Below, in pieces: positions 1 to 40,864 of a stretch of DNA of 40,864 nt; positions within the stretch are counted from its first letter, which is position 1, and every line of letters starts with the position of its first letter. Below the pieces are notes generated by a model, which had not been told where the DNA came from, searched no databases, and worked only from the letters and a program-made list of their open reading frames with translations. The stretch spans positions 1 through 40,864 of the IMG/VR virus record IMGVR_UViG_3300023174_000318. One strand, written 5' to 3'. A program made the position numbers and the translations under genes. This DNA comes from a virus.

Positions 1-2
1 GA

Positions 3-485
3 AGCGGAATCACGGGAACTAGCATCCTGCAGGAGTATGCGCTTCACGGTGTTTACATAAACGTAGAAGGAATCCCGCACGATGTTCTTGTCGGCGTGGA
101 GAAAATGCAAGCCTATTTGCGGTTCCGTGACGATTCGCACTGGGGCAAGGGACGACCGAAATGGGTTATATCTCGCAACTGCGTAAACTTCCTGCGTGAA
201 ATGAAGAAACTACGTTGGGGTACTTATAGCTCCGACAAGACGGCATATGAAATGAATAAACAAGAAGTCGTCCACAAGAAAGATGACCACGCTTTTGACT
301 CCGCTAGGTACTTTGCTACAACACGACCTGACTTGACTCCGTTTAACGTAGAAATGCCAAAAGAACCTCCGACTACGCTAAGATACGAAGAGTTACTTTT
401 GCGGATGCAAAATGACCCCGAAGTATCCTTTGCGGATAGTGACCCAGAGTGGGTAACAGTTTCTTCATATGGTGAATACTACTAA
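3..485 (+). CDS. terL: Terminase large subunit, C-terminal part (5' truncated)
   Basis: The reading frame is open from base 3 and its start lies outside the window. The 160 visible residues fit the C-terminal nuclease half of a phage terminase large subunit, the motor that packages and cuts DNA at the portal. The end carries a KKDDHAFDSARYF block, which matches the late Asp/His cluster of TerL nuclease domains, usually followed by an Arg/Tyr-rich helix. The gene is followed 8 nt later by the next gene, which has its own AAGGAG. The position upstream of portal and capsid genes supports the call. The ATPase half is not visible; the six codons at the right-hand end of the window may be its start. 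Confidence 0.8.
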   Translation, partial: SGITGTSILQEYALHGVYINVEGIPHDVLVGVEKMQAYLRFRDDSHWGKGRPKWVISRNCVNFLREMKKLRWGTYSSDKTAYEMNKQEVVHKKDDHAFDSARYFATTRPDLTPFNVEMPKEPPTTLRYEELLLRMQNDPEVSFADSDPEWVTVSSYGEYY

Positions 486-493
486 GGAGTAAT

Positions 494-991
494 ATGACAA
501 GCCGATTCAGCGTAATAGATACGCCTGTCCTTAGCCCTGGACATTGCTGGATTACTAGAACTACCGATGGTCCATTTATTGACACAAGTGTTGATGTGGG
601 TCGTATGCACATTGAACGTGGGCGAATTTATTTATCTGTAGAAGTTGTCAGAGAAATGGCTCGCGTGGCAGGAATTCTCGACGAAGGCAAATCCGTTTCT
701 GTCGAACTCAGAGAGCAAGAGTTGTACAACAAAGGCTATTCAGACGCACTTAAGGAGAACTATGGAGATTTACTTCACAATCTTACTGACCGTATTGCTG
801 TTGGCAACGTGGGCAATGCTGTACCTGCAACAGGTGGAGCATCGCCAGTCGTTGAAGAGCTTGCAGGAGGAGCATACGAAGCAAGTGAAGTTGCTGGTAG
901 CTCTGAGCGAAAAAGCTCAAGCACTGGTAGCGTCAAGCGACCCTCTCGTGTATCAGCAGATACAGGCGATGAGTCTGCCTACAGGTTATGA
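494..991 (+). CDS. Conserved hypothetical phage protein between terL and portal
   Basis: 165 residues. AAGGAG at 485-490 precedes the ATG and supports this start. Residues 1-90 look like a folded domain (motifs SPGHCWITRT and GPFIDT, then a helix around SVEVVREMARVAGI). Residues from about 100 on are low-complexity Gly/Ser/Ala-rich, and this part overlaps the next gene in another frame for 230 nt. I do not recognise a family. The position suggests a packaging or head-associated role, but that is inference. The low-complexity tail is what overprinting on a constrained second frame would give. Confidence 0.65.
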   Translation: MTSRFSVIDTPVLSPGHCWITRTTDGPFIDTSVDVGRMHIERGRIYLSVEVVREMARVAGILDEGKSVSVELREQELYNKGYSDALKENYGDLLHNLTDRIAVGNVGNAVPATGGASPVVEELAGGAYEASEVAGSSERKSSSTGSVKRPSRVSADTGDESAYRL

Positions 992-1148
992 TGGATACCA
1001 GGACTACGACCCATCTGATGAGGCCGAAGCCGAACGTATCAGTAAGCGTAACCCCAATCTTGCCGCGGAAGGCGAAATAAATGGCGAAGAAACCAGAAGC
1101 ATCCTTGCCGAACTCACAGGAGTCGACCCCGAATTCTTTAGTAACTGA
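762..1148 (+). CDS. Small membrane protein with coiled coil, overlapping both neighbours
   Basis: 128 residues. I chose ATG 762 because AAGGAG (752-757) sits at good spacing; an in-frame upstream start at 645 has no such site. Residues 4-21 form one hydrophobic segment (YFTILLTVLLLATWAML), followed by a charged heptad-like helix to about residue 55 and an acidic tail. The layout is type-II membrane protein plus coiled coil, as in some holin accessory or spanin-like proteins. No spanin partner or outer-membrane host is evident, so the function is open. It overlaps the upstream gene by 230 nt and the portal gene by 68 nt, in three different frames. Confidence 0.6.
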   Translation: MEIYFTILLTVLLLATWAMLYLQQVEHRQSLKSLQEEHTKQVKLLVALSEKAQALVASSDPLVYQQIQAMSLPTGYDGYQDYDPSDEAEAERISKRNPNLAAEGEINGEETRSILAELTGVDPEFFSN

Positions 1149-3225
1149 ACTTCCTGACTCTGGTATCAACATTGACCAGTTTCGTGACAGTCAGGAAGCT
1201 GAGAAACTTGTAGCGTGGGTTCAAGAGCAGTGGGGCAAGGCTAAGCAGAATCGTAGCCAGAAGCAACTGCAGTGGTACGACAACATGTCAATGTTCTACG
1301 GTCAGCAGTGGCTAGAGCAGACTCGTAGCGCGTTCCCCTCAGAATTCCGCGACAAGATGTTTTCTCCTAAGAAGCCTTATTATCACCAGCGTAAGACGGT
1401 TAACCGTATTCGTGCGTATAGCCGTTGGGAACTGTCGAAGCTTCTGTCGCAAACTCCTTCGGCTCGTGCTGTTGCTGCTTCTTCTGAAGACCAAGACCAG
1501 CGGGCTGCGTATGCTGCAGAGCAGGCTTGGACTTCGATTAGTGAGGGCAAGAACCTGAAGCAACAGTTCAACCGTGCGATGTGGTGGACTGTTATGACGG
1601 GTACTGGGTTTATTAAGACTCAGTGGGACCAGTTGTGTGTCGATAAGACTTCAGGGCAGCCTGGTGACATTAAGTTCGGTAACATCACCCCCTTTCACCT
1701 TTTTGTTCCTGACATCCGCGAACAGGACATTGAAGACCAGCCGTTTGTTATCAACGCTTACACGAAGCCTGTCGAATGGTGCTACCACTACTTTGCTAAC
1801 GAACTCAAAGGTAAGACACTCCAACCGTCAGTTTCCAGCGCTAACCAAATTATTGACGAAGCGTATTTGAACCTTGGCGCTGGACGTGCACCTGATTCGG
1901 TTATTGTGTACGAAACATGGGTAAAACCTGGTGGTACCAAGTTGCTACCACAGGGCGGTGTCATTATCAGCATTGACAGCTACCTCATCAACATTTACCG
2001 TGACGGAATCCCTTACAAGCACGGAATGTACCCATACACCAAGTTTGAGCACATTCCTACGAGCACGTTCTATGCAGACTCCCCTATCGTTGACCTCAAA
2101 GAACTTCAGCGCGACTACAATCAGTTGCGTTCGGAAATCTCTGAAGCAGGTCGCCGCATGGCTAAGCCTCAGCTCATCGCTCCTGTCGGTTCCATTGTGC
2201 CGTCCAAGATTACTAACGAGCCTGGACTTGTTATTCAGTACAAGCCTGGTATGGCTCCGCCTCAGCCGATTCCGCTTAGCCCGCTTCCGCAGTACTACCT
2301 TGACCAGCAAGACCGAATCCTCAACGACTGGATTGACATTTCTGGTGAGCGTGAAGTTTCGCGCGGTAGCACTCCTGCGGGTGTCACTTCAGGTACGGCT
2401 ATTGCTTACTTGCAGGAAGCATCAAACCAATACCTGACCCCGCAGTACCAGAGCATCGAGCAGGGCTACGAAAAAATTGCTATTCAGACCATCAACCTGT
2501 TCCAGCAGTATGTAGACCTTCCCCGCAAGATTCGTACCATTGGAGCTGACGGCGCTTTTGACACCATGATGCTTCAAGGTGCTGACATTACTAACGGTAC
2601 TGACATCCGTGTCGAGCCTGGTTCCAGCATTGCCAAGTCCAAAGCAGCTCAGGAAGCACGAGTCATGGACATGTTCTCCGTAGGAATCATTGACCAGAAC
2701 CAAGCCAAGCAGTTGCTTGAAATGGGTGGTACGCAGAAGATTATGGACACGGTTAACACGGCAGAGCGTAAGGCTCAGCGTGAGAACATCAAGATGAAGA
2801 TGCTTCAGCCACAAGAAGTCATGATGGCTCAACAACAGCAACAACAGCAAGTTATTGCACAGCTTGACCCAATGATGTTGCAAGACCCGATGGTACAGCA
2901 GGAGATTCAAAACATTCCTGCACCGCTTCTGGTCCCTGTCGATGACTTTGACCTCCACCAAGCGCACATTGAAACTCACAATCGTTTCCGTATGTCGCAG
3001 GAGTACGAGCTTCTTCCGCAGGAAATCAAGGCTCAGTTCGAGCAACACGTTGCTACACACGAACAATACATTCAGCAATCAGCCATGATGGGCTTCCTCA
3101 ACCAAATTCCTAGTGACGGTAGCGTTCCTGGACTCCCCGACAGTGAGGGACAGCAAGATATGTCTGTCGATGTAGGTGGACCAGAAATGGCAGCAAACGG
3201 CGCAGTGCCGAACCCTTTAGGGTAG
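1081..3225 (+). CDS. Portal protein (podovirus type)
   Basis: 714 residues, in the usual 600-730 range for portals of short-tailed phages. It forms the dodecameric ring at the capsid vertex through which terminase packages DNA. The N-terminus is acidic/Gln-rich; a core with YHQRKTVNRIRAY and WWTVMTGTGFIKTQW and a conserved SGTAIAYLQEASNQYL stretch in the second half match phage portals. The C-terminal third has a seven-Gln run (2827-2852) and is Gln/Met-rich, like the barrel helices of P22-type portals. A GGAAGG-like site sits about 10 nt before ATG 1081. The order terL, portal, scaffold, capsid fits. Confidence 0.85.
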   Translation: MAKKPEASLPNSQESTPNSLVTELPDSGINIDQFRDSQEAEKLVAWVQEQWGKAKQNRSQKQLQWYDNMSMFYGQQWLEQTRSAFPSEFRDKMFSPKKPYYHQRKTVNRIRAYSRWELSKLLSQTPSARAVAASSEDQDQRAAYAAEQAWTSISEGKNLKQQFNRAMWWTVMTGTGFIKTQWDQLCVDKTSGQPGDIKFGNITPFHLFVPDIREQDIEDQPFVINAYTKPVEWCYHYFANELKGKTLQPSVSSANQIIDEAYLNLGAGRAPDSVIVYETWVKPGGTKLLPQGGVIISIDSYLINIYRDGIPYKHGMYPYTKFEHIPTSTFYADSPIVDLKELQRDYNQLRSEISEAGRRMAKPQLIAPVGSIVPSKITNEPGLVIQYKPGMAPPQPIPLSPLPQYYLDQQDRILNDWIDISGEREVSRGSTPAGVTSGTAIAYLQEASNQYLTPQYQSIEQGYEKIAIQTINLFQQYVDLPRKIRTIGADGAFDTMMLQGADITNGTDIRVEPGSSIAKSKAAQEARVMDMFSVGIIDQNQAKQLLEMGGTQKIMDTVNTAERKAQRENIKMKMLQPQEVMMAQQQQQQQVIAQLDPMMLQDPMVQQEIQNIPAPLLVPVDDFDLHQAHIETHNRFRMSQEYELLPQEIKAQFEQHVATHEQYIQQSAMMGFLNQIPSDGSVPGLPDSEGQQDMSVDVGGPEMAANGAVPNPLG

Positions 3226-3242
3226 TAAATGCTACACTAAAC

Positions 3243-3262
3243 GTGTAATCACAAGATTACAC
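3243..3262. promoter_or_regulatory. Perfect inverted repeat between portal and scaffold genes
   Basis: GTGTAATC-ACAA-GATTACAC is an 8-bp stem with a 4-nt loop in the only gap between portal and scaffold. It is AT-rich and has no T tract, so it is a poor intrinsic terminator. An mRNA processing hairpin or a protein-binding palindrome is possible. A TACAAT hexamer follows at 3273-3278 but I see no -35 for it. Confidence 0.35.
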
Positions 3263-3323
3263 AAAAATCGAATACAATAGAGACAGCTAGGGCCTCGGAA
3301 GAGGTACGGCGTTAGGAGTACAA

Positions 3324-4160
3324 GTGGACGACCTTACTGGTACAGATTCAGTGGACACCTCGGCAGAGGTACCTACAGCGGATTCAGGGCCCGTAGACGG
3401 CGGAGATAATCTCGCCAGCGAAGCTGGAGGGAATCCCGCGTGGGAGTCTCTTCGTACAAAGCTCGACCCCATCAGCTTCAAGAGTATTGAGGAAGACCTC
3501 AAAGGCTGGGACAAGAGTGCGGAAACCCGTATCTCAACCCTAAACAGCCAGCTCAAGACCTACAAGGACTTGGGTGAAGTTGAGCAGTTGCAGTCATATG
3601 CAGCCCTAGCTCAGCAAATTGATGCTCAACCAGAAGTAATCTATGAGGCGCTCGGTAACTTCCTCCGTGAAAACGGACGTATGCCTGAAACTCAAGAAGA
3701 GTTGCAGGATGCGGTGGATGAAACCGAAGATGGTCAGGAGTACCGCGACCCCCGTTTTGACGAACTTCAGCAGCAACAGGAACAGATGCGTCAGTTCCTT
3801 GAGCAGCAGGAAACCGCCAGAATGGAACAGGAAGCAGATAAAGCTCTTGAACAGGAAATCGGGCAACTTCAGCAGTCTTTCCCCGACTTTACCCAAGACG
3901 ACATTCAGGAAGTTTTGATGCGAGCAGCATTTGAACTTACTAATGGCTCAGAACGTAAACTCGATGAGATTGCCAAGGAGTACATTGAGAAAACCGTCAA
4001 CCGTATTCGCGCAGTACCGCGACCTGGAGATTCAGCCCCAAGACTACTTCCGACTTCAGGTGGAGTACCTACCAGCAATGGTCAGGGAACCCCACTTGGC
4101 AAAATGTCGAGGAGTGATGTGCAATCGCTCATCGCCGCCTCGCTTCAACAAGGAACTTAA
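3324..4160 (+). CDS. Capsid scaffolding / assembly protein
   Basis: 278 residues. The start is GTG, chosen because TAGGAG lies 6 nt upstream. The composition is typical of scaffolds: acidic N-terminus, long Gln/Glu-rich coiled-coil helices (residues about 130-185), and a C-terminus with a basic, Pro-containing linker and a short helix. Scaffolds guide coat protein assembly into procapsids and then leave or are degraded. The position directly before the major capsid gene supports the call. No protease domain is visible. Confidence 0.7.
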   Translation: MDDLTGTDSVDTSAEVPTADSGPVDGGDNLASEAGGNPAWESLRTKLDPISFKSIEEDLKGWDKSAETRISTLNSQLKTYKDLGEVEQLQSYAALAQQIDAQPEVIYEALGNFLRENGRMPETQEELQDAVDETEDGQEYRDPRFDELQQQQEQMRQFLEQQETARMEQEADKALEQEIGQLQQSFPDFTQDDIQEVLMRAAFELTNGSERKLDEIAKEYIEKTVNRIRAVPRPGDSAPRLLPTSGGVPTSNGQGTPLGKMSRSDVQSLIAASLQQGT

Positions 4161-4202
4161 AGCTTAGTCTCCTACTAACCAAACAGAAAGTAGGAACGGC
4201 AA

Positions 4203-5426
4203 ATGCCAACTAACCTCTCGACTATTGAGTCGTACATGAAGGAGGTGTACCAGGGACGTATCCGCGAGCAGCTCAACGACGAAATCGTCGCACTGAAGCG
4301 TGTTACGCGAAGCGGCTCTGGTGTCACCAACGAAACTGGTGGAAAGTATGTCACTTTCCCCATCCACACCAAGCGCAACTCAGGTATCGGTTCGCGCCTC
4401 GAATCTGAGGCTCTTCCGACCCCTGGTCAGCAAGGCCACGCTGCAGCTCGTATTGGGCTGAAGTACGGCTACGGTGGTATCCAGCTCACTGGACAGGCTA
4501 TCTCGCTTTCGTCAACCGATGCAAAGGCTTTCGCCCGCGCATTGGACAACGAAGTTGAAGGCTTGAAGAACGACATCAAGAAGGACTTGAACCGTCAGAT
4601 TTATGGTTCGGGTAACGGAGCCATCGGTGTGGTTAAGACGACCTCATCCACGGTTAACATTGTTCCCGTCACTGACGCTCGCCTGTTTCAGATTGGTGCT
4701 GTCGTAGATGTCATCACGCTGCCCTCGACTGTTGCAATTTCGGCTCGCACAGTCACCGCAATCTCGCTTGCTTCTGGCGCAAACACTGTTACCCTTTCGG
4801 GTGCGGCGTTCAACGTCACAGCAGCGCAGATTATCACTCGCACGGGTTCGGGACCCTCGGCAAGCGGAAACCGTGAACTCACGGGTCTCGCTGCAATCGT
4901 CTCAAGCTCGGGAACGCTGTACAACATCGACCCCTCGACGGAGCCTGAATGGACCGCCGAAGTTGACTCGAACAGCGGAACGGGTCGCGCACTCTCCGAA
5001 TCGCTCATGATTAAGATGGTTGACCGTATCCGCACACGCGGTGGTTCGACCACTCTTATCCTGCAGTCGCTCGGTGTTCGCCGTGCGTACTTCAGCCTCC
5101 TGTCGCAGTACCGCCAGACGGTAAACACGCAGGAATTCACTGGTGGGTTCTCGGGACTCGCGTTCACGACTGACCGTGGAGAAATCCCTGTCATCGCGGA
5201 TGTCGACGCTCCTCTCGGAACGCAGTACTTCATCAACGAAGACACCATGACCTACTACCGTGACGAGGACTGGCACTTCCTAGACCGTGACGGCTCGATG
5301 TGGAAGCAGGTTCGTGACTCCAACGGAGACTACGACGCCTACTACGCTCGCATGGTTGAGTACCACGAGCTCGGCTGTGACCGCCGTAACTCGAACGGTG
5401 TCATTCAGGACATCACTGAGGGCTAA
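4203..5426 (+). CDS. Major capsid protein (HK97-fold type)
   Basis: 407 residues, forming the icosahedral shell. Landmarks are an N-terminal helix (STIESYMKEVYQGRIREQL), an E-loop-like stretch rich in Gly/Thr (GGKYVTFPIHTKRNSG), a long spine-like helix (residues about 115-145) and a C-terminal P-domain with EWHFLDRDGSMWKQV-type beta strands. Residues about 150-240 are Thr/Val/Ser-rich beta sequence that could be an inserted surface domain. Codon use is strongly biased to C-ending codons compared with neighbours, as expected for the most highly expressed gene. A strong terminator follows directly. Confidence 0.85.
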   Translation: MPTNLSTIESYMKEVYQGRIREQLNDEIVALKRVTRSGSGVTNETGGKYVTFPIHTKRNSGIGSRLESEALPTPGQQGHAAARIGLKYGYGGIQLTGQAISLSSTDAKAFARALDNEVEGLKNDIKKDLNRQIYGSGNGAIGVVKTTSSTVNIVPVTDARLFQIGAVVDVITLPSTVAISARTVTAISLASGANTVTLSGAAFNVTAAQIITRTGSGPSASGNRELTGLAAIVSSSGTLYNIDPSTEPEWTAEVDSNSGTGRALSESLMIKMVDRIRTRGGSTTLILQSLGVRRAYFSLLSQYRQTVNTQEFTGGFSGLAFTTDRGEIPVIADVDAPLGTQYFINEDTMTYYRDEDWHFLDRDGSMWKQVRDSNGDYDAYYARMVEYHELGCDRRNSNGVIQDITEG

Positions 5427-5437
5427 GCCGTAACGAG

Positions 5438-5472
5438 TGGGGTCAGTCGGCAACGGCTGACCCCATTCTTAT
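5438..5472 (+). terminator. Intrinsic terminator after major capsid gene
   Basis: Stem 5438-5449 pairs with 5454-5465 (12 bp including one G-T) around a GCAA tetraloop, followed by a short T-containing tail (ATTCTTAT). It would insulate capsid expression from the downstream connector genes, which have their own putative promoter at 5484. Confidence 0.75.
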
Positions 5473-5483
5473 GTCTGAAAGGG

Positions 5484-5489
5484 TAAACT
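5484..5489 (+). promoter_or_regulatory. Putative leaderless-promoter -10 (TAAACT)
   Basis: TAAACT ends exactly 6 nt before ATG 5496, directly after the capsid terminator. A GAAAGGG lies 12 nt from the ATG, too far for a normal ribosome site. The spacing matches six other genes in this window. Confidence 0.45.
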
Positions 5490-5495
5490 CTTACT

Positions 5496-5981
5496 ATGAC
5501 CGAACTTGCTACGACCACAGCACTTACGACTGACCCTCAAGTGTGGAATTCCGAGCGCGGGCAATTTATCAACGAAAATCACCGCCGATTTGCAGAAATT
5601 CTATTTGACTTCAAACCGACGTATTCGCTAGTTTTTATTCCAGAAATTGACCGTACTACCCCCGATGACCACGCAAAGCCGTTTGCTATTCTCGACAGCC
5701 CCGAAGGTGTGCCTCCGTACATTGTTCGCTACATTACAGCGAAAGAAATGGAAGCACCTGAGAAAATTGTGGCATGGTTGTTTATGGGCGACACAGTGCG
5801 TCACGGAGCCGAGAATGTGTTTAATCGTATTCAGGCTGAAGAAGATGCCAAAAAACTCATGGAACTAAAGAACCGTGAGGATGAGCTTGAAGACATGGCA
5901 GAGTTTGCTGAGTTTATGCTTAATGGCGGTAACAGTAAGCTTCACACATTCAAACATAACGGACAGGTATTTGAACGATGA
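5496..5981 (+). CDS. Hypothetical virion-cluster protein
   Basis: 161 residues, not recognised. The N-terminus is Thr-rich; the middle (VPPYIVRYITAKEMEAPEKIVAWLFMGDT) looks folded; residues 105-140 are a highly charged Glu/Lys helix likely to form a coiled coil. It lies between capsid and adaptor genes and overlaps the adaptor start by ATGA (4 nt), suggesting translational coupling and a head or head-completion role. That role is inferred from position only. Confidence 0.7.
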   Translation: MTELATTTALTTDPQVWNSERGQFINENHRRFAEILFDFKPTYSLVFIPEIDRTTPDDHAKPFAILDSPEGVPPYIVRYITAKEMEAPEKIVAWLFMGDTVRHGAENVFNRIQAEEDAKKLMELKNREDELEDMAEFAEFMLNGGNSKLHTFKHNGQVFER

Positions 5982-6634
5982 GCTATAACAACCCTACTAA
6001 GAAAGTTCAAGACGTTGCTGCTGCAGTAAAACGCATCTTTGGTGACGAGTCTGGTGTCCAACTTGTTGATGGCGATGTCATTACTTGGACTAACGAAGCA
6101 CAGCAAGCGATTGCTAGTAGCACTAAAGTGTTGAAGTCGAAGGCGACTACGCCCATGACTAGCGGTGACAACACTTATTCGTTGACTAGCATTGTCCCTG
6201 CTATCTTGCAGATTGAAAGCCTACTTGTCAATGGTCGCCGTGTAGGTAACATGTCTGTTGCTCAGGCTGAGGAAAGCATTTCGACTACTGACCCTCTCGC
6301 GGAAGAAACTGGGTTCCCCCACTTCTGGTATGAATGGGCTGGAGAGATTACGTTCTGGCCTCGCCCCAACCTTGATGCCACAATTACTATTCGGTACAAC
6401 GCATTGCCTACTGTCGTAGTTAACTCAACTGACCTTCTGTCGCTTCCTGACGAGTTTTTTGGCGATGTAGTCAATTATGTTCTTGGTAAAGCGTATGAAA
6501 TGGATGAAAACTCGCCCATGATGAGCTACAAAAAGCAGGAGTTTGATTCTGCAATGTTGGGGCTTACAGACGAAGAACGCATTGCCCAGAATATGACCTA
6601 CGAAACGGTCACTATTTACGACACCTTCTACTAG
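5978..6634 (+). CDS. Head-tail adaptor / connector protein
   Basis: 218 residues. Adaptors bind under the portal and link it to the tail nozzle. Helical ends and a central beta segment with GEITFWPRPNLDATITIRYNAL resemble the phage adaptor family (gp6/gp4/gp11-like), in which an FxPxP strand followed by a Tyr-rich strand is common. The C-terminal helix (DEFFGDVVNYVLGKAYEMDE) also fits. It overlaps the upstream gene by 4 nt and is followed by the nozzle-like gene after a TAGGAG site. Confidence 0.65.
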   Translation: MSYNNPTKKVQDVAAAVKRIFGDESGVQLVDGDVITWTNEAQQAIASSTKVLKSKATTPMTSGDNTYSLTSIVPAILQIESLLVNGRRVGNMSVAQAEESISTTDPLAEETGFPHFWYEWAGEITFWPRPNLDATITIRYNALPTVVVNSTDLLSLPDEFFGDVVNYVLGKAYEMDENSPMMSYKKQEFDSAMLGLTDEERIAQNMTYETVTIYDTFY

Positions 6635-6641
6635 GAGCTTT

Positions 6642-8201
6642 ATGCCTGGGCAACTAATACCTGTAGGACCTTTTACTGGGGGTCTTAATACTTTCAGTGA
6701 CCCGTCCACCATTCTCAATAACGAATTAGTTGTAGCTAAAAATGTTGAGTTGGACTTTGACGGTTCCATCAAGTCACGCCCACCATTTACCAACGAAAAC
6801 TACAACCTCACGTTGGGTGCTACAGGCGACCTCATGCTTTTAGGTTACTTTTACGAAAGTGATGGCACAGCCGTACTTATTGGTACCAACGGGCTGGACA
6901 ACACTTACCGATTTACAGGTACTGCTTGGGTAAGCCTGTTTGGTGTTTCAGGTACAGGCAAATTTGCTGCTAGTGCAATGACTCAATATGATGCTAAAGC
7001 GTGGTTGGTAGCTCCTATTGGTAGTGCTAATCCTGGCGGATATTGGGTTTCTGGGGGAACTTACGGTACTTTTACGGCACAAGCCAACATGCCCAAGGGT
7101 GCCACTATTCTTGCCCACAAGGACCGACTTTGGGTGTCCTACGGGTCAGCATCAACTCCGACAAGGCTGTACTACTCCAACGTCCTTGGCGACCCGTTGG
7201 GTCTGTGGGTTGCATCCCCCGACTTCCTAGATGTTGGGTACGGCGATGGGCAGTCGATTATGCAGGTAATTGTGTATTTCAATGGTCTGCTCATTTTCCG
7301 TAGCCGAAGCATCTACAGCTTTAGCTACACTGACGACCCTGCCGCTGGCACCTTGTCTCAAGTTGTTGGCGGTATCGGAGTTGCCAACAAGGAATCTGTC
7401 GTACAGTACGAAAGCTACGTTTACTTCCTTTTTGATGACCGTGCCTACGAATTTACTAACGGACGAGCCGCTCAACTCAACATTAAAGTACCGTTTACTT
7501 CTACAGACTCCGTAAACATTTATTTAAAATCCTCTGTGTCGGAATTCAATCGTCGCGTCATTTTCTCTCACTACGACACGATGTACGTTTTTAGCCTCCA
7601 AACTCGTACCTGGACTACCTGGAAGACAAGCGTTTACGGCTCAATCGGCAAAATTGTTAAACGCGAGACAGAAGACTTTGATGCTAAAGCCTATACTCAT
7701 AGTTCCACAACTGCTACGGGTGTTACTCGCGTAGCCAAACTGTTGGCTATTGCTGATGTAATTACTGCTGTTGGGGAAAGCATTGAGTGCATAATTCAAA
7801 CCAAAAACTTGGACTACAACAGCAGTTCTATTTACAAACGCCTTTTCTGGTGGGGTGCTGACATTAGCGCAAAGGGAACAGTGACAGCAATCGCGTCACC
7901 TGTTAGTTTTAGTTCGCAAGTTACTTGGGGTCAACTTCGGTTGACTACTTGGGGCAATCTGCTGAACTTTACTTGGGGTCAACCACAAACTCCGCAAGAC
8001 ACTGTTGAAACTGTACGCAGCACGGCAGGTACTAGCCCTGGGCGCAAGTTTCTCAAATTCTTGAAGAGCCTCCGATTTCGACAAATTAACTTCAAAATAG
8101 TTATTAACATTGACGGTACTTCGGACACATCGCCTATGAGAATCTTCTCATTCTCTACTTTTGTCAACGCAAAAGAAACCGTCTCAAAAGCCATTACCTA
8201 G
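6642..8201 (+). CDS. Tail nozzle / tubular protein B-like (P22 gp10- or T7 gp12-like)
   Basis: 519 residues. The N-terminal signature GPFTGGLNTFSDPSTI with LDFDGSIKSRPP is common in phage nozzle or stabilisation proteins, which form a beta-propeller tube under the adaptor. Repeated Trp/Tyr/Gly-rich beta strands through the protein (AWLVAPIG, DRLWVSYG, GLLIFRSRSIYSF, VYFLFDDRAYEF) fit a propeller. TAGGAG lies 5 nt before the ATG. The position after the adaptor is as expected for podoviruses. Sequence identity to a named family cannot be checked here. Confidence 0.65.
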   Translation: MPGQLIPVGPFTGGLNTFSDPSTILNNELVVAKNVELDFDGSIKSRPPFTNENYNLTLGATGDLMLLGYFYESDGTAVLIGTNGLDNTYRFTGTAWVSLFGVSGTGKFAASAMTQYDAKAWLVAPIGSANPGGYWVSGGTYGTFTAQANMPKGATILAHKDRLWVSYGSASTPTRLYYSNVLGDPLGLWVASPDFLDVGYGDGQSIMQVIVYFNGLLIFRSRSIYSFSYTDDPAAGTLSQVVGGIGVANKESVVQYESYVYFLFDDRAYEFTNGRAAQLNIKVPFTSTDSVNIYLKSSVSEFNRRVIFSHYDTMYVFSLQTRTWTTWKTSVYGSIGKIVKRETEDFDAKAYTHSSTTATGVTRVAKLLAIADVITAVGESIECIIQTKNLDYNSSSIYKRLFWWGADISAKGTVTAIASPVSFSSQVTWGQLRLTTWGNLLNFTWGQPQTPQDTVETVRSTAGTSPGRKFLKFLKSLRFRQINFKIVINIDGTSDTSPMRIFSFSTFVNAKETVSKAIT

Positions 8202-8207
8202 TACAAT
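8202..8207 (+). promoter_or_regulatory. Putative leaderless-promoter -10 (TACAAT)
   Basis: TACAAT, a near-perfect -10, ends 6 nt before ATG 8214. No Shine-Dalgarno lies between stop 8201 and the ATG. No recognisable -35 is visible. Confidence 0.5.
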
Positions 8208-8213
8208 ACTTAT

Positions 8214-8414
8214 ATGGCACCTGTCGGCAAGCGTTTTTCCGAGCCCGCAAAAGCGGGTGGCGGATTCAACGCCTATGCTGCAGGAGCTAAGCACTATGGT
8301 GCTGGACGTTCAATGCCTACCGTAGGCAAGATAGCTAATAAAGCTGGCTACAAGGAACGTGATGTAAAAGCTTCTGCCCGACGTAACGCTTTGTTGAGAA
8401 GAATGGGTAAGTAA
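8214..8414 (+). CDS. Small basic protein 1 of the RRMGK cluster
   Basis: 66 residues, very basic (Lys/Arg/Ala/Gly-rich), function unknown. It ends ALLRRMGK, the C-terminal motif shared with the next genes. It is the first of a chain of genes whose stop and start codons share one base. The basic character suggests DNA or capsid-interior contact (inference). No ribosome site; a leaderless start is likely. Confidence 0.7.
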   Translation: MAPVGKRFSEPAKAGGGFNAYAAGAKHYGAGRSMPTVGKIANKAGYKERDVKASARRNALLRRMGK

Positions 8415-8716
8415 TGGCTAAGTCAGCTGCGTGGACCCGCAAAGAAGGTAAAAACCCTCAAGGTGGTCTAAATGAAGCAGGTCGCCGTTCTTATGAGAAG
8501 CAAAATCCTGGCTCTGATTTGAAGCCCCCAGTGAAGTCAGGAGACAATCCTCGACGCTCATCGTTCCTGTCGCGTATGGCTGGAAACTCAGGTCCTGAGC
8601 GTAAACCTAACGGCGAGCCGACCCGTTTACTGTTATCATTACAAGCATGGGGTGCGTCCTCAAAAGCAGACGCTCGTCAGAAAGCTGCAGCAATTCAACG
8701 AAGGATGGGAAAATAA
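8414..8716 (+). CDS. DUF6321-type small basic protein
   Basis: 100 residues. The sequence KSAAWTRKEGKNP, GGLNEAGRRSYE, LKPPVKSGDNPRRSSFLSRM and PTRLLLSLQAWGASSKADA matches my recollection of the DUF6321 family, which is common in aquatic phages and has no established function. It ends AIQRRMGK, the motif shared with its neighbours. Its start shares one base with the upstream stop (TAATG). The Lys/Arg-rich composition fits a DNA-associated or internal head protein, but this is inference. Confidence 0.75.
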   Translation: MAKSAAWTRKEGKNPQGGLNEAGRRSYEKQNPGSDLKPPVKSGDNPRRSSFLSRMAGNSGPERKPNGEPTRLLLSLQAWGASSKADARQKAAAIQRRMGK

Positions 8717-8871
8717 TGCCAGTACCCAAGGGAATGAACCCCAAGGCTTTTTATGCCAAGGAAGAGATGCACAAGAAGGGTGCCAAAATGCACTCTGAGG
8801 GTGCTAAAGCGGAGAAGTCCGAGCACTCTCCTCGCAAGAAGGCCATTATGAAGAAGATGGGTAAGTACTAA
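8716..8871 (+). CDS. Small basic protein 3 of the RRMGK cluster
   Basis: 51 residues. The ATG shares one base with the upstream stop, and the stop shares one base with the next start. The composition is almost only Lys, Met, Ala, Glu and His. It ends AIMKKMGKY, a Lys version of the shared C-terminal motif. Function unknown. Confidence 0.65.
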   Translation: MPVPKGMNPKAFYAKEEMHKKGAKMHSEGAKAEKSEHSPRKKAIMKKMGKY

Positions 8872-9050
8872 TGTTTGGTACCAATAAGCCTGCTTACAAC
8901 AAGCCGATGAAGCCAGGGAAGCCGATGAAGCCGACTGGCGGGCCTATGCCTAAGTTCCCCATGCCCCCTATGGCTGGCGGTCCAATGCCTAAGCCTTCAA
9001 AGAACCAGCAGTCCCTAGACGCAATCAAGCGCCGACTTCAAGGAATGTAG
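8871..9050 (+). CDS. Small Pro/Met/Lys-rich protein 4 of the cluster
   Basis: 59 residues, with Lys-Pro-Met repeats in the first half (KPMKPGKPMKPTGGPMPK) and a helix SLDAIKRRLQGM at the end, again resembling the shared C-terminal motif. Start and stop each share one base with the neighbouring genes (TAATG and TAGTG). The proline-rich body is probably disordered. Function unknown; the position suggests a virion-associated protein. Confidence 0.6.
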   Translation: MFGTNKPAYNKPMKPGKPMKPTGGPMPKFPMPPMAGGPMPKPSKNQQSLDAIKRRLQGM

Positions 9051-9529
9051 TGGCTAGGGTTAAGGGAACTCCTCAAGACCAGTTAGCTGGAGATAGCGTT
9101 TACGCTGCTCAGGTAGCTGCCCTTAACCGCGCCCTCCAGAACTTTCAAGCCAATCAAGCACTCGGTGCTGACTTTCAAAACCAGGACTACAGCAAGGGTC
9201 TTCGTAACCTTGGCTTTAACGCTGGTACAGGTCAGTATGATGTCGAAGATAAGATGCAGGGCTACGGCGGAGCAACTAACGCTGCCCGACAAAACTACGC
9301 TGGTCGTGGCATGCTTCGTTCCTCTGGCTATGGCACTACTACCGCTAACCTAAACCGTTCGTTTAATGACCAGAAGTCCAGCATGGACCAGGCTCAACAG
9401 AATTTTAAGTCACAGCAAGCTCGTGATGCAGCTCAGTATGAGGGTGAAGCTAAGGATGCTCAGCTGATGGCGCGTGAGGCTGCTATTCAGCGTCGTCGTC
9501 AGGCTTTGATGATGGGATTGGGTGGTTAA
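9050..9529 (+). CDS. Ala/Gln-rich virion-cluster protein
   Basis: 159 residues with a GTG start that overlaps the upstream stop by one base. Long Gln/Ala/Asn-rich helices (residues 10-45 and 100-150) flank a Gly/Tyr-rich middle (GYGGATNAARQNYAGRGMLRSSGYG). It ends AAIQRRRQALMMGLGG, so the RR-motif helix is present but not terminal. Such composition is common in ejected internal proteins of podoviruses; I infer that role from composition and position. Confidence 0.65.
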   Translation: MARVKGTPQDQLAGDSVYAAQVAALNRALQNFQANQALGADFQNQDYSKGLRNLGFNAGTGQYDVEDKMQGYGGATNAARQNYAGRGMLRSSGYGTTTANLNRSFNDQKSSMDQAQQNFKSQQARDAAQYEGEAKDAQLMAREAAIQRRRQALMMGLGG

Positions 9530-9531
9530 TA

Positions 9532-10506
9532 ATGGTAGCTAACTATCTTGAGGGTGCCATTAATCAGGCTAACCTAAGCAAAAATCCTGCTAGTAGTGTG
9601 TATAAAAACCCATTCTTTTCATTTATACGCCCAACTACTAATTTGCCTAAGCCTGGCTCTAAAGGACCACTTGCTTCTGCAGTCCCCCCTGTTGTCGCTG
9701 ACCGAGCAGTTAAAGACAGAACTACTGTTGCAGCAGACGCAGGTTTGCCTGACTTTCTAGCACAATCAGCCGCTGCTCTTCGCGGTGTTGATTATGGCGC
9801 TTCTGCGGCACAACTTCAGGATAATGCCGCAGTAGCTCGTGCTCGTGTTGCTTCCCTATATAAAGCTCTCCAACGTGAGCGTAGAGATGCGGAATCAATT
9901 TATCAAGGCTACCGCGACACTGCTGAGGAAAGCATTGGTTCTTCGGCTGAGCAAGCTGCTTCTGACATTGCAGCTGGTTACGAAAGCGCGTTGCAGAATC
10001 AAGCTAGTGAGATGGCGGCCCTTGGACTTGCCGACACGTTGGCTCAGAGCGCTACGTCTAACATGGCTGAAGACCAGGGCTACAACATGGGCACTGCGGC
10101 TAAATTAGGTAACGCCTACAAAAATGCTAATACGCTTGGCGGAGCTGCTGACCTTGCGTACAACCAAGGCATGATTGGTTCCGCTGGTTTTGCTAGTGCT
10201 GAAGGTCAGGCGCAGATTGACCAACAACTGTCAAATCTTTTGGCTAATCTCGCCATGCAACAACAACAGTCCAATGCTCAACTTCCGATGCAGCAACTGG
10301 AATATGCTCGCGGGCTTCAGAGTTTTTCACAGGCTAACCAGCCTGCTGGTCTTAGCCCTTCTGATGAGATTGCTCTTCAACGTATTTCTGCTGACCAAAC
10401 TCGTTCTATGAATCAGCGTAAAGATGAGATGGTTCAGTTCTTTATGGATAAAAAGGGTATGGACCTGCAGCAGGCTATGCAAGCCGCTAATGATTACTTT
10501 GCATAG
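9532..10506 (+). CDS. Ala/Gln-rich putative internal virion (ejection) protein
   Basis: 324 residues. After a Pro-rich N-terminal segment the protein is almost all helix, rich in Ala, Gln, Asn and Ser (residues about 60-320), as in podovirus ejection proteins that leave the head with the DNA. It ends with an amphipathic helix DKKGMDLQQAMQAANDYFA. The ATG lies 2 nt after the upstream stop. The stop TAG (10504-10506) falls inside a hairpin that also covers the next start codon. Confidence 0.6.
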   Translation: MVANYLEGAINQANLSKNPASSVYKNPFFSFIRPTTNLPKPGSKGPLASAVPPVVADRAVKDRTTVAADAGLPDFLAQSAAALRGVDYGASAAQLQDNAAVARARVASLYKALQRERRDAESIYQGYRDTAEESIGSSAEQAASDIAAGYESALQNQASEMAALGLADTLAQSATSNMAEDQGYNMGTAAKLGNAYKNANTLGGAADLAYNQGMIGSAGFASAEGQAQIDQQLSNLLANLAMQQQQSNAQLPMQQLEYARGLQSFSQANQPAGLSPSDEIALQRISADQTRSMNQRKDEMVQFFMDKKGMDLQQAMQAANDYFA

Positions 10507-10528
10507 TACATAGTATTATGTACCTATG
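10502..10528 (+). promoter_or_regulatory. Hairpin enclosing stop and start codons
   Basis: CATAG (10502-10506) pairs with CTATG (10524-10528), and TACATA (10507-10512) with TATGTA (10517-10522), around the loop GTAT; C10523 is bulged. The stem holds the upstream stop and the ATG of the giant gene, and takes the place of a ribosome site. Confidence 0.5.
10514..10519 (+). promoter_or_regulatory. Putative leaderless-promoter -10 (TATTAT)
   Basis: TATTAT ends 6 nt before ATG 10526, the same spacing as in six other genes. It lies inside the hairpin described at 10502-10528, so either reading could be right. Confidence 0.4.
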
Positions 10529-13500
10529 GCTATTGAGAATCGACCAAGTCAGAAACTGGTCTCTGATTATTTAGCCAAACTTGGTACTAATGCAGGTCAA
10601 TACAAGCCTTTTAAAATAACAGGCGTTACTAAAGGTGTCGACAATTACAACGCTGACGTTGACGCTTCTGGCAATGACTTTCTGTCGTGGCTAGGTGACA
10701 TTGTCTCGCGCCCCCTCTTTGCTGTTACAGAGACAGCAAGTTCTATTGCCGATTTAGCCGACAAGAACCAGAAATTTGACCCACTATCTGCAATAGGAAA
10801 TGTTGTTAGTGCTCCCTTTAGGGGATTCTTTTCGACTAACCCTGCTGACAAAATCTACACAGGCGACCTTATAGAAAAAGTTGCAGACATTGCAGGGGCA
10901 AACTCAAACCCTAACTATGTCAATAAAGAAAACAACGTCGACCCTGTGGTCAAGGGAGTTGCAGGATTTGTTGGCGATGTGGCACTAGACCCTACAACTT
11001 ATATTGGTCTTGGTCTGTATAAGAAACTTGGGGAGAAGATTGCTGGAGGTGTGACTAAGACTGCCGCTAAAGCGTCTAAAGCTATGGAGGCTACTCCAGT
11101 CTTAGGAACAGCGATAAAGGCTGCACAGAAAGCGGCAGAAACTGTGGTTCCGACAAGCACTGCCGATGAGGTTGTAGATGTAGCTGCTCAGTCGAAAGTG
11201 GTTGCAGATGCTCAGGTGGCTGAAGCTGCTAATGACATTGTTAAAGAATCTGTAACTCAGATTCCTGCGGATGTTACTAGGTATCTTGATAAATCCTTGA
11301 ACGAAGTTATTAAGGCAAAGCGTATTAAGGGTGGTAAGTCTTCAGTTTTGGCGAAGATAGAGAACTATACTAATTCCTTCGCACCTGCCGACGACGTAAT
11401 AAAAGCGGGAATTCTTCGTACGGAAAAAATTGATTCGTTTGATGAATACCTTGGCGAAGTTATTAAAGTCAACAAAGCGTATCCTGGAGAATTAAACACA
11501 AGACTTACTCGCAATGGCGAATCGTTAGTTATTAAGCCTGCCAGTGAGGCAGCTAAAGCCGTTAAGTTTTTGAAGAGTCCTAAAGCTGCTGAGGTTCGAG
11601 CACTTGAAACGGCAATCACTAAGGCTCAGTCAATCGTATCGTCTGCGATAAAAGAAGAATCTAGACTTCTCGATTTGCCTTTGTCGGCAGGTAATGATGA
11701 AAGTCTTAAAGCTGTTGCTGCCCGTATTCAAGGTGGCGAAAAACTTATTGCTGAGAGTAAAGCAAAGATTGAGGCTATTAGGGAATCAACTCCAGAACTG
11801 TCGATTATGGCAGAACTTTACGGTAGATTCCTAGGTTCTTTTGAGGGTAGAGGTGTCACAGGAGTAAGCCTTTTTGGCGATGTCGTCGCCGTGGGTAAGA
11901 ACGAAACACTTGATGCTCTTCACATGTATCGACTGGAATATGCTTACGATAGGCAGTATGTGGAGGAACTTTTTGGTCGACAATTAGCCAGGGAACTTAG
12001 CAACCTTGGTCAACAAAAGTTTGACACTTATGTCAATGGCATTGCTCAGTTGCTTCGACCCGATGGTGTTATAGCAGATTCTGCTATTGCTTTGGGTATG
12101 GCTCCTAAGAACTCTTTGGCTGGCGCTCAAGCAAACTTCTTAAAGCATGTTGGGATTGATTACCCGTCGTTCCAGAAAGCTTTGCAGATTGCCAATAACC
12201 GTATTGTAGTCTCGCCTCTTACTGCTGCGTCGTCTACTGACGAGACTTTGCAGGCTTATTTCTTTACCGAAAAACTTGGTGAGTTTGCCGCTAAGTATCG
12301 TCTTGGCGGAGCAGATGAGGCTCAGGTTGTTAACGATATTGTCATTGATGCTATTCCAGAGGTAGTCACTAAAAACTTTGACAAGAAATCTATTGTACAA
12401 ACACACAATGTTCCTCACACAAAAAACCCTGATGTCCTTAGAGATTCTCCTATCTTTGGAGAAGGTACTGGTATTGACATTAAAAATGCAAATACCTATA
12501 CCCAAGCTGATTTGTATGTTGCTCTTGCTACTCGTGTCAACAAGTACCTCCGCACTATTGAGAAAGACAAAGGCTGGGGTGCTATTGCAATTCGTACTCG
12601 TATGATGCGGGCCGCTACAAAATCTGCTGAAGATTACTTTGCGGCTAACGGTATTTATCTGCACCTAGACCAAGGTGCTCGTAAACCTCGATTTGCCTTG
12701 ACGATGACTAATATTCTCGACACGCTGCTTCCCTTGGAAGAGGCATCTAAGGGAACTAATCGTGACGCTCAGCAACTTATTAGTGCAGCTCTTTACAATG
12801 TTGAAGGTAAGCCGAAGTTTGCTGATGACGTGCAGATTGCTCAAGTTGGTTCAGCCGTAAAAGCTTCAATTTTTATGGATGCCACTGTTGTTGCCCTAAA
12901 CACTGGAGATGTTGAGGCGGTCAAGGCAGCTCTTATGACCACCACTCGTCGTAATGGCGGAGACCTAGAAAACTGGCTATCTAAACCTGAAGCCATTGGT
13001 CGTGTTGGATTTGTTCCTAAGAAAATGGTTAAGTTCGACCCAGTTACTAAAGAGATTGTTACCCCTATTGCGGGAACCTTTGCTGTAAAAGGCAAAAATG
13101 GCGTTTACATGGGAATCAAAGCCAAAACAATTATTGACAACGTAGCTCAAATGCTTGTCGACAGCCGCGAAGAATTGCTTGCCCTAGCTAAGGCTAACGA
13201 AGAGCTAATTGGGGTTACTCGTAAGGCAAACATTTTTGCAATTACGGCAGCAGCTACTAAAAACATCTTGGCGCATGCGGCTGACCCCATGCTCCGCGCA
13301 CAATCGCTCCGCGAATTGGCAGATGTAGGCGCTGTTGTGGATGATGTAGCCGCTAAAGCAGGAGCTGACTCAGTTGCTAATGCTGCTGCTCACGCAAATG
13401 TCGATGCCGCCATTGACCCAGTAAAGCGTACAGTTGCTAGGTCGGCGGTCAAGAAATCTGGCGCTCAAGAAGCAGAAACAGCCGCTAAGACTAAGGCTGA

Positions 13501-15844
13501 AAAAGCTAAAGCTGCAAAGCAAGTTGAGGATGCTCAGGCTGCTCGCATGAAAGCTGCTGCTGATGAAGAAGCGCAGATTGCTGAAGAACTTAGGGCATCT
13601 CCCGACAACCCCCAGGATGTTCAGGACATATTGGATGCATCAGGAGGGGCTCGCCAGTGGACTGATGAAGCCTACGCTGGAATTAAAGTTTATGTAATGA
13701 AGTCGCCCTTCCTGTCGAGAATGGCTGAACGATTTGTTGGTAGCTGGGGGCTCAAGTCGAGCAAACTTAACCTGTTCCGTTTGGCGCGTACCTCAATGGC
13801 GCTTACTCGTATTGTTCGAGGAGAACGCACCAAGGCTTATCGTCAGTTAGGTATTGAATACGGAAACTTGTTGCAAGACGGTAAGACGACAGAGCTTACT
13901 CAGGCTCTTCGTAACATCCAACTTGGACTCATCAAGGACGTAAATCCGCGAGTCACTGAGGCTATGGCTAAACTTCAGCCAATGCTGGCTGAGTTGTTTG
14001 ATTTCCAAAGCAAGGCAGATTCCGCAGTATTAGGTAACGCCTTCTTCCAGGAAGGTGCTGGTCTTGAGTACCTGAACAACTTGATGAAGCAGTACGACAT
14101 CCTGAAACCTAACGGTAAAGAAGTTTCAGCTGAATTAAAGAAATTCATCAACGAAGGAACTGACTTCTTTGACCTTGACCGTGCAATGGCAGAACGTGCA
14201 TTAATACTTAGGCGAGATAAACGAGACATCGGGCTTCTAGCTGCGGCAGCAGACCAGTGGCGTGAGTGGCCCATTGATGATGCTGTTGATTTCCTCGCAA
14301 AGGCAGATGTTGTCGTGTTACATGCCGCTAGTGAAGCGGCAATCGTCGAATCTGTAAAGCGATTGGGCGTTGCCCCAGCAGCAGGTTGGGCTTCTAGAGG
14401 TGCAAAAGAAGGGTTTGTTCAGCTGGAGAGTGGGGGTCGTTTGTTGCAGATGTTCCCTGCCGACATGCACTTCGACCCAGAGGTTGCTTCAATGCTTGTC
14501 AACTTGGAAAAGCTGAGCACTAAAACAACTGAAATCAACTCGTTCTTTACCAATGTGTACGACCCAATTCAGCAAGCATGGCAATTCGGTATTACACAGC
14601 TACGTCCTGGGCACCACTTGCGTAACTTAATTGGTGACGAAACAACTACTTATTTTGCTGAAGGTACTAAGTATCAAATACGTTCTGCAAAAGATGCTTT
14701 TAAACTTCAAGCTATTTATGGTCAATACGACAATACTGACTTCCTTCGCATGCTTAATCAAATGGGGGATGTCACTATCCCTAAAGCTGGCGATGTTATG
14801 GTCAACGGTAAGTATGGAGAAATAACCGCTGCTACTCTTGCTGAAGCTATTGCCCGTAACGGTCTTCCTACATCAAAAATTGTTGATGACATTTTTGATG
14901 CAGAAAGTGCTACAGGAAAGATAGCCAAAATAGCTCGTGGAGTTGTGTTCCAAGATACTAAACTTGGAGAGTTTGTTGGTGGGGTATCTGAAGCCCGTGA
15001 CCACTGGTCTCGCATGAAGCACTTTATGCAGATTATCCACAAAGAGCAAAACGCTAAGGTCAAGCGTTTTAAGACTACTGAGGAATTGTTTTCCTACGCT
15101 TCGCAACGAGTACAGAAGTTTCACCCTGACTCCACTACTTTGTCTAAATTTGAGCAGAAGTACATGCGTCGTCTTGTACCGTTCTATGGTTGGATGCGTG
15201 GAGCTATCCCCGCCTTGGTTGAGTCGGCATTTACTAATCCTGGGCGAATCACATCAATTAACAAGGCAAGCTACAACCTCGCAATCGCTATGGGAGTTAA
15301 CCCTGATTCGTTGTATGACCCATTCCCAGAAGACCAGTTGTTCCCTTCATTCCTTACTGATAAGGTTCAGGGCCCTCAATTCCAGGTTGATGGGAAGTAC
15401 TACAGCGTAAGTCCTGGAGTTGTGTCGTGGGACATCTCTAATCAGTTCCTTGCTGACCCACTACGAGGTTCTATTGGCTCACTGAACCCTATTCTTCGTA
15501 TGCCTATTGAGTTGCTTACAGGTAGTTCTTTGGGTACTGGAGCACGAATTAGGGATACTTCTGATTATGTTGATTCCGCTATTCCTGGGCTCAACTACTT
15601 GGCAAGTGTTTCTGGATATAGCCCGACAGGTAGCCTTGTGTCGATGCTTCAGGGCATGGGACCTGACCCAATGGCTCAAGTTTTGCTGGGTAATCGTACA
15701 GACACTTCAGCTGCGTTGTCAGCGGTCAACTGGCTGACAGGTTTGGGCATATCAGAGTACAGTAGACCTAATTACATAAACCTTGCAGAAATTGAGCGAC
15801 GTAACCGCGAAGCAGCGAAAGCGAGTATCCGAAGTGCCTACTAA
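10526..15844 (+). CDS. Giant internal virion / ejection-type protein
   Basis: 1772 residues, the largest gene here. An in-frame stop at 10511-10513 makes ATG 10526 the first possible ATG. Recognisable parts are an N-terminal region with hydrophobic stretches and VGDVALDPTTYIGLGLYKK (about 100-180); long helical regions; a Lys/Ala/Glu coiled coil near residues 980-1030; and a C-terminal region with QKYMRRLVPFYGWMRGAIP (near 1550) like the C-termini of giant proteins in other podoviruses. In T7 and P22, large internal proteins form a conduit through the envelope during DNA entry. No lysozyme motif is evident. Its size and place next to the Ala/Gln-rich proteins support this role. Confidence 0.65.
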   Translation: MAIENRPSQKLVSDYLAKLGTNAGQYKPFKITGVTKGVDNYNADVDASGNDFLSWLGDIVSRPLFAVTETASSIADLADKNQKFDPLSAIGNVVSAPFRGFFSTNPADKIYTGDLIEKVADIAGANSNPNYVNKENNVDPVVKGVAGFVGDVALDPTTYIGLGLYKKLGEKIAGGVTKTAAKASKAMEATPVLGTAIKAAQKAAETVVPTSTADEVVDVAAQSKVVADAQVAEAANDIVKESVTQIPADVTRYLDKSLNEVIKAKRIKGGKSSVLAKIENYTNSFAPADDVIKAGILRTEKIDSFDEYLGEVIKVNKAYPGELNTRLTRNGESLVIKPASEAAKAVKFLKSPKAAEVRALETAITKAQSIVSSAIKEESRLLDLPLSAGNDESLKAVAARIQGGEKLIAESKAKIEAIRESTPELSIMAELYGRFLGSFEGRGVTGVSLFGDVVAVGKNETLDALHMYRLEYAYDRQYVEELFGRQLARELSNLGQQKFDTYVNGIAQLLRPDGVIADSAIALGMAPKNSLAGAQANFLKHVGIDYPSFQKALQIANNRIVVSPLTAASSTDETLQAYFFTEKLGEFAAKYRLGGADEAQVVNDIVIDAIPEVVTKNFDKKSIVQTHNVPHTKNPDVLRDSPIFGEGTGIDIKNANTYTQADLYVALATRVNKYLRTIEKDKGWGAIAIRTRMMRAATKSAEDYFAANGIYLHLDQGARKPRFALTMTNILDTLLPLEEASKGTNRDAQQLISAALYNVEGKPKFADDVQIAQVGSAVKASIFMDATVVALNTGDVEAVKAALMTTTRRNGGDLENWLSKPEAIGRVGFVPKKMVKFDPVTKEIVTPIAGTFAVKGKNGVYMGIKAKTIIDNVAQMLVDSREELLALAKANEELIGVTRKANIFAITAAATKNILAHAADPMLRAQSLRELADVGAVVDDVAAKAGADSVANAAAHANVDAAIDPVKRTVARSAVKKSGAQEAETAAKTKAEKAKAAKQVEDAQAARMKAAADEEAQIAEELRASPDNPQDVQDILDASGGARQWTDEAYAGIKVYVMKSPFLSRMAERFVGSWGLKSSKLNLFRLARTSMALTRIVRGERTKAYRQLGIEYGNLLQDGKTTELTQALRNIQLGLIKDVNPRVTEAMAKLQPMLAELFDFQSKADSAVLGNAFFQEGAGLEYLNNLMKQYDILKPNGKEVSAELKKFINEGTDFFDLDRAMAERALILRRDKRDIGLLAAAADQWREWPIDDAVDFLAKADVVVLHAASEAAIVESVKRLGVAPAAGWASRGAKEGFVQLESGGRLLQMFPADMHFDPEVASMLVNLEKLSTKTTEINSFFTNVYDPIQQAWQFGITQLRPGHHLRNLIGDETTTYFAEGTKYQIRSAKDAFKLQAIYGQYDNTDFLRMLNQMGDVTIPKAGDVMVNGKYGEITAATLAEAIARNGLPTSKIVDDIFDAESATGKIAKIARGVVFQDTKLGEFVGGVSEARDHWSRMKHFMQIIHKEQNAKVKRFKTTEELFSYASQRVQKFHPDSTTLSKFEQKYMRRLVPFYGWMRGAIPALVESAFTNPGRITSINKASYNLAIAMGVNPDSLYDPFPEDQLFPSFLTDKVQGPQFQVDGKYYSVSPGVVSWDISNQFLADPLRGSIGSLNPILRMPIELLTGSSLGTGARIRDTSDYVDSAIPGLNYLASVSGYSPTGSLVSMLQGMGPDPMAQVLLGNRTDTSAALSAVNWLTGLGISEYSRPNYINLAEIERRNREAAKASIRSAY

Positions 15845-16736
15845 TCTTGAACAACAAGCCGCCGAGTTTTCCCGTCAACAGCAGGAGCAGTTCTTTGCTA
15901 ACCCTGCTACGACAGGTAACAACACGTTCATGCCTGGATACCGTGCTGTGTCCCAGCAACCTGTGGCTGTGGATACTCCGCAGACTAACCAGTCTTATGC
16001 TTACCGTGCATTGGACAATGTGCAGAATAGCATTGACCAAATCAATTCTATGTACGCTTCCAACATGGAGTTGGCGCAGCGGCAGGCAGCCCCTCAACTA
16101 AACGCTCAGTCTCTTGATGTTAGTACTCCTGAGACCCGAAGTGCTGCGTTGCAGTATTCCTCTGGCATTCCTGTCGGAGGTACTGGAAGTGGCAAACGAA
16201 TTGACTACAGTACGCTAAGTGCAGCACGTCAGAAACTTCTTGGTAAAGCTCAGTCTTACGTTGGTAGCCCCTATGTCTTAGGTGGTACAACCAAGCAGGG
16301 TATTGACTGCTCAGGCTTGGTAATGAACGTCTACAATAAAGCTGGCTTTGATGTGGGCCAGCACAGCGCCACTTGGCAGGGTCAAAACATCCCTGGAATT
16401 CGCACCACTATCGATAACCTTCGCCCTGGCGACCTTGTAGCCTGGCGTGACGGTAGCCACATTGCTGTCTACGCAGGTAACGGACAGATTATTGAAGCCG
16501 CCAACCCCAACGTAGGTACTGTACAACGCAAGATTTGGGCTGACCCTAGCGAACTATTTGGTATCAAAGTACGGCTTCCTGGCGACCTTGCTGCCCGTAA
16601 GCAAGCAGAAGCTGCAGCCATTGTAGCCACTATTCGTAACAAACCTCCAGCAGTTGCTGACCGCATGTCTGGAGAAACTATCGTTAACCGTAAGCCCAGC
16701 ACCTCAACCACTGCTAACAAGAAGTCAGCTATCTAA
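15834..16736 (+). CDS. NlpC/P60 cell-wall peptidase
   Basis: 300 residues from GTG 15834, which overlaps the giant gene by 11 nt. An in-frame TTG at 15783 is an alternative; neither has a good ribosome site. The Gln-rich N-terminus (about 120 residues) is followed by an NlpC/P60 domain: catalytic Cys in DCSGLV (residue 159), His in GSHIAVY (209) and a following polar residue in AANP. Such papain-like enzymes cleave peptidoglycan peptides. Location after the giant protein suggests a virion-associated enzyme used at entry, although a lysis role is possible. Confidence 0.8.
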   Translation: MPTNLEQQAAEFSRQQQEQFFANPATTGNNTFMPGYRAVSQQPVAVDTPQTNQSYAYRALDNVQNSIDQINSMYASNMELAQRQAAPQLNAQSLDVSTPETRSAALQYSSGIPVGGTGSGKRIDYSTLSAARQKLLGKAQSYVGSPYVLGGTTKQGIDCSGLVMNVYNKAGFDVGQHSATWQGQNIPGIRTTIDNLRPGDLVAWRDGSHIAVYAGNGQIIEAANPNVGTVQRKIWADPSELFGIKVRLPGDLAARKQAEAAAIVATIRNKPPAVADRMSGETIVNRKPSTSTTANKKSAI

Positions 16737-17011
16737 TGACTGGGGAGCAATTTGACGCGCTCGTCAGCGAGTACGGCTGGATTGCTGCCGTTTGTATAGT
16801 ATTCTTTGGATTCTTCGTAATGCTGGGGAAAGCGTGGAGTAGTATCGTAAAGTTTGTCAAAGTAGTAGATATTCTTATTGACCTGCCCGATAAGTTGCAA
16901 GCTATTGAGGATAGAATTCAAGGCATTGAGCACGAAGTTACAACAAACACTGGAACTAGCATCAAAGATGCTGTCAGGCGTATAGAAGAACGCCTTAATA
17001 AAGAGGTTTAG
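16736..17011 (+). CDS. Single-TM protein with C-terminal coiled coil (holin-accessory-like)
   Basis: 91 residues. One hydrophobic segment (WIAAVCIVFFGFFVMLGKAW, residues 15-34) is followed by an amphipathic helix with LPDKLQAIEDRIQGIEHEV and NTGTSIKDAVRRIEERL. This pattern, including HEV-N-G-S-DAV, resembles small membrane proteins common in actinophages (DUF2746-like, from memory) that lie near lysis genes. The ATG shares one base with the NlpC/P60 stop. Its 3' end overlaps the convergent resolvase gene by 17 nt. Confidence 0.65.
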   Translation: MTGEQFDALVSEYGWIAAVCIVFFGFFVMLGKAWSSIVKFVKVVDILIDLPDKLQAIEDRIQGIEHEVTTNTGTSIKDAVRRIEERLNKEV

Positions 17012-17411
17012 GCTTTAGGAGCCCCTGCGTTTCTAGGTAGTAGTATCCGTGGTTGTAGGCATCGACATCGTGCGACTTGCTGTGGTTACTGGGACGCTTT
17101 ACACCTGAATGAAGTTCAGCTATAGGCAACACGTTTGATGGTTGCAGTACAAACTTGGCTTTATATTCCTTAGCAATAAGTTTTAGGGCTCCGATTACTT
17201 GCACAGCTACGAATCGGCTTCCTGTCTGGGCTATCTGTCGCCCTCCGCGTAGCCTGTAATCCTCGCAGACAATGACCTTAATGTTTCCCGTGAAACTATT
17301 GAGCTTCTCTAGGAGTTCTTCAAAAGGTAGGGCTTCTCGCGCTATAAAAGTGCCGTCATCTTCCCAGTACGCTATTCCTGTCGTGTCGCCTGGGTCTACG
17401 CTTAGAATCAT
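16995..17411 (-). CDS. RuvC-like Holliday-junction resolvase
   Basis: 138 residues. RNase-H-fold signatures: N-terminal SVDPGDTTGIAYW (first Asp, residue 6), strand VIVCEDY (Glu, residue 50), and a late HSKSHDVDAYNHG with the last acidic residues. Such resolvases cut branched DNA before packaging. AGGAGAATA precedes the ATG, which shares a base with the polymerase stop (TAATG). It is the last gene of the leftward replication operon. Confidence 0.7.
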   Translation of the reverse strand: MILSVDPGDTTGIAYWEDDGTFIAREALPFEELLEKLNSFTGNIKVIVCEDYRLRGGRQIAQTGSRFVAVQVIGALKLIAKEYKAKFVLQPSNVLPIAELHSGVKRPSNHSKSHDVDAYNHGYYYLETQGLLKPKPLY

Positions 17412-19159
17412 TATTCTCCTGTCCAGTAGCCGACATCTACTGCAAACTTGACATCAAACTTGGTGTCGCCTGTCACAGCGTCTACGTTCTCCATTACAGC
17501 ACGGATACGCTCCATGTACTCATCGACAAGCTCAGTCTTGACCTCGAAGGTGATGGAGTCATGTACCTGCAGAAGCATGTGGCAGTTCTCGGACTCCAGT
17601 TCTTCGTAGCATCGCACCATGATTCGCTCTACAATGTCTGCCGCACCGCCCTGAATAACTGAGTTCATGGCTTTGTAGCCATCGTTCTTGTCCTCAAAGT
17701 GACGCTCACGTCCAGTCCAAATCTTGATAGTGCCTGTGGCGTTGACCTTCTGAGTGCATCGTTCATTGAGTTGGCGGAACTTGGGGTAAGTGATGAAGTA
17801 GTTTTCGCGGATGCGTTGCGCTTCAGGCTTAGTTACACCAAACACGTCCATGATTCGTTTCTCGCCAGCACCGTACTGCATTGAGTACACAAGGGTCTTT
17901 GTATCCTGTCGGGATATGCCCAACTGCTTTGACATCTCTGTAAAGATGTCTCGACCTTCGTTGAATACCTTTTGCAGTTCAAGTTCTTTGGCGTAGGCAG
18001 TAGCCAATCGGAGCTCAAGCTGGCTGAAGTCAGCGTTGACCAGCGTGTAGCCTTCTTTGGCGATAAAACATTCCTTGACTTTACCGTTCCACGGCTTGTC
18101 GGATGCCTTCGGAATCTGCTGAAGATTAGGCTCGGAGCAGCTCAGGCGACCCGTAGCGGTACCGTGAGTCTTGTAGGAGCACCGTAATCGACCATCAGTA
18201 TCAAGTAGCTCCAAATAGGGCTTGTACGCGGCGCTGACGGCTTTCTGCCAGCCTCGGAACTCTTTGATGTGTTTAGCAATAGGAGAGTCCAATTTCTCCA
18301 GCATTGTGTCGTAATGCACCATAGCCATCTTGTCGAACGAAGGCTTACCAGTCTTAGGGCTTTTCTTCACGACAGGGAGACCAAGGTCATCAATCAACAG
18401 TTTCTTCAGTTGCATAGGCGAAGCGGGGTTCATCTTGAGTTCTTCCTTGATGCGCTCCATCTCGGCTTCACCCTTATCAACATATTCTCTAGCGAGTGAC
18501 TGGTCAATCATGACCCCACGCCTACGCATAGCCAACAAAACACGAATCAGGGCTTGTTTATCTGACCAGATGCTCTCTGGCAGAGCCGCCCACTCTTTCA
18601 TGCCATTGAGTTTGTCCCACACACGCCACGTCAGCTCAGCATCCGTAACCGCATAGTTGTACATCATCTCAGGCGTAGTGTTCAGCCAACCTGTCTTCTT
18701 TTCTTTCTCAAGAATCGGGTCATAAACTTTAGATGCTCCGTCAAGGTAGTACTGCGATAGCCCGTCGAGTCCTTTGTTGAACGGCTTATTTTCGTTTATC
18801 AAATGTGCCATGGTACAAATGTCCACAAAGTTAGACTGGTCTACATGAATACCGATGGTATCAAGGCTCAGGATGTCGAACTGAGCGTTGGCGAACACGA
18901 GAGTAAGATTGTCCCTCTCAAGAACTTCTTTGAGAAGAGCAAGGGTGTCGTCCCCATAGTTGTCACCTACGAGGTGCCTAAATGGGAAGTAATGACTGTA
19001 AGCCTCCCCGAAGAGGACAGTGGCAATGGAGATTCCTATGCAACTGTCGTCCCCACTGGAGACTTTGAGACCCGTAGCTTCAGTGTCTATGGCAAGGACG
19101 ACCTGCTCAGTGTCGCGGATAAACTTGAGGATTGTCTGACCCTGTTGCTCAGAGCTCAA
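17411..19159 (-). CDS. DNA polymerase, family A, with 3'-5' exonuclease
   Basis: 582 residues from a TTG at 19159. This start is chosen because AGGAGG lies 6-7 nt upstream; the longer open frame has no such site. The exonuclease domain begins with AIDTEATGL (Asp25, Glu27). The polymerase domain has GRLSCSEPNLQQIP (template binding), motif A NADFSQLELR (Asp377), motif B RQDTKTLVYSMQYG (about 417-430) and motif C LQVHDS (about 530-534). This is the replicative polymerase of T7-like systems. It overlaps the helicase stop by 11 nt. Confidence 0.93.
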   Translation of the reverse strand: MSSEQQGQTILKFIRDTEQVVLAIDTEATGLKVSSGDDSCIGISIATVLFGEAYSHYFPFRHLVGDNYGDDTLALLKEVLERDNLTLVFANAQFDILSLDTIGIHVDQSNFVDICTMAHLINENKPFNKGLDGLSQYYLDGASKVYDPILEKEKKTGWLNTTPEMMYNYAVTDAELTWRVWDKLNGMKEWAALPESIWSDKQALIRVLLAMRRRGVMIDQSLAREYVDKGEAEMERIKEELKMNPASPMQLKKLLIDDLGLPVVKKSPKTGKPSFDKMAMVHYDTMLEKLDSPIAKHIKEFRGWQKAVSAAYKPYLELLDTDGRLRCSYKTHGTATGRLSCSEPNLQQIPKASDKPWNGKVKECFIAKEGYTLVNADFSQLELRLATAYAKELELQKVFNEGRDIFTEMSKQLGISRQDTKTLVYSMQYGAGEKRIMDVFGVTKPEAQRIRENYFITYPKFRQLNERCTQKVNATGTIKIWTGRERHFEDKNDGYKAMNSVIQGGAADIVERIMVRCYEELESENCHMLLQVHDSITFEVKTELVDEYMERIRAVMENVDAVTGDTKFDVKFAVDVGYWTGE

Positions 19160-20393
19160 TGTCGTCCTCCTCTTGCTTGAAGAATTGCGAGTGAATCGTA
19201 GACAGGTCGAGGCTGAAACCAAGCGTGTCATTGTCTCGTGCCATATTGAATGAATCAATGGTGGCTCCAAGACGGTTCTTCAGCATGTCTACTGTGAGCA
19301 AGCCGCTTTCCTGTGTCTTGAGTGAGACTACAAAATCTACGTCAGTAGTGATATAGGTCGAGCCGTACACATCGCTGAGCTCCACACCCTTCTTCTGCCC
19401 ATCGTTAGGCTTCTTACGGTTGTGGTGAATCATCAGCATCGCGCATGAGTACTTGTTTCGTACTATCGACAGGTAGTGCACAAGGTTCTTGACTGCTTGC
19501 TCGTCGGTCAGTTCTTTGGATGACACCTTCTGAAGCGAGTCAATAATGAGGATGTCAGGCATGTGCTCGTCCATCAACTTATCCAGAAACACTTGACCTT
19601 CAGGCGAGTCGAGGTGGATGGGCATACCGAAAGGAGCGACAAGGAAGTTGCGGTTAAGTTCCCTCTTGTCGGGATAGCCCTTGCCGATTGTGCTCATGAA
19701 CAAGTTGAGAGGAGCAGCTCCCATCTCCAACGACAGGAACAATATCTTCTTGGAGCCACCGCTGTTGTGCCATTTCAGGAAGTTAGGCATGCCAATGGCA
19801 AGGTGTGCTCCCACGGCAATGGAGAACTGTGTCTTACCAGTGCCAGGGAAGCCTGTGATGAGCCCAAATCCGCCTTGCGCGAGGAGCCCGTCAAGAATCC
19901 AGTCAATCTTGAATTCAGCGTCTACAAAGTCCTGATAACCGTAAACGAGTCGGCTCTCACCCATGACGGGTGCTGTCTGGTTGGCTGACTTAATAAGGTT
20001 AGTGATGTCAACCTTGTCAAGCGAGTTGTAGCCATGCTTCTGTCGTGCACGGTTGATGAAGTCTGTGAGTCGCGTGTTGCGGTCACGACGGTTCTTATAC
20101 TTACCCCAGCGGTCATCAATGTCGTACAACATGGATGCAATCTGCTCGTCAGTCCAACCCATCTCAGCACCCATGTGGGCAAGCTCAGACATGGCAAACG
20201 AACGGTCACGCTTATCGGGACCAGTGAACTCAGAAGCGGGACGATTGAACTTCTCCAGCATCTCAGGTGTCCACTTGGCAAGTACCTTTACCTCGTCAAT
20301 CGGAGGGAGGATACCGAACGCAAGTGATGTGTCTACAAGTTTACGAACCGAAGGGATATGAGCGAACGCATCAAGGCTATAGATTTCGCTCAA
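19149..20393 (-). CDS. Replicative helicase-like RecA-fold ATPase (RepA/DnaB type)
   Basis: 414 residues from TTG 20393, which forms TTGA with the primase stop and has AAGGAG 8 nt upstream; a GTG at 20402 sits right on that site and is less likely. The N-terminal helical part (residues 50-120) resembles the C-terminal helical domain of primases. The ATPase domain has Walker A GFPGTGKT (181-188), a Glu-containing LFLSLEMG, Walker B DILIIDSLQ, and LMIHHNRK. AAA_25/RepA-like helicases unwind DNA ahead of the polymerase. Together with the preceding small primase it makes a split primase-helicase. Confidence 0.75.
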   Translation of the reverse strand: MSEIYSLDAFAHIPSVRKLVDTSLAFGILPPIDEVKVLAKWTPEMLEKFNRPASEFTGPDKRDRSFAMSELAHMGAEMGWTDEQIASMLYDIDDRWGKYKNRRDRNTRLTDFINRARQKHGYNSLDKVDITNLIKSANQTAPVMGESRLVYGYQDFVDAEFKIDWILDGLLAQGGFGLITGFPGTGKTQFSIAVGAHLAIGMPNFLKWHNSGGSKKILFLSLEMGAAPLNLFMSTIGKGYPDKRELNRNFLVAPFGMPIHLDSPEGQVFLDKLMDEHMPDILIIDSLQKVSSKELTDEQAVKNLVHYLSIVRNKYSCAMLMIHHNRKKPNDGQKKGVELSDVYGSTYITTDVDFVVSLKTQESGLLTVDMLKNRLGATIDSFNMARDNDTLGFSLDLSTIHSQFFKQEEDDIEL

Positions 20394-20950
20394 CGCTCCC
20401 ACTCCTTAATTACGACAGGCAGGTTACGCTTGTGGTTAGTTGTCCAGATAGGTCGAAGAATCTGGTCAGCATCCCAACCTGACGTATCCGCATGCATCAC
20501 ATAAGCAATGGCACGGTTACGGTCTTCGAGTACCTCGATGTCGTCAAGGAAGTTGTCAAGTTTCCAGTAGCAGTGGTTGTGTCCAGGGAGTGACGACTGC
20601 ACAATTAATGTCGGTGCAGGGACGTACAATTCTCCCTCAATGGGGTCAGGCCATATCTCAGGCGCGTTGCCATCGAAATCAGCCCACAGTGTCCAACTAC
20701 CCAGCACGTTGTCCTTGGCGGGGTTAGCCGCCTTGAACAGTGCAGGAGAGAAGAACACGTTGGCTTTGATAGCTGACCACTTGAGCGTGTGCTTGATGAT
20801 GCCCTCAACCTGTCGAGGCCATGCAAACATGAACGGAGTCCATTTGCCCTCGTGCTCGACAGGGAGATAAGCGTATGTCGGATTCTCACTAACGGGTTCT
20901 GTGCCCCAGAGGTATGTGTAGAAATCACGAAGTTCTTGTGTTGCGTCCAC
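20390..20950 (-). CDS. Archaeo-eukaryotic-type primase (PrimPol/RepB-like)
   Basis: 186 residues, GTG start with GAAAGG upstream. The core has WADFDGN (metal-binding Asp pair), then SSLPGHNHCYWKL (the sxH-type His strand) and DQILRPIWTTNHKR. This order fits small AEP primases, which make primers for the polymerase. It overlaps the helicase start by 4 nt, which suggests coupled synthesis of a two-subunit primase-helicase. Confidence 0.65.
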   Translation of the reverse strand: MDATQELRDFYTYLWGTEPVSENPTYAYLPVEHEGKWTPFMFAWPRQVEGIIKHTLKWSAIKANVFFSPALFKAANPAKDNVLGSWTLWADFDGNAPEIWPDPIEGELYVPAPTLIVQSSLPGHNHCYWKLDNFLDDIEVLEDRNRAIAYVMHADTSGWDADQILRPIWTTNHKRNLPVVIKEWER

Positions 20951-20969
20951 GAAGTTTGCCTTTCGAGAA

Positions 20970-21007
20970 CCCGTCCCCCCTGGAAAGGCATTAACAGGGG
21001 GGACGGG
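20970..21007 (-). terminator. Strong 13-bp hairpin between SSB-like and primase genes
   Basis: CCCGTCCCCCCTG (20970-20982) pairs perfectly with 20995-21007 around a 12-nt loop. No T tract follows in the reading direction, so an attenuator, processing or mRNA-stabilising hairpin is more likely than a full terminator. It probably makes more SSB-like than primase message (inference). Confidence 0.55.
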
Positions 21008-21021
21008 CGGTCTATGTTCGC

Positions 21022-21519
21022 TTACCTAGCGAAAGGGTTTGAAGCGGAGGTTTTGGGAGCTACTGATGCCTTAGCAGTAGCGGGTGCTGATACGCCGTCA
21101 CGGGCGACCTTCACGTTCTTGATGTTCTGGAACACCTTACCCTTGTTGGCACCCTTGCCCGAAGACGAGTATACCTGAAGCGTACCACGGAGACCGATGA
21201 GGTCTTCACGGTCAACACTGTTGACCTCACTACGCTCGACACCAAGGTCGAGGAGGCGAGCAACGTAGAAGCCAAGCTTCTGGCGTTCCTTGTCAGTGAT
21301 GTTGTCGGGGTCAGCAGGAAGCTCGAACATTTCGCTCTTCTTCTGTCCCGTGTCGCCAAGGATGTATTCCACAATGACCCACGAACGGTCAGGGTAGTTC
21401 TGCGAGCCGTTCTTGACGAATACATCGCCAATCTCAAACTCGAAGATGCCGTCTTCAATCTCGAAGGACGGGGCTTCTATGTCACTTGTATCGATGCCGA
21501 AGTCATCTAACAATCCCAT
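21022..21519 (-). CDS. Putative single-stranded DNA-binding protein
   Basis: 165 residues. The N-terminus is acidic; a beta-rich core has FEFEIGDVFVKNGSQNYPDRSWVIVEYIL and GLRGTLQVYSSSGKGANKGKVFQNIKNVKV, as in OB-fold-like phage ssDNA-binding proteins (DUF669/Sak4-associated type). The C-terminus is a flexible Ala/Ser/Lys segment ending SNPFAR rather than the acidic tip usual in SSBs. It lies directly downstream of a Sak4-like ATPase, a frequent pairing. AAGGAAAAGACA precedes the ATG. Confidence 0.5.
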   Translation of the reverse strand: MGLLDDFGIDTSDIEAPSFEIEDGIFEFEIGDVFVKNGSQNYPDRSWVIVEYILGDTGQKKSEMFELPADPDNITDKERQKLGFYVARLLDLGVERSEVNSVDREDLIGLRGTLQVYSSSGKGANKGKVFQNIKNVKVARDGVSAPATAKASVAPKTSASNPFAR

Positions 21520-21550
21520 TGTCTTTTCCTTATCTCTTATTTGTTATTTA

Positions 21551-22462
21551 TTATTCAGTCTCACCAACGAAGACAGGCTCGTCATCTTCAGAATAATCTT
21601 CAGAGACGGGGATGCCTTCATCGGGGAGTTCATCCGAGGCGATTGTAGTCGACTCGAATTCTTCGAGCCCAACGGTTTCATCGTTGAGCCAGTCGTGCAC
21701 AATCTGCACGAAAGTTGCGGTGTCACACTGGAGGGGAAGCCCACCGATGCGTGACTTGGCATCGACAAGTGCGCTGGGGTGCGACTGGACGAGGCGTTCG
21801 TAGGTGGTGTTCTTACCAGAGCCTTTGATTTCGTTAGTGACGTGAGCCGTAACGTGCATCAGTTTCTGGATACCATCGTTGTTCTTAGGTGTGAAGCCAG
21901 GCTTTGTGACCTTGACCTTGCGGTGGTCAACAGTCTCGCGTTCGTGTGCTACGAGGATGATGTGCAATCCGTTGATGGATTGGAACATCTCGACAGCGCG
22001 ACGACACGCATCGCCAAGGGGCTTGTACAGGCGAGCGTCAATGCCTTCTGTGGGGATTTCGTCGCGGGTAGCGCCTACATCCTCACGGAACAGCTCGTCA
22101 AGGAGCATGTCGGCAGCAGTGGAGAACTCGTCAATGATGACAGCGCCAATGTTGTCGAAGCCTTTGTCGCCTTTACGGATTGCTTCAGCGATAAGTGCGA
22201 GGTCGGAGAACTGCTGGTACTGGACGCGAACTACATCGTCGACCATGTGTGCGTGGTTCTCCAGCGACACCCAGCCTTCGCGCGTGTCGATGTACAGTAC
22301 CTTCTTACCGCCTGCAATGTACTTAGCAAGCCCAGTGGCGAGGACAGTCTTGCCCGTGCCAGGTTTGCCATACAGCATGCACATGAGCGTCTTGTTGACG
22401 CGCTCAGTGCCGAGGTCAGTCATGCGGGACATAATCTCATCTAATCGTTTATTTGTGCTCAT
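21551..22462 (-). CDS. RecA-fold ATPase, Sak4-like recombinase
   Basis: 303 residues. Walker A GKPGTGKT (32-39), VLYIDTREG (sensor-like strand after it), Walker B GAVIIDEFS (Asp111, Glu112), and IILVAHERET fit the single-domain RecA-like AAA_24/Sak4 family, which anneals or pairs single strands with an SSB partner. The last 40 residues are acidic and probably flexible. The ATG shares one base with the Cas4-like stop (TAATG). Recombination and/or replication restart is the likely role. Confidence 0.7.
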   Translation of the reverse strand: MSTNKRLDEIMSRMTDLGTERVNKTLMCMLYGKPGTGKTVLATGLAKYIAGGKKVLYIDTREGWVSLENHAHMVDDVVRVQYQQFSDLALIAEAIRKGDKGFDNIGAVIIDEFSTAADMLLDELFREDVGATRDEIPTEGIDARLYKPLGDACRRAVEMFQSINGLHIILVAHERETVDHRKVKVTKPGFTPKNNDGIQKLMHVTAHVTNEIKGSGKNTTYERLVQSHPSALVDAKSRIGGLPLQCDTATFVQIVHDWLNDETVGLEEFESTTIASDELPDEGIPVSEDYSEDDEPVFVGETE

Positions 22463-23379
22463 TACTCTTCCTCATTCTCAGGTGTTGTTACCGTAAACTC
22501 ACGGCGTTCTCGTATCTTATATTCAGTCCGTAGCATCAACTCAACATTTCCTCCTATGAGTTCTGTCGAGCATATGGAACGGAATGAACAGGACTGGCAC
22601 ACCATCTTGTTAGCAACACGGTATGCTCGTGCCTCCTGCTCCTCGATAGGCAGGGTCTTCAACGCTTGAATCTCGTTGGCAACACCAATCTGTTCGAGGA
22701 ACGTGGTTTTGACTCGCGCCAACGGGGGCTTCAGCATCATCAAGTGGTGCATCTGCTCAGGCGTGGGTTCTTTGATTTTGCGGGTACGAATCATGTTGTA
22801 CGCACCATAGGCGATGTCGTATCCAAGGGCTCGAAGCGCACCAATGTACTTAGGGATTTGAGGTTGCAAATCGCTGGCTTCAGGCGTGTAGAAATCGTAC
22901 ACAAACTTGTGGTCGATAACTACCGTCTTGCCGTCAGGGTCTACAGCAATCATGTCCACGACAAAGGGGTAATGGCTATCAGTTTCTTCGTCATACAGAA
23001 GGTTGAAATCAGCCTCTACAGCCAAGATTCTCCATCCGTAAGCCACGAAGGGCTCCTGCGAGAAGTAACCCCATGTCGGGTCAAACAATGCGTGGAACAG
23101 GGCTACACGATTGTTTGCTTCCTCAAAGCCTTCTTCGACAATGAGGTCGTACTCTTTTCGGGCGGCGGTCATGGCAATGTCTACCATTTTCTTCTGACCT
23201 TCGACAGTGCTGTCACCAGAGATGACATCGTAGAAGGCTTCAAGGACACGGTGCCCAGCTGTACCCATAGCGAGGCTGTGGCTTTCGCTGATGCGTTGCA
23301 GGCTAAGCCCGTAACCGTAGTAGTGCTTACGGCGACAGAGCAGGTAGTTGTCTACCTCGCTGTGGCTTACTGTGCCCAT
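22462..23379 (-). CDS. Cas4/RecB-like PD-(D/E)XK nuclease with Fe-S cysteines
   Basis: 305 residues. The PDDEXK core has His43 (GTAGHRVLE), Asp142 (FVVDMIAVD), Asp156-x-Lys158 (VIDHKF) and a following Gln-Tyr helix (QPQIPKY). Cys15 plus Cys261, Cys264 and Cys270 (CQSCSFRSIC) match the four cysteines that hold a 4Fe-4S cluster in Cas4/AddB-type nucleases. It probably resects DNA ends for the neighbouring annealing ATPase. The start overlaps the exonuclease stop by one base. No CRISPR array is near. Confidence 0.8.
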   Translation of the reverse strand: MGTVSHSEVDNYLLCRRKHYYGYGLSLQRISESHSLAMGTAGHRVLEAFYDVISGDSTVEGQKKMVDIAMTAARKEYDLIVEEGFEEANNRVALFHALFDPTWGYFSQEPFVAYGWRILAVEADFNLLYDEETDSHYPFVVDMIAVDPDGKTVVIDHKFVYDFYTPEASDLQPQIPKYIGALRALGYDIAYGAYNMIRTRKIKEPTPEQMHHLMMLKPPLARVKTTFLEQIGVANEIQALKTLPIEEQEARAYRVANKMVCQSCSFRSICSTELIGGNVELMLRTEYKIRERREFTVTTPENEEE

Positions 23380-23990
23380 TAGTTGTTATCCGTTTCTTGA
23401 GGAGTGCTTATGTGCTTGATGTATGTAGGGATTGCTTCTCGTACATATTTGAAGTATTGCTCTGCCATGTCATATGTGTCTTCGATATCATCGAGTGCTC
23501 TATGAGCAACTCTATCCTTAACCACGGACATGTAATCAACACCACATGCCTTCATCATGAGTCGAAGCGATGATGTGTCAAGCTGACGATGGGAGAGCAT
23601 GTCCATGAGGCGGGGCATGTCACGAACCAGGAATCCTCGGTCAAAGTGTACAGAAGCCCCTGCCAGCATGACAGACACGTCCCAACCATCGTTTACTGCT
23701 TCAATGCTTTGCAAGATTTGTTCTTCAAGGTCTTCAGTGAGGAGCATGGTACCTTGCCCCTCGTGTGCCCAGATGTAGTTCTCGTAGAGCCCACTGGTCT
23801 GGTGCATTTGCAGTACATAGTCATTTTTCATGAGGCGGTCAGTTACCAACGATAAGTTGTGGCTAACCATGGAGGTCTTTCCCTCAGTCAGTTTCAATAA
23901 GTTTTCATCAGTTACAAACCATGCGACTTCGAGAATCAAATCTCGATTGAGGTCGAGCCCAGTTGTTTCAATGTCAATCCACAAGTACAT
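23379..23990 (-). CDS. DEDDh 3'-5' exonuclease (oligoribonuclease/DnaQ-like)
   Basis: 203 residues. ATG 23990 is chosen because AAGGAAAAGGCAC precedes it and MYLWIDIETTGL is the exonuclease beginning (Asp6, Glu8). Further motifs are a mid Asp (ASVHFDRGF) and the late HRALDDIEDT (His and Asp). Oligoribonuclease and DnaQ relatives degrade short RNA or DNA or proofread. It is the first gene behind the promoter at 24040-24068. Confidence 0.8.
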   Translation of the reverse strand: MYLWIDIETTGLDLNRDLILEVAWFVTDENLLKLTEGKTSMVSHNLSLVTDRLMKNDYVLQMHQTSGLYENYIWAHEGQGTMLLTEDLEEQILQSIEAVNDGWDVSVMLAGASVHFDRGFLVRDMPRLMDMLSHRQLDTSSLRLMMKACGVDYMSVVKDRVAHRALDDIEDTYDMAEQYFKYVREAIPTYIKHISTPQETDNN

Positions 23991-24028
23991 GTGCCTTTTC
24001 CTTTTTATCTCATGACCTCGTTGTGAGG

Positions 24029-24040
24029 TTGTGAACACAA
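24029..24040. promoter_or_regulatory. Palindrome at transcription start (candidate operator)
   Basis: TTGTG-AA-CACAA is a perfect 12-bp palindrome that touches the -10 hexamer of the leftward promoter and covers the expected start of transcription. A second inverted repeat ACCTC-GTTGT-GAGGT lies just downstream (24015-24029). Either could bind a regulator. Confidence 0.4.
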
Positions 24041-24068
24041 ACATAGCGTACCTAATCCTTTGTGTCAA
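24040..24068 (-). promoter_or_regulatory. Sigma70-type promoter for the leftward replication genes
   Basis: On the minus strand TTGACA (24063-24068), a 17-bp spacer and TATGTT (24040-24045) form an excellent consensus. It lies in the short gap after the HNH gene and ahead of the exonuclease gene. Confidence 0.8.
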
Positions 24069-24672
24069 CTTTATCGAGCAAATTCTTTTTAGATGCCCAA
24101 TACTCTTCGTTAGCTTCAATCTCCTCAGCCGTAGCCAGCGTCACCTTGTCGTGTTGCTTGAGCTCGTACTCAGGCAACGGAAGATAGGGCTGGTCAGCAG
24201 GGGGGCGCTCGCCGTAGAACTTATTGTTCTGTGCATGCCAACGGTTGTGGCAGGGCGAACAAATACGGTGAACATTATCGGGAGCATTGTTGATGACGCT
24301 CTTATCGGGACCGTGGTGTCGGTCTCCCTTGTTCGGGCCCTTCTTGACAGGCTGGATGATATTCCCACCACAACCAATAATGGGCTCGACACCCCCGCCT
24401 GCATACTTGAGTCCAGCCCATTCGCATTTCATGTCAGCAAAGATGGGGTACATCATGGCGGCGCGTTTACGCCCAGTCGAGCGAATGTCTGTGATGTCTG
24501 ACACATCGAGCATGGGGCGACCCACGCCTCGCTTCTCCTCGTCCTCATCGACCATGATTTCGGCAAGCGAGCAACAGCAGTGGACAAGCCCGTTCTCTTC
24601 ATCTACAGGTGCCAAGCACTCGAAGTGCAGACCCGTAACGCATCCCCAACAGGATGAGGCAACAATGTTCAC
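24052..24672 (-). CDS. HNH endonuclease-like protein
   Basis: 206 residues, GTG start forming GTGA with the upstream stop; AGGGAG lies upstream. The C-terminal half has CEWAGLKYAGGG, then GDRHHGPDKS, N-x-A-x-NVHRICSPCHNRWH, the His-Asn-His core with zinc cysteines. The N-terminal 50 residues contain another seven cysteines (CWGC, FEC, CCCSL), probably a separate zinc-binding segment. It could be a free nuclease or help packaging or repair. Its 3' end overlaps the -35 of the next promoter. Confidence 0.75.
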   Translation of the reverse strand: MNIVASSCWGCVTGLHFECLAPVDEENGLVHCCCSLAEIMVDEDEEKRGVGRPMLDVSDITDIRSTGRKRAAMMYPIFADMKCEWAGLKYAGGGVEPIIGCGGNIIQPVKKGPNKGDRHHGPDKSVINNAPDNVHRICSPCHNRWHAQNNKFYGERPPADQPYLPLPEYELKQHDKVTLATAEEIEANEEYWASKKNLLDKVDTKD

Positions 24673-24863
24673 TTGTTCTCTCCCTTGATAAGTGCGATAG
24701 CGCTAGACAATACGACAACACCAGTCAGTTGAGAGTCTCGTATAGTTTCGAGTTGCATTTCCAATAGTGCGATGATGCGTTCACGCTCGCGTCGCCTGGC
24801 ATGGCTTGCAACTTTGCGTTCACGCTTGTTGCGTGGCTTTCGTAGATAGTCGATAAGTGGCAT
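24669..24863 (-). CDS. Small basic protein of the ERxRII...ALIKG family
   Basis: 64 residues from ATG 24863 (AAAGGAAAGAACTA upstream; TAATG with the previous stop). The N-terminal part is strongly basic; RERERIIALLEMQLE and the ending AIALIKGENK match the two other small proteins of this family here. Similar small proteins recur in actinophages (from memory), without known function. Confidence 0.65.
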   Translation of the reverse strand: MPLIDYLRKPRNKRERKVASHARRRERERIIALLEMQLETIRDSQLTGVVVLSSAIALIKGENK

Positions 24864-25033
24864 TAGTTCTTTCCTTTGATAAGTGCGAACATCTTGTTGA
24901 TACGAATACATCCGTCACAGTCGCAGTCCTCTGCCCAATCCCAGTTGTCTGCCAGCATTTCGTTAAGCAGCCCAATGATGCGTTCACGCTCGTATTCTTT
25001 ACCTTGCTCAAACCATGCTTTGCTATCGGTCAC
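24863..25033 (-). CDS. Small acidic protein of the ERxRII...ALIKG family with Cys cluster
   Basis: 56 residues from GTG 25033, which forms GTGA with the SNF2 helicase stop. It has EYERERIIGLLNEML, then DCDCDGC, then MFALIKGKN. The same first and last motifs occur in the next gene and at 27028. The Cys triplet may bind metal. Function unknown. Confidence 0.65.
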   Translation of the reverse strand: MTDSKAWFEQGKEYERERIIGLLNEMLADNWDWAEDCDCDGCIRINKMFALIKGKN

Positions 25034-26937
25034 AACATCTCTCCATTCTTCATAGCCTCAAGCATGCTACTCGCCGTAAACTCTGCTTGCTTCTCTTCGG
25101 TCATAGTATCCGCGAATTCGGACACCATCTGTTCTTTGCGGTGAATCGTGTTCGACATCCAAGTATCGACAGAGGCAGGGATACGGTACACATATACATC
25201 GTTCTCTTCTGTCTGCCCAATGCGGTCAGTCCGAGCATACGCTTGGTCACGCTTGCCAGGGTTCCATTCCTCGTCAAGGATGTGTGTGGCAGTAGCATCG
25301 GTCAGGTTGAGTCCCGTACCACCAGTCTTGTAATTGCACAACACGATGTCCCATTGGGGTTCCTCGCCACAGCCACGGAAGAAGTTACGCTTCACCGCTT
25401 GACGCATAGGTCGAGTTGTCTTGCCTGTGAGCGTGGCAACACGCAAACCTTTAGCCTCAAGGCGCTTAGCGAACTCTTCGAGCGCCGTAGTGAATTGACT
25501 GAACACTACCTGTCGTCTGCCTTCCTCGTGGATGGAGAGAATAATGTCCATCGCTTCATCGAACTTAGCAGACTCGCGTACCTCGCTACCGACAGAGAAG
25601 ATGACATTGCCCTCGAAATCTTTGAGCTCGATACCGCCAGCCCACACATTCGCTTGGCGCTTGCGGGTGATGAGGGAGATGAGGTGCATGATAGTCATGG
25701 CTTCCCCACTCTCCAGCATGATTTGAGCGCGTTCCGATAACTGTCGAATAATTTTGTATTGCTTCGGGTGGCTTTCCTTGTCAATGTCAACACGAACAAT
25801 GTGTACGCGCTGGACAGGCAACACAATACCCGCATCGGTTCGGCTACGCGCAAGGTAGCGACCAGCAATCAAAGGGCGAAGGTTCTCCAGTTGCCCATCA
25901 CGGAATTCCATTTTGCCTGAATGGTAGTTCTGGATACAGAACGATGAGGCGAAAGATGTCTGGCTGTTGAACAGAATGGGGTCGCACAGGTGCAACAGGG
26001 CGTAAATGTCGAGGGGGGAGTTGAGCAGCGGGGTTCCTGTAGTAAAGCACAGGTTCTTGACGCTTTTGGTGGCAAGGTGGCGGTCAAGCATAAATGAGTA
26101 GCGAGTTTTGCCGTCTTCGTGGATAGTCCATCCGCACGAAGGGCATGCCTTGGCAATCTTGACGCGAGTCTTGACATCAACATATAAACCTTTGATGAAG
26201 TGCCCGCAGTTGGCGCAAGTGTTGTCAACCTTGCACAACATCTCGATGTAACGGAAGTTGGCGCTCGATATGTTCTTGAGGTTGTGTGCCTCGTCAATGA
26301 TGATGGTGTCGAGTTGCCATTGCATGAACTTAGCGAGCAGGTCGTTGTCTCTGCGCCAGATTTCATAGTTGACGACAACAACGGCAGAATCTTGGGCGAG
26401 TATCTCGTCCATCATGCTGTGCCGTACTGTCGGCTTCTTCTTGTATAAGTTGTATACCTTGCGGTGCGGGGCAAGGGTCATGACCTCGCCAGCGAATTGG
26501 TCTGTGATGTCAGCCTGACACACGATGAGCACACGCTTGGCTTTCACAAGGTCGAGCCAGCCAATGCTCTGTCGTGTCTTGCCTAAGCCCATGCCATCGC
26601 CAAGTATCCAACGCTTAGCACCAGCCCCGAACAGTACACCGTCCCATTGGAAGGGCAGGATACCTTGATACCACACCTTGTCCTGAGCGATACGAGTGAA
26701 CTGTTCTTTGAGGCGCTCGACATCAGCAGTAACTACCTCTGCTTGTTCCTTAGCCTCAGCTCGTTTCTCTTCACGCTCAATCCGCTTACGCTCATCACGC
26801 ATGAGAGCGCGTGTGCTCGCCTCTTTCTTGTCAGCGGTAGTCAGTTCCCCAAGCAAGGCTTCGAGTTGCTTACGCTTACGCTCGCGCTCCTCTGCCTGTT
26901 GATGGAGTTCGCGCGTCAGGTCATCAACGCTTGCCAT
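25030..26937 (-). CDS. SNF2-family helicase with zinc-finger insertion
   Basis: 635 residues. The N-terminal 75 residues are a charged coiled coil. Helicase motifs: Walker A GDGMGLGKT (113-121), DEAH (215-218), TGTP (300-303), and motif VI QAYARTDRIGQ near 580. Between DEAH and TGTP lies CANC (241/244) and CPSC (265/268), a C4 zinc finger inserted in the first RecA lobe. SNF2-like enzymes translocate on duplex DNA; in phages they are linked to replication or repair. It overlaps the small TM gene upstream by 14 nt and the small gene downstream by 4 nt. Confidence 0.88.
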   Translation of the reverse strand: MASVDDLTRELHQQAEERERKRKQLEALLGELTTADKKEASTRALMRDERKRIEREEKRAEAKEQAEVVTADVERLKEQFTRIAQDKVWYQGILPFQWDGVLFGAGAKRWILGDGMGLGKTRQSIGWLDLVKAKRVLIVCQADITDQFAGEVMTLAPHRKVYNLYKKKPTVRHSMMDEILAQDSAVVVVNYEIWRRDNDLLAKFMQWQLDTIIIDEAHNLKNISSANFRYIEMLCKVDNTCANCGHFIKGLYVDVKTRVKIAKACPSCGWTIHEDGKTRYSFMLDRHLATKSVKNLCFTTGTPLLNSPLDIYALLHLCDPILFNSQTSFASSFCIQNYHSGKMEFRDGQLENLRPLIAGRYLARSRTDAGIVLPVQRVHIVRVDIDKESHPKQYKIIRQLSERAQIMLESGEAMTIMHLISLITRKRQANVWAGGIELKDFEGNVIFSVGSEVRESAKFDEAMDIILSIHEEGRRQVVFSQFTTALEEFAKRLEAKGLRVATLTGKTTRPMRQAVKRNFFRGCGEEPQWDIVLCNYKTGGTGLNLTDATATHILDEEWNPGKRDQAYARTDRIGQTEENDVYVYRIPASVDTWMSNTIHRKEQMVSEFADTMTEEKQAEFTASSMLEAMKNGEML

Positions 26938-27028
26938 GCTTGTATTTCTTGTATTCCTTCAGCGAGGCAAAGAATCCAGTAAGGCATAGCGCCAGAAGGA
27001 GCAGGCTTGCTACTAAATAGATGTCCAT
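26924..27028 (-). CDS. 34-residue single-TM protein
   Basis: ATG 27028 shares a base with the upstream stop. Residues 3-21 are hydrophobic (IYLVASLLLLALCLTGFF), followed by a basic tail KEYKKYKHGKR. It overlaps the helicase start by 14 nt. The placement in a tight overlap chain supports that it is real; function unknown. Confidence 0.55.
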   Translation of the reverse strand: MDIYLVASLLLLALCLTGFFASLKEYKKYKHGKR

Positions 27029-27186
27029 TACTTGCTCTTCTCGATAAGTGCGATGAGGTCTCCAAGAGCACCATCAGCACCCATCTCGTTGTAATACACA
27101 GCCTCAAATGCTTCTTCGCTTTGCAGTACGGCAATTATTCTTTTGCGTTCGATGTCTCGCGCAATTTTTGTAAACGGTATGTTCAT
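27028..27186 (-). CDS. Small protein of the ERxRII...LI family
   Basis: 52 residues. ATG 27186 and stop 27028 each share one base with neighbours. DIERKRIIAVLQ near the start and DLIALIEKSK at the end match the family of 24669 and 24863, but there is no Cys cluster. Function unknown. Confidence 0.6.
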   Translation of the reverse strand: MNIPFTKIARDIERKRIIAVLQSEEAFEAVYYNEMGADGALGDLIALIEKSK

Positions 27187-27608
27187 TACTTGTCTAACCT
27201 TTCTCTCCAGTTAGGGCGGTCAAGCCCTTCTTTGATGTCTTTGGCAAGCGACAAGAGCAATATGCCAGCCCCTCGTAAGCCTTGGGCTCGTGTCTCACGG
27301 TCATTCTGAGACTTCTTGTCGATGTCCAGCAGTTGTGGTATCAGCGCCTTAGCGTCCTCAGCCCATGTCAGCCACCCTTCTTGGGGCTTCTGATACTTCA
27401 CGAGGATACTGTTAGCGTCTAATTCAGCGTGGCGTTCAGCGTAGAACTTGGCGGGTCTGCCCTCTATGACCTGTATGCGCTGTGAGCCAGCACACACGCG
27501 ATAAACGGTAGATGTAGGTGTCCGAGTCCGATGTGAAATTTCTATCGCTGTTAGCGGGCGCTTAGCCTCAAGTATGGCGAGCAGAATACTGTGTTCGTAC
27601 ACGCTCAC
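27186..27608 (-). CDS. HTH (winged-helix-like) protein
   Basis: 140 residues from GTG 27608, which forms GTGA with the upstream stop and has a G-rich site 10 nt ahead. The N-terminal 60 residues contain ILLAILEAKRPLTAIEISHRTRTPTSTVYRV, a typical helix-turn-helix with a short wing afterwards. The C-terminal half is charged helix. It is a candidate regulator of the early genes. Confidence 0.6.
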   Translation of the reverse strand: MSVYEHSILLAILEAKRPLTAIEISHRTRTPTSTVYRVCAGSQRIQVIEGRPAKFYAERHAELDANSILVKYQKPQEGWLTWAEDAKALIPQLLDIDKKSQNDRETRAQGLRGAGILLLSLAKDIKEGLDRPNWRERLDK

Positions 27609-27733
27609 CAGCCCACCCCCCACATAATCAGGAGCATGGCTCCATACACCACGGCGATAAGTCCCAGACTCCCGACAATGAGGGTAAAGATTTCCCACAC
27701 CTCGTCGTCGGTCATGCGCTCAGTCTTCGCCAT
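27605..27733 (-). CDS. 42-residue single-TM protein
   Basis: ATG 27733 overlaps the upstream gene by 14 nt. An acidic N-terminus (MAKTERMTDDEVWEIF) is followed by one long hydrophobic segment LIVGSLGLIAVVYGAMLLIMW. Only the short version has a hydrophobic-protein layout. Function unknown; small membrane proteins of this type are common in early phage operons. Confidence 0.55.
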   Translation of the reverse strand: MAKTERMTDDEVWEIFTLIVGSLGLIAVVYGAMLLIMWGVGW

Positions 27734-27950
27734 TAGCCCGTTTCCAATCACGGTCAGGGTCGGTGAAATAGTCAGCGTCAACGGTTGTTTCATACACAAA
27801 CTCGTCTTCGCAGTTCAGGCAGGTAAGCATGCCAGCCACATAGCCAGCCTCATACCCCTCCAAGTCCTCGATAGGGAAGTCAATTTCGTACTCGTTGACA
27901 ACCCAGCAGGACGGGCACTCAATCTTTACATCACTAGCGCTGTAATACAT
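27720..27950 (-). CDS. Zinc-ribbon-like small protein
   Basis: 76 residues. CPSC (residues 12-15) and CLNC (44-47) make a probable four-Cys zinc ribbon; the rest is acidic. AAGGAGCAAATA precedes ATG 27950. The role is unknown; such ribbons often bind nucleic acid or a host protein. Confidence 0.6.
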   Translation of the reverse strand: MYYSASDVKIECPSCWVVNEYEIDFPIEDLEGYEAGYVAGMLTCLNCEDEFVYETTVDADYFTDPDRDWKRANGED

Positions 27951-28072
27951 TATTTGCTCCTTACATGGGCAGCGAGGTACATCAGGTCACGCGATACTGA
28001 CTTGGCAGTAACAACCAGCAAGTTAGCCACCTTGTCACGGAAACGGCGTACCCAGAATCGGATAATTCTCAT
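27950..28072 (-). CDS. 40-residue basic protein
   Basis: ATG 28072 forms ATGA with the upstream stop; the stop shares a base with the next ATG. The sequence is one amphipathic, Arg-rich helix (RFWVRRFRDKVANLL) plus a second short helix. It could bind membrane or nucleic acid; unknown. Confidence 0.5.
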   Translation of the reverse strand: MRIIRFWVRRFRDKVANLLVVTAKSVSRDLMYLAAHVRSK

Positions 28073-28323
28073 GCGTTGGGCTCCTCAAGGTCGTCAGCAA
28101 CCTCGACAATAAACTGGCTCAACTCTTCGTTCAGCCAGTCGCTCTTGCGGTCAATGCGTCGTGCTACATCAGCCCACGGCACTTTGACATTCTCTTCGGT
28201 CAGGTTTATGTAATCTTCTTCTGACCACAAGTCCCACAACACAATGTCATCAGCCTTGTAATCACCTTTGTCTATCCAATTGGTGAGACGCTTGAGCATG
28301 TCACCATAAGTTGTTGCGTTCAT
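28069..28323 (-). CDS. Small acidic hypothetical protein
   Basis: 84 residues, acidic and Trp-containing (WIDKGDYKADDIVLWDLWSEEDY), ending DDLEEPNA. Fully helical in appearance. It overlaps the next gene by 4 nt and shares one base with the previous gene. No known family recognised. Confidence 0.6.
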   Translation of the reverse strand: MNATTYGDMLKRLTNWIDKGDYKADDIVLWDLWSEEDYINLTEENVKVPWADVARRIDRKSDWLNEELSQFIVEVADDLEEPNA

Positions 28324-28529
28324 TACTTTCCTTTCATCATGGGTTCTGCGTCGAGCCCGTGTCGTTTTAGTCGTGCGATTGTATTTGCTAGTGCCCTATG
28401 GTCTGATTCAGTAGTGTGTATCGCTACCAGCGACCCGTCAGGCGTTTTGATGAGGTATCCCGATTTAGTGCGTAACATCGAGACTCCGTGCTTGTGTAGT
28501 ACCTTGGCTAAGGTTTTCAGGTTACTCAT
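28323..28529 (-). CDS. HicA-like small protein
   Basis: 68 residues. The order helix (LAKVLHKHGV), strand (GYLIKTPDGSLVAIHT), and helix SDHRALANTIARLKRHG resembles the dsRBD-like fold of HicA mRNA interferases, but the catalytic GSH motif is not clear and no HicB partner adjoins. I see it as a HicA-like host-takeover protein at best. Confidence 0.45.
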   Translation of the reverse strand: MSNLKTLAKVLHKHGVSMLRTKSGYLIKTPDGSLVAIHTTESDHRALANTIARLKRHGLDAEPMMKGK

Positions 28530-28755
28530 ACTTGTTCACGCTTGACAAGTCCCAGTCAGCCAAGTCACTTTCTTTGATTATTTGGTATACCGCGTCACGG
28601 TCTACAACCTCGACCCAGCGTGTACCCCAGTCAGTTTCACCCAGTTGGGTAACGGTTACTGCGTGTTGGCTGGGCTTGTCGTAGTTACAGGTGAGCATAT
28701 GCCCTACCTTTACCCCGCTTAGTGTCGTGACGGGGTGCTTGATTACTTTGTTCAT
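28522..28755 (-). CDS. Small beta-rich hypothetical protein
   Basis: 77 residues. Strands such as VGHMLTCNYD, AVTVTQLGE and TRWVEVVDRDAVYQIIKESDL suggest a small barrel. GAAAGGCAACATA precedes the ATG. It overlaps the HicA-like gene by 8 nt. Not recognised. Confidence 0.6.
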   Translation of the reverse strand: MNKVIKHPVTTLSGVKVGHMLTCNYDKPSQHAVTVTQLGETDWGTRWVEVVDRDAVYQIIKESDLADWDLSSVNKYE

Positions 28756-28769
28756 TATGTTGCCTTTCG

Positions 28770-29117
28770 TTAGGGTGTGTTGGTCATACAGTCCTCAACG
28801 AGGACTTCGTGATAGGTGCCACGGAATTCCCAGCCAGTTTGGTATTCGAGTTGGACTATGCCCGACTCGATAGCCTCGTCAGCGTCGTGTGCGTAGACGG
28901 TAGTGGTCAGGTTGTAGTAAAGCCCGATGTATTCGACTTTGTAAAGCGTGGTCAGTAAGGGCTCTGCTTCGTAGATGTCCATAAAGCCCACTGCTTCGAG
29001 CGTCCATTCTTCGCGGTCAATGTGTAGTGCCAGTTCTTTGGCTTCTTCGGGGCTGTTCGCCTCGACTTCGATACTGTAGTTCTTGTTGCGGTCAGCCCGC
29101 ACGGTGTATTTAGTCAT
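28770..29117 (-). CDS. Hypothetical protein with two similar halves
   Basis: 115 residues. Residues 1-40 (KNYSIEVEANSPEEAKELALHID) and 60-95 (YNLTTTVYAHDADEAIESGIVQL) share a strand-then-EA(K/I)E-helix pattern, which suggests an internal duplication of a small alpha/beta unit. The start shares one base with the upstream stop. Function unknown. Confidence 0.6.
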   Translation of the reverse strand: MTKYTVRADRNKNYSIEVEANSPEEAKELALHIDREEWTLEAVGFMDIYEAEPLLTTLYKVEYIGLYYNLTTTVYAHDADEAIESGIVQLEYQTGWEFRGTYHEVLVEDCMTNTP

Positions 29118-29320
29118 TATTCGTTATACCCTTCTTTGTCGTTAGTGATAATGCGTAGTACCCATAAATAAGCGTCACGGCTACCTCGCGCGTAGTGCTG
29201 TTCTTGTTCGTCACTGTTCTTGATTGCTTCTTCTATCTGCTCCGCGCAATACTCTGCGCTTGTGCGTAGTATTCGGGCAAACTCTTCAAGGGTCATGCCG
29301 TCTTTAGGTGTCGTGTTCAT
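29117..29320 (-). CDS. Small helical hypothetical protein
   Basis: 67 residues from ATG 29320, chosen because AAGGAGAACTA precedes it. Acidic helices (LEEFARILRTSAEYCAEQIEEAIKNSDEQE). It forms TAATG overlaps with both neighbours. Not recognised. Confidence 0.55.
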   Translation of the reverse strand: MNTTPKDGMTLEEFARILRTSAEYCAEQIEEAIKNSDEQEQHYARGSRDAYLWVLRIITNDKEGYNE

Positions 29321-29418
29321 TAGTTCTCCTTGTCGTATTCTTGGTTGCCCTCGCATATCGGGCAGAACGGGTTACAGTCGAAGTTCCCGCCGTGGTTAGG
29401 GCACTCGGTCATAGTCAT
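29320..29418 (-). CDS. 32-residue Cys-rich protein
   Basis: ATG 29418 and stop 29320 each share one base with the neighbours. ECPNHGG, FDCNPFCPICEG gives four cysteines and one histidine in about 20 residues, a likely zinc site. It is too short for most gene callers. Function unknown. Confidence 0.5.
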   Translation of the reverse strand: MTMTECPNHGGNFDCNPFCPICEGNQEYDKEN

Positions 29419-29633
29419 TAGTTCCCCCAGACCATGTAGCGGAAACGGTTACCCGCGAGAGTGCTATTACATACCCCGCACCATGACTTAGAGAACTCCG
29501 TAAAGCCCTCACCCGTCTCCGTGTCGTGGTTAGGTGTCAGAAAGTTGTCAGCCATAAGGCGGGGGTTTTCTTCGGCGCTAAACATACAATCAATGCATAG
29601 GTCAAGGTTGCCTATCTGCTTGTCGTAGTTCAT
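29418..29633 (-). CDS. Small zinc-binding protein
   Basis: 71 residues. CIDC (13-16) and CGVC (52-55) form a likely zinc ribbon; MNYDKxIGNLDLCIDCMFS looks like a recurring actinophage small protein (memory, not checked). The ATG forms ATGA with the previous stop. Confidence 0.6.
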   Translation of the reverse strand: MNYDKQIGNLDLCIDCMFSAEENPRLMADNFLTPNHDTETGEGFTEFSKSWCGVCNSTLAGNRFRYMVWGN

Positions 29634-29992
29634 GCGGTCACCTCGTTAGCCTCGTCCGAGTTCTCGTACAGTGCTTCGTTGCGTGTGTCCAGAAGTCCAA
29701 CTACTGCTTCAGTCAGTTGGTCGCGGTACCAGAAATACATGCTTGCCATGACTTGCTGAATGATAGTCCCGCCAGTGTCTGCGCCGTAGTCTTCTGCGTC
29801 GGGCATGCCTACGGCTAACCATTCTTGAGCGCAGGCGTAGTGATAGACATTCACGAGCCCATCGGCTTGTTCATGTAGTGCTTCGTCGAGGTCGTCAATG
29901 TCGGTTGCGTCGGGGTTGTAGTTCAGTATTTCTTGAGCGACAATACGGACGCTCTCTAGCAGGTCTCGCTCGGTTATTGTGTCGTTATACAT
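29630..29992 (-). CDS. Acidic hypothetical protein
   Basis: 120 residues, very acidic (DATDIDDLDEALHEQADG, MPDAEDYGADTGG) and helical. GAAAGGCAAGAA precedes the ATG. Such acidic proteins sometimes mimic DNA or inhibit host defence; no specific evidence here. Confidence 0.6.
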   Translation of the reverse strand: MYNDTITERDLLESVRIVAQEILNYNPDATDIDDLDEALHEQADGLVNVYHYACAQEWLAVGMPDAEDYGADTGGTIIQQVMASMYFWYRDQLTEAVVGLLDTRNEALYENSDEANEVTA

Positions 29993-30054
29993 TTCTTGCC
30001 TTTCGTTAGTTGTTTAGGTGGTGAGCCTTTTAGTGTCGTGCTCGGGACAGGGTG

Positions 30055-30144
30055 CTACTTACGCTCGCACTCTTGGCAATGAACTTTCATGTCGCCCATT
30101 ATGTCAAGATAGTGGTGATGAGTGTCATCTTTACAAGTGAACAT
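30055..30144 (-). CDS. 29-residue His/Cys-rich protein, first gene of the leftward operon
   Basis: GAAAGGCTACAAA precedes ATG 30144. Residues include CKDDTHHHY and HCQEC: three cysteines and four histidines in 23 residues, a likely zinc site. It is the first ORF behind the promoter at 30197-30225, with a small hairpin (30171-30184) in the leader. Confidence 0.5.
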   Translation of the reverse strand: MFTCKDDTHHHYLDIMGDMKVHCQECERK

Positions 30145-30196
30145 TTTGTAGCCTTTCGTTTGTGCTTGGTCGGGGTTGCCCCCGTCTTCATTAGTT

Positions 30197-30225
30197 AGCG
30201 TACCACACTTTTAAACTTTTGTCAA
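30197..30225 (-). promoter_or_regulatory. Strong sigma70-type promoter for the leftward early operon
   Basis: Minus-strand TTGACA (30220-30225), 17-bp spacer, TACGCT (30197-30202). AT-rich spacer. Transcription would start near 30190 and read the whole small-gene operon. Confidence 0.8.
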
Positions 30226-30232
30226 ACTAGTG

Positions 30233-30259
30233 CGCGTGTCGTGTTCCGCGTGTCGTGTT
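30233..30259. repeat. Tandem 13-bp direct repeat upstream of the early promoter
   Basis: CGCGTGTCGTGTT occurs at 30233-30245 and again at 30247-30259, one base apart, just upstream of the -35 of the leftward promoter. This is a typical place for an activator or repressor site. Confidence 0.55.
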
Positions 30260-30283
30260 GCGATTCCGACAAAACCCGATTAG

Positions 30284-30324
30284 CATGAGTCCTTGAGGGA
30301 CTCATGAGGGAGAAAATGAGTCCC
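30284..30324. repeat. ATGAGTCC inverted-repeat cluster
   Basis: CATGAGTCC (30284-30292) pairs with GGACTCATG (30298-30306), and ATGAGTCCC returns at 30316-30324. A hairpin or a set of binding sites is possible. Confidence 0.45.
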
Positions 30325-30400
30325 TTTTCTCATGCCAATTCTCACGCGGGGCGTGTTGCCCAGTAATAGCGCGGAAAAACCGTCCCGGGCTAATTCTCAC

Positions 30401-30429
30401 TTGACAAGGTATATTTTCGGGGGTATGCT
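30401..30429 (+). promoter_or_regulatory. Consensus rightward promoter in the gene-free region
   Basis: TTGACA (30401-30406), 17-bp spacer, TATGCT (30424-30429). It is preceded by an AATTCTCAC repeat copy. Transcription would start near 30436 and meet a terminator after about 40 nt. Confidence 0.6.
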
Positions 30430-30435
30430 CCATCA

Positions 30436-30481
30436 AGGAGCATAACCCCCGAAAAGAAGAAAGAAAGTCGGGGGCTTTTTT
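30436..30481 (+). ncRNA. Candidate very short RNA (promoter followed at once by terminator)
   Basis: The promoter at 30401-30429 would start this RNA; it begins with AAGGAG-like sequence, then CCCCCGA, a purine-rich loop and TCGGGGG-C-TTTTTT. About 46 nt with no ORF. It may be a small RNA or simply the product of a conditional terminator. Confidence 0.35.
30446..30481 (+). terminator. Intrinsic terminator with competing upstream arm
   Basis: CCCCCGA (30446-30452) pairs with TCGGGGG (30468-30474), followed by six T. The same CCCCCGA can pair with TCGGGGG at 30417-30423 as part of a longer hairpin (30414-30431 with 30437-30455), which would prevent terminator formation. Confidence 0.7.
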
Positions 30482-30485
30482 ATTG

Positions 30486-30640
30486 GGTCGTGCAACCCTG
30501 ACCACGAGCCCTAGCCCCAAAGGGGCGGGCACGGGTCGGGCGGGTTGCGTAAGCCAGTCAAGGTGTAGCGAGTCGAGCGGATTGGAAAAAGACGGATACA
30601 GGGGTAATCCAGTTCGATACCCACGCCCCGAAAAAGCGGG
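30486..30640. other. GC-rich, strongly foldable non-coding stretch
   Basis: GCAACCC near 30490 can pair with GGGTTGC near 30541; inside lies GCCCC-AAA-GGGGC flanked by a second GCCC/GGGC pair. Further on GGGTA and TACCC form another stem, next to a GTTCGAT resembling a T-loop. It lies downstream (leftward) of repeat copy A. A structured RNA is possible; no tRNA fold fits. Confidence 0.4.
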
Positions 30641-30650
30641 CAGACAGTTT

Positions 30651-30665
30651 GTCTATTTGATTCCA
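30651..30665 (-). repeat. Cassette repeat copy A
   Basis: Minus strand TGGAATCAAATAGAC, one mismatch to the consensus TGGAATCAAATGGAC. It lies between the terminator of the 30722 gene and the GC-rich stretch, so its downstream partner has no ORF. Confidence 0.7.
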
Positions 30666-30679
30666 TTGTTGGGCACGAC

Positions 30680-30699
30680 AAAACCCCCCTTTCGGGGGG
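30680..30699 (-). terminator. Leftward intrinsic terminator
   Basis: Minus strand CCCCCC-GAAA-GGGGGG followed by TTTT, after the 30722 gene. Confidence 0.8.
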
Positions 30700-30721
30700 C
30701 TCTGCCTTAGCGTACTAGGGT

Positions 30722-30916
30722 TTAGGCGTATTCTTCGACGCTCTTAGCGCCGTAGCCGACCGTGTTTCCGTTGTAGTCGCGGATATTGCGGGTAGTGAAT
30801 TCTCCCGAGGTGGCGAGGGCGTCTGCCAAGGCGTAGAGTGCTTGTGCAACTTGCCAAGGCTCTAGCATTGTTTCGTTGCCTAGTTCGATTTCGATTTTGT
30901 ATTTTTCGATTTTCAT
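30722..30916 (-). CDS. Small hypothetical protein, cassette gene 1
   Basis: 64 residues. GAAAGGCATGAA precedes the ATG. A beta start (KIEKYKIEIELGN), a helix MLEPWQVAQALYALADALATSG, then strands. It is the sole gene between repeat copy B and a terminator. Not recognised; resembles short phage proteins with an alpha/beta layout. Confidence 0.65.
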   Translation of the reverse strand: MKIEKYKIEIELGNETMLEPWQVAQALYALADALATSGEFTTRNIRDYNGNTVGYGAKSVEEYA

Positions 30917-30971
30917 TTCATGCCTTTCTGTCGTGTTGTAATCAGTCTGCCCGAAAGCAAGCGGTCAGTTC

Positions 30972-30986
30972 GTCCATTTGATTCCA
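30972..30986 (-). repeat. Cassette repeat copy B
   Basis: Minus strand TGGAATCAAATGGAC, exact consensus, 56 nt upstream of the ATG of the 30722-30916 gene and just after the hairpin of the preceding cassette. Confidence 0.8.
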
Positions 30987-30995
30987 GATTTGAGG

Positions 30996-31027
30996 CTTGA
31001 GGCACCCCGAAGGGTGCCTCAAGTTTT
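30996..31027. terminator. Terminator hairpin with UUCG loop
   Basis: CTTGAGGCACCC (30996-31007) pairs perfectly with 31012-31023; on the minus strand the loop is TTCG. A T run follows only on the plus side (31024-31027), so the hairpin may act in both directions with different strength. Confidence 0.65.
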
Positions 31028-31223
31028 ACTCAGTATCCAAGCCCTCCGCCATGGCGCACTCTACACACTGGCTCTCAGTAGCCGACATCGACTCGAGAAT
31101 GGGGGCAAAGCACTCATCGCACTCAGCCAGTAGGGTGAGGTCATTGCCCTCGTAGCGGGCTAGGCGGTCGCCAAAGAAAATGACTTTGCCCGCGTCAATC
31201 AGTTCCTGTAATTCGTGGTTCAC
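31026..31223 (-). CDS. Small zinc-ribbon protein, cassette gene 2
   Basis: 65 residues, GTG start with GAAAGG upstream. CDEC (residues 35-38) and CVEC (53-56) make a probable zinc ribbon; acidic overall. It lies alone between repeat copy C and a hairpin. Function unknown. Confidence 0.65.
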   Translation of the reverse strand: MNHELQELIDAGKVIFFGDRLARYEGNDLTLLAECDECFAPILESMSATESQCVECAMAEGLDTE

Positions 31224-31275
31224 GGTGAACCCCTTTCTGTCGTAGCCAGTCTGTCAGGGAGCAGACAGCCAGTAA

Positions 31276-31290
31276 GTCCATTTGATTCCA
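31276..31290 (-). repeat. Cassette repeat copy C
   Basis: Minus strand TGGAATCAAATGGAC, exact consensus. The flanks to the left (CAAATC) are shared with copy B. It is 53 nt upstream of the GTG of the 31026-31223 gene. Confidence 0.8.
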
Positions 31291-31304
31291 GATTTGAGCG
31301 AAGC

Positions 31305-31334
31305 GAAAAAAGAGAGCCCCCGAAGGGGCTCTCT
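31305..31334 (-). terminator. Leftward intrinsic terminator with UUCG loop
   Basis: Minus strand AGAGAGCCCC-TTCG-GGGGCTCTCT followed by TTTTT, after the 31341 gene. Confidence 0.85.
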
Positions 31335-31340
31335 CCTTCC

Positions 31341-31622
31341 CTAGCCTTTGACTGCTTTTCTCGTGGCCTCAAGAATGATTTTTTTCTTGGTCGTTTTGGG
31401 CAATTCGTAGAGGCCCAAACCGATTGCTTTGAGAGCCTCGTCAATGGTGTCGAGCAATTCCCAAGACCGGAAAAGCGCGTTCTCCTCTTCGACGGTGAAG
31501 TGCCAGTAGTCTCCGTCTGAGTTGATGACTCTAGAGGGGTTGCCCTCTAGGTGGCTGGAGAGAATGTACGCGATGATTCTCGCGTGTTCCTCTCTCGTGG
31601 GGGTGATGTTGATGGTGTCCAT
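31341..31622 (-). CDS. Small hypothetical protein, cassette gene 3
   Basis: 93 residues. AGAAAGGCACACG precedes the ATG. Helix (EEHARIIAYILSSHLE), strand (DGDYWHFTVEEE), helix, basic tail (KTTKKKIILEATRKAVKG). It stands alone between repeat copy D and its terminator. Not recognised. Confidence 0.65.
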   Translation of the reverse strand: MDTINITPTREEHARIIAYILSSHLEGNPSRVINSDGDYWHFTVEEENALFRSWELLDTIDEALKAIGLGLYELPKTTKKKIILEATRKAVKG

Positions 31623-31636
31623 CGTGTGCCTTTCTT

Positions 31637-31651
31637 GTCAGAATTTCTGAC
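31637..31651. promoter_or_regulatory. Palindrome in the leader of cassette gene 3
   Basis: GTCAGAA-T-TTCTGAC is a perfect 7-bp inverted repeat just upstream of the ribosome site. It could be a regulator site or a translational hairpin. Confidence 0.4.
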
Positions 31652-31686
31652 TACCTACAATCTACGCGCAGGCAGGCAGTCAGTTA

Positions 31687-31701
31687 GTCCATTTGATTCC
31701 A
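31687..31701 (-). repeat. Cassette repeat copy D
   Basis: Minus strand TGGAATCAAATGGAC, exact consensus, followed by TAACTGACTGCCTGC. It is 65 nt upstream of the ATG of cassette gene 3. Confidence 0.8.
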
Positions 31702-31710
31702 TATGAAGTT

Positions 31711-31749
31711 AAAAAAATTCCCCCGACCTAAGCCGAGGGAATTTTTTTT
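31711..31749. terminator. Bidirectional terminator after the 16-residue ORF
   Basis: AAAAAAATTCCC (31711-31722) pairs with GGGAATTTTTTT (31737-31748), so there is a T run on both strands. Confidence 0.8.
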
Positions 31750-31798
31750 AGGCATCGTGTCGAGGGCATCGCCACGGGGTATCGCATTGACAATTCAT
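31748..31798 (-). CDS. 16-residue Cys-rich peptide ORF
   Basis: GAAAGGCCAGTC precedes ATG 31798 exactly as in the other cassette genes. The product is MNCQCDTPWRCPRHDA with three Cys and one His. The stop codon lies at the foot of the terminator. It may be a real micro-protein, a leader peptide or a relic; a hairpin (31822-31847) separates it from the gene upstream. Confidence 0.4.
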   Translation of the reverse strand: MNCQCDTPWRCPRHDA

Positions 31799-31821
31799 GA
31801 CTGGCCTTTCTGTCGAATGGT

Positions 31822-31847
31822 GGGGGGTGGCCTTGCGACCACCCCCC
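31822..31847 (-). terminator. GC-rich hairpin between cassette gene 4 and the micro-ORF
   Basis: GGGGGGTGG pairs with CCACCCCCC around an 8-nt loop. No T run follows on the minus strand, so partial termination or processing is more likely. Confidence 0.5.
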
Positions 31848-31852
31848 GTTGA

Positions 31853-32338
31853 TTAGTTGACGTATCCTGAGAAGGAATCGTCATCCATTTCGGCCGCATA
31901 CCACATTGCGTCACGCTGGAAGTCGCTAGCGTCCATGCCCGCAACCATATCGATTGCGGATTCGATTGCTTCTTCTTCGTCGACGGCGTCAACGCTGATG
32001 GTGTAGGAGACGGGAATCGTCACCGTGAAGGAGACATCGACATCGAAGTTCTTGCGACGTCGAGGACCGCCTAGTGCTTCGACCATGTCATCGAAGATTT
32101 CGCAGTGATGGGCGCGTTCTGCGAGTTCCTGTGCCTTAGCCCAAAAATCGGTTAGGCGGTGGTCGTCTCCCATAATCTGGGTGTAGCGGAGACGGTCAAT
32201 TTCTCCCCGCAGTTCTGCGATAGTTACCTGCTGGTCAGCCAATTTAGTGACGCAATCAGCGTGGATTTCGGCAGGTGGTGGTGGTGTATCAGAATCACCC
32301 GATGGGGACTCTAGGGGGGTGTTGTCTTGGTCATTCAT
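31853..32338 (-). CDS. Hypothetical protein with coiled coil, cassette gene 4
   Basis: 161 residues. Pro-rich acidic N-terminus, a coiled coil (VTKLADQQVTIAELRGEIDRLR), then a beta region (FDVDVSFTVTIPVSYTISVDAVDEEEAIESAIDM) with a strand-helix pattern like that at 28770. GAAAGGCAATAACA precedes the ATG. It is the first leftward gene after the divergent region, behind repeat copy E. Function unknown. Confidence 0.65.
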   Translation of the reverse strand: MNDQDNTPLESPSGDSDTPPPPAEIHADCVTKLADQQVTIAELRGEIDRLRYTQIMGDDHRLTDFWAKAQELAERAHHCEIFDDMVEALGGPRRRKNFDVDVSFTVTIPVSYTISVDAVDEEEAIESAIDMVAGMDASDFQRDAMWYAAEMDDDSFSGYVN

Positions 32339-32363
32339 TGTTATTGCCTTTCATTATGTTTGA

Positions 32364-32383
32364 TTAGGGACGGGTGTCCCTAA
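32364..32383 (-). promoter_or_regulatory. Leader hairpin / operator half
   Basis: TTAGGGAC-GGGT-GTCCCTAA, 8-bp perfect stem in the leader of the leftward gene. Its right arm forms GTGTCCCTAA, which is repeated inverted at 32505-32514 on the other side of the divergent region. Confidence 0.45.
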
Positions 32384-32468
32384 CCTGTGTTGCGTTCCCT
32401 GTGTAGTTTTCAAGTGCCTTTCGCTCTTTGGCGATAACCCCAATCTAGATTGATGTTGTATCGAGTTA

Positions 32469-32483
32469 GTCCATTTGTTTCCA
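32469..32483 (-). repeat. Cassette repeat copy E
   Basis: Minus strand TGGAAACAAATGGAC, one mismatch to the consensus, in the divergent region. It is the most upstream copy of the leftward cassette series. Confidence 0.7.
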
Positions 32484-32533
32484 CATATAAGGGGTACCTT
32501 GGGTTTAGGGACACGCCATACCGTAGTACGCTA

Positions 32534-32562
32534 TTTACTTTGTGTGCAAGCTGTGCTACGCT
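32534..32562 (+). promoter_or_regulatory. Rightward promoter
   Basis: TTTACT (32534-32539), 17-bp spacer, TACGCT (32557-32562), ending 7 nt before GTG 32570, so the message would be nearly leaderless. A second TACGCT lies 30 bp upstream (32527-32532). No -35 fits that one well. Confidence 0.6.
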
Positions 32563-32569
32563 AACCATT

Positions 32570-32998
32570 GTGAGTAAAGCGAAGAAGAAGTGGGTGTACG
32601 CTAATCCGATTGTGCATGCTGTTCGTAAGCGCACGACAGTGCTTGCAGCACAGTTGGAGAGTAAGAGTTCACTGGAGTCTTTGTCCAAGCTGTACTTGCA
32701 GGTGGTGGTTCCTGAATCGTTTGATGAGGAGGGGGAGCTTCGTATTCTTAACTTTGATGTTGAGATGGGTGTTCTGACTTTTCAGCCTAGGGAGAAGCCG
32801 CTTGAGCTGGTTATTGGTGACTGGCTTGTGTATGACGGGCATGACTTGGCGGTTGTGTCTGACTCACATTTCACGACGCAGTACGGTGTGAGCCGTTTGC
32901 GGAATAGGAGAAAGAATGTCCGAGAAAAACGAAGTAGCCACTTCGAGCAAATCCGAAAAGGAAACGTCGACGAATACAATTTCTGGGACAGCTGGTGA
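32570..32998 (+). CDS. Hypothetical protein, first gene of the rightward operon
   Basis: 142 residues from GTG 32570; the longer frame upstream crosses the promoter. Basic N-terminus (MSKAKKKWVYANPIVHAVRKR), then strands EGELRILNFDVEMGVLTFQ and LVIGDWLVYDGHDLAVVSDSHFTTQYGV, a layout seen in small phage proteins of unknown role. The last 28 codons overlap the next gene. Confidence 0.6.
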   Translation: MSKAKKKWVYANPIVHAVRKRTTVLAAQLESKSSLESLSKLYLQVVVPESFDEEGELRILNFDVEMGVLTFQPREKPLELVIGDWLVYDGHDLAVVSDSHFTTQYGVSRLRNRRKNVREKRSSHFEQIRKGNVDEYNFWDSW

Positions 32999-33185
32999 AG
33001 GGCAACCTTTGTTTGCTAAGCCCATTGAACGGTTCCACTACACGTCATCCAAATACTTTGTTGCAATTGAAGATAACGAACGTGGCACGGTTGCGTTGAT
33101 GCCGATTGGTTGGGTTGGGGAGCCGTCTTTGATTATTGCCAAAATTCGGTTGGAAGACCTCAAAGCATTGTTGAAGCAACTGTGA
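32916..33185 (+). CDS. Small hypothetical protein
   Basis: 89 residues; TAGGAGAAAGA precedes the ATG. The first 27 residues are Ser/Thr/Lys/Glu-rich and probably disordered, then a beta core RFHYTSSKYFVAIEDNERGTVALMPIGW and a helix. It overlaps the gene before by 83 nt and the next by one base (TGATG). Not recognised. Confidence 0.6.
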   Translation: MSEKNEVATSSKSEKETSTNTISGTAGEGQPLFAKPIERFHYTSSKYFVAIEDNERGTVALMPIGWVGEPSLIIAKIRLEDLKALLKQL

Positions 33186-33718
33186 TGAATGTAACAAAAA
33201 ACCCTTATGTGCGGCTCCGCGAGCTATGCGGCTTGACACAGAAAGCTTTTTGCGAACGAAACGACTTCGGCAAGATGACAATGGTGTACCTGGAAGCAGG
33301 CATTTACACGAAGGTTAGCGAACGACAGAATATTGCCCTAGGTAAAGAGTGCGTTAACCGTGGGGTGGACGCTAAAAGCATACTGTCGGACGAATACGGC
33401 ACGGAAAGTTTGACTGTGGCGTACATTATGTGGCGTAGCGAGCGCCGTAAAAACGCCCCTGAACGTGCAGATTTCCCCGACAAGTTGCGAAGCAGTGCTG
33501 AGGTAAGCCCGATGGCGAACTTTGTGAAAGACATGACGGGGAGCATGCAACGCTTTTGTAAGGTTGTAAAAGTGCAACCAGCCACCATCACAAGGTACGC
33601 TAAAGGTGAGACGGCTTCGATGCCCCGCGAACTTCGCACCGCATTAGAAGAAATGGGTTGCACCAACATTGTGGAATTAGCGAAAGCCCAAGCTGACTGG
33701 ATACAGGAGACATTGTGA
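33185..33718 (+). CDS. DNA-binding protein with two HTH-like domains
   Basis: 177 residues from ATG 33185 (TGATG with the previous stop). The N-terminal half has VRLRELCGLTQKAFCERNDFGKMTMVYLEAG, an XRE-like HTH; the C-terminal half repeats the idea with VKDMTGSMQRFCKVVKVQPATITRYAKGE. It sits upstream of the TerS-like gene, so a late regulator or a packaging partner are both possible. Confidence 0.65.
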   Translation: MNVTKNPYVRLRELCGLTQKAFCERNDFGKMTMVYLEAGIYTKVSERQNIALGKECVNRGVDAKSILSDEYGTESLTVAYIMWRSERRKNAPERADFPDKLRSSAEVSPMANFVKDMTGSMQRFCKVVKVQPATITRYAKGETASMPRELRTALEEMGCTNIVELAKAQADWIQETL

Positions 33719-33798
33719 GTTTGAACACACTAATTGTTTTTGTACTAGCAACAGTGGTGAGTTTGTGGTTGCTTATGGGTAGCTACCGTGACAAATGA
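33715..33798 (+). CDS. 27-residue single-TM peptide
   Basis: GTG 33715 forms GTGA with the previous stop and has AGGAG at good spacing. NTLIVFVLATVVSLWLLMG is one hydrophobic segment. It overlaps the next gene by 11 nt. Small enough to be missed; membrane location likely. Confidence 0.6.
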   Translation: MSLNTLIVFVLATVVSLWLLMGSYRDK

Positions 33799-34510
33799 CA
33801 TTGAAGCGTTTGACGGTGGCATTGAACTAGCAAACCCTGCAGGGAAGTTTAAACAAATAGAAACCCCTGCAGGGTACACCGATTTGGCTTTTCGCAACGT
33901 GGTGTCGGCGTTTGATACGGCGTACCGAATTAATGGGCGGATACCCAGCGTTGATGAAGTAGCGATGCTGTGGCCTTCGATTCCGAAGAAAACCATTAGC
34001 GGCTTGATGCTGTCGGACGAATTCAAACAAGCGTTGGCATACCGTGGTGTCGAATGGAACCCTGAAAACGGGTTGACCATGGAACAACAAACCACACTGC
34101 TGAAACTAAGCGACCCATACGACAAACGCGCGTTAAGTACCAAACTGAAAGAACTAGGCATACCCATGCCGAGGTTCCAGGGGTGGGTCAAACAACCGTT
34201 GTTTTTTGAGATTTACAACACCTACAGCCAAAACGCCTACAAAGAAGCGTTACCCGCTTTGCGCAACCGTTTAATTAGCAACGCCGAAGCTGGAGACCAC
34301 AAAGCCATTGAACTGGTGTTTGCCATTACCAACGAATGGAACCCAGCCCAACAAAGCCTGGAAGATGCGCGTGTTATTATTATGAAGATTGTTGAAGCAA
34401 TTACAACCCATGTCAAAGACCCTGACGTGCGTAAAGCGATACTCACGGATATTTCCTTGTATGCCACTACAATAAGTGAAGCAGGAAGTCCTAAAACTTT
34501 GGAGGCGTAG
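33788..34510 (+). CDS. Putative terminase small subunit (phBC6A51-like HTH)
   Basis: 240 residues, GTG start. Residues 40-150 contain helices typical of an HTH (GRIPSVDEVAMLWPSIPKKTISGLML, then LSTKLKELGIPMPRFQGWVKQPLFFE), a pattern I recall from the HTH_Tnp_1_2/phBC6A51 family of TerS-like proteins, with ALRNRLISNAEAGDHKAIELVFAITNEWNP following. TerS binds the packaging site and loads TerL. It lies far from terL but in the same rightward block. Confidence 0.55.
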   Translation: MTNDIEAFDGGIELANPAGKFKQIETPAGYTDLAFRNVVSAFDTAYRINGRIPSVDEVAMLWPSIPKKTISGLMLSDEFKQALAYRGVEWNPENGLTMEQQTTLLKLSDPYDKRALSTKLKELGIPMPRFQGWVKQPLFFEIYNTYSQNAYKEALPALRNRLISNAEAGDHKAIELVFAITNEWNPAQQSLEDARVIIMKIVEAITTHVKDPDVRKAILTDISLYATTISEAGSPKTLEA

Positions 34511-35193
34511 TGGTACAGTACACGACTAAACTGAACCTGTATAAACCAGGTGGCGGTGCTTTGGGTACTAACACCCCTGACGAAGTTGCTGACATTGACA
34601 AGCTCAACGGCAACTTTGATTTGTTGGACGCTGCTTTTGGTGTAACCATTTGTACCAGTTCCACACGCCCCAGCAGCCCATATGTTGGTCGAACCATTTA
34701 TCAGACCGATGACTCCAAAGTTTTGGTGTGGACGGGCTCCGCATGGGCTGCTGTCGCCGAAAGTGTGACTCCCACTAACGTGGTGACATTTACCAACAAG
34801 ACTTTTACAACCCCAGAAGAAACCACTACGATAAGTGCCACAGCCGCTACGGGTGGAATTAACTATGATGCTGTAACCCAAGCCGACCTGTATTACACGA
34901 CCAACGCAAGCGCCAATTTTACGCTGAATTTCCGAGGTAATGGAAGCACCACCCTGGCAAGTTTGCTCAACACAGGGCAAACCATGACGCTGGTGTTTCG
35001 CAACACAAACGGTGCAACAGCGTACTACCCGACTGCATTTAGCATTGATGGAACTGCTGTAACCCCTAAGTGGCAAAATGGGCTTGCGCCCACAGCAGGT
35101 AACGCTAGTGCTATTGATGTGTACACGTTTGTGATTACTAAAACTGGTGCCAGCACCTATGTGGTGTTTGCCAGTCAAACCAAGTTTGCATAA
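34510..35193 (+). CDS. Tail fibre / receptor-binding-region protein
   Basis: 227 residues, GTG start close behind GGAGG and sharing one base with the previous stop. The N-terminus (YTTKLNLYKPGGG, DEVADIDKLNGNFDLLDAAFG) and CTSSTRPSSPYVGRTIYQTDDSKVLVWTGSAW are motifs common in actinophage tail fibre or spike proteins. The rest is Thr/Asn-rich beta sequence. It probably contacts or builds the host-binding apparatus. Confidence 0.6.
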   Translation: MVQYTTKLNLYKPGGGALGTNTPDEVADIDKLNGNFDLLDAAFGVTICTSSTRPSSPYVGRTIYQTDDSKVLVWTGSAWAAVAESVTPTNVVTFTNKTFTTPEETTTISATAATGGINYDAVTQADLYYTTNASANFTLNFRGNGSTTLASLLNTGQTMTLVFRNTNGATAYYPTAFSIDGTAVTPKWQNGLAPTAGNASAIDVYTFVITKTGASTYVVFASQTKFA

Positions 35194-36047
35194 TGCCACT
35201 AACAACCACTTTTGCGGGAGCCAGCGCACGAGGCTACGGACACACTAACGGTAACGTAGGCATACCGCTACAGTTGTTAGTTATTGCTGGTGGCGCTAGT
35301 GGGCAAAAGTCACGAGGAAGTAGTGGTGCTGGTGGTGGTGCGGGTGGAATGTTTGAAGCCACATCAGGAAGTTATTACTTTACGCTTGGACAAACGTATA
35401 GCCTTGTAATTGGTGCTGGTGGTGCAGGTGTCGGCGGAGAAAATGTTGGAAACACTGGTTCCAACAGCACACTTGAATACCACGCAGCCCCTGGAAGCGT
35501 TGGAGCTAAAACCACTAAAACTGTATATGGCGGTGGTTACGGTGGCGGAGGTGCAGGTGGTTCAGGAGGTGGAACTAGCGGCGCTGTAACAACTGCTGGT
35601 GAGGGTAACGTCGGTGGTTCAAGCGTTACCAATGCTGCAGGTGGTGGCGGTGGAGCTGGAGCCGCAGGTGGCAATGGTGCATCCAATGTTGGTGGTAACG
35701 GCGGTGCTGGTAAAGCGTCAGTAATTACAGGAACCACATACGCTGGTGGTGGCGGTGGTTGGGGAAGTAGCGGCAACGGAGCTGGTGGAACTGGCGGCGG
35801 CACTGCCTCGACACAAGGTACTTCAGATGGTGCCAATGTTGCGGCAAACACTGGTTCAGGTTCGGGCGGTAAAAATAACAGCACAGTAGGGCCTGCTACA
35901 GGTAACGGTGGTTCAGGCATTGCGGCAATTAAATACCCTGACAATTTCCCCGCGCTCACAGTTACGCCTGGTGGTTCCGCTACGGTTGTTGTTGCTGGCG
36001 GATTCCGTACCTACACGTTTACAGCTTCCGCAACGATTGGAGTCTAA
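35193..36047 (+). CDS. Glycine-rich adhesin-like fibre protein
   Basis: 284 residues. After a short N-terminus the middle (residues about 30-240) is Gly-rich in runs of GGGxGG, as in polyglycine-helix tips of phage adhesins (Gly_rich domain type). The end is a beta segment (PALTVTPGGSATVVVAGGFRTYTF). Such proteins sit at fibre tips and bind the host surface. ATG overlaps the previous stop by one base. Confidence 0.65.
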   Translation: MPLTTTFAGASARGYGHTNGNVGIPLQLLVIAGGASGQKSRGSSGAGGGAGGMFEATSGSYYFTLGQTYSLVIGAGGAGVGGENVGNTGSNSTLEYHAAPGSVGAKTTKTVYGGGYGGGGAGGSGGGTSGAVTTAGEGNVGGSSVTNAAGGGGGAGAAGGNGASNVGGNGGAGKASVITGTTYAGGGGGWGSSGNGAGGTGGGTASTQGTSDGANVAANTGSGSGGKNNSTVGPATGNGGSGIAAIKYPDNFPALTVTPGGSATVVVAGGFRTYTFTASATIGV

Positions 36048-36049
36048 AG

Positions 36050-36283
36050 ATGGCTCACTTTGCTCGAATTGATGACGACAACATTGTTACTGAAGTAGTT
36101 GTCGTTTCTAACGAAATTGAACACCGTGGGGAAGAGTTCCTGTCGCAAGACCTCGGACTTGGTGGACGCTGGATTCAAACTTCATACAACAATAACTTCC
36201 GAGGAACTTTTGCGGCAATAGGTTATTCGTATGACGAAGCTAACGATGTGTTTGTTGTCCCTGTAACCGAAGAGATTATTTAG
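36050..36283 (+). CDS. Conserved small virion-cluster protein
   Basis: 77 residues. MAHFARIDDDNIVTEVVVVSNE, then GGRWIQTSYNNNFRGTFAAIGYSYDEANDVFV, a pattern I recognise from many phages near tail-fibre genes; function not established. TTGGAG precedes the ATG. Confidence 0.65.
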   Translation: MAHFARIDDDNIVTEVVVVSNEIEHRGEEFLSQDLGLGGRWIQTSYNNNFRGTFAAIGYSYDEANDVFVVPVTEEII

Positions 36284-36331
36284 TGTCCTAAATAGCGTAA
36301 TAATTTTGAAGATGCGCTATGCTCATAAATT

Positions 36332-37594
36332 ATGGAAGCCAATCAATGCCTCAGTTGCTATTACGAGCAAACTACGGGCGAGATAGTAGACAGGTCTAAA
36401 AGCGCACTTGCCTGGGCAAAAATTATTGGAATCGGTGCTACCTCAGTCAAACGTCACTTTAAAAATCATTTGACAGACGAGCATCGAGAAAAAGCAAACC
36501 TACCTAAAGACTTTGAAGGCGTTAACGGTTATAGCTGGAATGTTGCAGAAACAGACTTTTCAGGAACCAGCCGACCTACCGAAGAAGAACTTACAGCCAA
36601 CGATGTAGAAAAATTTATTCTGAGCAAAGGGCTTGACCCTAAAGAATGGGATTACACATGGCGTTTCAGCGAATGGGAACAAAACTCTAAAATCAAGGGA
36701 CTTACAACACTTCACGCTTTCAAAGTAACGGGTAAGCGTAAGAAAAAAGAAGCGCGTGAACTGATTGACCCAGAAGAGTTCCAAGACATCTTAAAGTCAT
36801 TTGTTTACAAACCTAAGAAAGTAGACACCCTTACCTCGCTTGTGCTTGTTGCGACTGATTTTCAATTAGGTAAAACTGACTGGAACGGTGGACACAAAGA
36901 AACAATCGAACAAGTACTACAGTCATTCCACAAAGCCGCAGAGTTTGCTAAAAAAGAAAAAGTTGACGAGATTGTTGTTGTCGATGCGGGAGACATTATT
37001 GAAAACATTTACAACACATCCTCACAACTAGCAACCAACAGCCTGTCCTTGCCCGCACAGATTAGCCAAGCGTTCAAACTGGTGCTAACTGGACTAAAAA
37101 TTTTATCTGCAGTCACCACTGTTCGTTATGTGGCTGTCACGTCAAATCACGGAGCACACCGCCTTGGGTTAAAACAAATGGCAGGCAACGTGCAGGATGA
37201 CTGGGGCATTGCTTTAGCCGACATGATTCGGGACTGCACAGAGATTGAAGTTATTACTCCTGACCCATTTCACGAATCACTTATCTTTGAAACCAACGGA
37301 AGCCACATTGGTGTCGTACACGGACACCAAGCAGGTGGCGCTGACAAGGTTGGGGATTGGTGGAAAGGACAGTCACACGGCAACATGCCCACCGCACAGG
37401 CACGAATTCTCATCTCAGGACACTGGCACAGTTTCCGAATGTACCAATCAGGTGACGCTCGCTGGGTGTTTGTTGGACCCGCTAGTGACCGTGGTTCGTC
37501 ATGGTTTACTAACTCACGAGGCGAGTGGAGCGAATCGGGCATGCTTGCGTTCTTGACACGCGACAACCTTTGGGCTGACCCTAAAATCTTGTAA
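36332..37594 (+). CDS. Calcineurin-like metallophosphoesterase with N-terminal Cys/HTH part
   Basis: 420 residues. C-terminal two thirds: ATDFQLGK (Asp176, Gln178 where His is usual), DAGDIIE (Asp218, Asp221), SNHG (Asn272, His273), HGH (330-332) and GHWHS (364-366) make a two-metal site as in Mre11-like phage enzymes. The N-terminal 60 residues have CLSC and an HTH-like IGIGATSVKRHFKNH. Role: DNA end processing or nucleotide hydrolysis (family inference). TATGCT lies 8 nt before the ATG; no ribosome site. Confidence 0.8.
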   Translation: MEANQCLSCYYEQTTGEIVDRSKSALAWAKIIGIGATSVKRHFKNHLTDEHREKANLPKDFEGVNGYSWNVAETDFSGTSRPTEEELTANDVEKFILSKGLDPKEWDYTWRFSEWEQNSKIKGLTTLHAFKVTGKRKKKEARELIDPEEFQDILKSFVYKPKKVDTLTSLVLVATDFQLGKTDWNGGHKETIEQVLQSFHKAAEFAKKEKVDEIVVVDAGDIIENIYNTSSQLATNSLSLPAQISQAFKLVLTGLKILSAVTTVRYVAVTSNHGAHRLGLKQMAGNVQDDWGIALADMIRDCTEIEVITPDPFHESLIFETNGSHIGVVHGHQAGGADKVGDWWKGQSHGNMPTAQARILISGHWHSFRMYQSGDARWVFVGPASDRGSSWFTNSRGEWSESGMLAFLTRDNLWADPKIL

Positions 37595-37600
37595 TAGAAT
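37595..37600 (+). promoter_or_regulatory. Putative leaderless-promoter -10 (TAGAAT)
   Basis: Ends 6 nt before ATG 37607. No ribosome site. Confidence 0.45.
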
Positions 37601-37606
37601 GTCCCA

Positions 37607-37684
37607 ATGGACAACGACAAAATTGACACTTATTACATTCCCGTAGACCCTATGGATTTGTTACAGTGTGAAAGCTGTCAATAA
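37607..37684 (+). CDS. 25-residue peptide with CxxC
   Basis: ATG 37607 follows TAGAAT by 6 nt. The product, acidic with a Tyr pair, ends LLQCESCQ with a CxxC pair. It stands alone between the phosphoesterase and the 37699 gene. Coding is supported by the promoter-like spacing only. Confidence 0.4.
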   Translation: MDNDKIDTYYIPVDPMDLLQCESCQ

Positions 37685-37686
37685 GT

Positions 37687-37692
37687 TACTAT
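37687..37692 (+). promoter_or_regulatory. Putative leaderless-promoter -10 (TACTAT)
   Basis: Ends 6 nt before ATG 37699. No ribosome site. Confidence 0.45.
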
Positions 37693-37698
37693 TGAGTA

Positions 37699-37994
37699 AT
37701 GGCCTCCAGTGACCCCACACAGACGAACTCATACTCGTCTTTTAACGGCAAGCCTGGATTTGAGGAAGTAAACGATTTTCACACCAATAGTGACGTTGAT
37801 GACCGCTTAGAATCACAACACCACACGCTTGGAATTGCTCCTTACCAGGCTTCTCCTGGAGACCATATCCATGATGGTAAAAGTTCTCGAAAGATTAAGT
37901 TTTCCGATATTGAAGGTGGCATGTTTAATCTTGATGGTGGACGTGCTGACAGTGTTTACGGCGGAGTTTTTATTATTGATGGAGGAGGTATCTA

Positions 37995-37995
<1 letters not shown>
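37699..37995 (+). CDS. Small tail-associated protein
   Basis: 98 residues. DVDDRLESQHHTLGIAPYQASPGDHIHDGKSS resembles a segment common in actinophage minor tail proteins (HHTLG..QASPG.H.HDG). The end FIIDGGGI is Gly-rich. Its stop shares one base with the fibre start, and GGAGG in its last codons serves as the fibre ribosome site. Confidence 0.6.
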
Positions 37996-40105
<2,110 letters not shown>

Positions 40106-40106
<1 letters not shown>

Positions 40107-40219
40107 TGACAACCAACACAATTTATGGAATCGGCGGTTATTGCGCTGATTGCACACCAGACCACGACCACCCGCTTTACAACATCATTGAAGAGACAGA
40201 GGTTCCTGACGAAGCGTGA
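40106..40219 (+). CDS. 37-residue Cys/His protein
   Basis: ATG shares one base with the fibre stop (TAATG). GYCADCTPDHDHP gives two Cys and two His in 13 residues, a possible metal site; the C-terminus is acidic. Not recognised. Confidence 0.55.
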
Positions 40220-40225
40220 TAATCT
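40220..40225 (+). promoter_or_regulatory. Putative leaderless-promoter -10 (TAATCT)
   Basis: Ends 6 nt before ATG 40232 of the M23 gene. No ribosome site. Confidence 0.45.
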
Positions 40226-40231
40226 TCTAAC

Positions 40232-40654
40232 ATGAAGATATCTAGCCCCGCACCCAAACGTACCCCTATTACTTCAGGCTTTGGACCCCGTAAAGCACCC
40301 ATTCCTGGAGCAAACCCTTTCCACAAAGGACTCGATTTTGGCGGAAAATTCCGCGTTACAGTTGCTGCTAACGGCAAAGTTACTGGCAAAGGTTACAACC
40401 CCACTGGATTTGGTCACTACATCATCATTCAGCACAAAGAAGTAACCCTCAAAGGTATTATTACCTGGGAAACCCTTTATGGACACGGTGAAGTCGCATC
40501 CCAGTTGACTGTCGGAAAGCGCGTAAAAGAAGGTGACTCTGTATTTATCTCTGGTCAAACTGGACTTGCCACAGGAGACCACCTCCACTTTGAACTACAC
40601 AAGCGTGTAGGAAAAACTTTTATCCCCGTAGACCCTGCCCATTTCATCCGATAG
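40232..40654 (+). CDS. M23 family endopeptidase (lysin)
   Basis: 140 residues with no signal peptide, a single LytM-type domain: FHKGLDFG (His31, Asp35), YGHGEV (His85) and GDHLHFELH (His117, His119), the zinc site of M23 peptidases that cut peptide cross-links. The gene directly precedes a holin-like gene, so it is the best candidate for the endolysin; it is small and lacks a wall-binding domain. Confidence 0.85.
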   Translation: MKISSPAPKRTPITSGFGPRKAPIPGANPFHKGLDFGGKFRVTVAANGKVTGKGYNPTGFGHYIIIQHKEVTLKGIITWETLYGHGEVASQLTVGKRVKEGDSVFISGQTGLATGDHLHFELHKRVGKTFIPVDPAHFIR

Positions 40655-40661
40655 GAACACA

Positions 40662-40832
40662 ATGCCCAACGAAAAAACTCGCGCGTACATTTACCGCATC
40701 CTCATCGCTCTTGGAGCCGTAGCAACCGCTTATGGTCTTCTGTCGAGCGAAGAACTTGCTGTATGGCTTGGTGTAGCAGTTTCAGTGCTCAACATAATGC
40801 CTGCAGCTAATACTTCTACTGACCAGGAGTAA
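40662..40832 (+). CDS. Holin-like two-TM protein
   Basis: 56 residues; TAGGAACACA precedes the ATG. Two hydrophobic helices (YIYRILIALGAVATAYGLL and LAVWLGVAVSVLNIMPA) with a short acidic turn (SSEE) resemble small actinophage holin or membrane proteins (RxYxYRxxxALGAV type, from memory). It sits right after the lysin. Confidence 0.7.
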   Translation: MPNEKTRAYIYRILIALGAVATAYGLLSSEELAVWLGVAVSVLNIMPAANTSTDQE

Positions 40833-40834
40833 GG

Positions 40835-40840
40835 TAAATT
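40835..40840 (+). promoter_or_regulatory. Putative leaderless-promoter -10 (TAAATT)
   Basis: Ends 6 nt before GTG 40847. AGGAG at 40825-40829 is too far for ribosome binding. Confidence 0.4.
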
Positions 40841-40846
40841 AGTAGC

Positions 40847-40864
40847 GTGGCTACTAAAAAACAA
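40847..40864 (+). CDS. 5' end of a gene, probably terminase large subunit (3' cut by window)
   Basis: GTG followed by codons for ATKKQ; only six codons are visible. The promoter-like spacing and position after lysin and holin, plus the terL 3' half at the start of the window, make terL the likely identity. About 350 further codons would be expected outside the window. Confidence 0.4.

Follow-up and report, generated by a model that had tools for sequence, protein, structure and literature searches.

Why does a phage genome place one and the same 15-bp sequence, referred to here as the box, again and again ahead of small single genes? The window, meaning the whole stretch of 40,864 nt analysed (IMG/VR virus record IMGVR_UViG_3300023174_000318), has a recognisable portal, major head protein, DNA polymerase and primase/helicase. 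Its rightward arm holds structural genes and its leftward arm, which carries the repeats, small genes and then replication genes; on account of this gene content of the leftward arm we call the genes behind the box early, which they probably are. The five minus-strand copies, A to E (Table 1), lie exactly where an earlier note on this DNA, made from the letters alone, had placed them. No further copy was found in the window at up to 3 mismatches, and shuffled windows gave a mean of 0.98 matches, with 0 of 100 reaching 5 copies. All five sites of the record are situated in the early region and none on the late strand. The bases following the 15-mer, described in the earlier note as alike, are so in copies A-D (NAACTG or NTACTG) and less so in copy E (TAACTCGATACAACATC). 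Start codons (ATG, GTG and ATG) with a GAAAGG Shine-Dalgarno sequence are indeed found 55, 52 and 64 nt downstream of copies B, C and D, respectively, and the ATG (32338) of the gene behind copy E is 130 nt away. The proposed unit of repeat, leader, one gene and terminator describes copies B-D well and recurs in relatives; it does not extend to copy A, which has no gene behind it.

Table 1. Box copies and associated features of the window; gap is the distance in nt from the box to the -10 hexamer.
Feature	Position	Strand	Remarks
Copy E (first copy)	32469..32483	-	TGGAAACAAATGGAC, 1 mismatch; within divergent early/late junction
Copy D	31687..31701	-	TGGAATCAAATGGAC
Copy C	31276..31290	-	TGGAATCAAATGGAC
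Copy B	30972..30986	-	TGGAATCAAATGGAC
Copy A (last copy)	30651..30665	-	TGGAATCAAATAGAC, 1 mismatch, degenerate; non-coding region behind
Predicted -10, copy E	32442..32447	-	TAGATT, gap 21
Predicted -10, copy D	31659..31664	-	TAGATT, gap 22
Predicted -10, copy C	31248..31253	-	CAGACT, gap 22; AGAAAGG Shine-Dalgarno stays downstream of the inferred start
Predicted -10, copy B	30944..30949	-	CAGACT, gap 22
Terminator hairpin before copy D	31713..31746	-	-19.5 kcal/mol, T-run
Terminator hairpin before copy C	31306..31339	-	-23.9 kcal/mol, T-run
Terminator-like hairpin before copy B	30999..31020	-	-17.5 kcal/mol, poor T-run
Terminator hairpin before copy A	30677..30706	-	-24.3 kcal/mol
Gene behind copy E	31853..32338	-	161 aa; conserved first gene
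Cassette gene behind copy D	31341..31622	-	93 aa
Cassette gene behind copy C	31026..31223	-	65 aa; no relative among fetched loci
Cassette gene behind copy B	30722..30916	-	64 aa; weak phrog_9027 match
Non-coding region headed by copy A	30200..30650	-	long bulged GC hairpin, AT-flanked palindrome, GACTCAT hairpin
Candidate binder, tandem HTH (XRE-like)	33185..33718	+	177 aa; divergent operon, across junction from copy E

Using the window helicase (25030-26937), we gathered 55 related loci from uncultured phages, several of the relatives used being partial contigs. With at most 1 mismatch, WGGAANCAARTGGAC was found at 37 sites in 45 records and the reversed pattern at 0. The sites fall mainly (31 of 37) in 13 uncultured phages with a related helicase, while the remaining 6 are single matches without context, mostly in records picked by the pattern scan. 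The cassettes of G002 and G003 are identical, so these two genomes are not independent. Microbacterium phage Shocker, which is in culture, has one exact copy (AGGAATCAAATGGAC), which lies about 100 nt ahead of gene 65 and is duplicated with the terminal repeat of this phage. Recurrence by chance or low complexity agrees with the single exact 15-mer matches across unrelated viral contigs, which occur at about the rate expected for the size of the collection, but it is already refuted and practically without probability in view of the multiple, strand-restricted copies in 13 related genomes, the empty reversed-pattern controls and the exact copy in Shocker. The position of the latter inside a terminal repeat raised the possibility of a packaging site or terminal repeat, a role at odds with the multiple internal copies in other genomes; origin iterons were rejected as well, the spacing being irregular and most copies tied to a gene start.

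Among annotated phages the closest relative of the window helicase is that of Shocker (48% identity), and no relative was found in bacterial genomes; a 26-nt extended form of the box likewise had no match in the collection of bacterial genomes. Nothing was returned from annotated phages, either by a DNA search with the repeat region or by the 32-nt consensus. No Rfam family matched near the box, weak matches being terminator-like, and the literature searched does not contain the box sequence. The box is not private to the window genome and appears to be specific to a lineage of actinobacterial phages. It is uniform within genomes (all four copies in the relative L123 are the variant AGGRCTCAARTGGA) and drifts between them, at positions 1, 6 and 10, a pattern that sites following a single trans-acting binder should show. 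Cassette copying could also contribute to the uniformity within a genome.

The logo built from 36 sites is near 2 bits across GGAA-N-CAA-R-TGGA and 0 at the left edge, and weaker conservation (NWWCTGNCTGC) is seen to the right of the box at positions 16-32. The box is an asymmetric, sharply bounded pair of direct half-sites (GGA...TGGA; TGGA-N6-TGGA). On the early strand the half-site period is 10 in 31 sites and 11 in 4, whereas the opposite strand has 0 and 2 such sites, and no other period stands out. The four variants with the 11-bp period, found by pattern, are each the last copy of their array; last copies are altered by a 1-nt insertion in L115, L117, L118 and L211 and by a changed final base in L120. 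A half-site spacing of one helical turn (10 or 11) points to recognition as DNA, and the box probably acts as DNA and not as RNA. The spacer between the box and the -10 is also partly conserved, a feature which counts against a simple binding site.

The earlier note had set copies A-D right after terminators, in accordance with hairpins of -17 to -24 kcal/mol that end 11-15 nt before them; copy E has no hairpin before it. A hairpin of -10 kcal/mol or lower within 45 nt upstream was detected at 31 of 41 sites versus 19 of 120 positions drawn at random from the same regions rather than from other gene ends. The sites without it are mostly first copies at the divergent junction, where no gene precedes them on the same strand. 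First copies in relatives are also without an upstream terminator, and there TACAACATC or a similar sequence replaces the usual spacer. Such first copies, with neither a terminator nor a gene upstream, favour an element that heads units over a signal linked to terminators or to antitermination. This bears on the idea that the box is a transcribed RNA element, an antitermination or leader signal in read-through transcripts from the junction promoter. The box is always on the transcribed strand and, judged by eye, the sequence directly after it can pair in several copies; however, no consistent hairpin is found downstream of it, antitermination sites precede their terminators whereas the box follows them, and both the first copies and the helical-turn spacing speak for something else. 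We consider an RNA element very improbable.

The ORFs directly behind box copies number 27 and form 19 families by BLASTP. One large family (7 members from 6 genomes) is essentially the first-copy gene, in the window 31853-32338, and L211 has two of its members, behind two different box copies. Internal cargo genes are mostly of 30-135 aa and unrelated to each other. The box is constant while its cargo turns over; the earlier note would have been contradicted by relatives that keep the genes and lose the repeat, and we found the opposite, the repeat kept and the genes mostly not. Such turnover could be attributed to a PeSL-like homology block, the terminator-promoter units serving mainly as short shared sequence for recombination of single-gene cassettes between phages. 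The composite nature of these units, the cargo unrelated between genomes, the two homologous cassettes of L211 and a Sak4-like annealing protein at 21551-22462 are all consistent with it. Yet genomes share no more than about 15-32 bp at these units, the box varies between genomes at the three positions given above, and it is retained in the first position too, where a terminator is lacking and the gene is conserved. Cassette exchange, one of the functions considered in the earlier note, may be a by-product; copies so short, which also differ from genome to genome, make it an unlikely function for selection to have favoured, and we assign a low probability to this explanation.

A -10-like hexamer ([TCG]AnnnT) is present 21-24 nt after the box at 22 of 45 sites, as compared with a mean of 8.1 and a maximum of 17 for shuffled spacers (2000 trials), a figure that is supportive and not a strict probability, because the choice of test followed inspection of the data and related sites lack independence. 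About half of the sites have no good -10 at this gap. A second group of sites possesses an extended -10 (TGTGGTACGCT type; TGTGGTAnnnT) at gap 37-40, and the nearest clear -10 of the Shocker copy is at gap 54. For copies B-D transcription is predicted to begin about 17-30 nt ahead of the start codon, which leaves the Shine-Dalgarno sequence intact; in the relatives of the window the predicted distance from box to start is 33-38 nt, and the position of the box predicted from a -10 at gap 21-24 is about -49 to -35. At the sites with such a -10, TTGACA with a spacer of 16-18 nt is matched at best in 2.2 of 6 bases, versus 2.4 at random. Actinobacterial promoters are often without a -35 box, so the missing -35 is not proof of activation. 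Promoters of ECF sigma, sigma-54 and single-subunit polymerases were rejected for a misfit in spacing or in strong conservation of the spacer; neither a phage polymerase of the single-subunit type nor a sigma factor was seen among the scanned window proteins. As the box stands at a preferred distance from a -10-like hexamer, in the place of the -35, the best fit among the functions named in the earlier note is a promoter part or regulator site.

We consider it somewhat likelier true than false that the box is the core of a promoter-upstream element which heads insulated early units and is bound by an activator at -10-only promoters. Each copy would start one early transcription unit, the first at the divergent junction and the later ones directly behind the terminator of the preceding unit, and with such starts just after the previous terminator each cassette would be insulated. 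The GGA-type direct repeat, one helical turn apart, would put the end of the box approximately where a -35 element would begin, and a protein placed on both half-sites, on one face of the DNA, would recruit RNA polymerase to the -10-only promoter by class II activation, like lambda CII. With the box common to them, all early cassettes would share one control, and cargo could be exchanged behind a constant promoter-terminator frame. The action of the box would be activating and not repressing.

As a candidate for the protein that binds the box we propose the tandem-HTH protein 33185-33718. It gives weak HTH matches in both halves, its structural model (mean pLDDT 94) contains a similar helix pattern twice, and the N-terminal domain is XRE-like, with Z up to 7.5, which is not decisive. 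Foldseek returned no significant match for the whole protein, and no sequence match to the L5-type repressor was found in solved structures. Its profile is strong in every helicase relative with an early-context box whose contig covers the gene, and also in Shocker, where the homologue is gp10, and distant relatives without the box give mostly weak matches. Common ancestry confounds this co-occurrence. A protein with two HTH units would suit a site made of two direct half-sites. An IclR/TrmB-like HTH protein at 27186 was also considered as binder and rejected, being weakly detected in several box genomes.

The tandem-HTH gene belongs to the divergent operon of structural genes, a location at least as fitting for a protein that represses early genes as for one that activates them early. 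The box could in that case be the operator of a phage repressor, made together with the rightward genes, which covers the -35 region and either shuts the early cassettes off at the late switch or keeps immunity, in the manner of the L5-type two-domain repressor. The latter has 183 residues and binds asymmetric 13-bp sites as a monomer (PMC9283540). Like the stoperators of cluster A mycobacteriophages, the box sites are short, asymmetric, oriented and intergenic, and the candidate, at 177 aa close to the size of about 180 residues, likewise appears to have two DNA-binding domains. Its gene and copy E face each other across the divergent junction. However, stoperators are scattered, more than 20 of them genome-wide, whereas the window has five sites, early only; they occur at predicted promoters alone, usually after a terminator, and never on the late strand. 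The partial conservation reaching into the spacer up to the -10 is also against an operator, and lysogeny genes were not seen, with no integrase among the scanned window proteins. We regard a repressor operator as possible, although rather unlikely.

Copy A heads a structured non-coding region. The non-coding stretch after gene 30722-30916 is 577 nt long, and the small ORF that comes next, at about 30144, is served by its own promoter (TTGACA-N17-TACGCT). It is speculative, and taken as a whole unlikely, that there exists a lineage-wide early regulon in which one tandem-HTH protein of a new family reads the direct-repeat box and controls every insulated cassette, the altered last copy, often with +1 spacing, setting an array-end non-coding RNA unit apart from the protein-coding ones.

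Judged from sequence, the box appears to be a lineage-specific early-promoter element with insulated, interchangeable cassettes. Its nearest parallels are the early promoters of phiC31 and the PeSLs of T4. In Streptomyces phage phiC31 a CCGGGTTGCCGACTCCCTTAC-type sequence precedes early genes in 8-10 copies, most of which are placed between genes of the early region, and we take these repeats to be phage-specific promoters active in lytic growth. As with the box, one conserved non-canonical sequence is repeated ahead of early genes, with several copies directly behind strong hairpins. The sequence is however unrelated, only some phiC31 copies follow a hairpin, no direct-repeat half-sites were seen there, and phiC31 is temperate whereas no integrase was seen in the window. 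The PeSLs of T4 use strong sigma-70 promoters. Those of T4-like phages are described, in literature citing Arbiol 2010 and Comeau 2014, as composite conserved promoter-terminator motifs between genes, in shuffled regions. The frequent hairpins before the box and the turnover of its cargo are similar, the promoters of the box being predicted ones; in contrast, box sites with a -10 at gap 21-24 show no -35 enrichment, the -35 is replaced by a dedicated box, and the phage group is unrelated.

The boxes of lambda CII (TTGC-N6-TTGC) are located near the -35 of a promoter without a good -35. The TGGA-N6-TGGA of the box is likewise made of 4-bp direct repeats one helical turn apart, but the half-site is another one, the box is predicted to lie just upstream of the -35 while the CII repeats straddle it, and no CII homologue was identified. 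The SAS of cluster K phages (GGGATAGGAGCCC) stands next to the start codon; the ESAS is a 17-bp imperfect inverted repeat. Both resemble the box as short repeated sequences associated with gene starts, and differ from it in that WGGAANCAARTGGAC is a direct repeat (period 10-11) found 52-138 nt upstream of most starts. The earlier note, which was reminded of the SAS, rightly added that the sequence differs; the box, upstream of the predicted transcript start and not beside the start codon, is no SAS. Gordonia phage Vardy (cluster DJ) has a 50-bp intergenic motif with TATAAT, in five copies in one gene region with predicted terminators. The parallel lies in the layout, five intergenic copies carrying a -10 among predicted terminators; the Vardy motif differs in that it contains the TATAAT and runs up to the start.

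Small early accessory genes are a class that often includes host-takeover and anti-defence proteins, and the box marks where these actinobacterial phages put them. With a constant box ahead of variable cargo, genes of this class can be located in uncultured phages, and compared among them, by means of the box. Early gene control in this phage group also becomes testable, with Shocker as a cultured relative.

Behind the last copy of the box (the 15-bp repeat of two direct half-sites), about 400 nt are devoid of coding genes both in the window and in relatives, namely the uncultured phage loci L115, L117, L118, L120, L121, L123, L132, L209 and L219. This region contains a long GC hairpin with a bulge on its 3' side and a YTTR-type loop, whose sequence varies among the window and relatives while the fold is retained, as judged from covariation assessed by eye. 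Since the fold is kept despite the sequence change, the region may be a structured RNA transcribed from the last predicted promoter. The AT-flanked palindrome GGGGGTTATGCTCCTTGATGGAGCATACCCCC is likewise retained in relatives, with changes in both of its arms; a bidirectional terminator and an origin-like element are candidate readings of it. In the window and two relatives the same non-coding region holds a GACTCAT/ATGAGTC-type hairpin, and part of this hairpin is present in that region of the distant cultured Microbacterium phage Shocker.

The last box copy itself is altered in several genomes. Its half-sites have an 11-bp period in four genomes, with exactly one base added between them, while in the window and L120 the last copy has a point change instead. 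A second short element, TWACCCCTAAT-like, was observed directly before the first box copy and again about 50 nt after the last; it occurs in the window, L115, L117, L118, L120 and L121.

Features in and around the box array
Feature	Genome	Position (strand)	Remark
Non-coding region	window	30200-30650 (-)	
Palindrome GGGGGTTATGCTCCTTGATGGAGCATACCCCC	window	30420-30480 (-)	behind GC hairpin
GACTCAT/ATGAGTC-type hairpin	window	30270-30340 (-)	
	L115	about 5850	
	L117	about 5870	
	Shocker (L221)	44530-44560 (-)	partial
TWACCCCTAAT-like element	window	about 30605 and 32495 (-)	
Last box copy, 1-base insertion	L115	5457	
	L117	5494	
	L118	6412	
	L211	382 (-)	
Direct terminal repeat	Shocker (L221)	1-484 and 44948-45431	about 484 bp
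Homologous cassette genes	L211	937 (-) and 1973 (-)	

Gene duplication and identical flanking sequences point to a direct terminal repeat in Shocker; the phage's sole box copy falls inside this repeat, and the box is therefore present at both genome ends. In the related locus L211, two cassette genes homologous to each other lie behind two different box copies, which suggests that a cassette was duplicated.
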